Shown: in pieces, positions 1 through 50,009 of the stretch
How the letters are laid out: each line of letters opens with the position of its first letter
Numbering within the stretch: the first letter of the stretch is position 1
Assembly (NCBI GenBank): GCA_017445925.1
Contig: JAFSRW010000075.1
Location: forward strand, 1 to 50,009
Length of the DNA: 50,009 nt
Origin: Bacteroidaceae bacterium
GTDB lineage: Bacteria > Bacteroidota > Bacteroidia > Bacteroidales > Bacteroidaceae
Direction: 5' to 3'
Made by a program: the position numbers and the translations under genes
Notes under the pieces: generated by a model
What the model saw: the letters and a program-made list of their open reading frames with translations, nothing else
What the model was told of the DNA's origin: nothing
Database searches by the model: none

Positions 1-36
1 AAGACCCCAGTCGCTCCCGTGGGCGAGGGGAGTGAA

Positions 37-70
37 ACGTTAACCCTAACCTTAACGCTAACGTTAACCG
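37..70. repeat. Hexamer array, GTTAAC/CTAACC type
   Basis: Degenerate 6-bp units of the form GTTAAC, CCTAAC and GCTAAC. This belongs to the same family as the arrays near 2773, 2965, 44358, 48885 and 49055. No gene is attached to it on this side of the window edge. Confidence 0.75.
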
Positions 71-135
71 TTCAAGAGTTCAAAAGTGACAAATCTATGT
101 TAGCCCTATCTTTATTCGGTATTATTGATTGGCGC

Positions 136-180
136 CCAAAAGAAAAGCCCCCACGTTCACACGCAGGGGCTTTCTTTTGG
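136..180. terminator. Terminator-like hairpin, bidirectional
   Basis: Long inverted repeat: the arm CCAAAAGAAAAGCCCC pairs with GGGGCTTTCTTTTGG around a 14-nt loop, with one bulged A. The GC core followed by an A/T-rich outer arm suits an intrinsic terminator on either strand. It could end the minus-strand gene at 368 or a plus-strand transcript entering from outside the window. Confidence 0.6.
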
Positions 181-360
181 ATCCAATTTTAACCTTAAAT
201 TAACTAAAAACCACTTGTTTTATATGTTCGTTTACTAAAGCCTAATTTTCAGTTTAGAGTTTAGTGTTTAGAGTTTAAACAGTTTATTACTTTATACTAT
301 CTACTATTCACTTTTTCAACAGTCTCTCAACTCTACACTCTCAACTCTCAACTTTAAAAG

Positions 361-388
361 TTAATTTTCAATTTTCAACTTTCAACTT
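361..388. repeat. TTTTCAA/CTTTCAA tandem array overlapping a stop codon
   Basis: Units of 8-9 bp (TTTTCAA, CTTTCAA). On the minus strand the array reads TTGAAAGTTGAAAATTGA and supplies the last codons (K-L-K-V-E-N) and the TGA stop of the thioredoxin-fold gene. An array of the same family lies at 6322-6352. Confidence 0.75.
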
Positions 389-2764
389 CTGTAGCATACG
401 GGCTAATCCCTCCAGATCGTAGCGTGGATCTGCATTTACGTCCAGGACATTTCCTTCGCGGTCTATAAGCTTATAGGTGGGGAAAGCTTTTACGCCGATG
501 AAGTGCTCTATGGCCTGTTGCTGGTCTTGGGGCAGATTATAGTGGACAACGTTGTCGCCCAGCACCTCGTATTCCTTGATGATAGCCTTCCATGTTTTAT
601 CTGGGCTATTGTTGGCCAGATAGAGATATACAATATCGTAGTCCTTCAGGCGCTTGTATTCCTCCTGACTATGCTTGAGACCTTCCTTGCAAGGAGCGCA
701 CCAAGTGCCCCAGATGTCCAGCAGGATGATTTTCCCCTTGTACGGCTCAATAATCTTGCGAAGGATTTGTTCGCCATCGCTCATATTCGCTACATCTTTG
801 GCTGATTTCAGGCTGGATGAGATATCCTTGCGCTGAAGAGCCAGGTATTTCTCGTTCTGAGCCCTCACGTAAGCCTTGGCAGCAAGCATCATCACATTCT
901 CATTAAAGAATTGCATTATATGGTCCGACAGCGCTTCTCGCCCTTGGTCAATCATTTTTTGAAGTTCGCTTGTAATAACGATGTCTCGCAAATCTTGGTC
1001 ACAACCCAAAGAGTCTAAAACGTTGAGTGCAAAATAAGTGGGAATCAGCGGATAATCCTCCTTGATAACCTTTTGTACGTCATCGCGCATAATAATCTCG
1101 TGTTCCCGCTTGGCAAGATCCGACTTCCTTATCTCATCTCTTTTTCTTATTGCTTCCTTATCTTCCGCAGAGATAATCATAAAATTTCTCGTACTTTTGT
1201 GATAACGGTCAACAATATCCAAATCCTCATCAGTAATGGAAAGCTTACCTGCATCTCTATATTTCCTAAGAATAGGTGCACACATATCATCTGTATGAAG
1301 GGAATAGCCACTGCCGGATTTCATTGCATAGCGGTCAACAACAAAATAGCGAATGTAGCAACTTCTGAATGAATTAAACTCGCGACAGAGTGAATAGGGT
1401 CGGATGGGTTGCTGCCAATTTTGCTGACTCACGTAATTGAGTATTTCTGCAGGAATATTCAAGTTTTCATACCTACCTCCCATAAGAGATTTACCCTCAC
1501 AGGTTTTGTAAACGCCCGTCAGATAGTTGATGTATCGGTCAGAGACTGTGGGATGTTCCTTTATTACCTTCTCCAGTTCCTGCATTTCCTTATCCTTTTT
1601 ATTCTTTGCTTCTTCCAGGAACTTCATGGCAGCTTCTTCATCCATTCTACCTTCTGAATAAACTTCTGCCCATCCTACGCGATGTGCCAGCGTCTCGTTC
1701 TGCAGACGGCAGTTCTTGCCCATGAACAGCTTATGCCCGCCCTTGAAGTCGTAGAGCATCAGGTAGGTCTCGCCCGGTTCGAACAATGTACGGATATAGG
1801 TACGGTTCCAGTCGAAGATCACCTCGGCAGTATTCAGCATGGGAACCTTCATGACGAAGCGTCCCAGGTCATCCATCTTGCCGAAGCTGGTGTTCCCGTT
1901 GTGGTGGTCATCGAAAATGTTATCGTAAACCGTAACCTCATACTCCTTGCCACTTTTCTTCATATTCTCTGGCATATCCTTCAGCCAGCCGATGAAGGTA
2001 ACGGTATCCGTCCGGTAGTTAGTATCTTTGAAATCTGCTCGAGTGTCCTTCTGCGGATAGTCAGGCATCGCGATGCTGCTGATAAGGTTGTACTCACCTT
2101 TCTTGCCATCGATAGTGATGGCGCGTACTCCATCCTTGTTCTTATCTACATTCACGGTGATTTCCTTGCTGCCGTTCTCCAGCACGATGGTGTACTTGTC
2201 GCCATTCTGCTGCTTCTGCTTATAGTTCCAGAACTGGCAGTCGTAGATGGCACATTCATCGTAGAAGCTGATTTCCCAGTCGCCCGTCTGTGTGTTGCGC
2301 CAGTTGGATGGGAAGAGCTGTCCGGCTCTGGTGCTTGCCTGCTCCACGCCCAGCAACTCCCAGGCGCCCTTAACATCGCCCTCCGTAAAGTCGAAGCGCT
2401 TGGTGTCCTTGGGTAGCGGCTCGAAGTGGAACACAGCATCCACGTATCCGTGGTCGGTCAGGTAAGTCTCCTTGTCTGCTTCCAATCCGTCCAGACTCCT
2501 GAGGGCATACTTTTTACCTTCGGCACGAAGATAAGACTGTGAGCTGATTCTTACCCAGTTCTCTGGTCTGCTGGCGATGTGTATCATTACACGTGTTTCA
2601 TCCTCATCGAATTCCACTCGGGTAATCTCCAACAATGGGCGGAAATAGCCTTCAATCAATGTGTTCACCTCGGTGCTGGGTTGTTCCCACACCACGATTT
2701 TCTCTTTTGCCTTCCCTGCCACAGCCACGAGCGCCAGCAAAGCGATGATGAGTGTCTTTTTCAT
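368..2764 (-). CDS. Secreted thioredoxin-fold (TlpA-like) protein
   Basis: The protein has about 798 residues when started at ATG 2764, where a hydrophobic signal segment (KKTLIIALLALVAVAGKA) begins. A start 16 codons further upstream at 2812 would add an Asn-rich stretch encoded by a repeat and would overlap the -7 box. The N-terminal 600 residues are not assigned to a family; they look like the beta-rich periplasmic region of many Bacteroidota TlpA-like proteins. The C-terminal 120 residues are a thioredoxin fold with a WCAPC active site near residues 688-692 and the expected later cis-proline (FPTY). Expected role: extracytoplasmic thiol-disulfide chemistry, substrate unknown. A promoter and paired TGTC/GACA operators lie upstream, so it is probably co-regulated with the adjacent ABC transporter and two-component system. 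The last codons lie inside a tandem repeat. Confidence 0.85.
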   Translation of the reverse strand: MKKTLIIALLALVAVAGKAKEKIVVWEQPSTEVNTLIEGYFRPLLEITRVEFDEDETRVMIHIASRPENWVRISSQSYLRAEGKKYALRSLDGLEADKETYLTDHGYVDAVFHFEPLPKDTKRFDFTEGDVKGAWELLGVEQASTRAGQLFPSNWRNTQTGDWEISFYDECAIYDCQFWNYKQKQQNGDKYTIVLENGSKEITVNVDKNKDGVRAITIDGKKGEYNLISSIAMPDYPQKDTRADFKDTNYRTDTVTFIGWLKDMPENMKKSGKEYEVTVYDNIFDDHHNGNTSFGKMDDLGRFVMKVPMLNTAEVIFDWNRTYIRTLFEPGETYLMLYDFKGGHKLFMGKNCRLQNETLAHRVGWAEVYSEGRMDEEAAMKFLEEAKNKKDKEMQELEKVIKEHPTVSDRYINYLTGVYKTCEGKSLMGGRYENLNIPAEILNYVSQQNWQQPIRPYSLCREFNSFRSCYIRYFVVDRYAMKSGSGYSLHTDDMCAPILRKYRDAGKLSITDEDLDIVDRYHKSTRNFMIISAEDKEAIRKRDEIRKSDLAKREHEIIMRDDVQKVIKEDYPLIPTYFALNVLDSLGCDQDLRDIVITSELQKMIDQGREALSDHIMQFFNENVMMLAAKAYVRAQNEKYLALQRKDISSSLKSAKDVANMSDGEQILRKIIEPYKGKIILLDIWGTWCAPCKEGLKHSQEEYKRLKDYDIVYLYLANNSPDKTWKAIIKEYEVLGDNVVHYNLPQDQQQAIEHFIGVKAFPTYKLIDREGNVLDVNADPRYDLEGLARMLQKLKVEN

Positions 2765-2772
2765 TTTTGTTT

Positions 2773-2790
2773 CGTTATTGTTAACGTTAT
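2773..2790. repeat. Short GTTATT/GTTAAC hexamer array
   Basis: Units GTTATT, GTTAAC and GTTATT lie just upstream of the chosen ATG of the thioredoxin-fold gene. They fall in its 5' leader and belong to the hexamer family seen elsewhere in the window. Confidence 0.55.
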
Positions 2791-2809
2791 TTTTTTTCAA
2801 ATTACTGGT

Positions 2810-2841
2810 CAAAGGTAGTAAGACTTGGGAATGCAGCCAAA
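2810..2841 (-). promoter_or_regulatory. Bacteroidota promoter of the thioredoxin-fold gene
   Basis: On the minus strand a -33 element TTTG (2838-2841) is followed after exactly 20 nt by a -7 element TACCTTTG (2810-2817), matching the phylum's primary sigma consensus. Transcription would begin around 2803, giving a leader of about 40 nt before the ATG at 2764. Confidence 0.75.
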
Positions 2842-2887
2842 AGCATTTTACTTTTTTAACTTTCCTTTCAAGTTATTAGGAAAATAG

Positions 2888-2923
2888 TGTCCATTTCCGG
2901 ACACAACTGTCCATTTCCGGACA
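2888..2923. promoter_or_regulatory. Paired operator: two TGTCC-N6-GGACA palindromes
   Basis: Two identical 16-bp inverted repeats, TGTCCATTTCCGGACA, at 2888-2903 and 2908-2923. They repeat every 20 bp, about two helical turns. The whole block is itself nearly palindromic, flanked by AAATAGTG and CACTATTT. It lies 47 bp upstream of the -33 element of the thioredoxin-fold gene, a typical activator position. Related pairs occur at 6248-6287 in front of the response regulator, which is the most likely ligand (inference). Confidence 0.7.
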
Positions 2924-2964
2924 CTATTTCCTTCCCTTCCCTTATTTACTAAAGCCTAAAGTCT

Positions 2965-2996
2965 GTTATCGTTGACGTTATCGTTAACGTTATCGT
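2965..2996. repeat. GTTATC/GTTAAC hexamer array
   Basis: Units GTTATC, GTTGAC, GTTATC, GTTAAC and GTTATC lie just downstream of the ABC ATPase stop codon. The 23-bp segment 2982-3004 matches 49066-49088, at the far end of the window, with one mismatch. Confidence 0.8.
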
Positions 2997-3003
2997 ACAA
3001 AGT

Positions 3004-3678
3004 CTAAAGCTCCGCTTTCTCCACTATCTGGCCGTCAAAGAGGTTGATGATACGGTCTGCAAAACTCGCGTTGTGCTGCGAGTGGGTGACCATGACGATG
3101 GTGGTGCCCTTCTCGTGCAGCTGAAGCAGAAGGTCCATCACCTCCTTGCTATTCTTAGAGTCCAGATTGCCTGTAGGTTCATCGGCGAGGATAATCTTAG
3201 GATTGGAAACTACGGCACGAGCAACGGCTACACGCTGCTGCTGACCGCCTGAGAGCTGGCAGGGGAAATGCTTGCGGCGGTGCGACATAGCCATGCGGTC
3301 CAGCATCTCCGTAACACGCTTCTTGCGCTCCTTGGCAGGAACGCCCATATAGAGCAGCGGCAGTTCGACATTCTCATAGACATCCAAATCGTCTATCAAG
3401 TTGAAACTCTGGAACACAAAGCCGATGGTACCTTTACGGAGGTTGGTACGCTCGCGTTCCGTTAGCTTGCTGACATCCTTTCCCCTGAGGGTATAGCTTC
3501 CCTCGGTAGGTATGTCCAGCAGACCCATAATATTTAATAATGTACTCTTGCCGCAGCCCGATGGGCCCATGATGGCAACAAACTCTCCTTCTTTTACTTC
3601 CAGGCTTACTTCGCGCAAAGCCCAAGTGTCAATTTCTTCCGTACGGAATACTTTTTTGATGTTAGATAGTGTAATCAT
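3004..3678 (-). CDS. ABC transporter ATP-binding protein (LolD/MacB type)
   Basis: A 224-residue ATPase, the usual length for the LolD/MacB/FtsE group. Visible motifs are Walker A GPSGCGKST (38-46), Q-loop VFQ (88-90), signature LSGGQ (142-146), Walker B with ADEP (165-168) and H-loop His199. It should power the FtsX-type permease encoded immediately upstream, whose stop codon is separated from this start by 1 nt. The pair would form a mechanotransmission-type ABC system, which usually moves lipoproteins or antimicrobials or signals envelope stress rather than importing nutrients. The substrate cannot be read from the sequence. Its stop lies next to a GTTAAC hexamer array. Confidence 0.93.
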   Translation of the reverse strand: MITLSNIKKVFRTEEIDTWALREVSLEVKEGEFVAIMGPSGCGKSTLLNIMGLLDIPTEGSYTLRGKDVSKLTERERTNLRKGTIGFVFQSFNLIDDLDVYENVELPLLYMGVPAKERKKRVTEMLDRMAMSHRRKHFPCQLSGGQQQRVAVARAVVSNPKIILADEPTGNLDSKNSKEVMDLLLQLHEKGTTIVMVTHSQHNASFADRIINLFDGQIVEKAEL

Positions 3679-3679
3679 A

Positions 3680-6124
3680 TTATTCCTTTTTAATTATACT
3701 TACTGGTTCTAGCTTTGATACCTTATATATCTTGTATCCTACGGTTAGGACGGTAATGAGGGTGATAATGAGGACGGGTATTAAGAAAATCATGAACCAT
3801 TCTATTGCTGGTTTACCCTCAAATTCTCTGAGTGCCGCGAAATAGATAAAGGCTACGAACAGAATCGAGCAAACTACGCTGCTGATAATGATATACCATA
3901 CGTATTGTCTGCCGAAGAGCCATAGTATCTGCTTAGCACTGGCACCATGCGCCTTTCGGATGGCAATTTCCTTCTGGCGGCCACGGGTATCCAGCGATAC
4001 GCTGGAGAAGAGTGTCAGCACGATGCATAACAGGGCTACGGTTGCCATGATATATAAGACTTGCAACATCAGTTCCTGCGTGCGCAGATTCTTGTAGCAA
4101 ACATCATACATATTATCTATAGGTGCTTTTACCTGCGTGTATTTGCAATGCTCGTGGTAGAGGCCTGTCAGTTCCTTCATGGCTGCCTTGTACTCGCCTG
4201 GCTTTGCCTTGAAGATAATATGGTGCAAAAGCGACCAGTAACCAGGGCAATTCTCGAAGTTTTCCCACGCCCGGGAATCAATCGAACTGCTCTTGTCCAG
4301 GAAAAAGTCCGTATTGCAGATATAGATGTGGTGCGGGTATAGATAATTTTTACCAAATGTCAGTTCTCCGAATGGGGCTATTTGAACATATCCTATCTTT
4401 TCGGCCTGCTTGCCTTTTTCCATGGTAAAGTACTCAGGGGCGCCCTTCAGCGGCAAACCAAATTGCTTACGCAGCTGGGCAGCTCGCTCCGTTGGGGCAT
4501 AGACGGGTTTTATGCCTTTGGTATAGTTCATCTCTTTGGTATCAGTAGGCAGCAGCTCCATGTTCAGTAAACCGAAGAGGTGCTCGTCCGTCAGCAATGC
4601 TTCATACAAGCAGTAGGTCGATCCGTCTGCTCTCGTAACTTTACTCCGAGGGTCCCAAGGATCCTCTCCGTTCTGCAAGTCCTGAAGAAACTCTGCCGAT
4701 ACAATATGGGTGCTACCTGCCACATGCTGCAAATGTGGTATTTCGTCAAGGAACTCGGGCTTCCATTCACTATTATCTGTAATGATGCATCTGCGGAATT
4801 CGTCTGCATTGGCTGGGGCCTCGTCTTTATCGACGAAAAAGAACAGGAAAAACATAAAATTGAGCAAAGAGATGCAAATCACCATCTGCAAGACGATGAG
4901 CAGGCTGTGGCCTCGGGTGGAAGTCCTGTGGCTCTTGCCAACCACTTCGTTCAGAGGGGTGGTAACAACTTTGCGGACAGACAGAGCGGCAATGCCGGCT
5001 GTCAGCAGAAAGACTGCCAGACATATCCATAGCTCTGTGGTATATGTCCTCGCTATATCTATTGTGAATGTGGATATTTCACCCTGCATGATGGGTATTG
5101 CAAAGTCTGCCGTTATAGAGGTGAGAATCAGCGTAAGCAAGGTAACGAAGAAGAATACAATTCCTATCTCCCACATCATCAGGCTGAACAACTGCTCCCG
5201 CTGTGCACCCATACATTGGCGAAGCCCTATCTCGCGTTGACGCAAGCGGAAAAGCTGAATCTGCGTCTTCAGGAAACCGAACAAGCCTATCAATAATATG
5301 CTGCTACCAAAAAGAAGGAATAATAACAATCCTGATACACTTTTTATACTCAGTCCGGATCTCGAAGCTGTCACTTCCACCTTATATTCTGGCAGCACTT
5401 GCTCCAACTCCTTTTGCAGATCCTGGGCGGTCTTTCCCTTTTTCAGAATGACATAAATGTATCTAATATAGCTATTCGTATCTTGTCCCGGATATTCCTG
5501 TAGCAGGTTGGTGACAATCATCAGACTGTTCTCGTTCAGCATCCAGTCGCCGGTATCTACCACATCTACAATTACCTTTTTACCAGGAGAAGAAATCTGT
5601 TCTTGTACTAACTTATAGCCTATGGGGTTCACATCCTTGCCAAAGGTGCTTTCCAGCATCCCCCTGGTCATGATGATGTCGCCCGGTTTCAGAACTGGGA
5701 TGCGCTTTCCTGTAATGGCTGACCTGAGGCCCAGATAGTTAAGGTGCTCTGGGCTTATCCATTTGACACTGGTATGTGCTGTGTACTTCTTGCCTTCTGG
5801 GCTAATGTACTCCAAAGCTGTCGTGACGGCATGCTCGTTGAGGTCAATAAAGTCGAGGCTCTTCAAATGGCTGTTACCAATACGCTTCAGGATGTTGGAA
5901 TCGAACCAGACGGTGCTATCAGCCTGCGTATTAAGTTCCACTATTGCACGCCTTGAGTCGCCGTTCTTCATCGCTGCCGTAAAACCTTGTTGCGTAAAAA
6001 TATAGGTCAAACTAAAGCAGACCATTCCTACTGCCAGGCAGAGCACCGAGATGATGTTCTGCCCCTTGTACTTCATCAGATTGCGCCATGCAATCCGAAC
6101 GTTGTGAAAAGCTAAATTAACCAT
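3680..6124 (-). CDS. FtsX/MacB-type ABC permease, two-module
   Basis: The protein has 814 residues from ATG 6124 (MVNLAFHNVRIAWRNL), the standard opening of Bacteroidota FtsX-like permeases. A start at 6145 would add MFNIQCS, which is only translation of an ATTGAAC tandem array. Layout: first membrane helix at about residues 25-45, a long periplasmic (MacB_PCD-like) domain, three helices in the 260-395 region, another helix near 415-435, a second periplasmic domain, and three C-terminal helices at about 685-805. This is the duplicated 800-residue architecture. It is translationally linked to the downstream ATPase. It is transcribed away from the response regulator, with which it shares a divergent operator-bearing intergenic region. 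Confidence 0.9.
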   Translation of the reverse strand: MVNLAFHNVRIAWRNLMKYKGQNIISVLCLAVGMVCFSLTYIFTQQGFTAAMKNGDSRRAIVELNTQADSTVWFDSNILKRIGNSHLKSLDFIDLNEHAVTTALEYISPEGKKYTAHTSVKWISPEHLNYLGLRSAITGKRIPVLKPGDIIMTRGMLESTFGKDVNPIGYKLVQEQISSPGKKVIVDVVDTGDWMLNENSLMIVTNLLQEYPGQDTNSYIRYIYVILKKGKTAQDLQKELEQVLPEYKVEVTASRSGLSIKSVSGLLLFLLFGSSILLIGLFGFLKTQIQLFRLRQREIGLRQCMGAQREQLFSLMMWEIGIVFFFVTLLTLILTSITADFAIPIMQGEISTFTIDIARTYTTELWICLAVFLLTAGIAALSVRKVVTTPLNEVVGKSHRTSTRGHSLLIVLQMVICISLLNFMFFLFFFVDKDEAPANADEFRRCIITDNSEWKPEFLDEIPHLQHVAGSTHIVSAEFLQDLQNGEDPWDPRSKVTRADGSTYCLYEALLTDEHLFGLLNMELLPTDTKEMNYTKGIKPVYAPTERAAQLRKQFGLPLKGAPEYFTMEKGKQAEKIGYVQIAPFGELTFGKNYLYPHHIYICNTDFFLDKSSSIDSRAWENFENCPGYWSLLHHIIFKAKPGEYKAAMKELTGLYHEHCKYTQVKAPIDNMYDVCYKNLRTQELMLQVLYIMATVALLCIVLTLFSSVSLDTRGRQKEIAIRKAHGASAKQILWLFGRQYVWYIIISSVVCSILFVAFIYFAALREFEGKPAIEWFMIFLIPVLIITLITVLTVGYKIYKVSKLEPVSIIKKE

Positions 6125-6160
6125 TGAACATTGAATATTGAACATTGAACATTATTATTT
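6122..6160. repeat. ATTGAACATTGAA tandem array at the permease start
   Basis: Units ATTGAAC/ATTGAAT with 8-9-bp spacing abut the permease start codon. A second block of the same family lies at 6201-6231 (AATGTTC, AATGCTC), and similar blocks recur near 44692 and 44778. Confidence 0.75.
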
Positions 6161-6190
6161 CTTGTCTCGCTTTTTTGATTAATCACAATG

Positions 6191-6198
6191 CAAAGGTA
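6191..6198 (-). promoter_or_regulatory. -7 element for the ABC permease-ATPase operon
   Basis: TACCTTTG on the minus strand, about 65 nt before the permease ATG. The position expected for a -33 TTTG is filled by the ATTGAAC array (6201-6231), which offers only TTG at non-ideal spacing. This suggests a weak, activator-dependent promoter. The operator pair at 6248-6287 lies just behind it. Confidence 0.6.
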
Positions 6199-6247
6199 AA
6201 GCAATGTTCAATGTTCAATGCTCAATGTTCAATAAAAAAGTGCAGGT

Positions 6248-6287
6248 TGTCCACTAATTAGACACACTTGTGTCCAATTATTTGACA
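6248..6287. promoter_or_regulatory. Paired operator TGTC-N9-GACA between ABC operon and regulator
   Basis: Two inverted repeats, TGTC with GACA nine bases apart, at 6248-6264 and 6271-6287. They begin 23 bp apart. They share the TGTCC half-site with the pair at 2888-2923, but the inner spacing is 9 instead of 8 and the right half-site is less perfect. The block can serve both the minus-strand ABC operon and the plus-strand regulator. Confidence 0.6.
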
Positions 6288-6321
6288 CTTTAGGGTTTTT
6301 CGTCTCCTCGAAAAGAAATAA

Positions 6322-6352
6322 TTTTCAACTTTCAATTTTCAATTTTCAATTA
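6322..6352. repeat. TTTTCAA/CTTTCAA tandem array before the regulator
   Basis: Units of 8-9 bp (TTTTCAAC, TTTCAATT). The array ends six bases before the -7 element of the response regulator and so occupies its -33 position. Same family as 361-388. Confidence 0.75.
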
Positions 6353-6358
6353 AAGTAT

Positions 6359-6366
6359 TACTTTTG
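6359..6366 (+). promoter_or_regulatory. -7 element of the response regulator gene
   Basis: TACTTTTG ends only four bases before the ATG at 6371. No TTTG is present 19-21 bp upstream. If used, it would give a nearly leaderless mRNA. Confidence 0.5.
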
Positions 6367-6370
6367 TACC

Positions 6371-6889
6371 ATGAAATACGGAACAATACTTGTTATAGAC
6401 GACAATCCTGCCATTCTGACGGCTGTGAAGATTTGCTTGGCTGGCACGTTTGAACGCGTGATTACCCTCAATTCGCCAGAGAAAGCCCTCGTGACCATCG
6501 CGCAGGAGAATCCTGCTGCCATCTTGCTGGATATGAACTTCTCGCTGGGCGTGAACTCAGGCCAAGAGGGTATGATGTGGCTCTCCGCCATTCATCGTAA
6601 GTTCCCTGATATTCCCATTGTGCTTATCACAGCCTACGCCGATGTTAAATTAGCGGTACGCGCGTTAAAGAACGGCGCTGCCGACTTTGTGACCAAGCCC
6701 TGGGATAACGACGAACTTATACGTGTGCTGAAAGATGCCATAGATAAGGCAGGCGAGATTATTCCCTTAGACCAGTTGGAAACAGAACATGTGCGCAAAG
6801 TGCTGAACAAGTGCGATGGCAACATGAAACGGGCTGCCGACCTCCTGGGCATCAGCCGCCAAACATTATATAATAAAGTGAAGAATTAA
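6371..6889 (+). CDS. Response regulator, receiver plus Fis-type HTH
   Basis: 172 residues. The receiver domain (about 1-125) has Asp10/Asp11, phospho-acceptor Asp54, Thr87 and Lys109 all in place. The C-terminal segment (about 135-172) is a Fis-type helix-turn-helix of the NtrC class (AADLLGISRQTLYNKV). The AAA+ sigma-54 activation domain of about 230 residues that normally sits between them is absent. The layout resembles the PrrA/RegA/ActR class, which works with the housekeeping sigma factor. Its stop is followed by a short tandem array and then the kinase gene. It is the best candidate to bind the TGTC/GACA sites upstream of itself, the ABC operon and the thioredoxin-fold gene (inference). 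Confidence 0.9.
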   Translation: MKYGTILVIDDNPAILTAVKICLAGTFERVITLNSPEKALVTIAQENPAAILLDMNFSLGVNSGQEGMMWLSAIHRKFPDIPIVLITAYADVKLAVRALKNGAADFVTKPWDNDELIRVLKDAIDKAGEIIPLDQLETEHVRKVLNKCDGNMKRAADLLGISRQTLYNKVKN

Positions 6890-6908
6890 GAGTGAAGAGT
6901 GAAGAATG
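6880..6908. repeat. GAAGAATTAAGAGTGAAGA array between regulator and kinase
   Basis: The array carries the regulator's TAA stop and ends on the kinase ATG. The first 19 nt (6880-6898) are identical to 15274-15292 inside mutL. Confidence 0.8.
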
Positions 6909-7784
6909 GGGACTACTGAGGTTATAATCATAGGAGGTGTTCTTATTGCTATTGTCGCGATTGCGGCATTGGCTTACGCTTATCGCCACCAGTGTTTGCT
7001 CAGGGAGAGGGCACAGATTATGCGCGATGCCATACGACATAAGGACTTCTCGTTCCGACTGCCTACGCGAGGACTGTTCTTTGGCGAGAAGGCATTGCAG
7101 GAGGTGCTGAACGATATGGGGCAGGAAGTACAGAAACTGGTGGCGCATAGCGAGGTGGAATCGTGGCAACGACTGACACGCGTGCTGACGCACGAAATTA
7201 TGAATGCAACAGCTCCCATACAAAGTATCAGTCAGGCGTACCTGAAAAATCCTGATATCAAGGACTCGCCCTACGAGGAAGGCATACGGGCCATTCATGA
7301 CACAAGCACAGGGCTGGTAGCCTTTGTGGAAAGCTACAGAAAGCTTACACAACTACAAGAACCCGTGATTTCCGATGTAAATATGCTGGCATTCTGTAAA
7401 CAGATAGCTACGCTCTACCCCACTCTACAATGGGAAATAGACATACCGGATGACCTGATTCTCCCAGCCGACGAAAACCTATTGCGTCAGGTCTTCATCA
7501 ATCTCACTAAGAATGCCATCGAGGCAGATGCAAAAACCATAGGAGTAAAAGCCCCCTCCACCTCCCCCTTTGGGGGAGTGCTATATATTAGCAACGATGG
7601 TCACGTAATACCCTTGGATGTAGCGCAGGAGATATTTGTTCCCTTCTTTACCACCAAACAGAACGGCTCAGGCATTGGGCTTTCCCTTTCGCGCCAGATA
7701 CTGGTAATGCAAGGCATGAATCTAAGCCTTTCAGAGTCTCCCCTACGCGGTTATAACGTAACGTTCGTCATAGAGTGTAAATGA
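6906..7784 (+). CDS. Sensor histidine kinase, small membrane-anchored
   Basis: 292 residues. A single N-terminal membrane helix (about 5-26) is followed by a short linker, a HisKA-like region with phospho-acceptor His96 in THEIMN, and an ATPase domain with N-box NLTKNAIEA (199-207), G1-like SNDG (229-232) and G2 GSGIGLSLS (254-262). There is no extracytoplasmic sensor domain, so the signal is probably sensed in the membrane, perhaps through the adjacent ABC permease as in Bce-type systems (inference). It is the cognate kinase of the regulator 16 nt upstream. Residues of about 215-224 (KAPSTSPFGG) are encoded by a GC-rich palindrome that looks like an inserted REP element. It ends 3 bp from the convergent gene. 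Confidence 0.92.
   Translation: MGTTEVIIIGGVLIAIVAIAALAYAYRHQCLLRERAQIMRDAIRHKDFSFRLPTRGLFFGEKALQEVLNDMGQEVQKLVAHSEVESWQRLTRVLTHEIMNATAPIQSISQAYLKNPDIKDSPYEEGIRAIHDTSTGLVAFVESYRKLTQLQEPVISDVNMLAFCKQIATLYPTLQWEIDIPDDLILPADENLLRQVFINLTKNAIEADAKTIGVKAPSTSPFGGVLYISNDGHVIPLDVAQEIFVPFFTTKQNGSGIGLSLSRQILVMQGMNLSLSESPLRGYNVTFVIECK
7551..7579. repeat. REP-like palindrome inside the kinase gene
   Basis: CTCCCCC-TTT-GGGGGAG (7562-7578), preceded by the C-rich lead CCCCCTCCAC. This is the usual form of dispersed REP elements. It is read in frame as about ten residues between the N-box and the G1 motif, a region that tolerates length change. Confidence 0.65.
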
Positions 7785-7787
7785 TTT

Positions 7788-9023
7788 CTAATGGCTTTTC
7801 TGGAGATAGCTGACTCCTTGTCGTTTAGAGCCTGATTCGTCTTCAACCCCAAGAGCAAGCTCTATTTTATTGCCGCTGGGATTAATGGTGGCACCATATT
7901 TATTTTGGACTTTTTCCTTTTTCCTCATTTTCACCTGATACTGTTTGAGGTTCTCCTTGATATCCTTGATGTAATCCTCAACCTCCTTCTCCTTGCCAGA
8001 CTTTATCTTGATATGACTGTGGTCAACTTCAATGTTCTGGACACTATCCATTTTCATGCCCAGCGAATCTTCGAGCAATTCCCATGTGCCGGTGAAATGA
8101 TATGTGATATCAATGCGACCAACGTACATTTGATAAGAATGATGGTCTATGAAGGTTTGCTTATACGTATGGTCTTCCAAGAACTCGTAGCTGGAGTATG
8201 TCGACTCTGTATTCTGCAAAATCCATTTACCTATTAACTCACTATCCTTTATATTGCGTCCTGTACGCTCACGGTTCTTTACATATTCCTCCAGTTCCTC
8301 ATCTGTAATACCCATGGTGAATTTGCAAAGGTCGCTGAAGCTTTGGATTGTTTCTGCCATATCGCTGAACGTATCTTGCCTAAAGGATGCATTATCCAGA
8401 TAATACATTACTTCCTTATTCTCTAAGTATTGCTTAAGTGTTTCTGGTAAGTTTTCCCTTTGCCCGAAATGTTCCACAAGATACCGATAGCGGGTTTCGC
8501 CATCAAATGGTTTACGCCAATAGGGTGATTTGTTTATGTTATCGAAGAAGTCATGGCGAGTGGTGTAAAAATTTTGAACAGCATCCATGAAGATGGCGTT
8601 ATCTATATTCTTCCAGGAATCCTGACTGCTGAGGAACACCTTCTCGCTCGACTCATCAAATTTATACAGACTGACCTCACTGCTATTCTCTATGAAATAT
8701 CTAACTACGCCCCATATAGTATCCTGGCTAATTGAATCCATCGTGTCATAACGGTCTATTACGTATCTTGCCAGTTCAAGTCCTTTTTTCTCATCCTTAC
8801 TATATTCCTTTAGGAGTTCTACTGTGTTATCCATATCATGAATAACCATCATGGCTGTCTGTCGGCCAAGGGCTTTCTTTTCTTTCTGGTCGACATAGTG
8901 AGCCGTTCCAAAGGTTAGGACAATGGAGAGTGTAGTTCCAATAAAGGTCATCAACAATTCCTTCACCATGGGATTTTTGATGAAGTTTAGTTGCAGTTTG
9001 GGCATTCTGAATTTTGCGTTCAT
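7788..9023 (-). CDS. Unknown membrane-anchored protein
   Basis: 411 residues, start at 9023 preceded by AGGAA. A single membrane helix lies near residues 21-45 (KELLMTFIGTTLSIVLTFGTAHY), with a basic N-terminus inside. The long charged remainder is rich in helix formers. A stretch around residues 265-330 (LIGKWILQNTESTY ... FTGTWELLEDS) resembles a lipocalin-like or META-type beta domain with the recurring G-x-W pattern. The family is not recognised. It is convergent with the kinase gene and lies downstream of the asnS terminator, so it is probably its own transcription unit. Confidence 0.75.
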   Translation of the reverse strand: MNAKFRMPKLQLNFIKNPMVKELLMTFIGTTLSIVLTFGTAHYVDQKEKKALGRQTAMMVIHDMDNTVELLKEYSKDEKKGLELARYVIDRYDTMDSISQDTIWGVVRYFIENSSEVSLYKFDESSEKVFLSSQDSWKNIDNAIFMDAVQNFYTTRHDFFDNINKSPYWRKPFDGETRYRYLVEHFGQRENLPETLKQYLENKEVMYYLDNASFRQDTFSDMAETIQSFSDLCKFTMGITDEELEEYVKNRERTGRNIKDSELIGKWILQNTESTYSSYEFLEDHTYKQTFIDHHSYQMYVGRIDITYHFTGTWELLEDSLGMKMDSVQNIEVDHSHIKIKSGKEKEVEDYIKDIKENLKQYQVKMRKKEKVQNKYGATINPSGNKIELALGVEDESGSKRQGVSYLQKSH

Positions 9024-9071
9024 TGTTCCTATGGTTTTAAGTATTTTATAGATGCCGATTAAGTGAATGAG

Positions 9072-9105
9072 AAAAAAGCCCCTGCGTTACGAAACGCGGG
9101 GGCTT
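9072..9105 (-). terminator. Intrinsic terminator of asnS
   Basis: Thirteen-pair stem including one G-T pair, tetraloop ACGA, GC-rich base and, on the minus strand, a run of six T. It begins 11 nt after the asnS stop codon. Confidence 0.88.
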
Positions 9106-9115
9106 GGATAAGTTA

Positions 9116-10555
9116 TTAAAATTCTGCGTTCTTAGGAGTACGTGGGAACGGAATGACATCGCGGATGTTCTGCATGCCGGTTACGAAGAGTATGAGACGC
9201 TCGAAACCAAGGCCGAAGCCTGCATGCGGACAACTTCCGTACTTGCGGGTATCGAGGTACCACCACAAGTGGGTCATATCCATCTGACGGCGCTCTATCT
9301 CGGCCATCAGCTTATCATAGCTTTCCTCACGGACAGAACCGCCGATAATCTCACCAATAGAGGGGAAGAGTACATCGGTTCCCTGCATGGTAGGACCGGG
9401 TGCTACACAGCCCTTGTAACCTACGGAACCGCCTTCGGGCGTTGCAGGATTCTGCTTCATATAGAATGACTTGATGGCTGTGGGATAGTCGGTCATGATG
9501 ACGGGCTTCTTAAAGTGCTCCTCAACCAAGTAGCGCTCGTGCTCGGAGGCTAAGTCATCACCCCAGTTGCAGGGGAACTCGAACTTCTTACCATTCTTGA
9601 TGGCTTCCTGCAGGATGTTAATACCCTCGGTGTATGTAAGTCGGACAAAATCCGACTTAACAGTACCCTCGAGACGCTCCAAGAGCGTCTTGTCAATCAT
9701 CTTATTCAGGAACTCGAGGTCGTCCTTGCAGTTCTCCAATGCCCAGCGCACGCAGTACTTGATGAAGTCTTCCTCCAAGTCCATCAGCTCTTCCTGATCG
9801 AGGAAAGCAACCTCGGGCTCTATCATCCAGAACTCTGCCAAATGGCGTGGGGTATTACTGTTCTCAGCGCGGAAGGTGGGACCGAAGGTGTAGATAGCAC
9901 CCAAGGCAGTAGCGCCCAGCTCGCCCTCCAACTGACCGCTTACGGTAAGAGAGGTCTGCTCGCCAAAGAAATCATCGTCGTAGATAATCTTTCCCTGCTC
10001 GTCCTTTTTCAGGTCGTACAGATTCTTGGTGGTTACCTGGAACATATTTCCGGCTCCCTCGCAGTCAGAAGCTGTGATAAGGGGAGTATGGAAATAGAAG
10101 TATCCGTGCTCGTGGAAATAAGTATGGATAGCCATTGCCATATTGTGACGAATGCGCAGGATAGCACCAAAGGTATTGGTGCGGGGGCGCAGATGGGCTA
10201 CGGTGCGGAGGTATTCCCAGCTGGCACCTTTCTTCTGCAGAGGATAGGTGTTATCGCAGTCGCCCAGAATCTCAATGGCTGTTGCCTGAATCTCGCTGGC
10301 CTGACCGGCAGCGGGACTCTCCACCAACTTACCCTCTACACAGAGGCAAGCACCCGTGGTGATGCGTTTTACGGTCTCCTCGGGGAAGTTAGCCTCATCG
10401 CCCACAATCTGCACGTTCTTGATGGTGCTACCATCGTTCAGGGCAATGAAGAAAATACCCTTAGAGCCACGCTTTGAGCGTACCCAACCTTTAACACATA
10501 TATCGGAACCGAAGTTAGTACACTTCAGTGCGTCAATTACTTTTGTACGTTTCAT
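9116..10555 (-). CDS. asnS: Asparaginyl-tRNA synthetase
   Basis: About 479 residues from ATG 10555; an upstream TTG at 10561 is unlikely to be used. Class IIb aminoacyl-tRNA synthetase that charges tRNA-Asn in the cytoplasm. The N-terminal OB-fold anticodon-binding domain (about 15-120) is followed by the catalytic domain. Motif 2 has [19 protein letters not shown], with the N and E pattern that separates AsnRS from AspRS. Motif 3 is [12 protein letters not shown] near the C-terminus. Length is normal for bacterial AsnRS. The 27-bp gap to the upstream rluB-like gene is entirely a TTGACAATTGATAATTGAC array, so the two are probably co-transcribed. A strong terminator follows. Confidence 0.97.
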
Positions 10556-10585
10556 GTTCAATTGTCAATTATCAATTGTCAATTA
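10556..10585. repeat. ATTGACAATTGATA array filling the rluB-asnS gap
   Basis: Nine-bp units (ATTGACA, ATTGATA, ATTGAAC) fill the whole intergenic gap, from the rluB-like TAA stop to the asnS ATG. A similar array forms the end of the LRR lipoprotein gene at 45899-45918. Confidence 0.8.
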
Positions 10586-11842
10586 TTCAAATGCTCCCAT
10601 GCGCAACATGTTCACTTCCTGCTCTGTGAGGTAGCGCCAGTCGCCACGACGAACATTCTTCTTGGTAAGACCGGCAAAGAATACGCGGTCGAGCTTGATA
10701 ACCTTATAGCCAAGGCTCTCGAAGATACGGCGCACGATGCGGTTACGTCCGCTGTGAATCTCAATGCCTATCTGCTTGCGGTCGGTCTCGCTGGCATACT
10801 CAATAGCATCTGCATGAATCTCGCCATCCTCCAACTGAATGCCTTCGGCAATCATGCGCATATCGGCAGCAGTAAGATTCTTATTAAGGTACACGTGGTA
10901 AACCTTCTTCTTCATGTACTGAGGATGTGTAAGCTTGCTGGCCAATTCACCATCGTTGGTAAGCAGGAGCACACCAGTGGTGTTACGGTCGAGGCGACCA
11001 ACGGGATAGATACGCTCGCGGCAAGCACCCTTCACAAGGTCCATAACGGTCTTGCGGTTCTGTGGATCATCGCTGGTAGTAACATAATCCTTGGGCTTAT
11101 TCAGGAGGATATATACCTTCTTCTCGATATTAACAGGCTGATCATGGAACATGACAGCATCTGAGCGCTTAACCTTAGTACCCAACTCGGTTACTACCTG
11201 TCCGTTAACGCTTACTACACCAGCCTCGATGAAGCTATCGGCCTCACGACGACTGCATACACCGGCATTAGCCAGGAACTTGTTCAGACGGATTGGTTCG
11301 TTGGGATCTACGTGAGTCTCCTTATACTCAATCTGCTTCTTCATGCTATACTTAGCATTGGGGTTGTAAGCGCCTGTACGGGGACGCTGTCCTGGTCTGG
11401 GTGCGCCCTTAGGAGCGTAACCGGCACCACCACGTGGATTATAACCGCCTGTACGGGGACGGGGCTGATACCCACCTTCGCGTGGCTGGCGAGGCTGATA
11501 ACCTCCCTCGCGTGGCTGACGAGGCTGATAACCTCCCTCAGCACCTGCATTATAGCGGGGACGGGGCTGATAGCCTCCCTCGCGAGGCTGACGAGGCTGA
11601 TAACCGCCTTCGCCACCTGCATTATAGCGGGGACGAGGCTGATAAGGACGACTAGTCTGCCCCTCGGAATTACTACTGAATGCAGGGCGACTTATACGTG
11701 GACGCAAAGTACGGCCCTGACTGCTATATCTAGGGGTACGATTATTGTCACTTCCATACTGCTGAGGGCGGTAACCGTCGCGGCCTTCACTCTCACTCTT
11801 TTCGGAGAACTTTTCTCTCCAGCTTTCATCTTCTGTAATCAT
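10583..11842 (-). CDS. RluB/RsuA-family pseudouridine synthase with R/G-rich N-extension
   Basis: 419 residues. The C-terminal 240 residues are a standard RsuA/RluB enzyme: an S4 RNA-binding domain (about 182-230, IRLNKFLANAGVCSRREAD) and the synthase domain with catalytic Asp285 in GRLDRNTTG. It should isomerise a uridine in 23S rRNA (RluB-type) or 16S rRNA; the exact site cannot be read from the sequence. The first 170 residues are a low-complexity, strongly basic region with repeated GGYQPRQPRE/GGYQPRPRYNAG units at about 66-140. It resembles RGG-type RNA-binding tails and is probably disordered. The start is supported by AAGGA about 12 nt upstream. Confidence 0.92.
   Translation of the reverse strand: MITEDESWREKFSEKSESEGRDGYRPQQYGSDNNRTPRYSSQGRTLRPRISRPAFSSNSEGQTSRPYQPRPRYNAGGEGGYQPRQPREGGYQPRPRYNAGAEGGYQPRQPREGGYQPRQPREGGYQPRPRTGGYNPRGGAGYAPKGAPRPGQRPRTGAYNPNAKYSMKKQIEYKETHVDPNEPIRLNKFLANAGVCSRREADSFIEAGVVSVNGQVVTELGTKVKRSDAVMFHDQPVNIEKKVYILLNKPKDYVTTSDDPQNRKTVMDLVKGACRERIYPVGRLDRNTTGVLLLTNDGELASKLTHPQYMKKKVYHVYLNKNLTAADMRMIAEGIQLEDGEIHADAIEYASETDRKQIGIEIHSGRNRIVRRIFESLGYKVIKLDRVFFAGLTKKNVRRGDWRYLTEQEVNMLRMGAFE
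11430..11650. repeat. Coding tandem repeat of the GGYQPRQPRE unit
   Basis: About six imperfect units of 30-66 bp encode G-G-Y-Q-P-R repeats in the N-terminal region of the pseudouridine synthase. Unit number could vary between strains through slippage. Confidence 0.7.
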
Positions 11843-11882
11843 AAATCTTTTTCCTTTTTAAAAGTGTTTTTATAAATAATGA

Positions 11883-13229
11883 TTATATACCTATATAAGT
11901 GTGAGGAGTTATGGCGCGAAGCTCTTCCTTCACAGATTCGCTGACGTTGAGCTCCTCGATAAAATTCTTGATTGTAGCCTCATCAATGCCCTTTCCGGTA
12001 CGGGTAAGAGCCTTGAGAGCCTCGTAGGGATGAGGATAAGCCTCGCGACGGAGAATGGTCTGAATGGCCTCAGCACAAACAGCCCAGCAATTATCCAAAT
12101 CGCGGTTGATAGCCTCCTGATTCAATACCAACTTACGCAATCCCTTAAGGGTGCTGCTGATGCTGATGAGCATGTGGCCCATAGGAACACCAATATTGCG
12201 CAGAACGGTGCTATCCGTAAGGTCGCGCTGCAAACGGCTTACCGGCAGCTTCTGACTCAGATGCAGCAGAATGGCATTGGCAATGCCCAGATTACCCTCT
12301 GAGTTCTCGAAGTCGATGGGATTAACCTTATGCGGCATAGCACTGGAACCCACCTCTCCAGCCTTAATCTTCTGGCGGAAATACTCCATAGAGACGTACT
12401 GCCAGAAATCGCGGTCGAGGTCGATAATAATGGTATTGATACGCTTCATAGCATCGAAGATAGCGCCCAGACAGTCGTAATTACTAATCTGAGTGGTGTA
12501 TTCCTCGCGCTCCAAGCCTAATTTCTCTGATACGAACTTTGCTCCGAACTGACGCCAATCGTACTGTGGATAAGCCACATGGTGTGCATTGAAGTTACCC
12601 GTAGCGCCACCAAACTTGGCGGTTATGGGACTCTGGCGCAACATCTCGAACTGGCGTTGCAGACGATATACAAACACCATTACCTCCTTACCCAAACGTG
12701 TGGGGCTGGCAGGCTGTCCGTGTGTCTTGGCCAGCATGGGAACATCTTTCCATTCCTCGGCATAAGCAGCCAACTGATCAATCAGCTCCTGCAACAGAGG
12801 ATAGTAAACCTGCTCCAACGACTCCTTTACGCTCAAGGGAACACTGGTGTTATTAATATCCTGTGAGGTAAGTCCAAAGTGGATGAACTCCTTATAAGGC
12901 TCCAAGCCGCCGATGGCATCGAACTGCTCCTTAATGAAGTATTCAACAGCCTTAACATCGTGATTGGTAACCTTCTCTATATCTTTTATACGCTGTGCGT
13001 CCTTCTCAGTAAAGTCCATATAAATCTTTCTCAGCACCACAAACAGGTTCTGAGGGAATGAAGCCAACTGAGGTAAAGGCAACTCACAAAGTGTAATGAA
13101 ATACTCTATTTCGACCCTTACGCGATAACGGATAAGAGCGAACTCTGAAAAATAACCAGCTAAGGTTTCTGTTTTTCCTCTATAGCGACCATCTACTGGG
13201 GATATGGCCGTCAATAAATTTAATTCCAT
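11883..13229 (-). CDS. purB: Adenylosuccinate lyase
   Basis: 448 residues from ATG 13229 (MELNLLTAISPVDGRY), the conserved PurB opening. A longer open frame to 13274 runs towards the tRNA gene and is not used. The enzyme cleaves SAICAR to AICAR and adenylosuccinate to AMP in purine synthesis. Conserved features are the catalytic His in KTHGQPASPT (about residue 169) and the fumarase/lyase signature SSAMPHKVNP (295-304) with its mobile catalytic Ser. Length matches the family. It is followed after 40 nt by the pseudouridine synthase gene on the same strand. Confidence 0.97.
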   Translation of the reverse strand: MELNLLTAISPVDGRYRGKTETLAGYFSEFALIRYRVRVEIEYFITLCELPLPQLASFPQNLFVVLRKIYMDFTEKDAQRIKDIEKVTNHDVKAVEYFIKEQFDAIGGLEPYKEFIHFGLTSQDINNTSVPLSVKESLEQVYYPLLQELIDQLAAYAEEWKDVPMLAKTHGQPASPTRLGKEVMVFVYRLQRQFEMLRQSPITAKFGGATGNFNAHHVAYPQYDWRQFGAKFVSEKLGLEREEYTTQISNYDCLGAIFDAMKRINTIIIDLDRDFWQYVSMEYFRQKIKAGEVGSSAMPHKVNPIDFENSEGNLGIANAILLHLSQKLPVSRLQRDLTDSTVLRNIGVPMGHMLISISSTLKGLRKLVLNQEAINRDLDNCWAVCAEAIQTILRREAYPHPYEALKALTRTGKGIDEATIKNFIEELNVSESVKEELRAITPHTYIGI

Positions 13230-13277
13230 AGCTAAACAACTAATACGTGCTTCAATATATTCTCTTCTGTGCAAAAG

Positions 13278-13355
13278 TGGTGGGCGTTGACGGATTCGAA
13301 CCGCCGACCCTCTGCTTGTAAGGCAGATGCTCTGAACCAGCTGAGCTAAACGCCC
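13278..13355 (-). tRNA. tRNA-Val(TAC), copy with encoded CCA
   Basis: Cloverleaf on the minus strand: acceptor GGGCGTT/AACGCCC, anticodon loop CTTACAA with anticodon TAC, and T-loop TTCGAATC. Discriminator A is followed by genomically encoded CCA (13280-13278). The 75-nt body is identical to the copy at 13387-13461. Confidence 0.95.
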
Positions 13356-13386
13356 AATTCTGAAGGAGGCTTGTGGGGAAAGTTTG

Positions 13387-13461
13387 TGGGCGTTGACGGA
13401 TTCGAACCGCCGACCCTCTGCTTGTAAGGCAGATGCTCTGAACCAGCTGAGCTAAACGCCC
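13387..13461 (-). tRNA. tRNA-Val(TAC), copy without encoded CCA
   Basis: Body identical to the downstream copy, but discriminator A is followed by CAA, so CCA must be added by nucleotidyltransferase. A consensus promoter lies 30 nt upstream, and 31 nt separate the two tRNAs, so they are transcribed together, this copy first. Confidence 0.95.
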
Positions 13462-13490
13462 GAACACAATCCCCCTCAGAAAATGCGGAG

Positions 13491-13521
13491 CAAAGTTAGT
13501 ACTTTTCTTCGGACTACCAAA
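13491..13521 (-). promoter_or_regulatory. Promoter of the tandem tRNA-Val genes
   Basis: Minus-strand TTTG (13518-13521), 19 nt, TAACTTTG (13491-13498): an exact match to the phylum consensus, 30 bp from the first mature tRNA base. Confidence 0.85.
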
Positions 13522-13539
13522 ATATTTTCATAAATATTT

Positions 13540-14640
13540 TTATTTAGATGCGAATCTGCGTGATTGCTCCTCAATAAGGGCACTGTCCTGGAAGTAGTTT
13601 ATCTTCATGGCGCGACGAACCTCGTCCATTGTCTGGCAAGCGGTCTCGCGAGCTACTTCGCACCCTTTCTTCAGGATATCATAAACCTGAGGAATATCCT
13701 TCTCGAACTCAGCACGGCGCTGACGAATAGGCTCCAACGTTTCCTGCAGAACGTTCATCAAAAGTTTTTTACACTTCATATCGCCCAAACCACCACGGGT
13801 GTAATGGTCCTTCATTTCCTGAAGGGTCTGGTAATCTGTGGTCATAGCTGCCACCATCTCATCCGTAGCAAAGGCATCCAGATATGTGAAGACGGTATTG
13901 CCCTCAAGATGCCCGGGGTCGTTCACCTGAAGATGGGTGGGGTCGGTGTACATACTCTTTACCTTCTTGTTCACCTCGTCGGCAGAATCGGAAAGATATA
14001 TGCAGTTGCCAAGGCTCTTACTCATCTTGGCTTTACCATCGGTACCAGGAAGACGCAGACAGGCCGCATTATCAGGCAACAGGATGTTGGGCTCAATTAA
14101 TGTTTCGCCATAGATATTGTTGAACTTGCGTACTATCTCGCGACATTGCTCAAGCATAGGTTCCTGATCCTCTCCTGCAGGAACGGTTGTTGCCTTAAAC
14201 ATTGTTATATCGGCAGCCTGAGAGATAGGATAAGTAAAGAATCCTACGGGAATGCTTTCGCCACTGAAACCGCGCATCTGCACCTCGGTCTTTACGGTTG
14301 GGTTGCGCTGCAGACGGCTCACGCTTACCATATCCATAAAATAGAAGGACAACTCGCAGAGCTCAGGAATCTGACTCTGAATAAACAGGGTACTCTTGGC
14401 TGGGTCCAGTCCGGCTGCCAAATAATCGAGTGCCACCTCAATGACGTTCTGACGAACTTTCTCGGGGTTTTCAATATTGTCGGTCAGCGCCTGAGCATCG
14501 GCTTCGAAGATAAAAATCTTATCGTACAAGCCTGAATTCTGCAGTTCTACTCTACGGCGGAGTGAGCCTACGTAGTGGCCGATGTGAAGTTTTCCGGTTG
14601 GGCGGTCGCCCGTAAGAATAATCTTTTCTTTTGGTTCCAT
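13540..14640 (-). CDS. trpS: Tryptophanyl-tRNA synthetase
   Basis: 366 residues. Class Ic aminoacyl-tRNA synthetase that charges tRNA-Trp. The HIGH-type motif KLHIGHYVG is at 17-25 and the canonical KMSKS is at 205-209. TrpRS features include [12 protein letters not shown] and a tryptophan-pocket segment around residues 130-145. It is slightly longer than the 330-345 residues of many bacterial TrpRS. It lies 35 nt downstream of mutL on the same strand. Confidence 0.96.
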
Positions 14641-14675
14641 TGTATTTATCTGTGTTTAATCAATTTACTTATTCA

Positions 14676-16523
14676 TTAGCGTCCAAACATTTTCTCTATC
14701 TGAGCATGTTCCAGGATGGACACAATAACCTTTCCCGTTGGGGTGAGGTTGGGATTCTGACACTGGAAAAGCTCGGCAAGCAACGATTCCATCTCTTGGT
14801 TGCTCAGTGCCTGCCCCGTTACGATAGATGCGTTACGAGCCATTACCAAGGCTATGCGATGCTGTAACTCATTATCTACGCCTGTTTCTTTTTCCTTAAC
14901 AGTCTCTACCATCTGGGTAAGCACCTGTACGGGATTGGCTCCTTCCAAATCAGCAGGTACACCGTTAACGGAGAAACTGCCGCCGCCAAGCGATTCGATA
15001 TCGAATCCAAGCGAGCGCAACTCGTCCGTCATATCTTGGAACAGGACAGCATCCGAGGGAGCCAGTTGCAATATCTCTGGGAAGAGAAGACCTTGCGAGG
15101 AAGCCTTCTGACCCTCAATCTGCTTCAGGAACTTCTCATACAGGATGCGTACATGAGCCCGATGCTGGTCTATCATCATCAGTCCTGTCTGTACTGGTGT
15201 AAGTATATACTGACCACGATACTGGAAATGGCTGCTGCTCATCTCCATACCATTGGATGCCTCTTCATTAAATGAAGAATTAAGAGTGAAGAATGAAGAA
15301 TCGGCTGGCAGTTCTTCTATGTGATAATCTTTTGCGGGCTCAGGTTTCTTAATGTCAGCATAAAGCTTTTCCCAATCCACAGGTGTCTGCTTCTGTCGTT
15401 TTCCCTCATCGGAACGGAAGGGATTATAATTGCTGTTGACCTGAACACGTGGTGCATGAACCTCAGCACCGCTGTTGAAATCGAACGCAGGAATATCTGG
15501 ACGGCCTTCCACATCAAAATCTATAGTCGGTACAGCGTTGAACTTACCCAGCGAATCCTTGATAGCCGCAACAAGAATCTGCCAGATGGCAGAATCGTTC
15601 TCGAACTTTATCTCCGTCTTGGTGGGATGGATATTGACATCTATGTTGGAAGGATCTACCTCGAAATAAAGGAAGTAGGGAATCTGTTCGCCTTCGGGAA
15701 TAAGATGAGCAAATGCCTCCACCACCGCCTTATGGAAATAAGGGTGGCGCATATAGCGACCGTTGACAAAGAAATACTGATTGGTATTCTTCTTACGTGC
15801 AGCCTCGGGCTTTCCCACAAAGCCCGTAATGCGAGCCAAGGTGGTATCCACATCAACCGACAAAAGCTGTTCGTTCAGCTTCTTCCCAAACACATTTACT
15901 ATTCGCTGCCTGAGATTGCTGGCAGGAAGCTTTGTTATTAACGTTCCATTGTGGGAGAGAGAGAAACTGACGGTGGGATTCACCAATACAATGCGTTCAA
16001 ACTCCTGAATGATATTGTTGAGCTCCGTCTGGTTGGATTTCAGGAACTTACGTCGGGCCGGCACATTAAAGAACAAGTTACGGACATCAATATTAGCACC
16101 AACCGGACAAGAACAAACCTCCTGACCGGTTATACGTGAACCCTCGATAGTGAGGTCTGTACCCAGTTCACTCTCGACAGTTCTGGTTAGCAGATGTACC
16201 TGTGCAACAGCAGCGATGGAAGGTAGGGCTTCGCCCCTGAACCCCATCGTATGCAGAGAGAAGAGATCTTCTGCCTTCTGGATTTTAGAGGTTGCATGAC
16301 GCTCGAAAGCCATACGGGCATCCTGTTCACTCATTCCTTTTCCGTCGTCAATTACCTGAATGGATGTCCTTCCGGCATCCACAACAAGCACATCTACCGT
16401 TGATGCACCTGCATCAACAGCATTCTCCATCAGTTCCTTGATAACAGAAGAGGGGCGTTGAACAACCTCGCCTGCTGCAATCTGATTAGCTACCGAATCC
16501 GGAAGAAGATGAATGATGTCCAT
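14676..16523 (-). CDS. mutL: DNA mismatch repair protein MutL
   Basis: 615 residues from ATG 16523 (MDIIHLLPDSVANQIAAGEV), the conserved MutL start; the longer frame to 16601 overlaps the upstream gene. The N-terminal GHKL ATPase has ELMENAVDAGA, DDGKGM, HATSKI and GFRGEALPSI. The C-terminal dimerisation domain has DQHRAHVRILYE near residue 450, where the nicking-endonuclease consensus DQHA(X)2E(X)4E has lost the Ala and first Glu; the cysteine-rich CPHGRP-type motif is also not intact. The linker at about 407-419 (FFTLNSSFN) is translated from a GAAGAATTAAGAGTGAAGA array otherwise found between genes. It is likely to signal mismatch recognition from MutS; intrinsic nicking is uncertain. Confidence 0.95.
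   Translation of the reverse strand: MDIIHLLPDSVANQIAAGEVVQRPSSVIKELMENAVDAGASTVDVLVVDAGRTSIQVIDDGKGMSEQDARMAFERHATSKIQKAEDLFSLHTMGFRGEALPSIAAVAQVHLLTRTVESELGTDLTIEGSRITGQEVCSCPVGANIDVRNLFFNVPARRKFLKSNQTELNNIIQEFERIVLVNPTVSFSLSHNGTLITKLPASNLRQRIVNVFGKKLNEQLLSVDVDTTLARITGFVGKPEAARKKNTNQYFFVNGRYMRHPYFHKAVVEAFAHLIPEGEQIPYFLYFEVDPSNIDVNIHPTKTEIKFENDSAIWQILVAAIKDSLGKFNAVPTIDFDVEGRPDIPAFDFNSGAEVHAPRVQVNSNYNPFRSDEGKRQKQTPVDWEKLYADIKKPEPAKDYHIEELPADSSFFTLNSSFNEEASNGMEMSSSHFQYRGQYILTPVQTGLMMIDQHRAHVRILYEKFLKQIEGQKASSQGLLFPEILQLAPSDAVLFQDMTDELRSLGFDIESLGGGSFSVNGVPADLEGANPVQVLTQMVETVKEKETGVDNELQHRIALVMARNASIVTGQALSNQEMESLLAELFQCQNPNLTPTGKVIVSILEHAQIEKMFGR
15266..15302. repeat. Intergenic-type tandem array inside the mutL linker
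   Basis: The sequence 15274-15292 is identical over 19 nt to the regulator-kinase junction at 6880-6898. It is translated in frame in the disordered region between the ATPase and dimerisation domains. Confidence 0.8.
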
Positions 16524-16528
16524 ACGCG

Positions 16529-16822
16529 CTATCTGGTACCTGTCATTATAAATCTCCAAATAATCAGCAAGACTACAATAAGGATGGCAGCCAAAGGCCA
16601 CCCTATCCTAGCGCCATTCTCCTTATAGCGCTGTGCACGAGGGGTGAAGTTGATAAAGGTGCCCTTGAACTTATCCGTATGGTAAGTATTGTCTTCGGGC
16701 AAGGCTTCACCATTCTCACGCTTTGCCTGCTCTACCAACTTCTGCAACTTCTCCTTACGCTCGTCGGTATAAATGCTCACTCGTCTGAACTTGCGAGGCT
16801 GTCTGGTGCTGAACATTCCCAT
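16529..16822 (-). CDS. Small conserved-type membrane protein upstream of mutL
   Basis: 97 residues. The cytoplasmic N-terminus is rich in Lys/Arg/Glu (about 1-70), followed by one C-terminal membrane helix (WPLAAILIVVLLIIWRFIM, about 75-93): a tail-anchored layout. ATG codons at 16822 or 16816 are both possible. It ends 5 nt before mutL and starts 12 nt after the OstA-like gene, so it is in the same operon. The family is not recognised. Confidence 0.8.
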   Translation of the reverse strand: MGMFSTRQPRKFRRVSIYTDERKEKLQKLVEQAKRENGEALPEDNTYHTDKFKGTFINFTPRAQRYKENGARIGWPLAAILIVVLLIIWRFIMTGTR

Positions 16823-16834
16823 AACCTTATTATA

Positions 16835-18496
16835 TTAGTCTTGTTTAATATCTGATAGTTTCTGCTTTGGCGCTACACGCTGCACACTCTTTTTGAGTTC
16901 ACTTCCTGATTTCTTCCCTCGCCAAATGAACACATCCATTTTGTCAACGGGTCGGATATAATCGAACCAGGCGAAATTAGCAAGATACAATTCCTCAGGC
17001 GGAATAAGCGGCACAGGGTACATGGTACCCGTAGCAGCAGGCATCCAAACATAATTAACCCTACGGTTCTCGATAAACAGCTTTAGCAAGGTGGTTTCTG
17101 TGTGGTTCATCTCCACCATGACGCTATCTTCGTTAAAGGGGTAATAGTTGAAAAATACATTTCCCATCGTTGTAGAAAGGTACATATCTCCCTCTTTGAA
17201 ATAGAAATGCATTTCTTTACCAGCCACTTGATTATAATGGATGCTGTCAATCTTTTCTACAGAGAGTGCCTGGCGCAAGACTTGCACACTGTCCAAGGTG
17301 CTATCGTTAAAGAAAGCCCTTATCTCTTCGCCCAGCATCTGTTGTCCTTCTTGCCACAGAATGGGGTCGTAATACATCACCAGACAAGAGTCTTGTGAAT
17401 TATAGACCATAGAGTCACAAACAGCCTGCATGTCCTCACGGAAAGCTCGTACTTTCCGGTATGCGTGCAACACTCTGTACATACTGTCAGTATCGATATA
17501 ATAGGTAAAAACCTTAAAAGTATCTGCATGGGCAAACAATGTGTCCTTCTGAGAGAAGTCAATCACCAAGGCGCTGTCGTATGCCTCGCAATAGCCTATA
17601 CTGTCTACGTAATAACAGTAATTGCCTGTAAGCATATTCTTGTTCTCCTCATCGGTATAAATAAAGTTACCGAAAGCCTCGCCGATTTTTGTTTCCCCAT
17701 TCCATACCACGCTGTCGCCAACCAGACGCTTGCCTTCGTTTACCAGAATACTTCTGTCAAGCATATAAGACTCGTCGGTCTTGGTATTGTAATAGCCTAG
17801 TTCGGAATAGATGTGGCTTTCTCCGTTCTCTATGTTGGAAGGGCCGACCACATGCGCAATGGCTGTATTGGTATTATAATACAAAGTATCAGAGAGTAAA
17901 ACTGTCTTGGGAGGTTCGGGAGGTTCGGGATTGACCAGCCTGACATTATAGTTAAAAACGGCCTGATGCGTTGCCGGCTGGTATTGTCCCCAGTCGCTTG
18001 TCAACTCATTTCCCTGATCCAAAAGGCGGCCTCCCTCGAAAAAATACCCCAAATCATATATACGGTCATAATCAAGACTGTCAGTGTACAGAATGGTTTT
18101 CAGATGCTTCAGTACCACATTATAGCGGGCTCGTGCCAGACGGTCGATACCATTATAGTACAACACTTCGCTGGTAAGCGTGAGCGTATCGCCCTGTACC
18201 ATACGTACGTTTCCAAAGGCATCAAAGGAATTTGTGGATTCGTAAAACAGAGCGCTGTCGCAATACATGAGTGTGCCCTCATGATCGAACTTGACATTCC
18301 CAACCAAAAACTGCGCTGTCTGATGAAGGCGATTGTCGAAATACAATCTATCTGCATGTAACAAATGTACACGACTATCCTTATTTGACGTTTTTGTTCT
18401 GTTGGTTCTTTCGTTATTCCGGACGGGAGTAACAGCAAACAAGATACAAACGCCAAACGAGATAAGTGTACATATTACAGACAGACGATGATTCAT
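16835..18496 (-). CDS. OstA-like protein (LptA/LptD-N related)
   Basis: 553 residues from ATG 18496, which overlaps the TGA of the upstream surA-type gene (TGATG, translational coupling). An N-terminal hydrophobic segment (ICTLISFGVCILFAVTP) is a signal or anchor. The next 320 residues are OstA/LptA-like beta-jellyroll repeats (LHADRLYFDNR, GNVRMVQGDTLTLTSEVLYYNG, repeated G-x-x-x-Y/F patterns). The C-terminal 200 residues are specific to Bacteroidota. Expected role: periplasmic transit of lipopolysaccharide to the outer membrane, which agrees with the adjacent SurA-type chaperones. Confidence 0.85.
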   Translation of the reverse strand: MNHRLSVICTLISFGVCILFAVTPVRNNERTNRTKTSNKDSRVHLLHADRLYFDNRLHQTAQFLVGNVKFDHEGTLMYCDSALFYESTNSFDAFGNVRMVQGDTLTLTSEVLYYNGIDRLARARYNVVLKHLKTILYTDSLDYDRIYDLGYFFEGGRLLDQGNELTSDWGQYQPATHQAVFNYNVRLVNPEPPEPPKTVLLSDTLYYNTNTAIAHVVGPSNIENGESHIYSELGYYNTKTDESYMLDRSILVNEGKRLVGDSVVWNGETKIGEAFGNFIYTDEENKNMLTGNYCYYVDSIGYCEAYDSALVIDFSQKDTLFAHADTFKVFTYYIDTDSMYRVLHAYRKVRAFREDMQAVCDSMVYNSQDSCLVMYYDPILWQEGQQMLGEEIRAFFNDSTLDSVQVLRQALSVEKIDSIHYNQVAGKEMHFYFKEGDMYLSTTMGNVFFNYYPFNEDSVMVEMNHTETTLLKLFIENRRVNYVWMPAATGTMYPVPLIPPEELYLANFAWFDYIRPVDKMDVFIWRGKKSGSELKKSVQRVAPKQKLSDIKQD

Positions 18497-19881
18497 CACT
18501 TAATCCAACCGGGGTATTGGAACTCGCAGTCACGCCAGTCAGGGTTAATCCTGATGTACGTTGTGCGTTGTTTTTCCTTTATCCAATCAAGAATTACCTT
18601 TTGTTTCTTTTCTGATTCAACTGCAGCCTTCAAGGTCTGAAAATCCTCAGCCATATTTGCCTTGTGCGAATTGATGCGGTTCTTCAGTTTGGCAATAGCA
18701 CAAACCGTTTTACCCTTACTGTTTACCATTGTGAAGGGCTTGGAGATCTCGCCTACTTCCATAGTACTAATTACACGGGCCAATTCGGGAGAAAGGGCAG
18801 AAAGTTCTCCCATCTCAAATCTTGTTGTAGTTTCACGTTCACCCGTCAGTTCATTCGCTCTGGTGTTGGACAGAATACCATGATTATTACGTGTATCCTT
18901 ATCGTCGGAGACAACCGTTACAGCTTCATCAAAAGTAACTATCTCTCTACGAATATGGTTTGCAATGGAATCCAGATGAGCCATTGCCGTATCTATGTCT
19001 TCCTGCTGAATTTCAGGGCGCTTGAGGATATGACGGCATTTAATCTTGTCGCCACGCTTATCAATCAACTGAATAATGTGAAAGCCGAACTCGCTCTGTG
19101 CAATCTTGCTGACTTTAGTAGGGTCTGTCAGACTAAATGCAACGTTAGCAAATCCAGGATCTAACTCACCACGCCCCATGTAAGGCATTTCGCCTCCCTG
19201 ACGGGCAGATGCCGTATCCTCGGAATACAAACGTGCCAGAGTGGAAAAAGACGTAGTTCCGGAATTCACACGCTCAGTATATTCACGCAGCGTACTCTTT
19301 ACACGCTCTATCTCTTCAGGATGAACACGCGGTTGCTGCACCAGAATCTGAACTTCCACCTGGGTAGGAATCAAGGGCAGACTATCCTCAGACAAATCTT
19401 TGTAATAGCGACGAACCTCAGCGGGAGTGGCCTTAACATCTTCTGTCAGCTTCTCGCGCATCCTGCGCATAATTAATTCGTTCTTGAATTGGTCGAAAAA
19501 CTCCTCACGAATCTGAGTCATTGTCATTTGCATGTATTCTTCCAATTTCTCCTTAGAGCCTGCCAGTAATATTTTCTCGTTAACTTCCTGCTCCACGTAC
19601 GAATTAACATCTGCATCTGCCACTTCAACGCTATCAATAACCGCTTGATGAATAAAAAGCTTCTGAATGGCCAACTGCTCAGGAATCACACAATAAGGGT
19701 TACCCGTGAGGGAACTTCCAAACTGTAATCGGTTCTTCTCTATTTCCGATTTCAGAATGGCATCGTCGCCAACCACCCATACCACTTCGTCTATCACATT
19801 GTTCAGCGTGCTCTGAGCAAATGACAGAACGCTGTAGATAGACAAGCATATCAGGTTTATATATCTGCCGTAAACCTTCAT
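18496..19881 (-). CDS. SurA-like periplasmic peptidyl-prolyl isomerase
   Basis: 461 residues with a signal peptide (about 1-23, ending SFAQS). An N-terminal SurA-type chaperone region (DEVVWVVGDDAILKSEIEKN) is followed by a parvulin domain at about 175-285 (FSTLARLYSEDTASARQGGEM, EFGFHIIQLIDKRGDKIKCRHIL) and a second, more divergent parvulin-like segment to about residue 400. Role: folding and delivery of outer-membrane proteins. It starts 8 nt after the PpiC-type gene and overlaps the OstA-like gene by one base. Confidence 0.92.
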   Translation of the reverse strand: MKVYGRYINLICLSIYSVLSFAQSTLNNVIDEVVWVVGDDAILKSEIEKNRLQFGSSLTGNPYCVIPEQLAIQKLFIHQAVIDSVEVADADVNSYVEQEVNEKILLAGSKEKLEEYMQMTMTQIREEFFDQFKNELIMRRMREKLTEDVKATPAEVRRYYKDLSEDSLPLIPTQVEVQILVQQPRVHPEEIERVKSTLREYTERVNSGTTSFSTLARLYSEDTASARQGGEMPYMGRGELDPGFANVAFSLTDPTKVSKIAQSEFGFHIIQLIDKRGDKIKCRHILKRPEIQQEDIDTAMAHLDSIANHIRREIVTFDEAVTVVSDDKDTRNNHGILSNTRANELTGERETTTRFEMGELSALSPELARVISTMEVGEISKPFTMVNSKGKTVCAIAKLKNRINSHKANMAEDFQTLKAAVESEKKQKVILDWIKEKQRTTYIRINPDWRDCEFQYPGWIK

Positions 19882-19889
19882 ATAAAAGA

Positions 19890-21314
19890 TTAATGATTAT
19901 TTACTGTTTTCAGGACGTCCTCGTGAATCTCAACAGGATAACGCTTACGTAAGTCTGCCACATACTCATCCTCACGCATACGCTGGTAGTCAGTAACCAC
20001 CTGATTACTGATATCTGTCCATTCTTCCGGCCCCTTCTTCAATACTTTTCCCACAACGGCTGCATAAGGGAAATCCTTCAGCGGATTCAATTTAGCACTC
20101 TTATCTTTCAAGGCCAGCACATCAACATTGGCGTTATCTCCTTTCTTGAAAAGACGACGTTCCATACGAACCATTACGCTATCCTTATTGAATTGCTCAC
20201 GAATCGTAGCTGTCCACTTATCCTCGGGAACACCTTTCAGGCATTTCTTGACTGCCTTAACGTCAGCCTGATTCTTGCAATAATAAACTAAGCCGCGGAA
20301 ATGAGGTTCCTTCCAGGCATATTTCTTCTTGTTTGCCTTGAAATAAGAAGCTATGCCCATAGTATCCTTGCTGGCAGGTTCCCACACATTTCTGCTGCAC
20401 TCCTCAAAGAGCAACAAACCGTCATGATACTCCTGCACCAGATATTTCAACTCATTATCCTGTGCACACAGGCGCTCTGTTTCTTCATCAAGAATTTCCT
20501 CTACGGTCTTCTGTGGTGAAGACTGCTGAGCCATAGAATCCAACACCTGAGCAGCAAGTTGGTTCTCCAATCCCTGACTTTCCAGATAACGACGGATGTT
20601 TTCCTTCAGCTCATCATAACTTTCCAAAGGTTTCTTATCCATCAGTTTAATAATATGGTAACCTACGGTAGAGAGGAAAGGCTCTGAAACCTGTCCTACT
20701 TCCAGACTGTAAGCAACATCCTCGAATTCCTTCAGCGTCTGGTTGGGACCAATCCAAGGAAGCAAACCGCCACGGGCAGCAGAACCAGGGTCCTGAGATA
20801 CCTTCTTGGCTAACTCTGCAAAGTCAGCACCGTTCTTCAGTTCCTGAGCAACAGAATCTATACGAGCCTTCGCTGCAGCCTGAACATCTTCTGTTGCAGC
20901 CTGCGGAACACGTAAGAAGATATGTGCAGGTTGCAGAAGTTCCTTTCCTTGCAAACTTGCCAACATCTGATCATAATATTTCTTGCACTCATCCTCCATA
21001 GCATTATGGGGAATCAGTAAGGGACGGATTTGCTGGTCGCGATATTGGTGGAACTCCTTCTGATAACTGGAAAGCGTATCCAGATGATTATCCAAAGCTG
21101 CCTGAACCTTCAACTTGTAATTGACAAAAAGTTGCGCGTATTCCTCAACGTTCTTTTTGTCCAATACACCTTCAGAATTGTTTTTGTTGTAATTGTATTC
21201 GAACTCACTTCGGGGAACCGGCTGGCCGTTTACGTGCATTACTATAGGATCATCTTGAGCATTGGCACCGATTCCTGCAACAAGAAACAAAAATGAACAC
21301 AGAATCTTTTTCAT
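19890..21314 (-). CDS. PpiC-type periplasmic peptidyl-prolyl isomerase
   Basis: 474 residues with a clear signal peptide (MKKILCSFLFLVAGIGANA). One well-formed parvulin domain sits at about 120-235 (ELLQPAHIFLRVPQAA, ADFAELAKKVSQDPGSAARGGLLPWIG, GQVSEPFLSTVGYHIIKLMDKK). The C-terminal half is an unassigned helical region that may hold a degraded second domain. It is the first of two isomerase genes in tandem after guaB; the pair probably divides outer-membrane protein chaperoning. Confidence 0.9.
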   Translation of the reverse strand: MKKILCSFLFLVAGIGANAQDDPIVMHVNGQPVPRSEFEYNYNKNNSEGVLDKKNVEEYAQLFVNYKLKVQAALDNHLDTLSSYQKEFHQYRDQQIRPLLIPHNAMEDECKKYYDQMLASLQGKELLQPAHIFLRVPQAATEDVQAAAKARIDSVAQELKNGADFAELAKKVSQDPGSAARGGLLPWIGPNQTLKEFEDVAYSLEVGQVSEPFLSTVGYHIIKLMDKKPLESYDELKENIRRYLESQGLENQLAAQVLDSMAQQSSPQKTVEEILDEETERLCAQDNELKYLVQEYHDGLLLFEECSRNVWEPASKDTMGIASYFKANKKKYAWKEPHFRGLVYYCKNQADVKAVKKCLKGVPEDKWTATIREQFNKDSVMVRMERRLFKKGDNANVDVLALKDKSAKLNPLKDFPYAAVVGKVLKKGPEEWTDISNQVVTDYQRMREDEYVADLRKRYPVEIHEDVLKTVNNH

Positions 21315-21328
21315 ACCTTATTATACTT

Positions 21329-22810
<1,482 letters not shown>

Positions 22811-22831
22811 TTATATAGAATTTATTGCGTG

Positions 22832-22839
22832 CAAAAGTA
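22832..22839 (-). promoter_or_regulatory. -7 element of guaB
   Basis: TACTTTTG on the minus strand, 25 nt before the guaB ATG. No good TTTG is seen 19-21 bp upstream, where there is a T-rich tract. Confidence 0.55.
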
Positions 22840-22883
22840 CAAAAAAAAACTGATTATTCCGACACAAAAAATGCCAAATTTTC

Positions 22884-25055
22884 TTAATTAGCCATTTCCG
22901 AGAGGAACTTGATGCGAACAAGTCGGATTTCGGTCTCTGTATAGTCTTCACCCAAAGCATCCAGAGCCTCATCCAAATCATCCGACTCCGACTCTTCCAT
23001 GAAGTAGTCATAGATGTCCTGCATATCATCTTCGTCCATTACATCTTCAATATAATAGTCGATATTCAGCTTTGTTCCACTATACACAATGGTTTCTATT
23101 TCATCCAACAACTCTTCAAGGGTAAGTCCCTTGGCTTTGGCAATATCTTCAAAAGCAAGTTTCCTATCAATGCCTTCAATGATACTTACCTTGTTCTTGC
23201 TTTTGTTTGCCAGTGTCCTGACACGCAAATCCTCCAGACGCTCTATCTCGTTTTCCTCGCAATATTTAGCTATCAGTTCACAGAACTCCTTACCATAACG
23301 GGCAGCTTTTCCATCACCAACGCCTCTTATATTCTTCAGTTCCTCCAACGAGATTGGGTATGTAGTAGCCATATCCTCCAACGAAGGGTCTTGGAAGATA
23401 ACGTATGGAGGTACACCTTTCTTCTCGGCTATACTCTTACGCAAAGATTTCAGCAGAGAGAACAGAGTTTCGTCCAAAACGGCGGACTCGCCTACCATGG
23501 GCTCCTCGTACTCGTCGAACTCATTATCCTTGGATATCCAGAACTCAACGGGCTTGCGCATAAAGCGCCTTCCTTCTTCTGTAATCTTCAGCAGACCATA
23601 GTTCTCTACCTCTTTCTCTATGTAGCCCGAAATCATTCCCTGACGTATGACTGCGCTCCAGAAACTAGCTTCATGTTCATCGCCACAGCCGAAGCATTCA
23701 AGATCCTCATGCCTATGTGATACCACCTCCTCTGTTTCCCTACCAACAAGCACATCTATAACATGGTTCACCTTGAAGTTCTCCTTTATAGCCTCTATAA
23801 CCTGCAGTGCCAGAACAAGTTCCTCTGAAGCTTCTTGCTTTTCCTTGGGGAATCTGCAGTTGTCACAGTTTCCGCAGTTATCGGGTTCATATTCTTCTCC
23901 GAAGTAGTGGAGCAGGAATTTTCTTCTACAAATAGTGGTCTCTGCATAAGCAGAAGTCTCCTGCAAAAGCTGCCGACCGATATCCTGTTCAGCAACGGGC
24001 TTGCCCTCCATAAACTTCTCCAACTTTCGTAAATCCTTGGGGGAATAGAATGTCAGACAATATCCTTCGCCTCCGTCACGTCCAGCACGTCCCGTTTCCT
24101 GATAATAGCCTTCCAGACTCTTGGGAATATCATAGTGAATCACAAAACGAACATCCGGTTTGTCGATTCCCATACCAAAAGCAATTGTTGCCACAATAAC
24201 GTCCAGGCGTTCCATTAAGAAATCATCCTGCGTTTCGCTTCTTACAGAGGAATCCATGCCTGCATGATAGGCTCGGGCATTTATCTGGTTGGCACGCAAG
24301 ACTTCTGCCAGTTCCTCCACTTTCTTACGGCTCAGACAGTAAATAATCCCGCTTTTGCCTTTATGTTGCATAATAAAACGGATGATGTCCTTGTCAACAT
24401 CCTTCGTCTTCGGTCTTACTTCGTAATATAGATTGGGACGGTTAAACGAGCTCTTGAACTCTGTAGCATCCATCATCCCCAGGTTCTTCTTGATATCGCC
24501 ACGAACCTTGTCGGTTGCCGTTGCAGTTAGAGCGATGATGGGGGCGTCACCTATCTGATTTACTATAGGACGGATTCGCCTGTATTCCGGACGGAAATCA
24601 TGTCCCCATTCCGATATACAATGAGCCTCATCTACAGCATAGAACGATATCTTAACACTTGTCAGGAAACTTACATTATCTTCCTTTGTAAGTGATTCCG
24701 GAGCCACATACAGCAACTTGGTACGACCCGCCTTTACATCGCGCTTAACAATATCTATCTGAGTCTTTGTCAGGGATGAATTTAGGAAGTGGGCAATACC
24801 GTCATCTTCGCTCACTTGGCGGATAGCATCCACCTGGTTTTTCATCAATGCAATAAGAGGGGAAATTACGATTGCCGTTCCTTCCATCAGCAAGGCCGGC
24901 AACTGATAGCAAAGAGACTTACCTCCTCCAGTAGGCATCAGCACAAATGTATCGTGCCCCGCAAGCACGTTACGGATAATAGCTTCCTGGTCGCCTTTGA
25001 AACAGTCAAAGCCAAAGTAATGTTTCAGTTGTTCTATCAGATTATAATTCTCCAT
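22884..25055 (-). CDS. recQ: ATP-dependent DNA helicase RecQ
   Basis: 723 residues. SF2 3'-5' helicase for recombination and fork repair. Walker A PTGGGKS (41-47), DEAH box (142-145), aromatic-rich loop ISEWGHDFRPEY, helicase C with QETGRAGRDG, the RecQ zinc site (CRRKFLLHYFGEEYEPDNCGNCDNC region, about 380-405), a winged helix, then an HRDC domain (about 535-615). The last 100 residues (YIEDVMDEDDMQDIYDYF) are an acidic extension beyond the E. coli protein. Consensus promoter upstream. Confidence 0.97.
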   Translation of the reverse strand: MENYNLIEQLKHYFGFDCFKGDQEAIIRNVLAGHDTFVLMPTGGGKSLCYQLPALLMEGTAIVISPLIALMKNQVDAIRQVSEDDGIAHFLNSSLTKTQIDIVKRDVKAGRTKLLYVAPESLTKEDNVSFLTSVKISFYAVDEAHCISEWGHDFRPEYRRIRPIVNQIGDAPIIALTATATDKVRGDIKKNLGMMDATEFKSSFNRPNLYYEVRPKTKDVDKDIIRFIMQHKGKSGIIYCLSRKKVEELAEVLRANQINARAYHAGMDSSVRSETQDDFLMERLDVIVATIAFGMGIDKPDVRFVIHYDIPKSLEGYYQETGRAGRDGGEGYCLTFYSPKDLRKLEKFMEGKPVAEQDIGRQLLQETSAYAETTICRRKFLLHYFGEEYEPDNCGNCDNCRFPKEKQEASEELVLALQVIEAIKENFKVNHVIDVLVGRETEEVVSHRHEDLECFGCGDEHEASFWSAVIRQGMISGYIEKEVENYGLLKITEEGRRFMRKPVEFWISKDNEFDEYEEPMVGESAVLDETLFSLLKSLRKSIAEKKGVPPYVIFQDPSLEDMATTYPISLEELKNIRGVGDGKAARYGKEFCELIAKYCEENEIERLEDLRVRTLANKSKNKVSIIEGIDRKLAFEDIAKAKGLTLEELLDEIETIVYSGTKLNIDYYIEDVMDEDDMQDIYDYFMEESESDDLDEALDALGEDYTETEIRLVRIKFLSEMAN

Positions 25056-25078
25056 ACTGTCATTCCCGAAATTCCTTA

Positions 25079-25110
25079 CAAAGTTATAATATTTTTTCTA
25101 TACAACACAA
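25079..25110 (-). promoter_or_regulatory. Promoter of recQ
   Basis: Minus-strand TTG (25108-25110), 21 nt, TAACTTTG (25079-25086), about 24 nt before the ATG. Confidence 0.7.
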
Positions 25111-25141
25111 GTTTTTTTGCAATTATTTTTATGTTCGTTGC

Positions 25142-25180
25142 AAAAAAAATGGAAGGAACTTTGCTTTCCCTCCATTTTTC
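25142..25180 (-). terminator. Intrinsic terminator after clpX
   Basis: On the minus strand ATGGA-G-GGAA pairs with TTCC-T-TCCAT around a 7-nt loop. It is preceded by a short A-run and followed by eight T. It starts 16 nt after the clpX stop and isolates it from recQ. Confidence 0.82.
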
Positions 25181-25195
25181 TTGTTATTCTTTGTC

Positions 25196-26422
25196 TTATG
25201 CTATAAGACGATGCGATTTTTCAATCTGTCTACGAGCATAATCTTCTGTCACGACAAACTTCTTCACCTTTCCAGAAGGAGCGTCATACTGAGCATCTAT
25301 CATAACGGCCTCCATGATGCTACGCAGACCTCTGGCACCCAGCTTGTATTCCACAGCCTTATCCACCATGTATTCTAGGGCTTCCGGTTCGAAGGTCAGC
25401 TTAATGCCGTCCATATCAAAAAGCTTTACCTGCTGCTTAACCAGCGAATTTTTAGGTTCTGTAAGAATATTGCGCAAAGCTATCTTGTCAAGCGGATTCA
25501 AATAAGTGAGTACAGGAAGTCGGCCTATAATCTCTGGAATCAGACCAAAGCTTTTCAAATCCTGAGGCACAATGTACTTCATCAGATTCTTGGAATCTAT
25601 CTTCTGCTGATTCTGTACACTGTTGTATCCCACTACATGGGTATTAAGGCGCTGGGCAATCTTCTTCTCTATACCGTCAAAGGCACCGCCGCAGATGAAA
25701 AGGATGTTTCTGGTGTCCACCTCTATGTAATCCTGATCGGGATGCTTTCTGCCTCCCTTGGGTGGAACATTCACCTTGGCACCTTCCAGCAATTTTAGCA
25801 AGCCCTGCTGTACGCCTTCACCGCTCACATCACGTGTGATGCTTGGGTTATCAGTCTTACGGGCAATCTTGTCTATCTCATCTATAAATACAATGCCACG
25901 CTCTGCGGCCTTCACGTCGTAATCAGCTACTTGAAGCAGTCGGCTCAGAATACTTTCCACATCCTCGCCTACATAGCCGGCCTCAGTGAATACCGTAGCA
26001 TCAACAATGGTGAAGGGAACTTTCAGCAGATTGGCGATGGTTCTTGCCAGCAAAGTCTTTCCCGTGCCGGTTGAACCCACCATAATAACATTGCTCTTCT
26101 CAATCTCTACACCATCATCAGCCTTCTTCTGCCCCAATCTCTTATAATGGTTGTAAACAGAAACAGACAGATAACGTTTGGCATCCTCCTGCCCTATCAC
26201 ATACTGGTCAAGATATTCTTTAATCTGCTTGGGCTTGGGAATATCATTCAGACAGAAATCGTTAGAAGAACGAGAAGGTTTCTCACCCATATTCTCCTGC
26301 ACGATCTTATATGCCTGCGTAGCACAATCGCTACAGATGTAGCCGTTGATTCCAGACAGCAACAAGGGCACTTCACTTTCTGGACGCCCACAGAACGAAC
26401 ACCTATCTTGTTTTTGAGCCAT
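25196..26422 (-). CDS. clpX: ATP-dependent Clp protease ATP-binding subunit ClpX
   Basis: 408 residues. AAA+ unfoldase that feeds ClpP. N-terminal C4 zinc domain (Cys8, Cys11, Cys30, Cys33), Walker A GSTGTGKT (116-123), Walker B with DEID (181-184), and the pore loop GYVGEDVES (149-157). The ClpP-docking IGF-type loop is represented in the AQRLN-to-IVPQD segment but is not a clean IGF. Last gene of the tig-clpP-clpX operon, 3 nt after clpP. Confidence 0.97.
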
Positions 26423-26425
26423 CTT

Positions 26426-27094
26426 TTACTGTTTCTTTACCAACACCTGATCTATCATACCGTACTCTTGAGCTTCCTGGGCAGTCATCCAGTAATCGCG
26501 GTCGCTGTCAGCCCAAACCTTGTCAAAGTCGGTATGTGAGTGATTGGCTATGATGGTATAAAGTTCTTTCTTCAACTTCTGAATCTCGCGAGCCGTAATC
26601 TCGATATCACTGGCTTGCCCCTGAGCACCGCCCATGGGTTGGTGAATCATCACGCGGCTATGAGTCAGCGCACTGCGTTTTCCCTCGGTTCCTGCCACCA
26701 GCAATACGGCAGCCATACTGGCAGCCATACCTGTACAGATAGTAGCCACATCACTACCAATGAACTGCATGGTGTCATAAATACCCAGTCCGGCATACAC
26801 GCTACCGCCAGGACTGTTTATGTAGATACTGATATCCTTACCAGCATCCACACTATCCAGATACAGCAACTGAGCCTGCAACGTATTGGCTGTGTAGTCG
26901 TCAATCTGAGTACCGAGGAAAATAATACGGTCCATCATCAGACGGCTGAACACATCCATCTGCGTAACATTCAGCTGGCGTTCCTCCAGGATATATGGAT
27001 TAAGGTATTGGTTCTGTGCACTTATCACATCGTCCAGAACCATACTGTTCATACCCAGATGGCGGGTAGCATATTTTTTGAAGTCGTTGTTCAT
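26426..27094 (-). CDS. clpP: ATP-dependent Clp protease proteolytic subunit
   Basis: 222 residues. Serine protease with catalytic Ser126 (GMAASM), His151 (MIHQP) and probable Asp200 (DRDYW). About 28 residues longer at the N-terminus than E. coli mature ClpP, in keeping with a propeptide. Its ATG overlaps the TAA of tig (TAATG), giving coupled translation. Works with ClpX from the next gene. Confidence 0.97.
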   Translation of the reverse strand: MNNDFKKYATRHLGMNSMVLDDVISAQNQYLNPYILEERQLNVTQMDVFSRLMMDRIIFLGTQIDDYTANTLQAQLLYLDSVDAGKDISIYINSPGGSVYAGLGIYDTMQFIGSDVATICTGMAASMAAVLLVAGTEGKRSALTHSRVMIHQPMGGAQGQASDIEITAREIQKLKKELYTIIANHSHTDFDKVWADSDRDYWMTAQEAQEYGMIDQVLVKKQ

Positions 27095-28497
27095 TACTTC
27101 TTGCTCTTTGTTGTCTTAGTTGGTTTTGCTTCCTTGTTTTCTTTTTCAAAGAGTTTGTTGAACTCATCCAGAGAAACAGCCTTCTCTGTCAGCTTAACGG
27201 TTTCCTTAGCCTTAGCCACAATTTTGTTCTCTACGGTACGAGCCACCAGACCCTCTGCCTGCTGCTGATTCTTCAGCATCTCGTTGGCATAGTTTGTAAG
27301 AACGTCATCGGGCAGATTGGTCATGCCGTACTGGGCAAACTGCATACGTGTGGCTGCCTTAGCGGTCTCAAGCACATCGGGCTGCTCAACCTTCAGTTCA
27401 AACTGGTCTGAAAGTTGCTCCTTGATAAGGTGCCAAGTCAGTTCGTCAAGACTGGGCTTAAAGTTTTCCTCAATGTATGCGTCATCCTTATCGGCATTAT
27501 TCTGCTTCATGATACGCTTGAGCATAGCCTCGGGATATTCCAATTCGCCAATTCGTTTAACCAGATAAGCACGGAGGTCCTGAAGGAACTTATAGTCGCT
27601 GTCGGCAACAAAGCTCTTCTTCATGTCCTCTGCAATGTGTGCACGGAACTCTTCCTCGTTCTTAACAGCGCCTTCACCCAGTACCTGGTCGAAGAGTGCC
27701 TGATCAAGAGCAGCAGCCTCAAAGCGGGTAATCTCTGCAACCTGGAAACTGAAGTCCGACTTCACGTTAGCAGCTTCTTCCTTGCTAATCTTCAACAAGC
27801 TTGCCAACTCAACATCGCTGTCGTTGTAAGCCTTAGCGGGGTTGAACACGATAACATCGTTCACCTTAGCGCCCTCGAACTTAGCCTTCTCATCATCGTT
27901 CTTCATGTAGTTGGGCAGCATAACGGCGTTCTCAACCTGAATACCGCCTTCCAGGGTATTACCCTTCTCGTCCAACTGAGCCAAGAGGCCCTTTACCATA
28001 TCGTTGCTCTGATAGCTGTCCACCTTCTGGTACTGACCGCCACGCTGGCAGTATGCCTGAACCTGCTGGTCCACCATAGCATCGTCAACGTTGATGGTGT
28101 AGTAGTTCAGCTTATCCATAGCTGAAAGCTTGGCATCGAACTCGGGTGCCAATGCAATATCGAATGCAAAGGTGAACTCCTCCTGAGTAGCAAAATCAAT
28201 GGCAGGAGTCTTCTCCTCGTTAGCCATAGGCTCGCCCAGAATGTTAACCTTCTGTTCACGGATATACTTATAGAGCTCGTGACTTAAAATCTTATTTATC
28301 TCATCTGCAAGAATCTCTGTGCCGAAACGCTTCTTCAGCAGTCCCATGGGAACCTGACCGGGACGGAAGCCTGGCAAATTTGCTTTCTTGCGGAAGTCTT
28401 TCAGTGCTTTTTCTACTTTTTCTGCGTAATCTGATTTCTCAATCTTCATGGTGAGCAAAGCGCTCACTTTGTCTACGTTTTCGAATGAAATATTCAT
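27094..28497 (-). CDS. tig: Trigger factor
   Basis: 467 residues. Ribosome-associated chaperone. The N-terminal ribosome-docking signature GFRPGQVP is at 43-50. The remainder matches trigger factor in length and helix content; the central isomerase domain is divergent, as is common in this phylum. The C-terminus is a Lys-rich tail. First gene of the tig-clpP-clpX operon, with a consensus promoter whose -33 box lies in a tandem array. Confidence 0.94.
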   Translation of the reverse strand: MNISFENVDKVSALLTMKIEKSDYAEKVEKALKDFRKKANLPGFRPGQVPMGLLKKRFGTEILADEINKILSHELYKYIREQKVNILGEPMANEEKTPAIDFATQEEFTFAFDIALAPEFDAKLSAMDKLNYYTINVDDAMVDQQVQAYCQRGGQYQKVDSYQSNDMVKGLLAQLDEKGNTLEGGIQVENAVMLPNYMKNDDEKAKFEGAKVNDVIVFNPAKAYNDSDVELASLLKISKEEAANVKSDFSFQVAEITRFEAAALDQALFDQVLGEGAVKNEEEFRAHIAEDMKKSFVADSDYKFLQDLRAYLVKRIGELEYPEAMLKRIMKQNNADKDDAYIEENFKPSLDELTWHLIKEQLSDQFELKVEQPDVLETAKAATRMQFAQYGMTNLPDDVLTNYANEMLKNQQQAEGLVARTVENKIVAKAKETVKLTEKAVSLDEFNKLFEKENKEAKPTKTTKSKK

Positions 28498-28542
28498 TGC
28501 TTATCCTTTAATATTATTATACCTCTTTTTCAAAATTGGCTG

Positions 28543-28573
28543 CAAAGGTACAACAGATAATTCAAAATTCAAA
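28543..28573 (-). promoter_or_regulatory. Promoter of tig; -33 box supplied by a tandem array
   Basis: Minus-strand TTTG (28570-28573), 19 nt, TACCTTTG (28543-28550). The TTTG is one of several produced by a GAATTTT repeat. Confidence 0.8.
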
Positions 28574-28590
28574 ATTCCAAATTCAAAATT
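28560..28590. repeat. TTCAAAA tandem array in the tig promoter
   Basis: Seven-bp units TTCAAAA/TTCCAAA. On the minus strand they read as TTTTGAA and give TTTG boxes at several spacings from the -7 element; the one at 28570-28573 is exactly 19 bp away. Confidence 0.75.
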
Positions 28591-28625
28591 ATTCTTTTTT
28601 ATACCTTATTTATAAAATATGGCGG

Positions 28626-29414
28626 TTATTCTGTAACGTTACGTTCCTTGTCAATAGCCTCAAAGTCTTTCATTCTGAGTACAAAGCTATTGGTCAGATA
28701 CTTCTCCTTAACTATGGGGTTTGCTGCCAGCTCGTCGGGTCTGCCTTTGAACAGAATCTGTCCCTCAAAAAGCATATAGGCGCGGTCTGTGATACAGAGC
28801 GTTTCTTCTACGTTGTGGTCGGTTATCAGCACACCTATGTTGCGCTGCTTCAGTTTCCAGACAATGTACTGAATATCTTCTACTGCAATGGGGTCAACGC
28901 CTGCGAAGGGTTCGTCCAACATGATAAATTTGGGGTCGATGGCCAGACAGCGGGCTATCTCGGTACGTCGGCGCTCACCTCCCGATAGCTGGTCGCCCAG
29001 GTTCTTACGCACTTTCTCTAAGCGGAACTCACTAATCAGGCTCTCCAACTTCTCTTTCTGGTAGCTTCGTGGTTTGTCAGTCATCTCCAGTACACTGGCT
29101 ATATTGTCCTCTACACTCATCTTACGGAACACGCTAGCTTCCTGAGCCAGATAGCCAATTCCCAGTCGGGCACGTTTGTAAACTGGCAGTTTGGTTATAT
29201 CCTGCCCACCCAGATAAATATGTCCCTCGTTGGGAATCACAAGGCCTGTAGTCATATAGAACGATGTGGTCTTACCAGCTCCGTTAGGGCCCAGCAGCCC
29301 CACAATCTCACCTTGCTCAACGCGAAAGCTGACATTGTTCACCACCATGCGCTTGCCGTAAATCTTAACAAGCCCCTCGCTTCTCAGTTCCAATTTATCT
29401 GTTTCGTTCTCCAT
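28626..29414 (-). CDS. lptB: LPS export ABC transporter ATP-binding protein
   Basis: 262 residues. Walker A GPNGAGKT (42-49), Q-loop YLAQE (88-92), signature LSGGE (143-147), Walker B with LDEP (166-169). The LptB-specific pattern [20 protein letters not shown] and [16 protein letters not shown] is strong. It should power LptFG extraction of lipopolysaccharide from the inner membrane. A -7 box TACTTTTG (29433-29440) lies 18 nt upstream. Divergent from the Mla-type genes. Confidence 0.94.
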
Positions 29415-29432
29415 TCTCGTTCATTTTGACTG

Positions 29433-29440
29433 CAAAAGTA
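29433..29440 (-). promoter_or_regulatory. -7 element of lptB
   Basis: TACTTTTG on the minus strand, 18 nt before the start codon. No clear -33. Confidence 0.5.
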
Positions 29441-29482
29441 CGAAAAAAAGGACTTTCGCCCCACATTTACCCTTATTTTTAA

Positions 29483-29530
29483 CTTTTCGCTTTTCATTTT
29501 TCACTTTTCATTTTTCATTTTTAACTTTTC
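29483..29530. repeat. CTTTTCA/TTTTTCA tandem array
   Basis: Seven to eight-bp units (CTTTTCA, TTTTTCA) end five bases before the -7 element of the mlaE-like gene. A short version recurs in the signal-peptide coding part of the porin at 36159-36185. Confidence 0.75.
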
Positions 29531-29534
29531 TTGG

Positions 29535-29542
29535 TACTTTTG
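29535..29542 (+). promoter_or_regulatory. -7 element of the mlaE-like gene
   Basis: TACTTTTG, 23 nt before the ATG at 29566. The -33 position is inside the CTTTTCA array and lacks TTTG. Confidence 0.5.
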
Positions 29543-29565
29543 CATCGCAAAAAGTCGAGAAATTC

Positions 29566-30309
29566 ATGTTTATAGTCAAATTTTTATCCGCTTTCGGAAG
29601 TTACCTCATGCTCATGGGGCGCACATTCAGTATCCCCGAACGTTGGCGTATGTTCCTGAAGCAATACATAAAAGAACTTACCCAGCTGGGTGTCGACTCC
29701 ATAGGCATTGTGCTGCTTATCTCCTTCTTTATCGGAGCCGTTATCTGTATTCAGATTAAGTTGAACATTGCCAGTCCTTGGATGCCCAACTTCACCACCG
29801 GATATACCACGCGAGAGATTATGGTGCTGGAATTCTCCAGCAGTATCATGTGCCTTATTCTTTCCGGAAAGGTGGGCAGTAACATAGCCAGCGAGATAGG
29901 AACCATGCGCGTAACACAGCAGATTGACGCCTTGGAGATTATGGGGGTCAACTCTGCGTCGTTCCTGATTCTGCCTAAGATTGTGGGACTTATGACTATG
30001 ATTCCCTGCCTTGTTGTCTTCAGTATGGCAGCCGGATTTGTGGGTGCATACGCCAGCGCCTTGGTGGGCATTGTATCTGTCGACGACCTTACCATAGGCC
30101 TCCAGCACGATTTCCGTCAATGGTTCATCTGGATGTCTATGATTAAGAGTTTTGTTTTTGCATTCATCATTGCCAGCGTCAGTTCTTTCTACGGCTATAC
30201 AGTAGAGGGCGGCTCCTTCGATGTAGGTAAGGCCAGTACCGATGCCGTGGTGCGTAGCAGCATGCTCATCCTCTTTGCTGATATCTTCCTAACACCTCTA
30301 CTCTCATGA
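29566..30309 (+). CDS. MlaE-family ABC transporter permease
   Basis: 247 residues with five to six membrane helices. Family features are the GxVGSNIASEIGTMRVTQQIDALEIMGVN segment (about 102-130), the MlaE/TGD1 coupling region, and the final helix pair. It is expected to move glycerophospholipids between inner and outer membrane with an MCE-domain partner. Its stop overlaps the ATPase gene by four bases (ATGA). No MCE (MlaD) gene follows, so the partner must be elsewhere. Confidence 0.93.
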   Translation: MFIVKFLSAFGSYLMLMGRTFSIPERWRMFLKQYIKELTQLGVDSIGIVLLISFFIGAVICIQIKLNIASPWMPNFTTGYTTREIMVLEFSSSIMCLILSGKVGSNIASEIGTMRVTQQIDALEIMGVNSASFLILPKIVGLMTMIPCLVVFSMAAGFVGAYASALVGIVSVDDLTIGLQHDFRQWFIWMSMIKSFVFAFIIASVSSFYGYTVEGGSFDVGKASTDAVVRSSMLILFADIFLTPLLS

Positions 30310-31061
30310 TAGAAATCAAACATTTATATAAGTCGTTCGAGGACAAGGAAGTCCTGAAAGATATCAACGCTGTGTTCGAGGAAGGCAAGACCAACCTCAT
30401 CATTGGCCAGAGCGGTAGCGGCAAGACGGTTTTGATAAAGAATATTGTAGGACTTTTTGAACCCGACAGGGGCGAGATTCTCTACGATGGTCGCGACTTT
30501 GTTAAGATGACCAAGCGCGAGAAAGTACTCATTCGCCGCGAGATGGGAATGATATTCCAAAGTGCTGCGTTGTTCGACTCCATGTCGGTCCTCGAGAACG
30601 TGATGTTCCCCTTAGATATGTTCTCCGATAAGAACGAGGCCGACCGCATTCGTCGTGCCAAATTCTGTTTGGAACGTGTAAACCTGGCTGGTGCCGAAGA
30701 GAAGTTCCCAGGCGAGATAAGCGGTGGTATGCAGAAGCGTGTGGCTATTGCCCGCGCCATCGCCCTGAATCCCAAGTATCTTTTCTGCGATGAGCCCAAC
30801 TCAGGCCTCGACCCCAAGACCAGCCTTGTTATCGACGACCTCATCCATAGCATTACCGAGGAGTACAAGATGACCACCATCATCAATACCCACGACATGA
30901 ACTCCGTAATGGGTATTGGCGAGAACATTATTTATATATGCGAGGGCTTAAAGGAATGGCAGGGCAACAAAGACCAGATTATGACCAGCACCAACGAGCG
31001 CCTTAATTCCTTCATCTTCGCCAGTGACCTCTTCCGAAAGGTTAAGGAAGCCAACAGTTGA
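30306..31061 (+). CDS. MlaF-family ABC transporter ATP-binding protein
   Basis: 251 residues. Walker A GQSGSGKT (34-41), signature ISGGM (138-142) and Walker B with CDEP (161-164) followed by the family-typical NSGLDP, where most ABC proteins have TSGLDP. Works with the overlapping permease gene in lipid trafficking that keeps the outer membrane asymmetric. Confidence 0.94.
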   Translation: MIEIKHLYKSFEDKEVLKDINAVFEEGKTNLIIGQSGSGKTVLIKNIVGLFEPDRGEILYDGRDFVKMTKREKVLIRREMGMIFQSAALFDSMSVLENVMFPLDMFSDKNEADRIRRAKFCLERVNLAGAEEKFPGEISGGMQKRVAIARAIALNPKYLFCDEPNSGLDPKTSLVIDDLIHSITEEYKMTTIINTHDMNSVMGIGENIIYICEGLKEWQGNKDQIMTSTNERLNSFIFASDLFRKVKEANS

Positions 31062-31092
31062 GATTATTCATTTTTTAAACACACATAAAACG

Positions 31093-32460
31093 ATGAAAAG
31101 AATTCTTATCTGCTGCCTGCTGATACTTTCAGTTGGCGGTGCCTTGCAGGCACAAGAGAAAAAAAGCGAGAAAGTAAAGGAACATATTATCAGCCACTTC
31201 AAACCCTACGGTTTTATTCGCAACTACTTCTCAGTAGATACGCGTGAGAATTTGGCAGGAACGGGCGACCTCTTCAATTATCTGCCCAAGGATAACGCAT
31301 GGAACCTGACAGAGGCAGAGGCTAACGCCACCGGTATTCAGCGCGAGGATTTGAATGCACAGACCACCATGCGCTTTCTCTCCTTGACAACACGCGTGGG
31401 TTTGGACATCAAGGATTACCGCTGGGGAAAGACCCATTTCGGTGGTAAGATAGAAGCCGACTTTTATGCAGGCTTAACGGGTAGTACAGGAACGGCCCAG
31501 CTTCGTCTGAGACAAGCTTACATGACCCTTTCCTGGGACAGCCTGCGACTGAATGGCGATGCCCTTGCACGTGTAAACCTGCAACTGGGTCAGGCATGGC
31601 ATCCTTTGGCTGCCGATTTGCCAGATGTTATCGCCCTTAACTCAGGAGCGCCCTTTAACCCTTTCAGCCGAACTCCACAGATAAAGTTGGATGCTGATCT
31701 GGGTAAATACTTCACACTCACAGCCTCAGCTCTGTGGCAGATGCAGTATACATCTGCCGGCCCCGAAGGAGCATCAGCCGATTATCTGAAGTATGCCCAC
31801 ACGCCCGAAGGCTATCTGGGACTTTCTTATCACCCCAACACCAATCTCCTGCTTAGAGCGGGAGTGGATATTCTGAGTATTTCGCCCAGACATACAGGTA
31901 CTGTGCAGGACGCTTCTGGGCTTGAAGTGATGGTAAAGGTGAGCGACCGCCTAACCACCTTCTCACCCTTCCTGTACCTGCAATATAAGTATAAGGATTT
32001 CAGCCTGAAGGCCAAAACGGTATTTGCTCAGGCAGGCGAACACATGAACCTGAACGGCGGCTATGGCGTAAAGCGCATCTGCGAAGACGGTTCTTGGGAA
32101 TATACCCCCACCCGCAACTCATCATCATGGTTGTCACTGACCTACGGCAAGCAGGTTAAGGGTATTCTGTTTGCTGGTTATGTACGCAACTTCGGTACCA
32201 AAGATGCCCTGGCCACCAATGCCGCAGGCGACATTTACGGTTTCTATTTCAGCAAGAATAGTTTCGCTAACATGAACCGTCTGTGGCGCCTCTCCCCCAC
32301 CGTTCTGGTCACATGGGGCAAATTCCAGTTGGGCGCCGAATACGAGATAACATCAGCACAATATGGGAAAGACCCAAATCCAGAAAACGGACTGGCAGAA
32401 ACAGACCTGCACTGGGTAACCAACCATAAGGTGCAGATAATGACAAAATTCAACTTCTAA
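31093..32460 (+). CDS. Outer-membrane beta-barrel protein
   Basis: 455 residues from ATG 31093 (MKRILICCLLILSVGGALQAQ, a good signal peptide); a frame opening at 31024 overlaps the mlaF-like gene. The mature part alternates polar and aromatic residues in strands typical of a porin and ends in Phe (MTKFNF), the outer-membrane insertion signal. No named family. It lies 31 nt after the Mla-type genes and 3 nt before the DUF5107 gene, so it is probably in one operon. Confidence 0.8.
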   Translation: MKRILICCLLILSVGGALQAQEKKSEKVKEHIISHFKPYGFIRNYFSVDTRENLAGTGDLFNYLPKDNAWNLTEAEANATGIQREDLNAQTTMRFLSLTTRVGLDIKDYRWGKTHFGGKIEADFYAGLTGSTGTAQLRLRQAYMTLSWDSLRLNGDALARVNLQLGQAWHPLAADLPDVIALNSGAPFNPFSRTPQIKLDADLGKYFTLTASALWQMQYTSAGPEGASADYLKYAHTPEGYLGLSYHPNTNLLLRAGVDILSISPRHTGTVQDASGLEVMVKVSDRLTTFSPFLYLQYKYKDFSLKAKTVFAQAGEHMNLNGGYGVKRICEDGSWEYTPTRNSSSWLSLTYGKQVKGILFAGYVRNFGTKDALATNAAGDIYGFYFSKNSFANMNRLWRLSPTVLVTWGKFQLGAEYEITSAQYGKDPNPENGLAETDLHWVTNHKVQIMTKFNF

Positions 32461-32463
32461 CAT

Positions 32464-35286
32464 ATGAAGAAACAAATCCTGTGGGCTATTGTCGCGGCTA
32501 CATGCCTGACTACTGGTGCCCAGACCGTTACTGTGAAAGATACAGTAATGACCACTTATCCTTTCGGTGACCCGAATCCCATCCCTCAGGTGAAACGTAA
32601 CTGCTATCCTTATTGCAACTTCGAGCAGTTCGCCACTACACCTGCCCGGAAAACGTGGAAAATGGTGGTGCTGGAGAATCCTTACCTCAGGGTGAAAATC
32701 TTCCCTGAGATTGGCGGGAAAGTGTGGTCAGTGTTCGACAAAACCGCAGGAAAAGAGATGTTCTACGACAATAATGCTGTTAAATTTCGCGATATTGCCA
32801 TGAGAGGCCCTTGGACCAGTGGCGGCATTGAATTCAACTATGGTGTCATCGGTCATGCGCCCTCGTGTGCCCACCCCGTGGATTGGCGAACGGAAAAGAA
32901 GGCTGACGGAAGTGTGAGCTGCTATATTGGCGTCCTGGAGATGACCAGCCATAGCCGTTGGTGCGTAGAAATAAACCTACCAAAGGATGCTGTGTGGTTG
33001 CGTACCTCTTCCACGTGGTATAACCTCAGCGGTTGTTACCAGCCCTATTATTCATGGACGAATTCTGGTGTGACGTCGGCAAACGACCTTATTCTGGTCT
33101 ATCCAGGCTCGCACGCCATCGGTCATGAAGGGGAGTTCCTTTCGTATCCTTTGGACAAAGAGGGAAGCGATATTTCCCGCTATGCCAATCAGGAGGGAAT
33201 GCCCAGCATTTCGTATCATGTTGTGGGAACACGCAAGCCTTTCTTTGGAGCTTATTATGAGAAGAGCGACTGGGGAATGCTGCACTATGCCATGCGCGAT
33301 GAAAAACTGGGGCGCAAATATTTCTCATGGTCGCGCAATGATGACGGACAGATTTGGGTAGATTTGCTCACGGATTGTGGCGTACAGTATGTGGAGATGC
33401 AAGGGGGACGACTCTATAACCAGAATATGGAAAGGAGTTCCCTGGAATCCTCATTCCGTCAACCGCTCTTCGCGCCATTCGGTACTGATGAGTGGTCTGA
33501 GTACTGGATGCCATATAGCGGTATCGGCGTAGCGCAGGAGGTGTCGTTGGATGCTGTGACGGACGTGCAGGAGGACGAGAAGGGTATACATGTGGGCATC
33601 TATCCCCTTCAGGCAGCCAGTGGTACATTGACAATACTCGATAGCGAAGGAAAAACGCTCTACACTGCAAAGCACAATCTGCTGCCGGCTCAGGCTGTCA
33701 GGGTGGATGTCGAAGGCACGCCCGACAAGGTTCTGATAGAAGACAAAGTGCTCTGGAGAGCAGAAAAGGACACATCCGAGCGTCCCCTCAACCGCAATCC
33801 GAAATTCGACGCTTCTACTGCCTCCGCCTGGCTGCTTATGGCGCGTGACTATATGGGACTTCGCCGGTATGACAATGCCGAGCAGGCGCTCGACAAAGCT
33901 TTGGAACTGGATGCCGCCTATGTGGATGCCTTGGCCATGAAGGCACATCTGCTGCTCCTCCGCATGCGTTATGGGGAGGCATGGGACTTTGCTTGCCAAG
34001 CCCTTACCATCGACCAATACAACCCTGAGGCCGGCTATGTGGCAGGCATGGCAGCCGTGGCACTTGGAAAGGACGAGGAAGCCCTCGACTGTTTTGAAGT
34101 GGCTGCCATTTCCCATAGTGCCCTCCGTTCGGCATGTCACACGGAACTGGCACGTCTGCATAGTCGCTTTGGAAATAGTAGGTTGGCTGTGGAATATGCC
34201 CGTAAGGCACTCGTGAGCAATGCCCACAACATCACGGCTCTGATGATTCTCTATAAGCAGACGGGGGAAGGCATAGGGCAGATTGTTGCCCTCGACCCCC
34301 TGAGTCACTTTGCGTCTGCCGAGAAGATGCTTGCAGGCACTCTCTCGGCCAAGGAATTTGCCCAGTCCTTCAACGAGGAGATTCCCTGGGAGGAGTATCT
34401 GGAGCTGGCTGTCTTCTACCACAGCATCCGATTGGATAGCGATGCCGCTAACATCCTCGCGGCTCTGCCCAGCCAGAATGCCCTTACAGCATTGTGGATA
34501 GCCTGGTTGCGTAATGATACTGGCGCTATCGAGGCGGCTGAACAACAGACGCTGGACTTCGTGTTCCCCTTCCGTTCCGAGTCTGTGGCACCCCTCGAAT
34601 GGGCGCTGGCACACGGCGGACATTGGCAAAGCCGATACCTGCTGGCATTGCTGAAGGACTACCTCGGTGACGGGAATGCGGCACGAGAACTAGTGACTCC
34701 CGACGATGCCACATATGCACCTTATTATATATATAGGTATCAGGCGTTCTCGGGCGATATTGCTGATGTGCGTAAGGCCATTGACATTGACCCCGCAGCA
34801 TGGCGGTATCGTCGTATGCTGGCTATGTCACTCATCTCCAGTGGCAAGGCAGACGAAGCCATCGAGATGCTGCAGACGTATCGTCCCACCTGTCCGGACA
34901 ACATGCAGATAGGTGATGCTTTGGTAGATGCCTACGTGGCAGCTGGGCGTTATGAAGAGGCCGAGACGTTGCTCTCGTCGCTTGTGATAATGCCATTCGA
35001 AGGTATGCGCGGAAGTCACGACAAGTACCGCGACATCAAACTCCACCTCGCTGCATCCGCCATCGATTCAGGGGACTACCGGAAGGCTTCCCGTCTCATC
35101 AAAGAAGCCCAGCAATGGCCTCGGAATCTGGGTGTCGGGAAACCTTCAGAAAGCTCCATCGACCACGATGTGGAAGACCAGCTGACAGCAGAAATCAAGC
35201 GCCGCCGCCACTCCAAGGGACCTTTTGAACCCATCTTTCCCAAGATGAAAAGTCTGATGTCCCATGATGTGCGTCTCTTTGATTAA
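32464..35286 (+). CDS. DUF5107 and TPR protein, periplasmic
   Basis: 940 residues with a signal peptide (about 1-19, ending TTGAQ). The N-terminal half (about 45-340) matches the DUF5107 pattern (ENPYLRVKIFPEIGGKVWSVFDK, GPWTSGGIEFNYG), a galactose-mutarotase-like beta-supersandwich. From about 430 onward come tetratricopeptide repeats (YDNAEQALDKALELDAAYVDALA, YGEAWDFACQALTIDQYNPEAGY) and a long helical tail. The fold suggests carbohydrate binding or turnover, but the reaction is not established here. It has higher GC and a different codon bias than the adjacent porin, hinting at a separate history. Confidence 0.85.
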   Translation: MKKQILWAIVAATCLTTGAQTVTVKDTVMTTYPFGDPNPIPQVKRNCYPYCNFEQFATTPARKTWKMVVLENPYLRVKIFPEIGGKVWSVFDKTAGKEMFYDNNAVKFRDIAMRGPWTSGGIEFNYGVIGHAPSCAHPVDWRTEKKADGSVSCYIGVLEMTSHSRWCVEINLPKDAVWLRTSSTWYNLSGCYQPYYSWTNSGVTSANDLILVYPGSHAIGHEGEFLSYPLDKEGSDISRYANQEGMPSISYHVVGTRKPFFGAYYEKSDWGMLHYAMRDEKLGRKYFSWSRNDDGQIWVDLLTDCGVQYVEMQGGRLYNQNMERSSLESSFRQPLFAPFGTDEWSEYWMPYSGIGVAQEVSLDAVTDVQEDEKGIHVGIYPLQAASGTLTILDSEGKTLYTAKHNLLPAQAVRVDVEGTPDKVLIEDKVLWRAEKDTSERPLNRNPKFDASTASAWLLMARDYMGLRRYDNAEQALDKALELDAAYVDALAMKAHLLLLRMRYGEAWDFACQALTIDQYNPEAGYVAGMAAVALGKDEEALDCFEVAAISHSALRSACHTELARLHSRFGNSRLAVEYARKALVSNAHNITALMILYKQTGEGIGQIVALDPLSHFASAEKMLAGTLSAKEFAQSFNEEIPWEEYLELAVFYHSIRLDSDAANILAALPSQNALTALWIAWLRNDTGAIEAAEQQTLDFVFPFRSESVAPLEWALAHGGHWQSRYLLALLKDYLGDGNAARELVTPDDATYAPYYIYRYQAFSGDIADVRKAIDIDPAAWRYRRMLAMSLISSGKADEAIEMLQTYRPTCPDNMQIGDALVDAYVAAGRYEEAETLLSSLVIMPFEGMRGSHDKYRDIKLHLAASAIDSGDYRKASRLIKEAQQWPRNLGVGKPSESSIDHDVEDQLTAEIKRRRHSKGPFEPIFPKMKSLMSHDVRLFD

Positions 35287-35337
35287 AACCTAGAAGGCAA
35301 GAGCCGAACACAATATGCGATGGATTAAGTTCAGAGG

Positions 35338-35517
35338 TTAGTCGTTCTTTTGTTTTGTCAGAGCCAGAATCAATGCTTCAAGCTGCTGATTATTCATGCC
35401 GTGGGAGAGCAAATAGTTGGAGAATGCTTTTGCGTAGTCAACGTACGGCAATTGTGCTTCATCGGTAACACCTGCATAGTACTTAATTGATAATTTGACA
35501 TGACTTAAAAGTTTTTG
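35338..35517 (-). pseudogene. C-terminal remnant of an unidentified gene
   Basis: A minus-strand frame of about 59 codons closes with TAA (35340-35338) and is interrupted upstream by TAA at 35520-35518. It has no suitable start codon. The peptide (ending LLSHGMNNQQLEALILALTK plus Q-K-N-D) has ordinary protein composition and helix pattern, unlike shadow frames nearby. The family is not recognised. Confidence 0.45.
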
Positions 35518-35567
35518 TTACACTTCTTTAGTTTCTGCAAAAATACAACATTTCTCGAAATATGCAA

Positions 35568-35670
35568 GTCTCCCAACATTTAAATCTTGTCTAAAAACCT
35601 TTCAATCTTGTCTGAAAATCAAAAAAAATGCCTAATCTGTTGTCGTATAGGCTTTTTTTTTTTATTTTTG
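35568..35670 (+). promoter_or_regulatory. Phased GTCTG promoter cassette, copy 1 (STAS gene)
   Basis: GTCT/GTCTG boxes start at 35568, 35589 and 35610, with a degenerate box (GCCTA) at 35630: steps of 21, 21 and 20 bp. They are followed by a hairpin with stem GCCTA/TAGGC (35630-35634 and 35649-35653), a ten-T run, then -7 box TATTTTTG (35663-35670). A -33 TTTG (35640-35643) sits in the hairpin loop with a 19-bp spacer. The block aligns over about 95 bp with 44573-44656. Confidence 0.75.
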
Positions 35671-35740
35671 TCCCATGCTAATGCTGAAAACAACAGCCAT
35701 GAAACGAGTAAAAAGGTTAAAATGTTAATGATAAACGATT

Positions 35741-36043
35741 ATGAAAACAAAAATTGAAGAAATCGACGGCAAGTATGTTGCTACATTAGAAGGAGAAATG
35801 GATACTGCAGCCGCTATGGAAGTAGAGGAAATTTTGAAACCACTCTATCAGAGCAATGGAAAGGACGTAATCATCGACTGCACCAACCTAGAGTATATCG
35901 CATCCAGCGGACTGCGCATTCTCCTCTCCATTCTTAAAGATGCCAAAGCCAGCGGTAGCCGTGTAGTGCTGAGAAATGTCAACGAGGACATCAAGAATGT
36001 TTTTAGTCTGACAGGCTTTATTAACATCTTCGAGTTTGAATAA
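35741..36043 (+). CDS. STAS-domain protein (anti-sigma factor antagonist type)
   Basis: 100 residues, a single STAS domain of SpoIIAA/RsbV length. The conserved loop is DCTNLEYIASSGLRILL, with Ser55 (first Ser of SSG) at the position phosphorylated in SpoIIAA and RsbV; the usual Asp before it is Ala here. No RsbW-like kinase or PP2C phosphatase is nearby, so it acts with partners elsewhere or has another role. It is followed after 8 nt by a porin-like gene. Confidence 0.92.
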   Translation: MKTKIEEIDGKYVATLEGEMDTAAAMEVEEILKPLYQSNGKDVIIDCTNLEYIASSGLRILLSILKDAKASGSRVVLRNVNEDIKNVFSLTGFINIFEFE

Positions 36044-36123
36044 AATAAGGAATGGAAAATAATAATCCTACTACCGCAAGAGCAGCAAGAACCTTCCGAT
36101 GCGAAGGAAGAAGCATAGCTGTG

Positions 36124-37482
36124 ATGAAGCTATCCTTATTTGGAGCAGCCTTCATTCTTTCATTTTTTCATTTTTTCATTTTTACATCCTCTTGCTGGGC
36201 ACAGACAGATTCTACGAAGGCCAATAAACTGAGTATGGACTTGCAATTCCTGGCTCATGGAGAGATTTGTGCCGGTGGTTTGCCCAAGCCGCCCGTCAAC
36301 AACCCAGACAAGCCGGAAGCCGACTTATCGGCTTTCCTGTTAGGACGTACCCGCTTATCCCTGAACTACGAGCGCAACTGGCTGGAAGCAAAAATCACAT
36401 TGCAGAACAATGCTGTCTGGGGTATGCGCAACAACATGTCGGTGGATTTATACGAAGGATGGGTGAAGATGAAATCCAAGAACGGATTCTTCACTAAGAT
36501 AGGACGTGTAGCACTGTCTTACGACGACGAGCGTATCATTGGACCCAACGATTTTGCCACAGCATCTCTGTCGCACGATGTGGGTATGGTGGGATACGAA
36601 GGACACGGACACCAGATTCATGGTATATTCGCATTCAACCAGAATAGTGAAAATGTATATGAGGGTACCTATTATGATAATGGTTCACAGTACTATAAGA
36701 CTATGCAAACCGTGTGGTACCACTACGATTTTCCCAAGTTCCCATTGGGCGCGTCACTGCTCTTTATGAATATGGGCATTCAGGCTGGCGAGGAAGGAGA
36801 TACTCAAAATCCTCCATCCACCAAATACCAGCAGATGTGGGGTACTTACCTGAAGTATCACCCCAAATACCTCACACTGGAGGCTTCGTACTATCGGCAA
36901 ACGGGCAAAACGGTAAATGAAAAGAAACAATACAAGCCCATCAAGGCATGGATGGCCAGTGTGAAGGCTACCATCACACCCACGGACCATTATGGATTCC
37001 AACTGGGCTATGATTACCTGAGCGGCGATGACTTTGTGCCCGTCCCTTACGGCGGCACGGCGGGATTGCCCTTTCATGAGGTGCTGAAAGGCTTCTCGCC
37101 CCTCTACGGTTCACGCACCAAGTTCTACGGCATCCTGGACTTTTTCTACACCAGTGCCTACATCAACGGCTTCACTCCCGGTCTGCAAAATGTCTATGTC
37201 GGTGCCTTTGGCAACCCTTTACCCAAGATGCGACTTTCCGTCGATTACCATTATCTGGCGGTGGCTACCAACCTTTCTGGACTCAGCAACACTTTGGGAC
37301 ACAACATAGATTTCAATGCCGAATACGCATTCTCTAAGGATGTCTCTCTTTCGGTAAACTATTCCATGATGGCGGGAACAGAAACCATGACCCGGCTGAA
37401 ACAGGAAAATGGCAGTAAGTATGCTCACTGGGCATGGTTCTCACTGCTTGTATCTCCTACCCTTTTTACCACAAGATTCTGA
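36124..37482 (+). CDS. Porin-like outer-membrane protein
   Basis: About 452 residues from ATG 36124, where a signal peptide begins (MKLSLFGAAFILSFFHFF, ending CWAQ). AGGAAG lies about 14 nt upstream. ATG 36052 would add 24 polar residues before the signal and is less likely. The mature part is a beta-barrel with repeated aromatic girdles and a C-terminal Phe (TTRF). Its overall layout resembles alginate-export-type porins, but no family is certain. The stretch F-H-F-F-I-F in the signal peptide comes from a CATTTTTT tandem array (36159-36185). Confidence 0.82.
   Translation: MKLSLFGAAFILSFFHFFIFTSSCWAQTDSTKANKLSMDLQFLAHGEICAGGLPKPPVNNPDKPEADLSAFLLGRTRLSLNYERNWLEAKITLQNNAVWGMRNNMSVDLYEGWVKMKSKNGFFTKIGRVALSYDDERIIGPNDFATASLSHDVGMVGYEGHGHQIHGIFAFNQNSENVYEGTYYDNGSQYYKTMQTVWYHYDFPKFPLGASLLFMNMGIQAGEEGDTQNPPSTKYQQMWGTYLKYHPKYLTLEASYYRQTGKTVNEKKQYKPIKAWMASVKATITPTDHYGFQLGYDYLSGDDFVPVPYGGTAGLPFHEVLKGFSPLYGSRTKFYGILDFFYTSAYINGFTPGLQNVYVGAFGNPLPKMRLSVDYHYLAVATNLSGLSNTLGHNIDFNAEYAFSKDVSLSVNYSMMAGTETMTRLKQENGSKYAHWAWFSLLVSPTLFTTRF
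36159..36185. repeat. CATTTTTT array inside a signal-peptide sequence
   Basis: Units CATTCTTT, CATTTTTT, CATTTTTT and CATTTTTA are translated as the hydrophobic core of the porin signal peptide. Same family as 29483-29530. Confidence 0.65.
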
Positions 37483-37537
37483 ACACAACGATTCCAGAAT
37501 CTAATATAAAGAAATACTAACATAAAACATGGTAATT

Positions 37538-38704
37538 ATGAAAATTACAAAACTATGGATGCTTGCCGCCATTCTGACTTGCGGTATTGTACTGACAGCG
37601 TGTTCGAACAATGATGACCCTGTAGTACCGCCTACTGACAATGTGGAAGCACAGTTGCAGAAGATGACACTGCGCGAAAAGGTGGGACAGATGTTCTTTA
37701 TCCGTATGGAATCGCTCGACCCATCTATTGACTGGACAACATACGACGACTTGGCTAACATAAAGATTAAGGAAGTGACCGAGAATATGAAGGCCGTGAA
37801 CGAGAATTATCCCGTAGGCGGCATCATCCTCTATGCATGGAATATCGATAACGAAACGCAGTTGGCCCGTCTCATCCCGCAAGTACGCGCTCTGAACGGC
37901 AATCCGTTACTCTGTATCGACGAGGAAGGAGGTCGGGTGTCACGCATTGCCAACAATCCTAACTTCAATGTCAAAAAGTATGAGTCGATGGCTTCCATAG
38001 GTGCCACTGGCGACCCACGGAATGCATACGAATGCGGTAACACCATCGGTACTTACCTGCAACGTTACGGCTTCGATATCGACTTCGCTCCTGTGGCCGA
38101 CGTGAACACCAATCCTGAGAATGTCATCATTGGCCCCCGTGCCTTCAGCGATGATCCTGCTGTTGCTGCCCCCATGGTTACCAGTTACCTGCAAGGCCTG
38201 AAGGATGCAGGTATCACGGGATGTATCAAACACTTCCCCGGTCATGGCGACACGAAAGCCGACACGCACTATGGATATGCTTCTACTCAGAAAACATGGG
38301 AGGAAATGTTGAATTGCGAGATGGTTACCTTCAAGGCAGGCATACAATGGGGTTGTAAGCTGATTATGACGGCTCACATCGGTGCACCTAAGGTTACCGG
38401 TTCCGATGTACCCAGTACCATGTCGCCCATTATCCTGCAAGACAAACTGCGCGGTGAACTGGGCTATCAGAACATCATCATCACCGACGGCATGGAGATG
38501 GGTGCCATCACCCAGCAGTACACCAGTGCCGAAGCCGCAGTGGGCAGTATAAAGGCAGGCGTGGATATTGTGCTTGGCCCTCGCTACTTCACAGAGGCTT
38601 TCGATGCCGTAATGGATGCAGTTAACAACGGAACACTTAGCGAAGAGCGAATCAACCAGAGTGTACGCCGAATACTGAAACTCAGACAAGAGATGAAAAG
38701 ATAA
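37538..38704 (+). CDS. GH3 lipoprotein, NagZ-like beta-N-acetylhexosaminidase
   Basis: 388 residues from ATG 37538; ATG 37529 is possible and adds three residues. Lipobox LTAC with Cys22. Glycoside hydrolase family 3 barrel: KHFPGHGDTKADTH carries the NagZ-type Asp-His general acid/base dyad, and IITDGMEMGAI holds the probable catalytic Asp. The GH3 C-terminal domain is absent, as in NagZ. Expected to release terminal GlcNAc from muropeptides or host or dietary glycans at the cell surface or periplasm. Followed by a terminator. Confidence 0.9.
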   Translation: MKITKLWMLAAILTCGIVLTACSNNDDPVVPPTDNVEAQLQKMTLREKVGQMFFIRMESLDPSIDWTTYDDLANIKIKEVTENMKAVNENYPVGGIILYAWNIDNETQLARLIPQVRALNGNPLLCIDEEGGRVSRIANNPNFNVKKYESMASIGATGDPRNAYECGNTIGTYLQRYGFDIDFAPVADVNTNPENVIIGPRAFSDDPAVAAPMVTSYLQGLKDAGITGCIKHFPGHGDTKADTHYGYASTQKTWEEMLNCEMVTFKAGIQWGCKLIMTAHIGAPKVTGSDVPSTMSPIILQDKLRGELGYQNIIITDGMEMGAITQQYTSAEAAVGSIKAGVDIVLGPRYFTEAFDAVMDAVNNGTLSEERINQSVRRILKLRQEMKR

Positions 38705-38748
38705 CGGGAACAACAACTGTAAATAGTAAACTAAAATAATTGAAAGTG

Positions 38749-38783
38749 AACTGACCAGACATGGCCAGTTTACTTTTTTTTTG
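38749..38783 (+). terminator. Terminator after the GH3 gene
   Basis: Stem AACTG-A-CC/GG-C-CAGTT around a 6-nt loop, followed by TACT and nine T. Confidence 0.78.
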
Positions 38784-38833
38784 TAAAAACGCATTTTTTT
38801 TCTCTATTTTCATAAGAAAAGCAAAAAAGATAC

Positions 38834-38841
38834 TATATTTG
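38834..38841 (+). promoter_or_regulatory. -7 element of the giant surface-protein gene
   Basis: TATATTTG, 54 nt before the ATG. No TTTG at ideal distance. Confidence 0.5.
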
Positions 38842-38894
38842 CGTGCGAAAATAGTTAAATTAAATCTAAATATAAGAAACCTAACATTATTAAC

Positions 38895-41800
38895 ATGAAA
38901 CAAGGATTACTTTATCGGTTTTTCCTGACAGCACTGGTATGTCTGTTAGGAGTAAGTATGGCTATGGCTCAGGTACCTGAACCTACTGCTAAGTGGACTT
39001 TTGAGAACACCGAGGACCTGATGGCTCCCCAGATTGGCAGCTTGCCTCTGACACCCTGTCTGCTGGGCAGTTACTCCATCGCACCCTCGACCCTAAGTGA
39101 AACGGGCATTGTTACGGCAGACGGTCCCACAGCAGGCAGCAAGGCTATCTACGTGCCTAAAAAAGCTGCGCTGAAGGTTCCCCGTACCGAGGGTGCAGAG
39201 ACTTCTACAGCCTACACCATCATGATGGACATTATGGAGCCTGATGCAAACCCTTACAACGGCTTGCTCCAGATGGACGAAGCTAACAACAACGACGGTG
39301 ACCTATTTACCAACAAATATACTATTGGTATAGGCTCTATGGGCTACGCAGGCAATATTAAGGACAATACGTGGTATCGCGTGGTGTTCACCTACAACGA
39401 GAACAACCCTGCAGGCACACAAGCCAGACTCTATGTAAACGGCGTGAAGATAAAAGAGGGTGGTGCGAATATACGTCATCAGATGGCACCTTTTGGCTTC
39501 TATCTGCTCTGTGACGAGGATGGTGAAAAAATAGAATATACCTATCTGGCAGAAGCATCTCTCTGGGAGACACCTCTTACCGATCAGCAGGTAAGTGAAC
39601 TGGGTAGTGCTATTCCTGCTACAGTGTTGGAGATTGCAACAGCCGACGATTTGCGCAACTTTGCTCAGGCTATTAATCGTGGCGAAGACTTGAAAGGCGT
39701 GCTGACCTCCGACATCGATTTGGGTGGTTCTGCATGGGAAACTCCCATTGGTACCAACGAGAATAGCTTCTCTGGTAATTTTGACGGTCAGGGACACAAG
39801 ATTACGGGCTTCAATGCTACATGCGAGACTGACGGAGCCGGACTTTTTGGCGTAACAAACGGTGCGGTTATCAAGGACTTCAGCATCTACGGTACTCTTA
39901 AGGCAATCGCAGGTACTGGTTCTGGTGTGGTTGGCTATCCTACCGGCAGCAACATCTCGGGCATCCACTCTTATCTAGAGATTAGTGTTCCCGCAATGGA
40001 AGTGCATCATGTGGGGGGCGTTGTAGGCTCGGCTCGCGGTAGCAACACAATAACCGGCTGTACCTTCCACGGCTCTATGCAAGTAGCAGAGGGCAGCACC
40101 GATAACTTTGCCGGCATTGTGGCTTATCTGGGTGGCGATAAGGTACAGTTCTGTGCCAACTACGGAACTATCAGCTTCGATGACGTCAACTGTGCAGCAG
40201 GCGGCATCGCAGGTTATTGCAACAATACCGGCTCTTATGTGCAGAACTGTCTTAACATGGGTAAAGTCGTTTACACAAATGCTGAAGAAACGCCCAGCAA
40301 GGGTGGCGCCATCGTTGGTTGGCTGCGCACTCACGACGAGACCAAGATGACGGGTAACTGCTGGCTCGAAGGCAGCGCAACAGGTGCCGGTAAGGATGGC
40401 GGCAATGTAAAACTGACAACAGCATTCTGCTTTAATGAGGCACAGTATGCAAGCGGTGAGGTTTGCTATAACCTCAACGGCGACCAATCTGTCATCGGCT
40501 GGTATCAGACATTGCCTGGAGACAAGGAGCCCGTTCTCCTTGATTCCACTCACAAACAAGTTTATAAGAACGGACGTCTTCACTGTAATGGTGATCCCAG
40601 CGAAGACACAAGCTTTTCTAATGAGAATATAGGCACCACACAGGATGACCACCACATGGTAGACGGCTTCTGCGACTATTGCGGCCTCTTCTTCCCTGAT
40701 GGCTTAACACCCAATGCCGACGGCTTCTACGAACTTGCAAACGCAAGGCAGCTTGCTTGGTTCGAGCAAAAGGTCAACACTGGTGAACTTACTGCCAATG
40801 CCATCCTTACCGCCGACATCGATTTTGCAGTCCTCATGCCAGAAGGCGCAAATCCTGAGGAAACCCAGATTACCTGGACACCAATTGGCGACTGGGGGCA
40901 AACACGTGGTTTGGCCAATGCCGGCTATCAAGGTCACTTCGACGGACAGGGCCACACCATCAAGAACCTCAATGCCGCCGCAAAGCAGAACTTCTTTGGT
41001 CTGTTCGGTGTTATTTCTTCAAACGCCCTCATTGAAAACTTCACCATCTACGGTACCATTTCCACTATCTATCAGTACGCTGGCGGTGTTGCTGCTTATT
41101 CTCGCGACGCGAATCCCACCATCCGCAACGTCCATAGCTACGTGAACATCAACAACACTTGCGCTGGCGGCAGACAAGGCGGTATTCTGGGCTGTGCTTC
41201 TATCAACGACGCAAACTACCGTACTACCGTCGAGAACAGCATCTACTCCGGCACACTTGACGGCAACGATGCTGGTGGTGGCGGTAACTACGGCGGTATC
41301 GTAGGTTATGTGAACAACAGCAGTGCTAACCTCGTTGACATTACCAATTGTCTGTTCGATGGTAAAGTGGTGAACCTCAACGAGACACCTGGTGGCTGTA
41401 CCTTCGGCGGTGTCGTTGGATACAACAATGGCGGTAAGGTAACCATCAAGAACTGTCTGTCTATTGGTACGGTAAGTGCTGCAGAGAATAAGTACGGTCA
41501 GTTCTTCGGTGCCCTGAACGGCAACAACTCAACATTTGTGAACAGCTATTATGTTGGTGACTTTATTAATGGTGCATCAAGTGGTGGCAAGGCAAGTGGT
41601 ACTGTACCTGGAAAGGTTGATGATGCACAACTGGCCAGCGGTGAAATTACTTGGATGCTGAACGAGGAGGAATTCCTGGATGCTGTTTGGCGTCAGGACA
41701 TTGGCTATGATGATTATCCACTTCCCACAAGTGTTGGCGCCTTTGTCTATCTGTCTCCTGACGGTTATGCAAGCGTCTCTGAAAGCAAACCTGAAACTTT

Positions 41801-44480
41801 TTACCCATTCCGTGATGCAGTCATTGCTATGGAGACAAACTTCATTGAGGATGACGAATTAGTGGCTTATCAGCCTTTGGTTGATGAATATAAAGAGACT
41901 ATCGAGTCTTGGGAGTCAATTGATAATATGAACGACTTCTTAGCAGCTTACAAGGCCGGTTTCAAGGTTAAGGAAGCTATCAATAAGTCTGCTGCCAGCT
42001 ATGCCGCTTACGCACAGGCTTGCGAGGAGACTGCCAACTATGTGAAGGATAATAGCCTGGAAGGTGAATATGCAGATTTCCTCGTAACTTATTTGGAGGA
42101 AACCGTCGAGCCTAACAACGACTATCCTAACGGTAGTGCTCCCTACATCATGGAGAACCGCAACTTGAACGATGAAAAGATTGTAGCCGAAATAGCCTTC
42201 ATAGATCAGATGCTGCAGAATGCCCTTGCAGGTGGCATAACTCCTGGTACCGAGATTACCCGTCTGATTGTTAATCCTAACTTCACAGAAGGCGAGGACA
42301 AGTTCGAAGGATGGACCAAGGAAGCTGGTGAGGGCGCAACCTTTGCTACTGGCGGTGTTCAGGAGATTATGAACATTGCCCGTGGTAAGGACGGCATTTT
42401 CGATATCAAGCAAACTGTAAGTGATTTGCAGAACGGTATCTATATGATGGCGCTGAACGGTTTGTTCCTTGATGGTCAGGACATCTACTCTCAGTTCTAT
42501 GCTGGCCAGCTTTATCTGAACGATACCTATAACTACTTTATGTCATCCAGCGAGGATATTATTACTGAGGCCGATGCCGTAGATCAGGTGAACTGTTTGC
42601 TCAGCGACGATGACAAATACATGGAGGATGAGGAACTGATAGGTTACGTTCCCTCTACCTTCAAGGGCTGCTCTTACGCTTACAATGCAGGTCGTTACCC
42701 CAACTTCTGTGCTACAGAAGTGACAGACGGTACGCTGACTATTGGTATGCGTAACCTTGGCGCAACGGGTAAAGGCGACTGGATGCCATTTGGTAATCTG
42801 CGTGTTTATTATCTGGGTAATGCCGATGAGGCTAACGAGAAGCTTGCTGAGGTATTGGAAGGCTTTGTTGCCCGTGCTCAGATTATTGTAGATTTTGAAA
42901 TTAGCGACGGATACGAGGATATTGAGAAGAAGCCTAATATCTCTGCTGAGCTGAAGGGACGTCTTATTGACGCTATAGCAGGTGCAGAAGAAGCTACTAC
43001 AGGCGAACTGAAGATGGCTCTCATCAATTCCTTCTCTGAGCTCTTTAATGAGGTTCATGCTTGCCGTAAGGCATATATCGCAATGGCTAAGGCTACTCAG
43101 ACTCTTTCTGATGCCATTAACGACCTGTTAGGCTTAGGCCTTATCACCGACGAGGAGTATACCCAATGGGATGCCGAAATCTATGAGGCTTTGGATCATT
43201 TTGTTAACGGAACTGTTTCTACCGAAGAAGCTCTTGCCATTGCAGAAAAACTGAACATCATGGATCAGATGATGCCTCAGGTTGATGGCGTATATCAGAT
43301 ATCTACAGCTAAGCAACTTAAGCTCTTCGCTATAACAGTTAATAACGGTAAGAATGAAGTCAGTGCAGTCTTGACAGCCGACATTGACCTTGCAGAACTG
43401 GCAACAGAGTCTGAAGAAGGGGAGACTCCTGCTGAATTAGATTTGGCTTGGACACCTATAGGCCTCTGGGGCAACAATAGTATTGCTTTCATGGGTCACT
43501 TCGACGGTCAGGGTCATACCATTAAGAACTTTAAGTCTTCTTCAACCCAGAACTTCTTTGGCCTGTTTGGTGTACTCTCTACAGGTTGTCTTATTGAGAA
43601 CTTTACCATCTATGGTGATATTGCCACAAACTTCCAATACACAGGTGGCGTTGCCGGTTACTCACGTGATACCGAAACCTTCATCCGTAATGTACACAGC
43701 TATGTGAACATCAATAACTCATGCGCTGGTGGCAGACAAGGCGGTATCTTGGGTACAGCACAGAATGGTAAGGCAACAGTTGAGAACTGTACTTATACTG
43801 GTACCCTTGACGGTAACGATGCTGGTGGTAGCGGTAACTATGGCGGTATCATTGGTTATGTTAACAACAGTGCTTCTGCCATTGCCATTATCAACAACTG
43901 TCTGTTCGATGGCCAGGTTGTTAACAACAATGCAGCTCCCGGGAACTGTACCTTTGGCGGTATCGTAGGATACAATAATTCTGGTACGGTTACCATCAAG
44001 AACTGCTTGTCTATCGGTACTGTCCGTTCTACCCGAGCTTCCCAGTTCTTTGGAGCCCTCAACGGAAACAACTCTACCTTCGAGAACAACTACTACTTAG
44101 GCGACAATATTAATGGTCCTGGTAGTGGTGGTACAGCTGCTGGTCCTGCTCCTGTTAAGGTAACAGAGGAACAGTTGGCAAGCGGCGAGGTTTGCTTCAA
44201 GCTGAATGGCGATGCTGAGATTCCTGCTTGGTATCAGAACCTTACTGGCGATGATAAGGATGCTTATCCTGTTCTTGATCCTACTCATAAGGTAGTTCTG
44301 TACGACGAGATCAACGGCTATCACAATGAGGGCGATGAAGATCCCGATGGCATTGGAAACGTTAACGTTAACGATAACGATAACCTCAATAATGCTGCCA
44401 TTTACAACATGGCAGGTCAGCGTTTGAGCAAGCCTCAGAAGGGAATCAACATTGTTAATGGAAAAAAGATTCTATTTTAA
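38895..44480 (+). CDS. Giant surface protein with LamG-like and GLUG-type repeats
   Basis: 1861 residues with a signal peptide (about 1-25, ending AMAQ). Order: LamG/concanavalin-like domain (about 30-235), a first GLUG-type beta-helix block (about 245-560, GHKITGFNA, GAGLFGV), and a second block (about 606-940). A helical central region follows (about 960-1450, with a galactose-binding-like part near 1115-1310), then a third block (about 1460-1795) closely similar to the second. An Asn/Asp/Val linker from a GTTAAC hexamer array (about 1821-1831) leads to a short C-terminal tail (YNMAGQRLSKPQKGINIV) of the kind found on secreted Bacteroidota proteins. Probable adhesin or glycan binder on the cell surface; no catalytic motif seen. 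Confidence 0.85.
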   Translation: MKQGLLYRFFLTALVCLLGVSMAMAQVPEPTAKWTFENTEDLMAPQIGSLPLTPCLLGSYSIAPSTLSETGIVTADGPTAGSKAIYVPKKAALKVPRTEGAETSTAYTIMMDIMEPDANPYNGLLQMDEANNNDGDLFTNKYTIGIGSMGYAGNIKDNTWYRVVFTYNENNPAGTQARLYVNGVKIKEGGANIRHQMAPFGFYLLCDEDGEKIEYTYLAEASLWETPLTDQQVSELGSAIPATVLEIATADDLRNFAQAINRGEDLKGVLTSDIDLGGSAWETPIGTNENSFSGNFDGQGHKITGFNATCETDGAGLFGVTNGAVIKDFSIYGTLKAIAGTGSGVVGYPTGSNISGIHSYLEISVPAMEVHHVGGVVGSARGSNTITGCTFHGSMQVAEGSTDNFAGIVAYLGGDKVQFCANYGTISFDDVNCAAGGIAGYCNNTGSYVQNCLNMGKVVYTNAEETPSKGGAIVGWLRTHDETKMTGNCWLEGSATGAGKDGGNVKLTTAFCFNEAQYASGEVCYNLNGDQSVIGWYQTLPGDKEPVLLDSTHKQVYKNGRLHCNGDPSEDTSFSNENIGTTQDDHHMVDGFCDYCGLFFPDGLTPNADGFYELANARQLAWFEQKVNTGELTANAILTADIDFAVLMPEGANPEETQITWTPIGDWGQTRGLANAGYQGHFDGQGHTIKNLNAAAKQNFFGLFGVISSNALIENFTIYGTISTIYQYAGGVAAYSRDANPTIRNVHSYVNINNTCAGGRQGGILGCASINDANYRTTVENSIYSGTLDGNDAGGGGNYGGIVGYVNNSSANLVDITNCLFDGKVVNLNETPGGCTFGGVVGYNNGGKVTIKNCLSIGTVSAAENKYGQFFGALNGNNSTFVNSYYVGDFINGASSGGKASGTVPGKVDDAQLASGEITWMLNEEEFLDAVWRQDIGYDDYPLPTSVGAFVYLSPDGYASVSESKPETFYPFRDAVIAMETNFIEDDELVAYQPLVDEYKETIESWESIDNMNDFLAAYKAGFKVKEAINKSAASYAAYAQACEETANYVKDNSLEGEYADFLVTYLEETVEPNNDYPNGSAPYIMENRNLNDEKIVAEIAFIDQMLQNALAGGITPGTEITRLIVNPNFTEGEDKFEGWTKEAGEGATFATGGVQEIMNIARGKDGIFDIKQTVSDLQNGIYMMALNGLFLDGQDIYSQFYAGQLYLNDTYNYFMSSSEDIITEADAVDQVNCLLSDDDKYMEDEELIGYVPSTFKGCSYAYNAGRYPNFCATEVTDGTLTIGMRNLGATGKGDWMPFGNLRVYYLGNADEANEKLAEVLEGFVARAQIIVDFEISDGYEDIEKKPNISAELKGRLIDAIAGAEEATTGELKMALINSFSELFNEVHACRKAYIAMAKATQTLSDAINDLLGLGLITDEEYTQWDAEIYEALDHFVNGTVSTEEALAIAEKLNIMDQMMPQVDGVYQISTAKQLKLFAITVNNGKNEVSAVLTADIDLAELATESEEGETPAELDLAWTPIGLWGNNSIAFMGHFDGQGHTIKNFKSSSTQNFFGLFGVLSTGCLIENFTIYGDIATNFQYTGGVAGYSRDTETFIRNVHSYVNINNSCAGGRQGGILGTAQNGKATVENCTYTGTLDGNDAGGSGNYGGIIGYVNNSASAIAIINNCLFDGQVVNNNAAPGNCTFGGIVGYNNSGTVTIKNCLSIGTVRSTRASQFFGALNGNNSTFENNYYLGDNINGPGSGGTAAGPAPVKVTEEQLASGEVCFKLNGDAEIPAWYQNLTGDDKDAYPVLDPTHKVVLYDEINGYHNEGDEDPDGIGNVNVNDNDNLNNAAIYNMAGQRLSKPQKGINIVNGKKILF
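40714..41713 (+). repeat. Duplicated GLUG block, first copy
   Basis: Encodes about 335 residues that align with 43275-44280 (shared YVNINN-CAGGRQGGILG, TLDGNDAGG, SQFFGALNGNNSTF-like stretches). Confidence 0.85.
43275..44280 (+). repeat. Duplicated GLUG block, second copy
   Basis: Partner of 40714-41713. The two copies are separated by about 1.5 kb of unrelated helical sequence. Confidence 0.85.
44358..44386. repeat. GTTAAC/GATAAC hexamer array in coding frame
   Basis: Units GTTAAC, GTTAAC, GATAAC, GATAAC are translated as alternating Val/Asp and Asn in the linker before the C-terminal tail of the giant protein. Confidence 0.8.
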
Positions 44481-44531
44481 CGATAACCGATTGAGAGTTG
44501 ACTTTGGTCAAACTTGACATGTTTCAATCTC

Positions 44532-44656
44532 GTCTGAAATTGTTTCAATTTCGTCTGAGGACTTTAAATATTGTCTGAAAACCTTTCAATTTTGTCTGAA
44601 ATCTGAAAAAAGTGTCTGTTCCGCCGTGGTGCAGACATTTTTTTTATGTATTTTTG
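44532..44656 (+). promoter_or_regulatory. Phased GTCTG promoter cassette, copy 2
   Basis: GTCTG boxes start at 44532, 44553, 44573, 44594 and 44614 (steps 21, 20, 21, 20 bp), each mostly preceded by TTTCAAT or TTTAAAT. The last box is in a hairpin with stem TGTCTG/CAGACA (44613-44618 and 44632-44637) and a T-run, followed by TATTTTTG (44649-44656). A -33 TTTG is not present. The hairpin with T-run can also terminate the giant gene. Confidence 0.75.
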
Positions 44657-44691
44657 TCGCAGGAAATTTGAGATGAAAAGAATAAGATAAT

Positions 44692-44795
44692 GTTCAATGC
44701 TCAACGCTGGAGGGGTCGCGAGCGAATTGCGAGAAGGTTTAGCTCGACGGCCCGAAGGGGAAAGTCAACGAAGTGGCAATGTTCAATATTCAACT
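44692..44795. repeat. GC-rich insert flanked by AATGTTCAAT direct repeats
   Basis: A segment of about 65 bp (44713-44777, with GGTCGCGAGCGAATTGCGAG) is bordered on both sides by AATGTTCAAT followed by GCTCAAC or ATTCAAC. It may be an inserted small element or a shuffled repeat. Confidence 0.45.
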
Positions 44796-44803
44796 AATTA
44801 AGA

Positions 44804-44917
44804 ATGGGAAATGACTTTTATCATCGTAATGAACGTAACTACTACGGCTGTTTAGTCGGGCTGGTGGGAACGATAGCGATACTGTTGTACCTTATCATCA
44901 GCGCTTTATTCCATTGA
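44804..44917 (+). CDS. Putative 37-residue membrane peptide
   Basis: ATG 44804 to TGA 44917. A polar N-terminus with several Asn, Tyr and Arg (MGNDFYHRNERNYYG) is followed by one membrane helix (CLVGLVGTIAILLYLIISAL) and F-H at the end. The hydrophobic segment is clean and the composition unlike nearby shadow frames. The ribosome-binding site is weak, as is usual in this phylum. It lies downstream of the phased cassette and upstream of two lipoprotein genes. Function unknown. Confidence 0.55.
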   Translation: MGNDFYHRNERNYYGCLVGLVGTIAILLYLIISALFH

Positions 44918-44959
44918 GTATTCTATAGGTGATAATAAATATGATTAACCCAAAAATCG

Positions 44960-45025
44960 AAACTTGAAACTTGAAACATGGAACTTGAAACATGGAACTT
45001 GAAACATGGAACTTGAAACATAAAC
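44960..45025. repeat. TTGAAACATGGAAC tandem array before a start codon
   Basis: Units of about 15 bp (TTGAAACATGGAAC), preceded by a shorter TTGAAAC unit, end five bases before the LRR lipoprotein ATG. Confidence 0.8.
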
Positions 45026-45029
45026 CATT

Positions 45030-45914
45030 ATGAAAACAAACAAAATTTTTTCTCTGCTGGCCGCTATCATGATGGCTGCCATGTTTACAGCTTGTAGTAA
45101 CGACGACAATCCTGTCAAGCCATCGCTGGATAGGACGGATATCGACACCTGGAACGCAAGCACCAAGACGCTGACCGTGAACATCAATCCTTGGGAAAAT
45201 GCCTACTCCGATAACACGGAAATCCAGCACATCGTCTTCGCCGACAATGTGACAAACATCGGCAAAGCTGCCTTCGATGGCTGCGGGAACCTGGAATCGG
45301 TCACCTTTGCAGAAAACTCACAGTTGGAGACCATCAATGGTTGGGCATTTGGTTATTGTGGAAAACTGACCACGATTACCATCCCCGCCAGCGTAACCAC
45401 CCTTAAAGGTCCTGTCTTCACAGGCTCCGGTCTGCAGACCATTTTCTTTGAAGAGGGTTCCAGGCTGCAGACCATTGGTAATAATGCTTTCGACAACTCA
45501 GCCTTGACTGCGATTACCATCCCCGCCAGCGTGATTACCATCAATTTAACTGCCTTCAGTCGGTGCGCATACCTGTCTACGGTGAACTTTGAGGAGAACT
45601 CACAATTGGAAACTATCGACCATGGCGCCTTTATGGAGTGCTACGCACTGAAGAAGATTACCATCCCCGCCAGCGTGACCTTCATCGGCGACAATGCCTT
45701 CGATGAATGCCAAAACCTGTCAGTGATTAACATCCTTGCGCAGACACCGCCCAGCCTGGGCACTCATGCATTCGCACATACTGCCGAGGACTTCAAGATT
45801 TTCGTCCCCAAGGATTGTGTTGATGCATACAAGACAGCCTATCCCGACTTCGCAGACAGAATCAAGCCGATTATGGGCGACGACGTGACGGAAATCGATT
45901 CAATTGATAATTGA
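45030..45914 (+). CDS. BspA-like leucine-rich repeat lipoprotein
   Basis: 294 residues. Lipobox FTAC with Cys22, then S-N-D-D, an acidic sequence after the Cys typical of surface export in Bacteroidota. About six LRR_5/BspA repeats (units such as LTTITIPASVTTLKG and LKKITIPASVTFIGDNAF) occupy residues 65-270. Probable surface binding protein. The last codons (S-I-D-N) are translated from an ATTGATA array. Its signal sequence shares 44 identical bases with the next gene. Confidence 0.92.
   Translation: MKTNKIFSLLAAIMMAAMFTACSNDDNPVKPSLDRTDIDTWNASTKTLTVNINPWENAYSDNTEIQHIVFADNVTNIGKAAFDGCGNLESVTFAENSQLETINGWAFGYCGKLTTITIPASVTTLKGPVFTGSGLQTIFFEEGSRLQTIGNNAFDNSALTAITIPASVITINLTAFSRCAYLSTVNFEENSQLETIDHGAFMECYALKKITIPASVTFIGDNAFDECQNLSVINILAQTPPSLGTHAFAHTAEDFKIFVPKDCVDAYKTAYPDFADRIKPIMGDDVTEIDSIDN
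45067..45110 (+). repeat. 44-bp direct repeat, copy 1 (lipoprotein signal region)
   Basis: Identical to 45995-46038. Encodes M-M-A-A-M-F-T-A-C-S-N-D-D-N around the lipobox. Confidence 0.95.
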
Positions 45915-45948
45915 TAATGATGCGCGTGATTAAATAACATAAAGCGAT

Positions 45949-48492
45949 ATGAAAACGAAAAAGACTTTGGCTATATTCGCCATGTTGGCCACCGTCATGA
46001 TGGCTGCCATGTTTACAGCTTGTAGTAACGACGACAATTCGGTAAAACCCAAGCCTCTGGATGACGAGGATGCTACACTAGTGACGAACGACCAGGAACT
46101 GCGCAACGCCATCAAGGACGGTGCAAGCATCAAGCTGGCTAACGACATCGACCTCAGCAACAGTACGCTGAGTATCCCAAGCGGTACGAAGGTAACCATC
46201 AACTTGGGTGGCTTCACGCTGGACCGCAAACTGACACAGCGCGGCGAAGGCGGCGGTCAGGTCATCACTATACGTGAAGGCGCTACGCTGAACCTCAGTA
46301 ACGGGACCCTGAAAGGCGGCTGGGGCGGCAACGCCGGCGGTGTCAGCAACGAGGCAGGTACGGCTAACCTGACGGACGTCACCATCACCGGCTGTACGGG
46401 CGACGACAAGGGCGGCGCCATCTGCAACCTAAGCGGCGGAACGCTGACGATGAAGGGTGGTTCCATTACGGGCAACACGAGTTTCGATAAAGATGATCCA
46501 ACAGGTGGCGGCGGTATGTTCAACGCCGAGGGTGCTACGGCAACCCTGACGGACGTGACCGTCACGGGCAATCAGGCCAAGTCGAAAGGTGGCGGCGGTA
46601 TCTGCAACTACGGCACGCTGACACTCGATGGCTGTACCATCACTGGCAACACCTGCGGAAAGAACGGCGGCGGCATTTATAATTTCAGCACTGCCACTCT
46701 GAACATGCAGGGGAAAATGACCATAACCGACAACATAGGAAAAGAAGGCTTGACCCACAATGTCTTTCTGAAAGAGAATGCGGTCATCACCGTCAGCGGT
46801 GCACTGACAGACAGTAAAATAGGTATTACGTTGGAAGACGAAACAGGAACGTTCACCAGTGGCTACAAAGAAAAGAACAGCGATGTTGACCCCGCCACCA
46901 TCTTCACGTCTGACCTAACAGGCGTAATGGCTGTCAGCCCCGATGACAACAACGAGGCGCAGCTAAGCAATTCCCTCCCCGACGGCGACATCTATTACAT
47001 CGAGCGCTCATGGGACGACGCAAGCAAGTCCGTTAAGACTGAAACCAAGATTCTGCATAATGGCGACTACACCACGCTGACCGGCGGCGATGACATCACT
47101 ATTCAGCCCGGATTCTATGTCGTCAAGAGCAATATCGAGCACGACGACATCGACTTGGTCGGCGATGGTGTACACCATCTTATCCTCTGCGACGGCGCTC
47201 AAGTAGAGGCCGACATCGTCCATGTAGCTCCCGGGCACACGCTCCATATCTATGGCCAGGCAGCCAATTCCGGCAAATTGTATATTCCAATGGGAAATGA
47301 TGATGAATTTGAAAAAGAATCGGGCATCGGTGGCAGAAACGCAGAAGCCTGTGGCAACGTTATCATCCACGGAGGCGATATCCACGCCGAGGGTAAAGAC
47401 TTAGGAGGTGCCGGCATCGGTGGTGGCCAAAATGGCAATGGTGGCAACGTCACCATCTATGGTGGCAATGTCTTTGCTCAAGGAGGAGGTGGCGATGATA
47501 TATGCGGTGCGGGCATTGGCGGCGGAAACGCAGCCAATGGCGGAACTGTCACCATCTATGGCGGCACCATCAAAGCCGACGGATATAAGGGTGGCGCCGG
47601 CATCGGTAGCGGCAACAACGACAGTCATCATGGTGGCACTGGTCCGCTTAGTGGTGAGCGTTCCCCCATTACTGGTGGCACTGTCATCATCTATGGCGGT
47701 TACGTGGAAGCTTACGGCACTGATGGTGGTGCCGGCATCGGCGGCGGCAACAATGGTGGCGGTGCCGACGTCACCATCAACGGCGGCATCGTGAAAGCAA
47801 ATGGTGGATCTAGTGGCGCAGGTATCGGTACCGGCATACAAGGAGGAAGTGATGCAGTCCATTATACTGGTAAACTCACCGTGAACGGCGGCGAGGTGTA
47901 TGCCTATGGCGGCGATGACGCTGCCGGCATTGGCGGCGGCGATGATGTCAGTGGTTCCGATGTCACCATCAACGGCGGCTATGTCTATGCCAAGGGCGAC
48001 GGCAACGGTGCGGGTATCGGTAGTGGTTGTGAAGGCATCTGGAGCGGTGGCAAACAAGGTGGCTCGCTCACGGTCACTGGCGGTCGTGTGGAAGCATACG
48101 GCGGTGAAGATGCTGCCGGCATCGGTGGCGGCGAGGATGCCGACGGAGGCACCGTCACTATCAGCGGTGGCTACGTCTATGCCAAGGGCAGTTACGGTGG
48201 TGCTGGCATCGGCGGCGGCGAAGGAGGCGACGGCGCTAATGTGACCATCACAGGCGGCACTGTCCATGCTTCTGCTGGATCAGGTGATACTGGAAACAGA
48301 GCCATCGGTCCGGGCTATGGCGATGACGTTTACGGCTCGCTGACCGTCGGCGACTTGATGATGGTACGTGCCGAGCGTATCTTCACAGAGCCCGAGCGTG
48401 TGAACGGCTGCTGGTACCGCACGGATGTCCACGTGGAGCTTTGCACCCATCCAGGCTATACGGCAGATACTTGCCCCTATCATAAGCATTAG
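45949..48492 (+). CDS. Glycine-rich repeat surface lipoprotein
   Basis: 847 residues. Lipobox FTAC with Cys25. Residues 45-270 form a right-handed beta-helix-like region (GGNAGGVSNEAGTANLTDVT, GGGGICNYGTLTLDGCTITG), a pattern of autotransporter-like and polymorphic outer-membrane repeats. A middle region (about 300-460) is less repetitive. Residues of about 465-800 hold about nine tandem units of the form GAGIGGG-x(5-20)-VTIxGGxVxAxG. The C-terminus has Cys/His pairs (C-T-H-P, C-P-Y-H-K-H). No enzyme motif is seen; probable adhesin or matrix protein. Higher GC than its neighbours owing to Gly codons. Confidence 0.88.
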   Translation: MKTKKTLAIFAMLATVMMAAMFTACSNDDNSVKPKPLDDEDATLVTNDQELRNAIKDGASIKLANDIDLSNSTLSIPSGTKVTINLGGFTLDRKLTQRGEGGGQVITIREGATLNLSNGTLKGGWGGNAGGVSNEAGTANLTDVTITGCTGDDKGGAICNLSGGTLTMKGGSITGNTSFDKDDPTGGGGMFNAEGATATLTDVTVTGNQAKSKGGGGICNYGTLTLDGCTITGNTCGKNGGGIYNFSTATLNMQGKMTITDNIGKEGLTHNVFLKENAVITVSGALTDSKIGITLEDETGTFTSGYKEKNSDVDPATIFTSDLTGVMAVSPDDNNEAQLSNSLPDGDIYYIERSWDDASKSVKTETKILHNGDYTTLTGGDDITIQPGFYVVKSNIEHDDIDLVGDGVHHLILCDGAQVEADIVHVAPGHTLHIYGQAANSGKLYIPMGNDDEFEKESGIGGRNAEACGNVIIHGGDIHAEGKDLGGAGIGGGQNGNGGNVTIYGGNVFAQGGGGDDICGAGIGGGNAANGGTVTIYGGTIKADGYKGGAGIGSGNNDSHHGGTGPLSGERSPITGGTVIIYGGYVEAYGTDGGAGIGGGNNGGGADVTINGGIVKANGGSSGAGIGTGIQGGSDAVHYTGKLTVNGGEVYAYGGDDAAGIGGGDDVSGSDVTINGGYVYAKGDGNGAGIGSGCEGIWSGGKQGGSLTVTGGRVEAYGGEDAAGIGGGEDADGGTVTISGGYVYAKGSYGGAGIGGGEGGDGANVTITGGTVHASAGSGDTGNRAIGPGYGDDVYGSLTVGDLMMVRAERIFTEPERVNGCWYRTDVHVELCTHPGYTADTCPYHKH
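45995..46038 (+). repeat. 44-bp direct repeat, copy 2 (lipoprotein signal region)
   Basis: Identical to 45067-45110. Confidence 0.95.
47395..48280 (+). repeat. Tandem coding repeats GAGIGGG...VTI-GG
   Basis: About nine units of 75-110 bp, imperfect, encode the glycine-rich stacks of the lipoprotein. Confidence 0.8.
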
Positions 48493-48524
48493 AAAGAGCC
48501 TGCTCCATTGTGCTAAAAGGTTTC

Positions 48525-48998
48525 TCACTGGCCAGTGGCCAGTGAGAAACCTTTAATCATCGGAATGGGCGGGAGTGTCTTCCCGTTCTCCATCACCGCC
48601 ATAGCGTAGCCTATCAGCAGCCAGTTGGTCGGATGCGTCTGCGGGTCACCCAAGTCCCTGTCGGGCCCTATTCCCGTGTAGTCCGACACATGGCGGATAT
48701 AGGCAGGCGTATTGTTCTCCTTGGCTGGAGCCCATCGCGACACAATGTCTCTGATGGTCCGTAGCTTGTACTTCCCGTAATACGTCTTGCAGAGAATCAC
48801 AAAAGCAGCTCGCCAACCATATTCCATAGTATAAAATTGGACAAATTCAGCCTCACCCCGACCCTCTCCCTTGGGAGAAGAGTTGTTCCCGTTCCCGTTA
48901 ACGTTCCCGTTACCCGAAGGGTTTATTTGTCCCTGCCACTTATCCGCACTCTTGCGAATATTCAACGGATTATTATTCCTTATTCCTCTTGGTTCCAT
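48525..48998 (-). CDS. Phage structural protein P5-like protein
   Basis: 157 residues. The conserved part R-G-I-R-N-N-N-P-L-N-I-R (5-16), FYTMEYGWRAAFVILCKTYY and IRDIVSRWAPAKENNTPAYI matches the small P5-like/lysozyme-like proteins that accompany phage and mobile elements in this phylum. Residues of about 27-53 (starting PSGNGNVNGNGNNSSPKGEG) interrupt the family pattern. They are translated from a GTTAAC/GTTCCC hexamer array joined to a REP-like palindrome. It may still be functional because the frame is kept. Confidence 0.75.
   Translation of the reverse strand: MEPRGIRNNNPLNIRKSADKWQGQINPSGNGNVNGNGNNSSPKGEGRGEAEFVQFYTMEYGWRAAFVILCKTYYGKYKLRTIRDIVSRWAPAKENNTPAYIRHVSDYTGIGPDRDLGDPQTHPTNWLLIGYAMAVMENGKTLPPIPMIKGFSLATGQ
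48863..48881. repeat. REP-like palindrome in the P5-like gene
   Basis: CTCTCCC-TT-GGGAGA-A-GAG, preceded by CCTCACCCCGACC. Read in frame as S-S-P-K-G-E-G-R-G-E. Confidence 0.7.
48885..48913. repeat. GTTCCC/GTTAAC hexamer array in coding frame
   Basis: Units GTTCCC, GTTCCC, GTTAAC, GTTCCC, GTTACC. On the minus strand they are read as G-N-G-N-V-N-G-N. Directly adjoins the REP-like palindrome. Confidence 0.8.
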
Positions 48999-49010
48999 AA
49001 TTTTTATAAT

Positions 49011-49040
49011 GTTTATTGGTTATTGGTTATAGGTTATTGA
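49011..49040. repeat. TTATTGG tandem array
   Basis: Units TTATTGG, TTATTGG, TTATAGG, TTATTGA lie between the DUF3987 gene stop and the P5-like gene start. Confidence 0.75.
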
Positions 49041-50009
49041 CGGTCTAGGGATTGGTTCCCGTTCCCGTTAACGTTATCGTACGAAGTCACTTTATTTCCT
49101 TTTTTGAAACTGAGTTCTGAGTTCTGAGTCACATAATTACGATATATCCAGTTCCTGATCATCTTAGCGGTATTTTTTGTATCAAGCCCTTGCTGACGTC
49201 GCACCTTCTTTGCGTCTTCCAGCGTAAAGGTATCAGGCAGTAGCTCCAGCAGATTTCTTGGCCCTCTTGTACCTGTACGTTCCGCAGCATTATTGGCCTG
49301 CTCAATGGCATCGCCAAAGAACTGCATCTTGCACCACAGGTCGTAATTCAGACTCCAGCGGATGAAATCCTCACAGGTCTTGTCCCATTTGTAATCATTG
49401 GCGACGAACAATACACAAGCCTTTAGATAAGCTATCACGTTAGCACGGAACGTGAAGTTCTCGTAAGTACGGCTCTGGCTTAATCTGCTGAACTCCGCAC
49501 ATTCTTCATTCAGCTTCTTGGCCAGCTTGAAAGCCTGAGGACAATCTATCTCCCCACGAGCACCACAGAGGCGTTCTATGTATGGTTTCAATTCCTCATC
49601 AAACTTCTCGTCGTAATCGCCATACACGGGAATCTCGCTACCAATTTCACGCTCTGGGATGGTACAGAAGTTGATACGGCTCAGAGGGCCATCGGTCAAT
49701 ACTCGGGCAAAGTATTTCTGCCCCTTCTGGATAGTTGTAGTAGCATTCCAGTTGAAGCGAATACAAACCCTCTCCGTTACGCTTTGTGTACCGATACGCG
49801 TCTGACCGTAGCGGTTGCCAGGGTCGAAGGCCAGACACATGATACGGAACTGCTGACCGCCGCTTCCATTGCCCTTCAGTGCATCAAACTGGTCAATCTC
49901 GTTCAGCTTCACATACAGGAAATGCTCGTCCGCCTCTGCCATACGCATCACGAAGGCCGGGTTCGTCATATCCGCGTCAATCTCCTGGATAACAAGACCC
50001 TCAGGGCGT
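49034..50009 (-). CDS. DUF3987-type protein, 5' end outside the window
   Basis: The open frame runs to the window edge on the minus strand (upstream codons read R-P-E-G-L-V-I-Q-E-I-D-A-D-M), so about 325 C-terminal residues are present. The sequence resembles the C-terminal half of DUF3987 proteins, primase/helicase-like proteins carried by mobile elements and often next to VirE-type domains. The C-terminal tail is derived from two arrays: T-Q-N-S-E-L-S (an ACTCAGA repeat) and D-N-V-N-G-N-G-N (GTTAAC/GTTCCC hexamers, 49055-49082). Together with the P5-like gene it suggests the edge of an accessory element. Confidence 0.75.
   Translation of the reverse strand, partial: RPEGLVIQEIDADMTNPAFVMRMAEADEHFLYVKLNEIDQFDALKGNGSGGQQFRIMCLAFDPGNRYGQTRIGTQSVTERVCIRFNWNATTTIQKGQKYFARVLTDGPLSRINFCTIPEREIGSEIPVYGDYDEKFDEELKPYIERLCGARGEIDCPQAFKLAKKLNEECAEFSRLSQSRTYENFTFRANVIAYLKACVLFVANDYKWDKTCEDFIRWSLNYDLWCKMQFFGDAIEQANNAAERTGTRGPRNLLELLPDTFTLEDAKKVRRQQGLDTKNTAKMIRNWIYRNYVTQNSELSFKKGNKVTSYDNVNGNGNQSLDRQ
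49055..49082. repeat. GTTCCC/GTTAAC hexamer array in the DUF3987 gene tail
   Basis: Units GTTCCC, GTTCCC, GTTAAC, GTTATC. The segment 49066-49088 matches 2982-3004 over 23 bp with one mismatch. Confidence 0.8.

Follow-up and report, generated by a model that had tools for sequence, protein, structure and literature searches.

Phased direct-repeat arrays as putative operators of membrane AraC-type regulators in a Bacteroidaceae bacterium and its relatives

Arrays of GTCT-containing boxes, repeated every 20-22 bp, lie mostly at fixed distances from Bacteroidetes-type promoters and often behind genes for putative membrane AraC-type proteins. Based on this sequence evidence they are probably the operator arrays of these proteins, which would act as one-component activators.

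Arrays in the window and their genes

The window, by which is meant the whole stretch of 50,009 nucleotides analyzed here, is contig C33 of the source genome (G000, 83.7% complete). It carries two arrays, at 35567-35670 and 44531-44656, both of which are intergenic and consist of GTCTG-type direct repeats followed by an A-run, a hairpin, a T-run and a Bacteroidetes -7 box. The array elements and genes of the window described below are on the + strand. In array 1, operator boxes 1 (AGTCT at 35567, degenerate and identified by eye) and 2 (TGTCT at 35588) occupy 35567..35592, and box 3 (TGTCT) is at 35609..35613. The proximal box TGCCT (35629), together with the hairpin GCCTA...TAGGC (RNAfold, inverted repeat), covers 35629..35652, and a T-run comes next. 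This array matches the typical layout, with a TTG of the -33 type (35640..35642) at +11 bp from the TGCCT box, in the hairpin loop, and the -7 box TATTTTTG (35663..35670) 23 bp beyond the TTG and 54 bp past box 3. Array 2 has boxes 1 to 4 at 44531..44597 (starts 44531, 44552, 44572 and 44593), followed by the proximal box TGTCT (44613), the hairpin TGTCTG...CAGACA (both within 44613..44637; RNAfold) and then a T-run. Its -7 box, again TATTTTTG, is kept at 44649..44656, 36 bp past the proximal box and 56 bp past box 4, but CCG stands instead of TTG at the -33 position.

The steps between boxes are 21, 21 and 20 bp in array 1 and 21, 20, 21 and 20 bp in array 2, the last of the four and five boxes, respectively, being the 5' arm of the hairpin. 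The two regions align without gaps over 91 nt (35579-35669 and 44563-44653) with 76% identity. Allowing up to two mismatches, eight matches to TTTCAATNTNGTCTGA were found in the window, six of them within the two arrays, compared with a mean of 0.51 and a maximum of 3 in 100 shuffles. The original prediction of two aligned GTCTG arrays with 20-21-bp steps, four boxes (one degenerate) in one and five in the other, is therefore confirmed by sequence, and box steps of this size next to a promoter bear out the phasing to one DNA face that it proposed. A search of the whole window against Rfam at gathering thresholds returned two tRNAs and nothing else. A coding repeat was also considered, the 21-bp unit being open in one frame, and was rejected because the 20-bp steps disrupt the reading frame.

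The first gene past array 1 encodes a STAS anti-sigma-factor antagonist (35741..36043; PF01740, 1.3e-17; TIGR00377). Genes for an outer-membrane porin-like protein (36052..37482; weak Alginate_exp match, below cut-off) and a glycoside hydrolase family 3 (GH3) protein (37529..38704; PF00933, 2.4e-72) follow. A 1861-aa protein with a LamG-like domain and a secreted-looking N terminus is encoded 5' of array 2 (38895..44480; PF13385, 2.6e-06). The first open reading frame past array 2 specifies a 37-aa membrane peptide (44804..44917; identified by sequence, no NCBIfam match), and beyond it is the gene for a BspA-type leucine-rich-repeat protein with a lipoprotein-like N terminus (45030..45914; PF13306, 1.9e-48). 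A tandem repeat of the AACTTGAAACATGG type, with 14-bp steps, lies at 44947-45035 of the window, just 5' of the BspA-type gene.

Distribution of the arrays

The two window arrays are not unique. At least two more arrays are present in the same genome, one with six units and a hairpin arm behind a 'smalltalk' peptide gene (G000:C64:265-440) and one on the minus strand of contig C75 (G000:C75:893-965), and others occur in relatives. A duplicated cassette, as originally described, is therefore rejected: the window copies belong to a larger set of arrays found in this genome and in related ones. A similarity search of 139 genomes of the genus gave convincing arrays in G330, G389, G152, G378, G377, G331, G379 and G384. 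Model R1, built on the sequence of the distal unit and run under strict filters on the same 139 genomes, scored above 40 bits only in G000, G330, G152, G389, G377 and G378 among the matches listed. At E <= 0.01 some match was obtained in at least 108 of the 139; most were weak, and these were taken for A/T-rich terminators with a -7 box and left out of the counts.

A pattern scan of a collection of named genomes yielded 26 stretches, 12 of them from assemblies labelled Prevotella or Bacteroidales; 18 of the 26 were inspected. The Prevotella- and Bacteroidales-labelled assemblies are titled as coming from sheep and goat stomachs or as RUG bins. One stretch from the scan (L067, Crocinitomicaceae) has a longer tandem repeat of its own kind, and several others look like chance. 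When 301 genomes of the family were searched for three exact boxes, seven matched, the other six with unrelated-looking repeats. Another repeat of about 21-22 bp, palindromic and of the AAGTACACGTACTT type, was seen near the arrays of L030 and L103 (G331, G369).

Distal arrays precede genes of several kinds elsewhere. The STAS gene that follows array 1 in G000 has this array in front of it in G330 as well. A SpoIIE/STAS/porin/NRPS run lies downstream of the distal array in G389, a similar SpoIIE/STAS/NRPS run (last two genes named by eye) follows that in G152, and an NRPS gene follows that in L081. The arrays in L062, L072 and L079 precede genes for proteins with secreted-looking N termini, while lipoprotein-like N termini were noted downstream in L068 and in a 47-aa open reading frame of G330:C80. 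Similar membrane peptides of about 60-70 aa are encoded directly 3' of arrays in G384 (L088 4826-5023), G310 (L106), G010 (L117) and G316 (L127 1319-1582); the one copy scanned (L088) had no match in Pfam or NCBIfam. Pairs of genes resembling those for MNT-type nucleotidyltransferases and HEPN proteins (by eye) adjoin the arrays of G316:C140 (L127 469-1208) and G330:C80 (L208 ~650-1370).

Gene order breaks at arrays (window 38707; G330:C63, L090 13235-13324; G000:C64:651). Past the GH3 gene, G330 has an array and, beyond it, an aldehyde-dehydrogenase-like region, and in G000 that region follows the C64 array; the surface-protein genes between the GH3 gene and this region are either missing in G330 or inserted in G000.

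A candidate regulator

About 430 bp separate the start of the C75 array from the stop codon of the gene before it, which encodes a 555-aa protein combining TPR repeats with an AraC-type domain and, judged by eye, a transmembrane segment; the candidate repeats for this protein are TTTCAATCTTGTCTGA. Proteins of this kind, putatively membrane-bound, AraC-type and often encoded ahead of an array, are candidates for the 'unknown regulator' of the original prediction. In four such regulators scanned, PF12833, the C-terminal AraC-type double helix-turn-helix domain, was above cut-off in every case, and relatives in the PDB are AraC, SoxS, Rns, ToxT and MarA. Pfam TPR families were found in two of the four (TPR_12 in L093, from G000, and in L070); the sensor halves of L088 and L089 had no TPR and no family match in Pfam.

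Homologues of the 555-aa protein are present in 32 of the 139 genomes of the genus (E <= 1e-20), and close ones (at least 45% identity over the matched stretch) in 10, an N-terminal fragment in G403 being uncounted. The set of 30 homologues used here derives from 37 regulator matches, 30 with loci, from which L118 (an N-terminal fragment) was dropped and to which L070 was added; one of the seven matches without a locus, G000:C19, was inspected separately. A pair of [CT]GTC[CT] boxes 20-23 bp apart was found within 500 bp past the stop codon in 18 of the 30, compared with a mean of 0.6 and a maximum of 4 in 200 runs of first-order Markov resampling. Excluding the four regulators first met via their arrays, the pair was behind 15 of 26. 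By comparison, it was behind none of 12 other AraC-domain genes of G000; one of these scores under the Pfam cut-off, and another, C19, is distantly related to the regulator. Box spacings of 20, 21 and 22 bp were seen in 9, 7 and 13 loci and those of 41, 42 and 43 bp in 4, 10 and 5, and every other spacing from 8 to 60 bp in at most two loci each; this distribution serves as an internal control. As background, the window and 13 loci were cut into 734 tiles of 500 bp, of which 37, known arrays included, had a pair at 20-23 bp.

The other 12 regulators had no pair within 500 bp; some have different direct repeats, variant boxes (as G379) or arrays farther off. At G378:C18 and G417:C13, which at first seemed to lack arrays, these are located about 1.8 kb and 3 kb downstream of the regulator. 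Four close regulators were newly found, and only that at G422:C62 has an array within 700 bp. Sixteen genomes other than G000 were picked up by the array searches (G330, G389, G152, G378, G377, G331, G379, G384, the genome of L070, and G418-G424). A close regulator is present in nine of them, with an array directly behind it in three, and was not found in G152, G377, G331, G389, G418, G420 and G424. Several of the genomes in which it was not found are incomplete, but G152, at 90%, is not easily excused. These seven genomes count against the operator reading, as do the 12 regulators with no nearby pair and the three newly found close ones with no array within 700 bp.

Two further sequences related to the regulator were seen in G000. 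One is the remnant of a regulator gene of this class (G000:C64:4257-4427, L092), in which an internal deletion has fused an N terminus resembling that of the G384 regulator, with the frame kept, to the final residues of the AraC domain; it has no array directly behind it. The distant relative on C19 (L195, L210), cut by the contig end, is directly followed by four GGACAAA boxes with steps of 20, 20 and 21 bp (by eye). These have the GTCC core in the opposite orientation, and similar boxes lie behind regulators in G038 and G385.

Position of the promoter

The Bacteroidetes promoter consensus given in PMC7366714 has TAnnTTTG at -7 and TTTG near -33. By sequence, a -7 box and a -33-like element of this primary-sigma type are present at fixed distances from most of the arrays. 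Of 19 regulator-type arrays, 13 have a -7 box that begins exactly 34 bp past the start of the last box (mean 0.02, maximum 1 in 2000 resamplings), and 13 have a TTG that begins exactly 11 bp past that point (resampled mean 0.56, maximum 5). The 19 comprise 17 of the 18 paired-box loci (G319 was left out), G379 and G316:C140, the last having no regulator just upstream and an array that precedes a similar small membrane peptide. Proximal and last boxes were set by hand for the spacing counts and for the hairpin folds; with the last box chosen by script alone, the -7 box was at 34 bp in 10 of 18 regulator-type arrays. The arrays of G000:C75 and G330:C76 are shifted by one turn, with 22 bp to the TTG and CAACTTTG as the -7 box. 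Behind the more distant regulator of G419:C121, also newly found, an array with the 11/34 spacing is clearly visible by eye.

In 14 of 19 distal arrays (G389_C39b excluded) TA..TT[TC]G occurs 54-56 bp past the last box, which becomes 34-36 bp if the hairpin arm is counted as the last box (resampled sequence: mean 0.09, maximum 3), and 12 of 19 have TTG at 30-33 bp. The -7 box was absent in five of the 19: G330_C63gh3, G389_C39a, G378, G331 and RGIG2655. Of these, G389_C39a and G330_C63gh3 consist of the array and a terminator-like hairpin only. Both observations speak against the operator reading.

The spacing from box to promoter is the conserved feature, rather than the hairpin. L062 and L072 each have a terminator-like hairpin (by eye) 5' of the array and none on the box arm 3' of it, while the -7 box stays in place; the array therefore goes with the promoter.

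The hairpin

The 5' arm of the hairpin is the proximal box and its loop falls at the -33 position. Folding of 46 nt with RNAfold gave -7.1 kcal/mol for array 1 and -17.0 kcal/mol for array 2, both on the box arm. The two window copies have the stable hairpin and T-run of an intrinsic terminator by sequence, and we read the element as a putative terminator of the upstream gene which overlaps the next promoter. Across 14 aligned distal units, 80% of the cells of the six-pair stem are paired, versus 31-44% when the arms are slid. The compensatory change originally noted between the two window stems extends to this set, where the covariation score of the stem was 0.405 versus 0.211 for shuffled alignments (none of 500 reached it), with 11 double-changed cells. 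The number of stem pairs showing a double change, four, was within the shuffles (120 of 500).

Among 14 promoter-bearing distal copies the box-arm stem is present in eight, weak in one and absent in five, so the outcome named beforehand as speaking against the original prediction, a hairpin that is not kept in other copies, does occur. The hairpin as the defining feature was rejected because the promoter spacing is kept where it is absent. What stands of the proposed unit of terminator, operator array and promoter is a phased array beside a promoter and a terminator-like hairpin that covaries; the hairpin is optional.

Box sequence and DNA-binding domain

Within the boxes GTCT is nearly constant and the preceding half varies (TTTCAATCTT, CTACCAATCTT, CGTAAATCT, CGTCCGAATCT, GACCATTT and others), box types among the regulators including TTTCAATCTTGTCTG and CGTAAATCTGTCTG. 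For 18 regulators (17 paired-box loci and G379), similarity of the variable half was correlated with similarity of the DNA-binding domain (rho 0.47, p 0.0005). Four flanking segments gave rho values of 0.32 (p 0.001), 0.12 (p 0.12), 0.01 (p 0.43) and 0.18 (p 0.04); because two of them correlate too, common descent accounts for part of the relationship. Genus-wide, the exact double-box AATCTGTCTG had four matches in three genomes, beside regulators in G310 and G010, the third genome being G316. The double-box CATTTGTCT had three matches in three genomes, beside regulators in G313 and G391 and, in G354, with no regulator nearby.

Comparison with known systems and alternative explanations

In the AraC/XylS family, class II activators contact polymerase at the -33/-35 region. 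The proteins described here resemble E. coli AraC, SoxS, RhaS and MarA in their C-terminal HTH_18/AraC domain and in a putative site abutting the -33/-35 element, and differ in being apparently membrane-bound with a sensor half of their own, in their Bacteroidetes -33/-7 promoter and in having longer arrays. Predicted operators of the AraC-type hybrid two-component systems (HTCS) of Bacteroides are direct repeats of 12-16-bp sites with 5-9-bp spacers, that is 20-21 bp (PMC3878776). The HTCS described there share with the present system the AraC-type DNA-binding domain, 20-21-bp direct repeats, frequent location next to targets and occurrence in Bacteroidales, so the operator principle is known. 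Here, in contrast, arrays reach seven units and the putative targets seen are STAS/SpoIIE, NRPS and surface or secreted proteins, not susC/susD loci. Furthermore, Pfam (E <= 0.001) detected only HTH_18/HTH_AraC and TPR matches, and no histidine kinase or receiver domains, in the four regulators scanned, which are therefore not HTCS members. The region from TPR to membrane in L093 and L070 weakly resembles FimS of Porphyromonas gingivalis (NF053520 of NCBIfam, 29-32 bits versus a cut-off of 600), which is a histidine kinase by model name, whereas here the sensor joins the AraC domain directly. Among the literature matches listed, with subscription journals mostly outside them, no description of such a regulator or operator was found, nor were multi-unit arrays, the terminator overlap or this target set described in the literature covered. 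While 20-21-bp AraC-type direct repeats are already known, a membrane regulator class with multi-unit arrays seems to be new.

The arrays might be operators of another protein, such as a hybrid two-component AraC protein, a LytTR protein, considered for its period (LytTR-domain proteins bind paired LytTR boxes with a spacing of about 21 bp), or an AraC paralogue, the membrane AraC genes being merely frequent neighbours. The seven array-bearing genomes in which no close regulator was found and the 13 PF12833 matches in G000 favour this, as does the 20-21-bp period of the Bacteroides motifs (PMC3878776). It nevertheless seems unlikely, given that the pair is behind 18 of 30 homologues and none of 12 other AraC-domain genes of G000 (C19, the distant relative, among them), and that box half and DNA-binding domain co-vary. 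That co-variation, by which the box sequence shifts across species with the adjacent regulator, also argues against a MITE-like mobile repeat with a minisatellite, spreading and expanding as DNA with promoters only incidental. BrickBuilt of P. gingivalis, which is MITE-like and carries promoters along with a 23-nt direct repeat (PMC4596501), provides the precedent. Like the arrays, it occurs in a Bacteroidales genome, lies between genes and joins short direct repeats to promoter elements; the arrays are also dispersed, intergenic and variable in unit number, and gene order at them differs between G000 and G330. However, the terminal inverted repeats and the leader and tail segments described for BrickBuilt in PMC4596501 were not seen around the window copies. 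Apart from the hairpin, a search there for inverted repeats of at least 10 nt gave A/T-run matches and some short pairs rich in AT, none of them convincing as terminal repeats. With the promoter spacing fixed and array 1 keeping its place at the STAS gene in both G000 and G330, we regard a mobile repeat as quite improbable.

Scarcely credible is a passive by-product of slipped-strand expansion, in which a terminator's 5' arm and the A-rich flank beside it were multiplied without any regulator. The unit does resemble that flank and arm, some copies (G389_C39a) are array and hairpin only, and the unit number varies as expected from slippage, a point which counts against the operator reading. On the other hand, L062, L072 and L068 keep the promoter spacing without a box-arm hairpin, the repeat spacing holds at 20-22 bp although box sequences differ, and the link to regulator genes would be left unexplained.

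Proposed mechanism and significance

Recognition by membrane AraC-type activators thus remains the probable function of the arrays. Beginning with a signal or lipobox-like N terminus, the regulator would consist of a sensor half (made of TPR repeats in the G000 form), a single transmembrane helix and, in the cytoplasm, an AraC-type (HTH_18) domain for DNA binding. One subunit may occupy each 20-22-bp unit, so that bound subunits would stack on one helix face. The typical proximal box, 11 bp before the TTG (-33) and 34 bp before TAnnTTTG (-7), would put a subunit where a class II activator contacts RNA polymerase, and this position suggests activation rather than repression. In the window copies the proximal box doubles as the 5' arm of the terminator-like hairpin with the loop at -33, so that upstream termination and downstream initiation would be packed together.

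A more far-reaching proposal is that terminator, operator and promoter form one combined switch, controlled by membrane one-component AraC regulators of a new class. Since the proximal operator makes up the 5' arm and the -33 element the loop, transcription from upstream would contend with regulator binding for the same DNA. The downstream operon (surface-protein, partner-switch or NRPS) would start only with low read-through and an active sensor half, and array length would set the gain. We consider this possible, though doubtful.

If the operator reading is true, the arrays provide a readable code for a membrane regulator class in Prevotella-like ruminant bacteria. An array just behind the gene would reveal the box of its regulator, so that this box could be searched for to list the regulon, which here would include the STAS operon, SpoIIE/STAS and NRPS genes, and BspA-like and other surface proteins. 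The specificity of membrane AraC-type regulators would thereby become directly testable.
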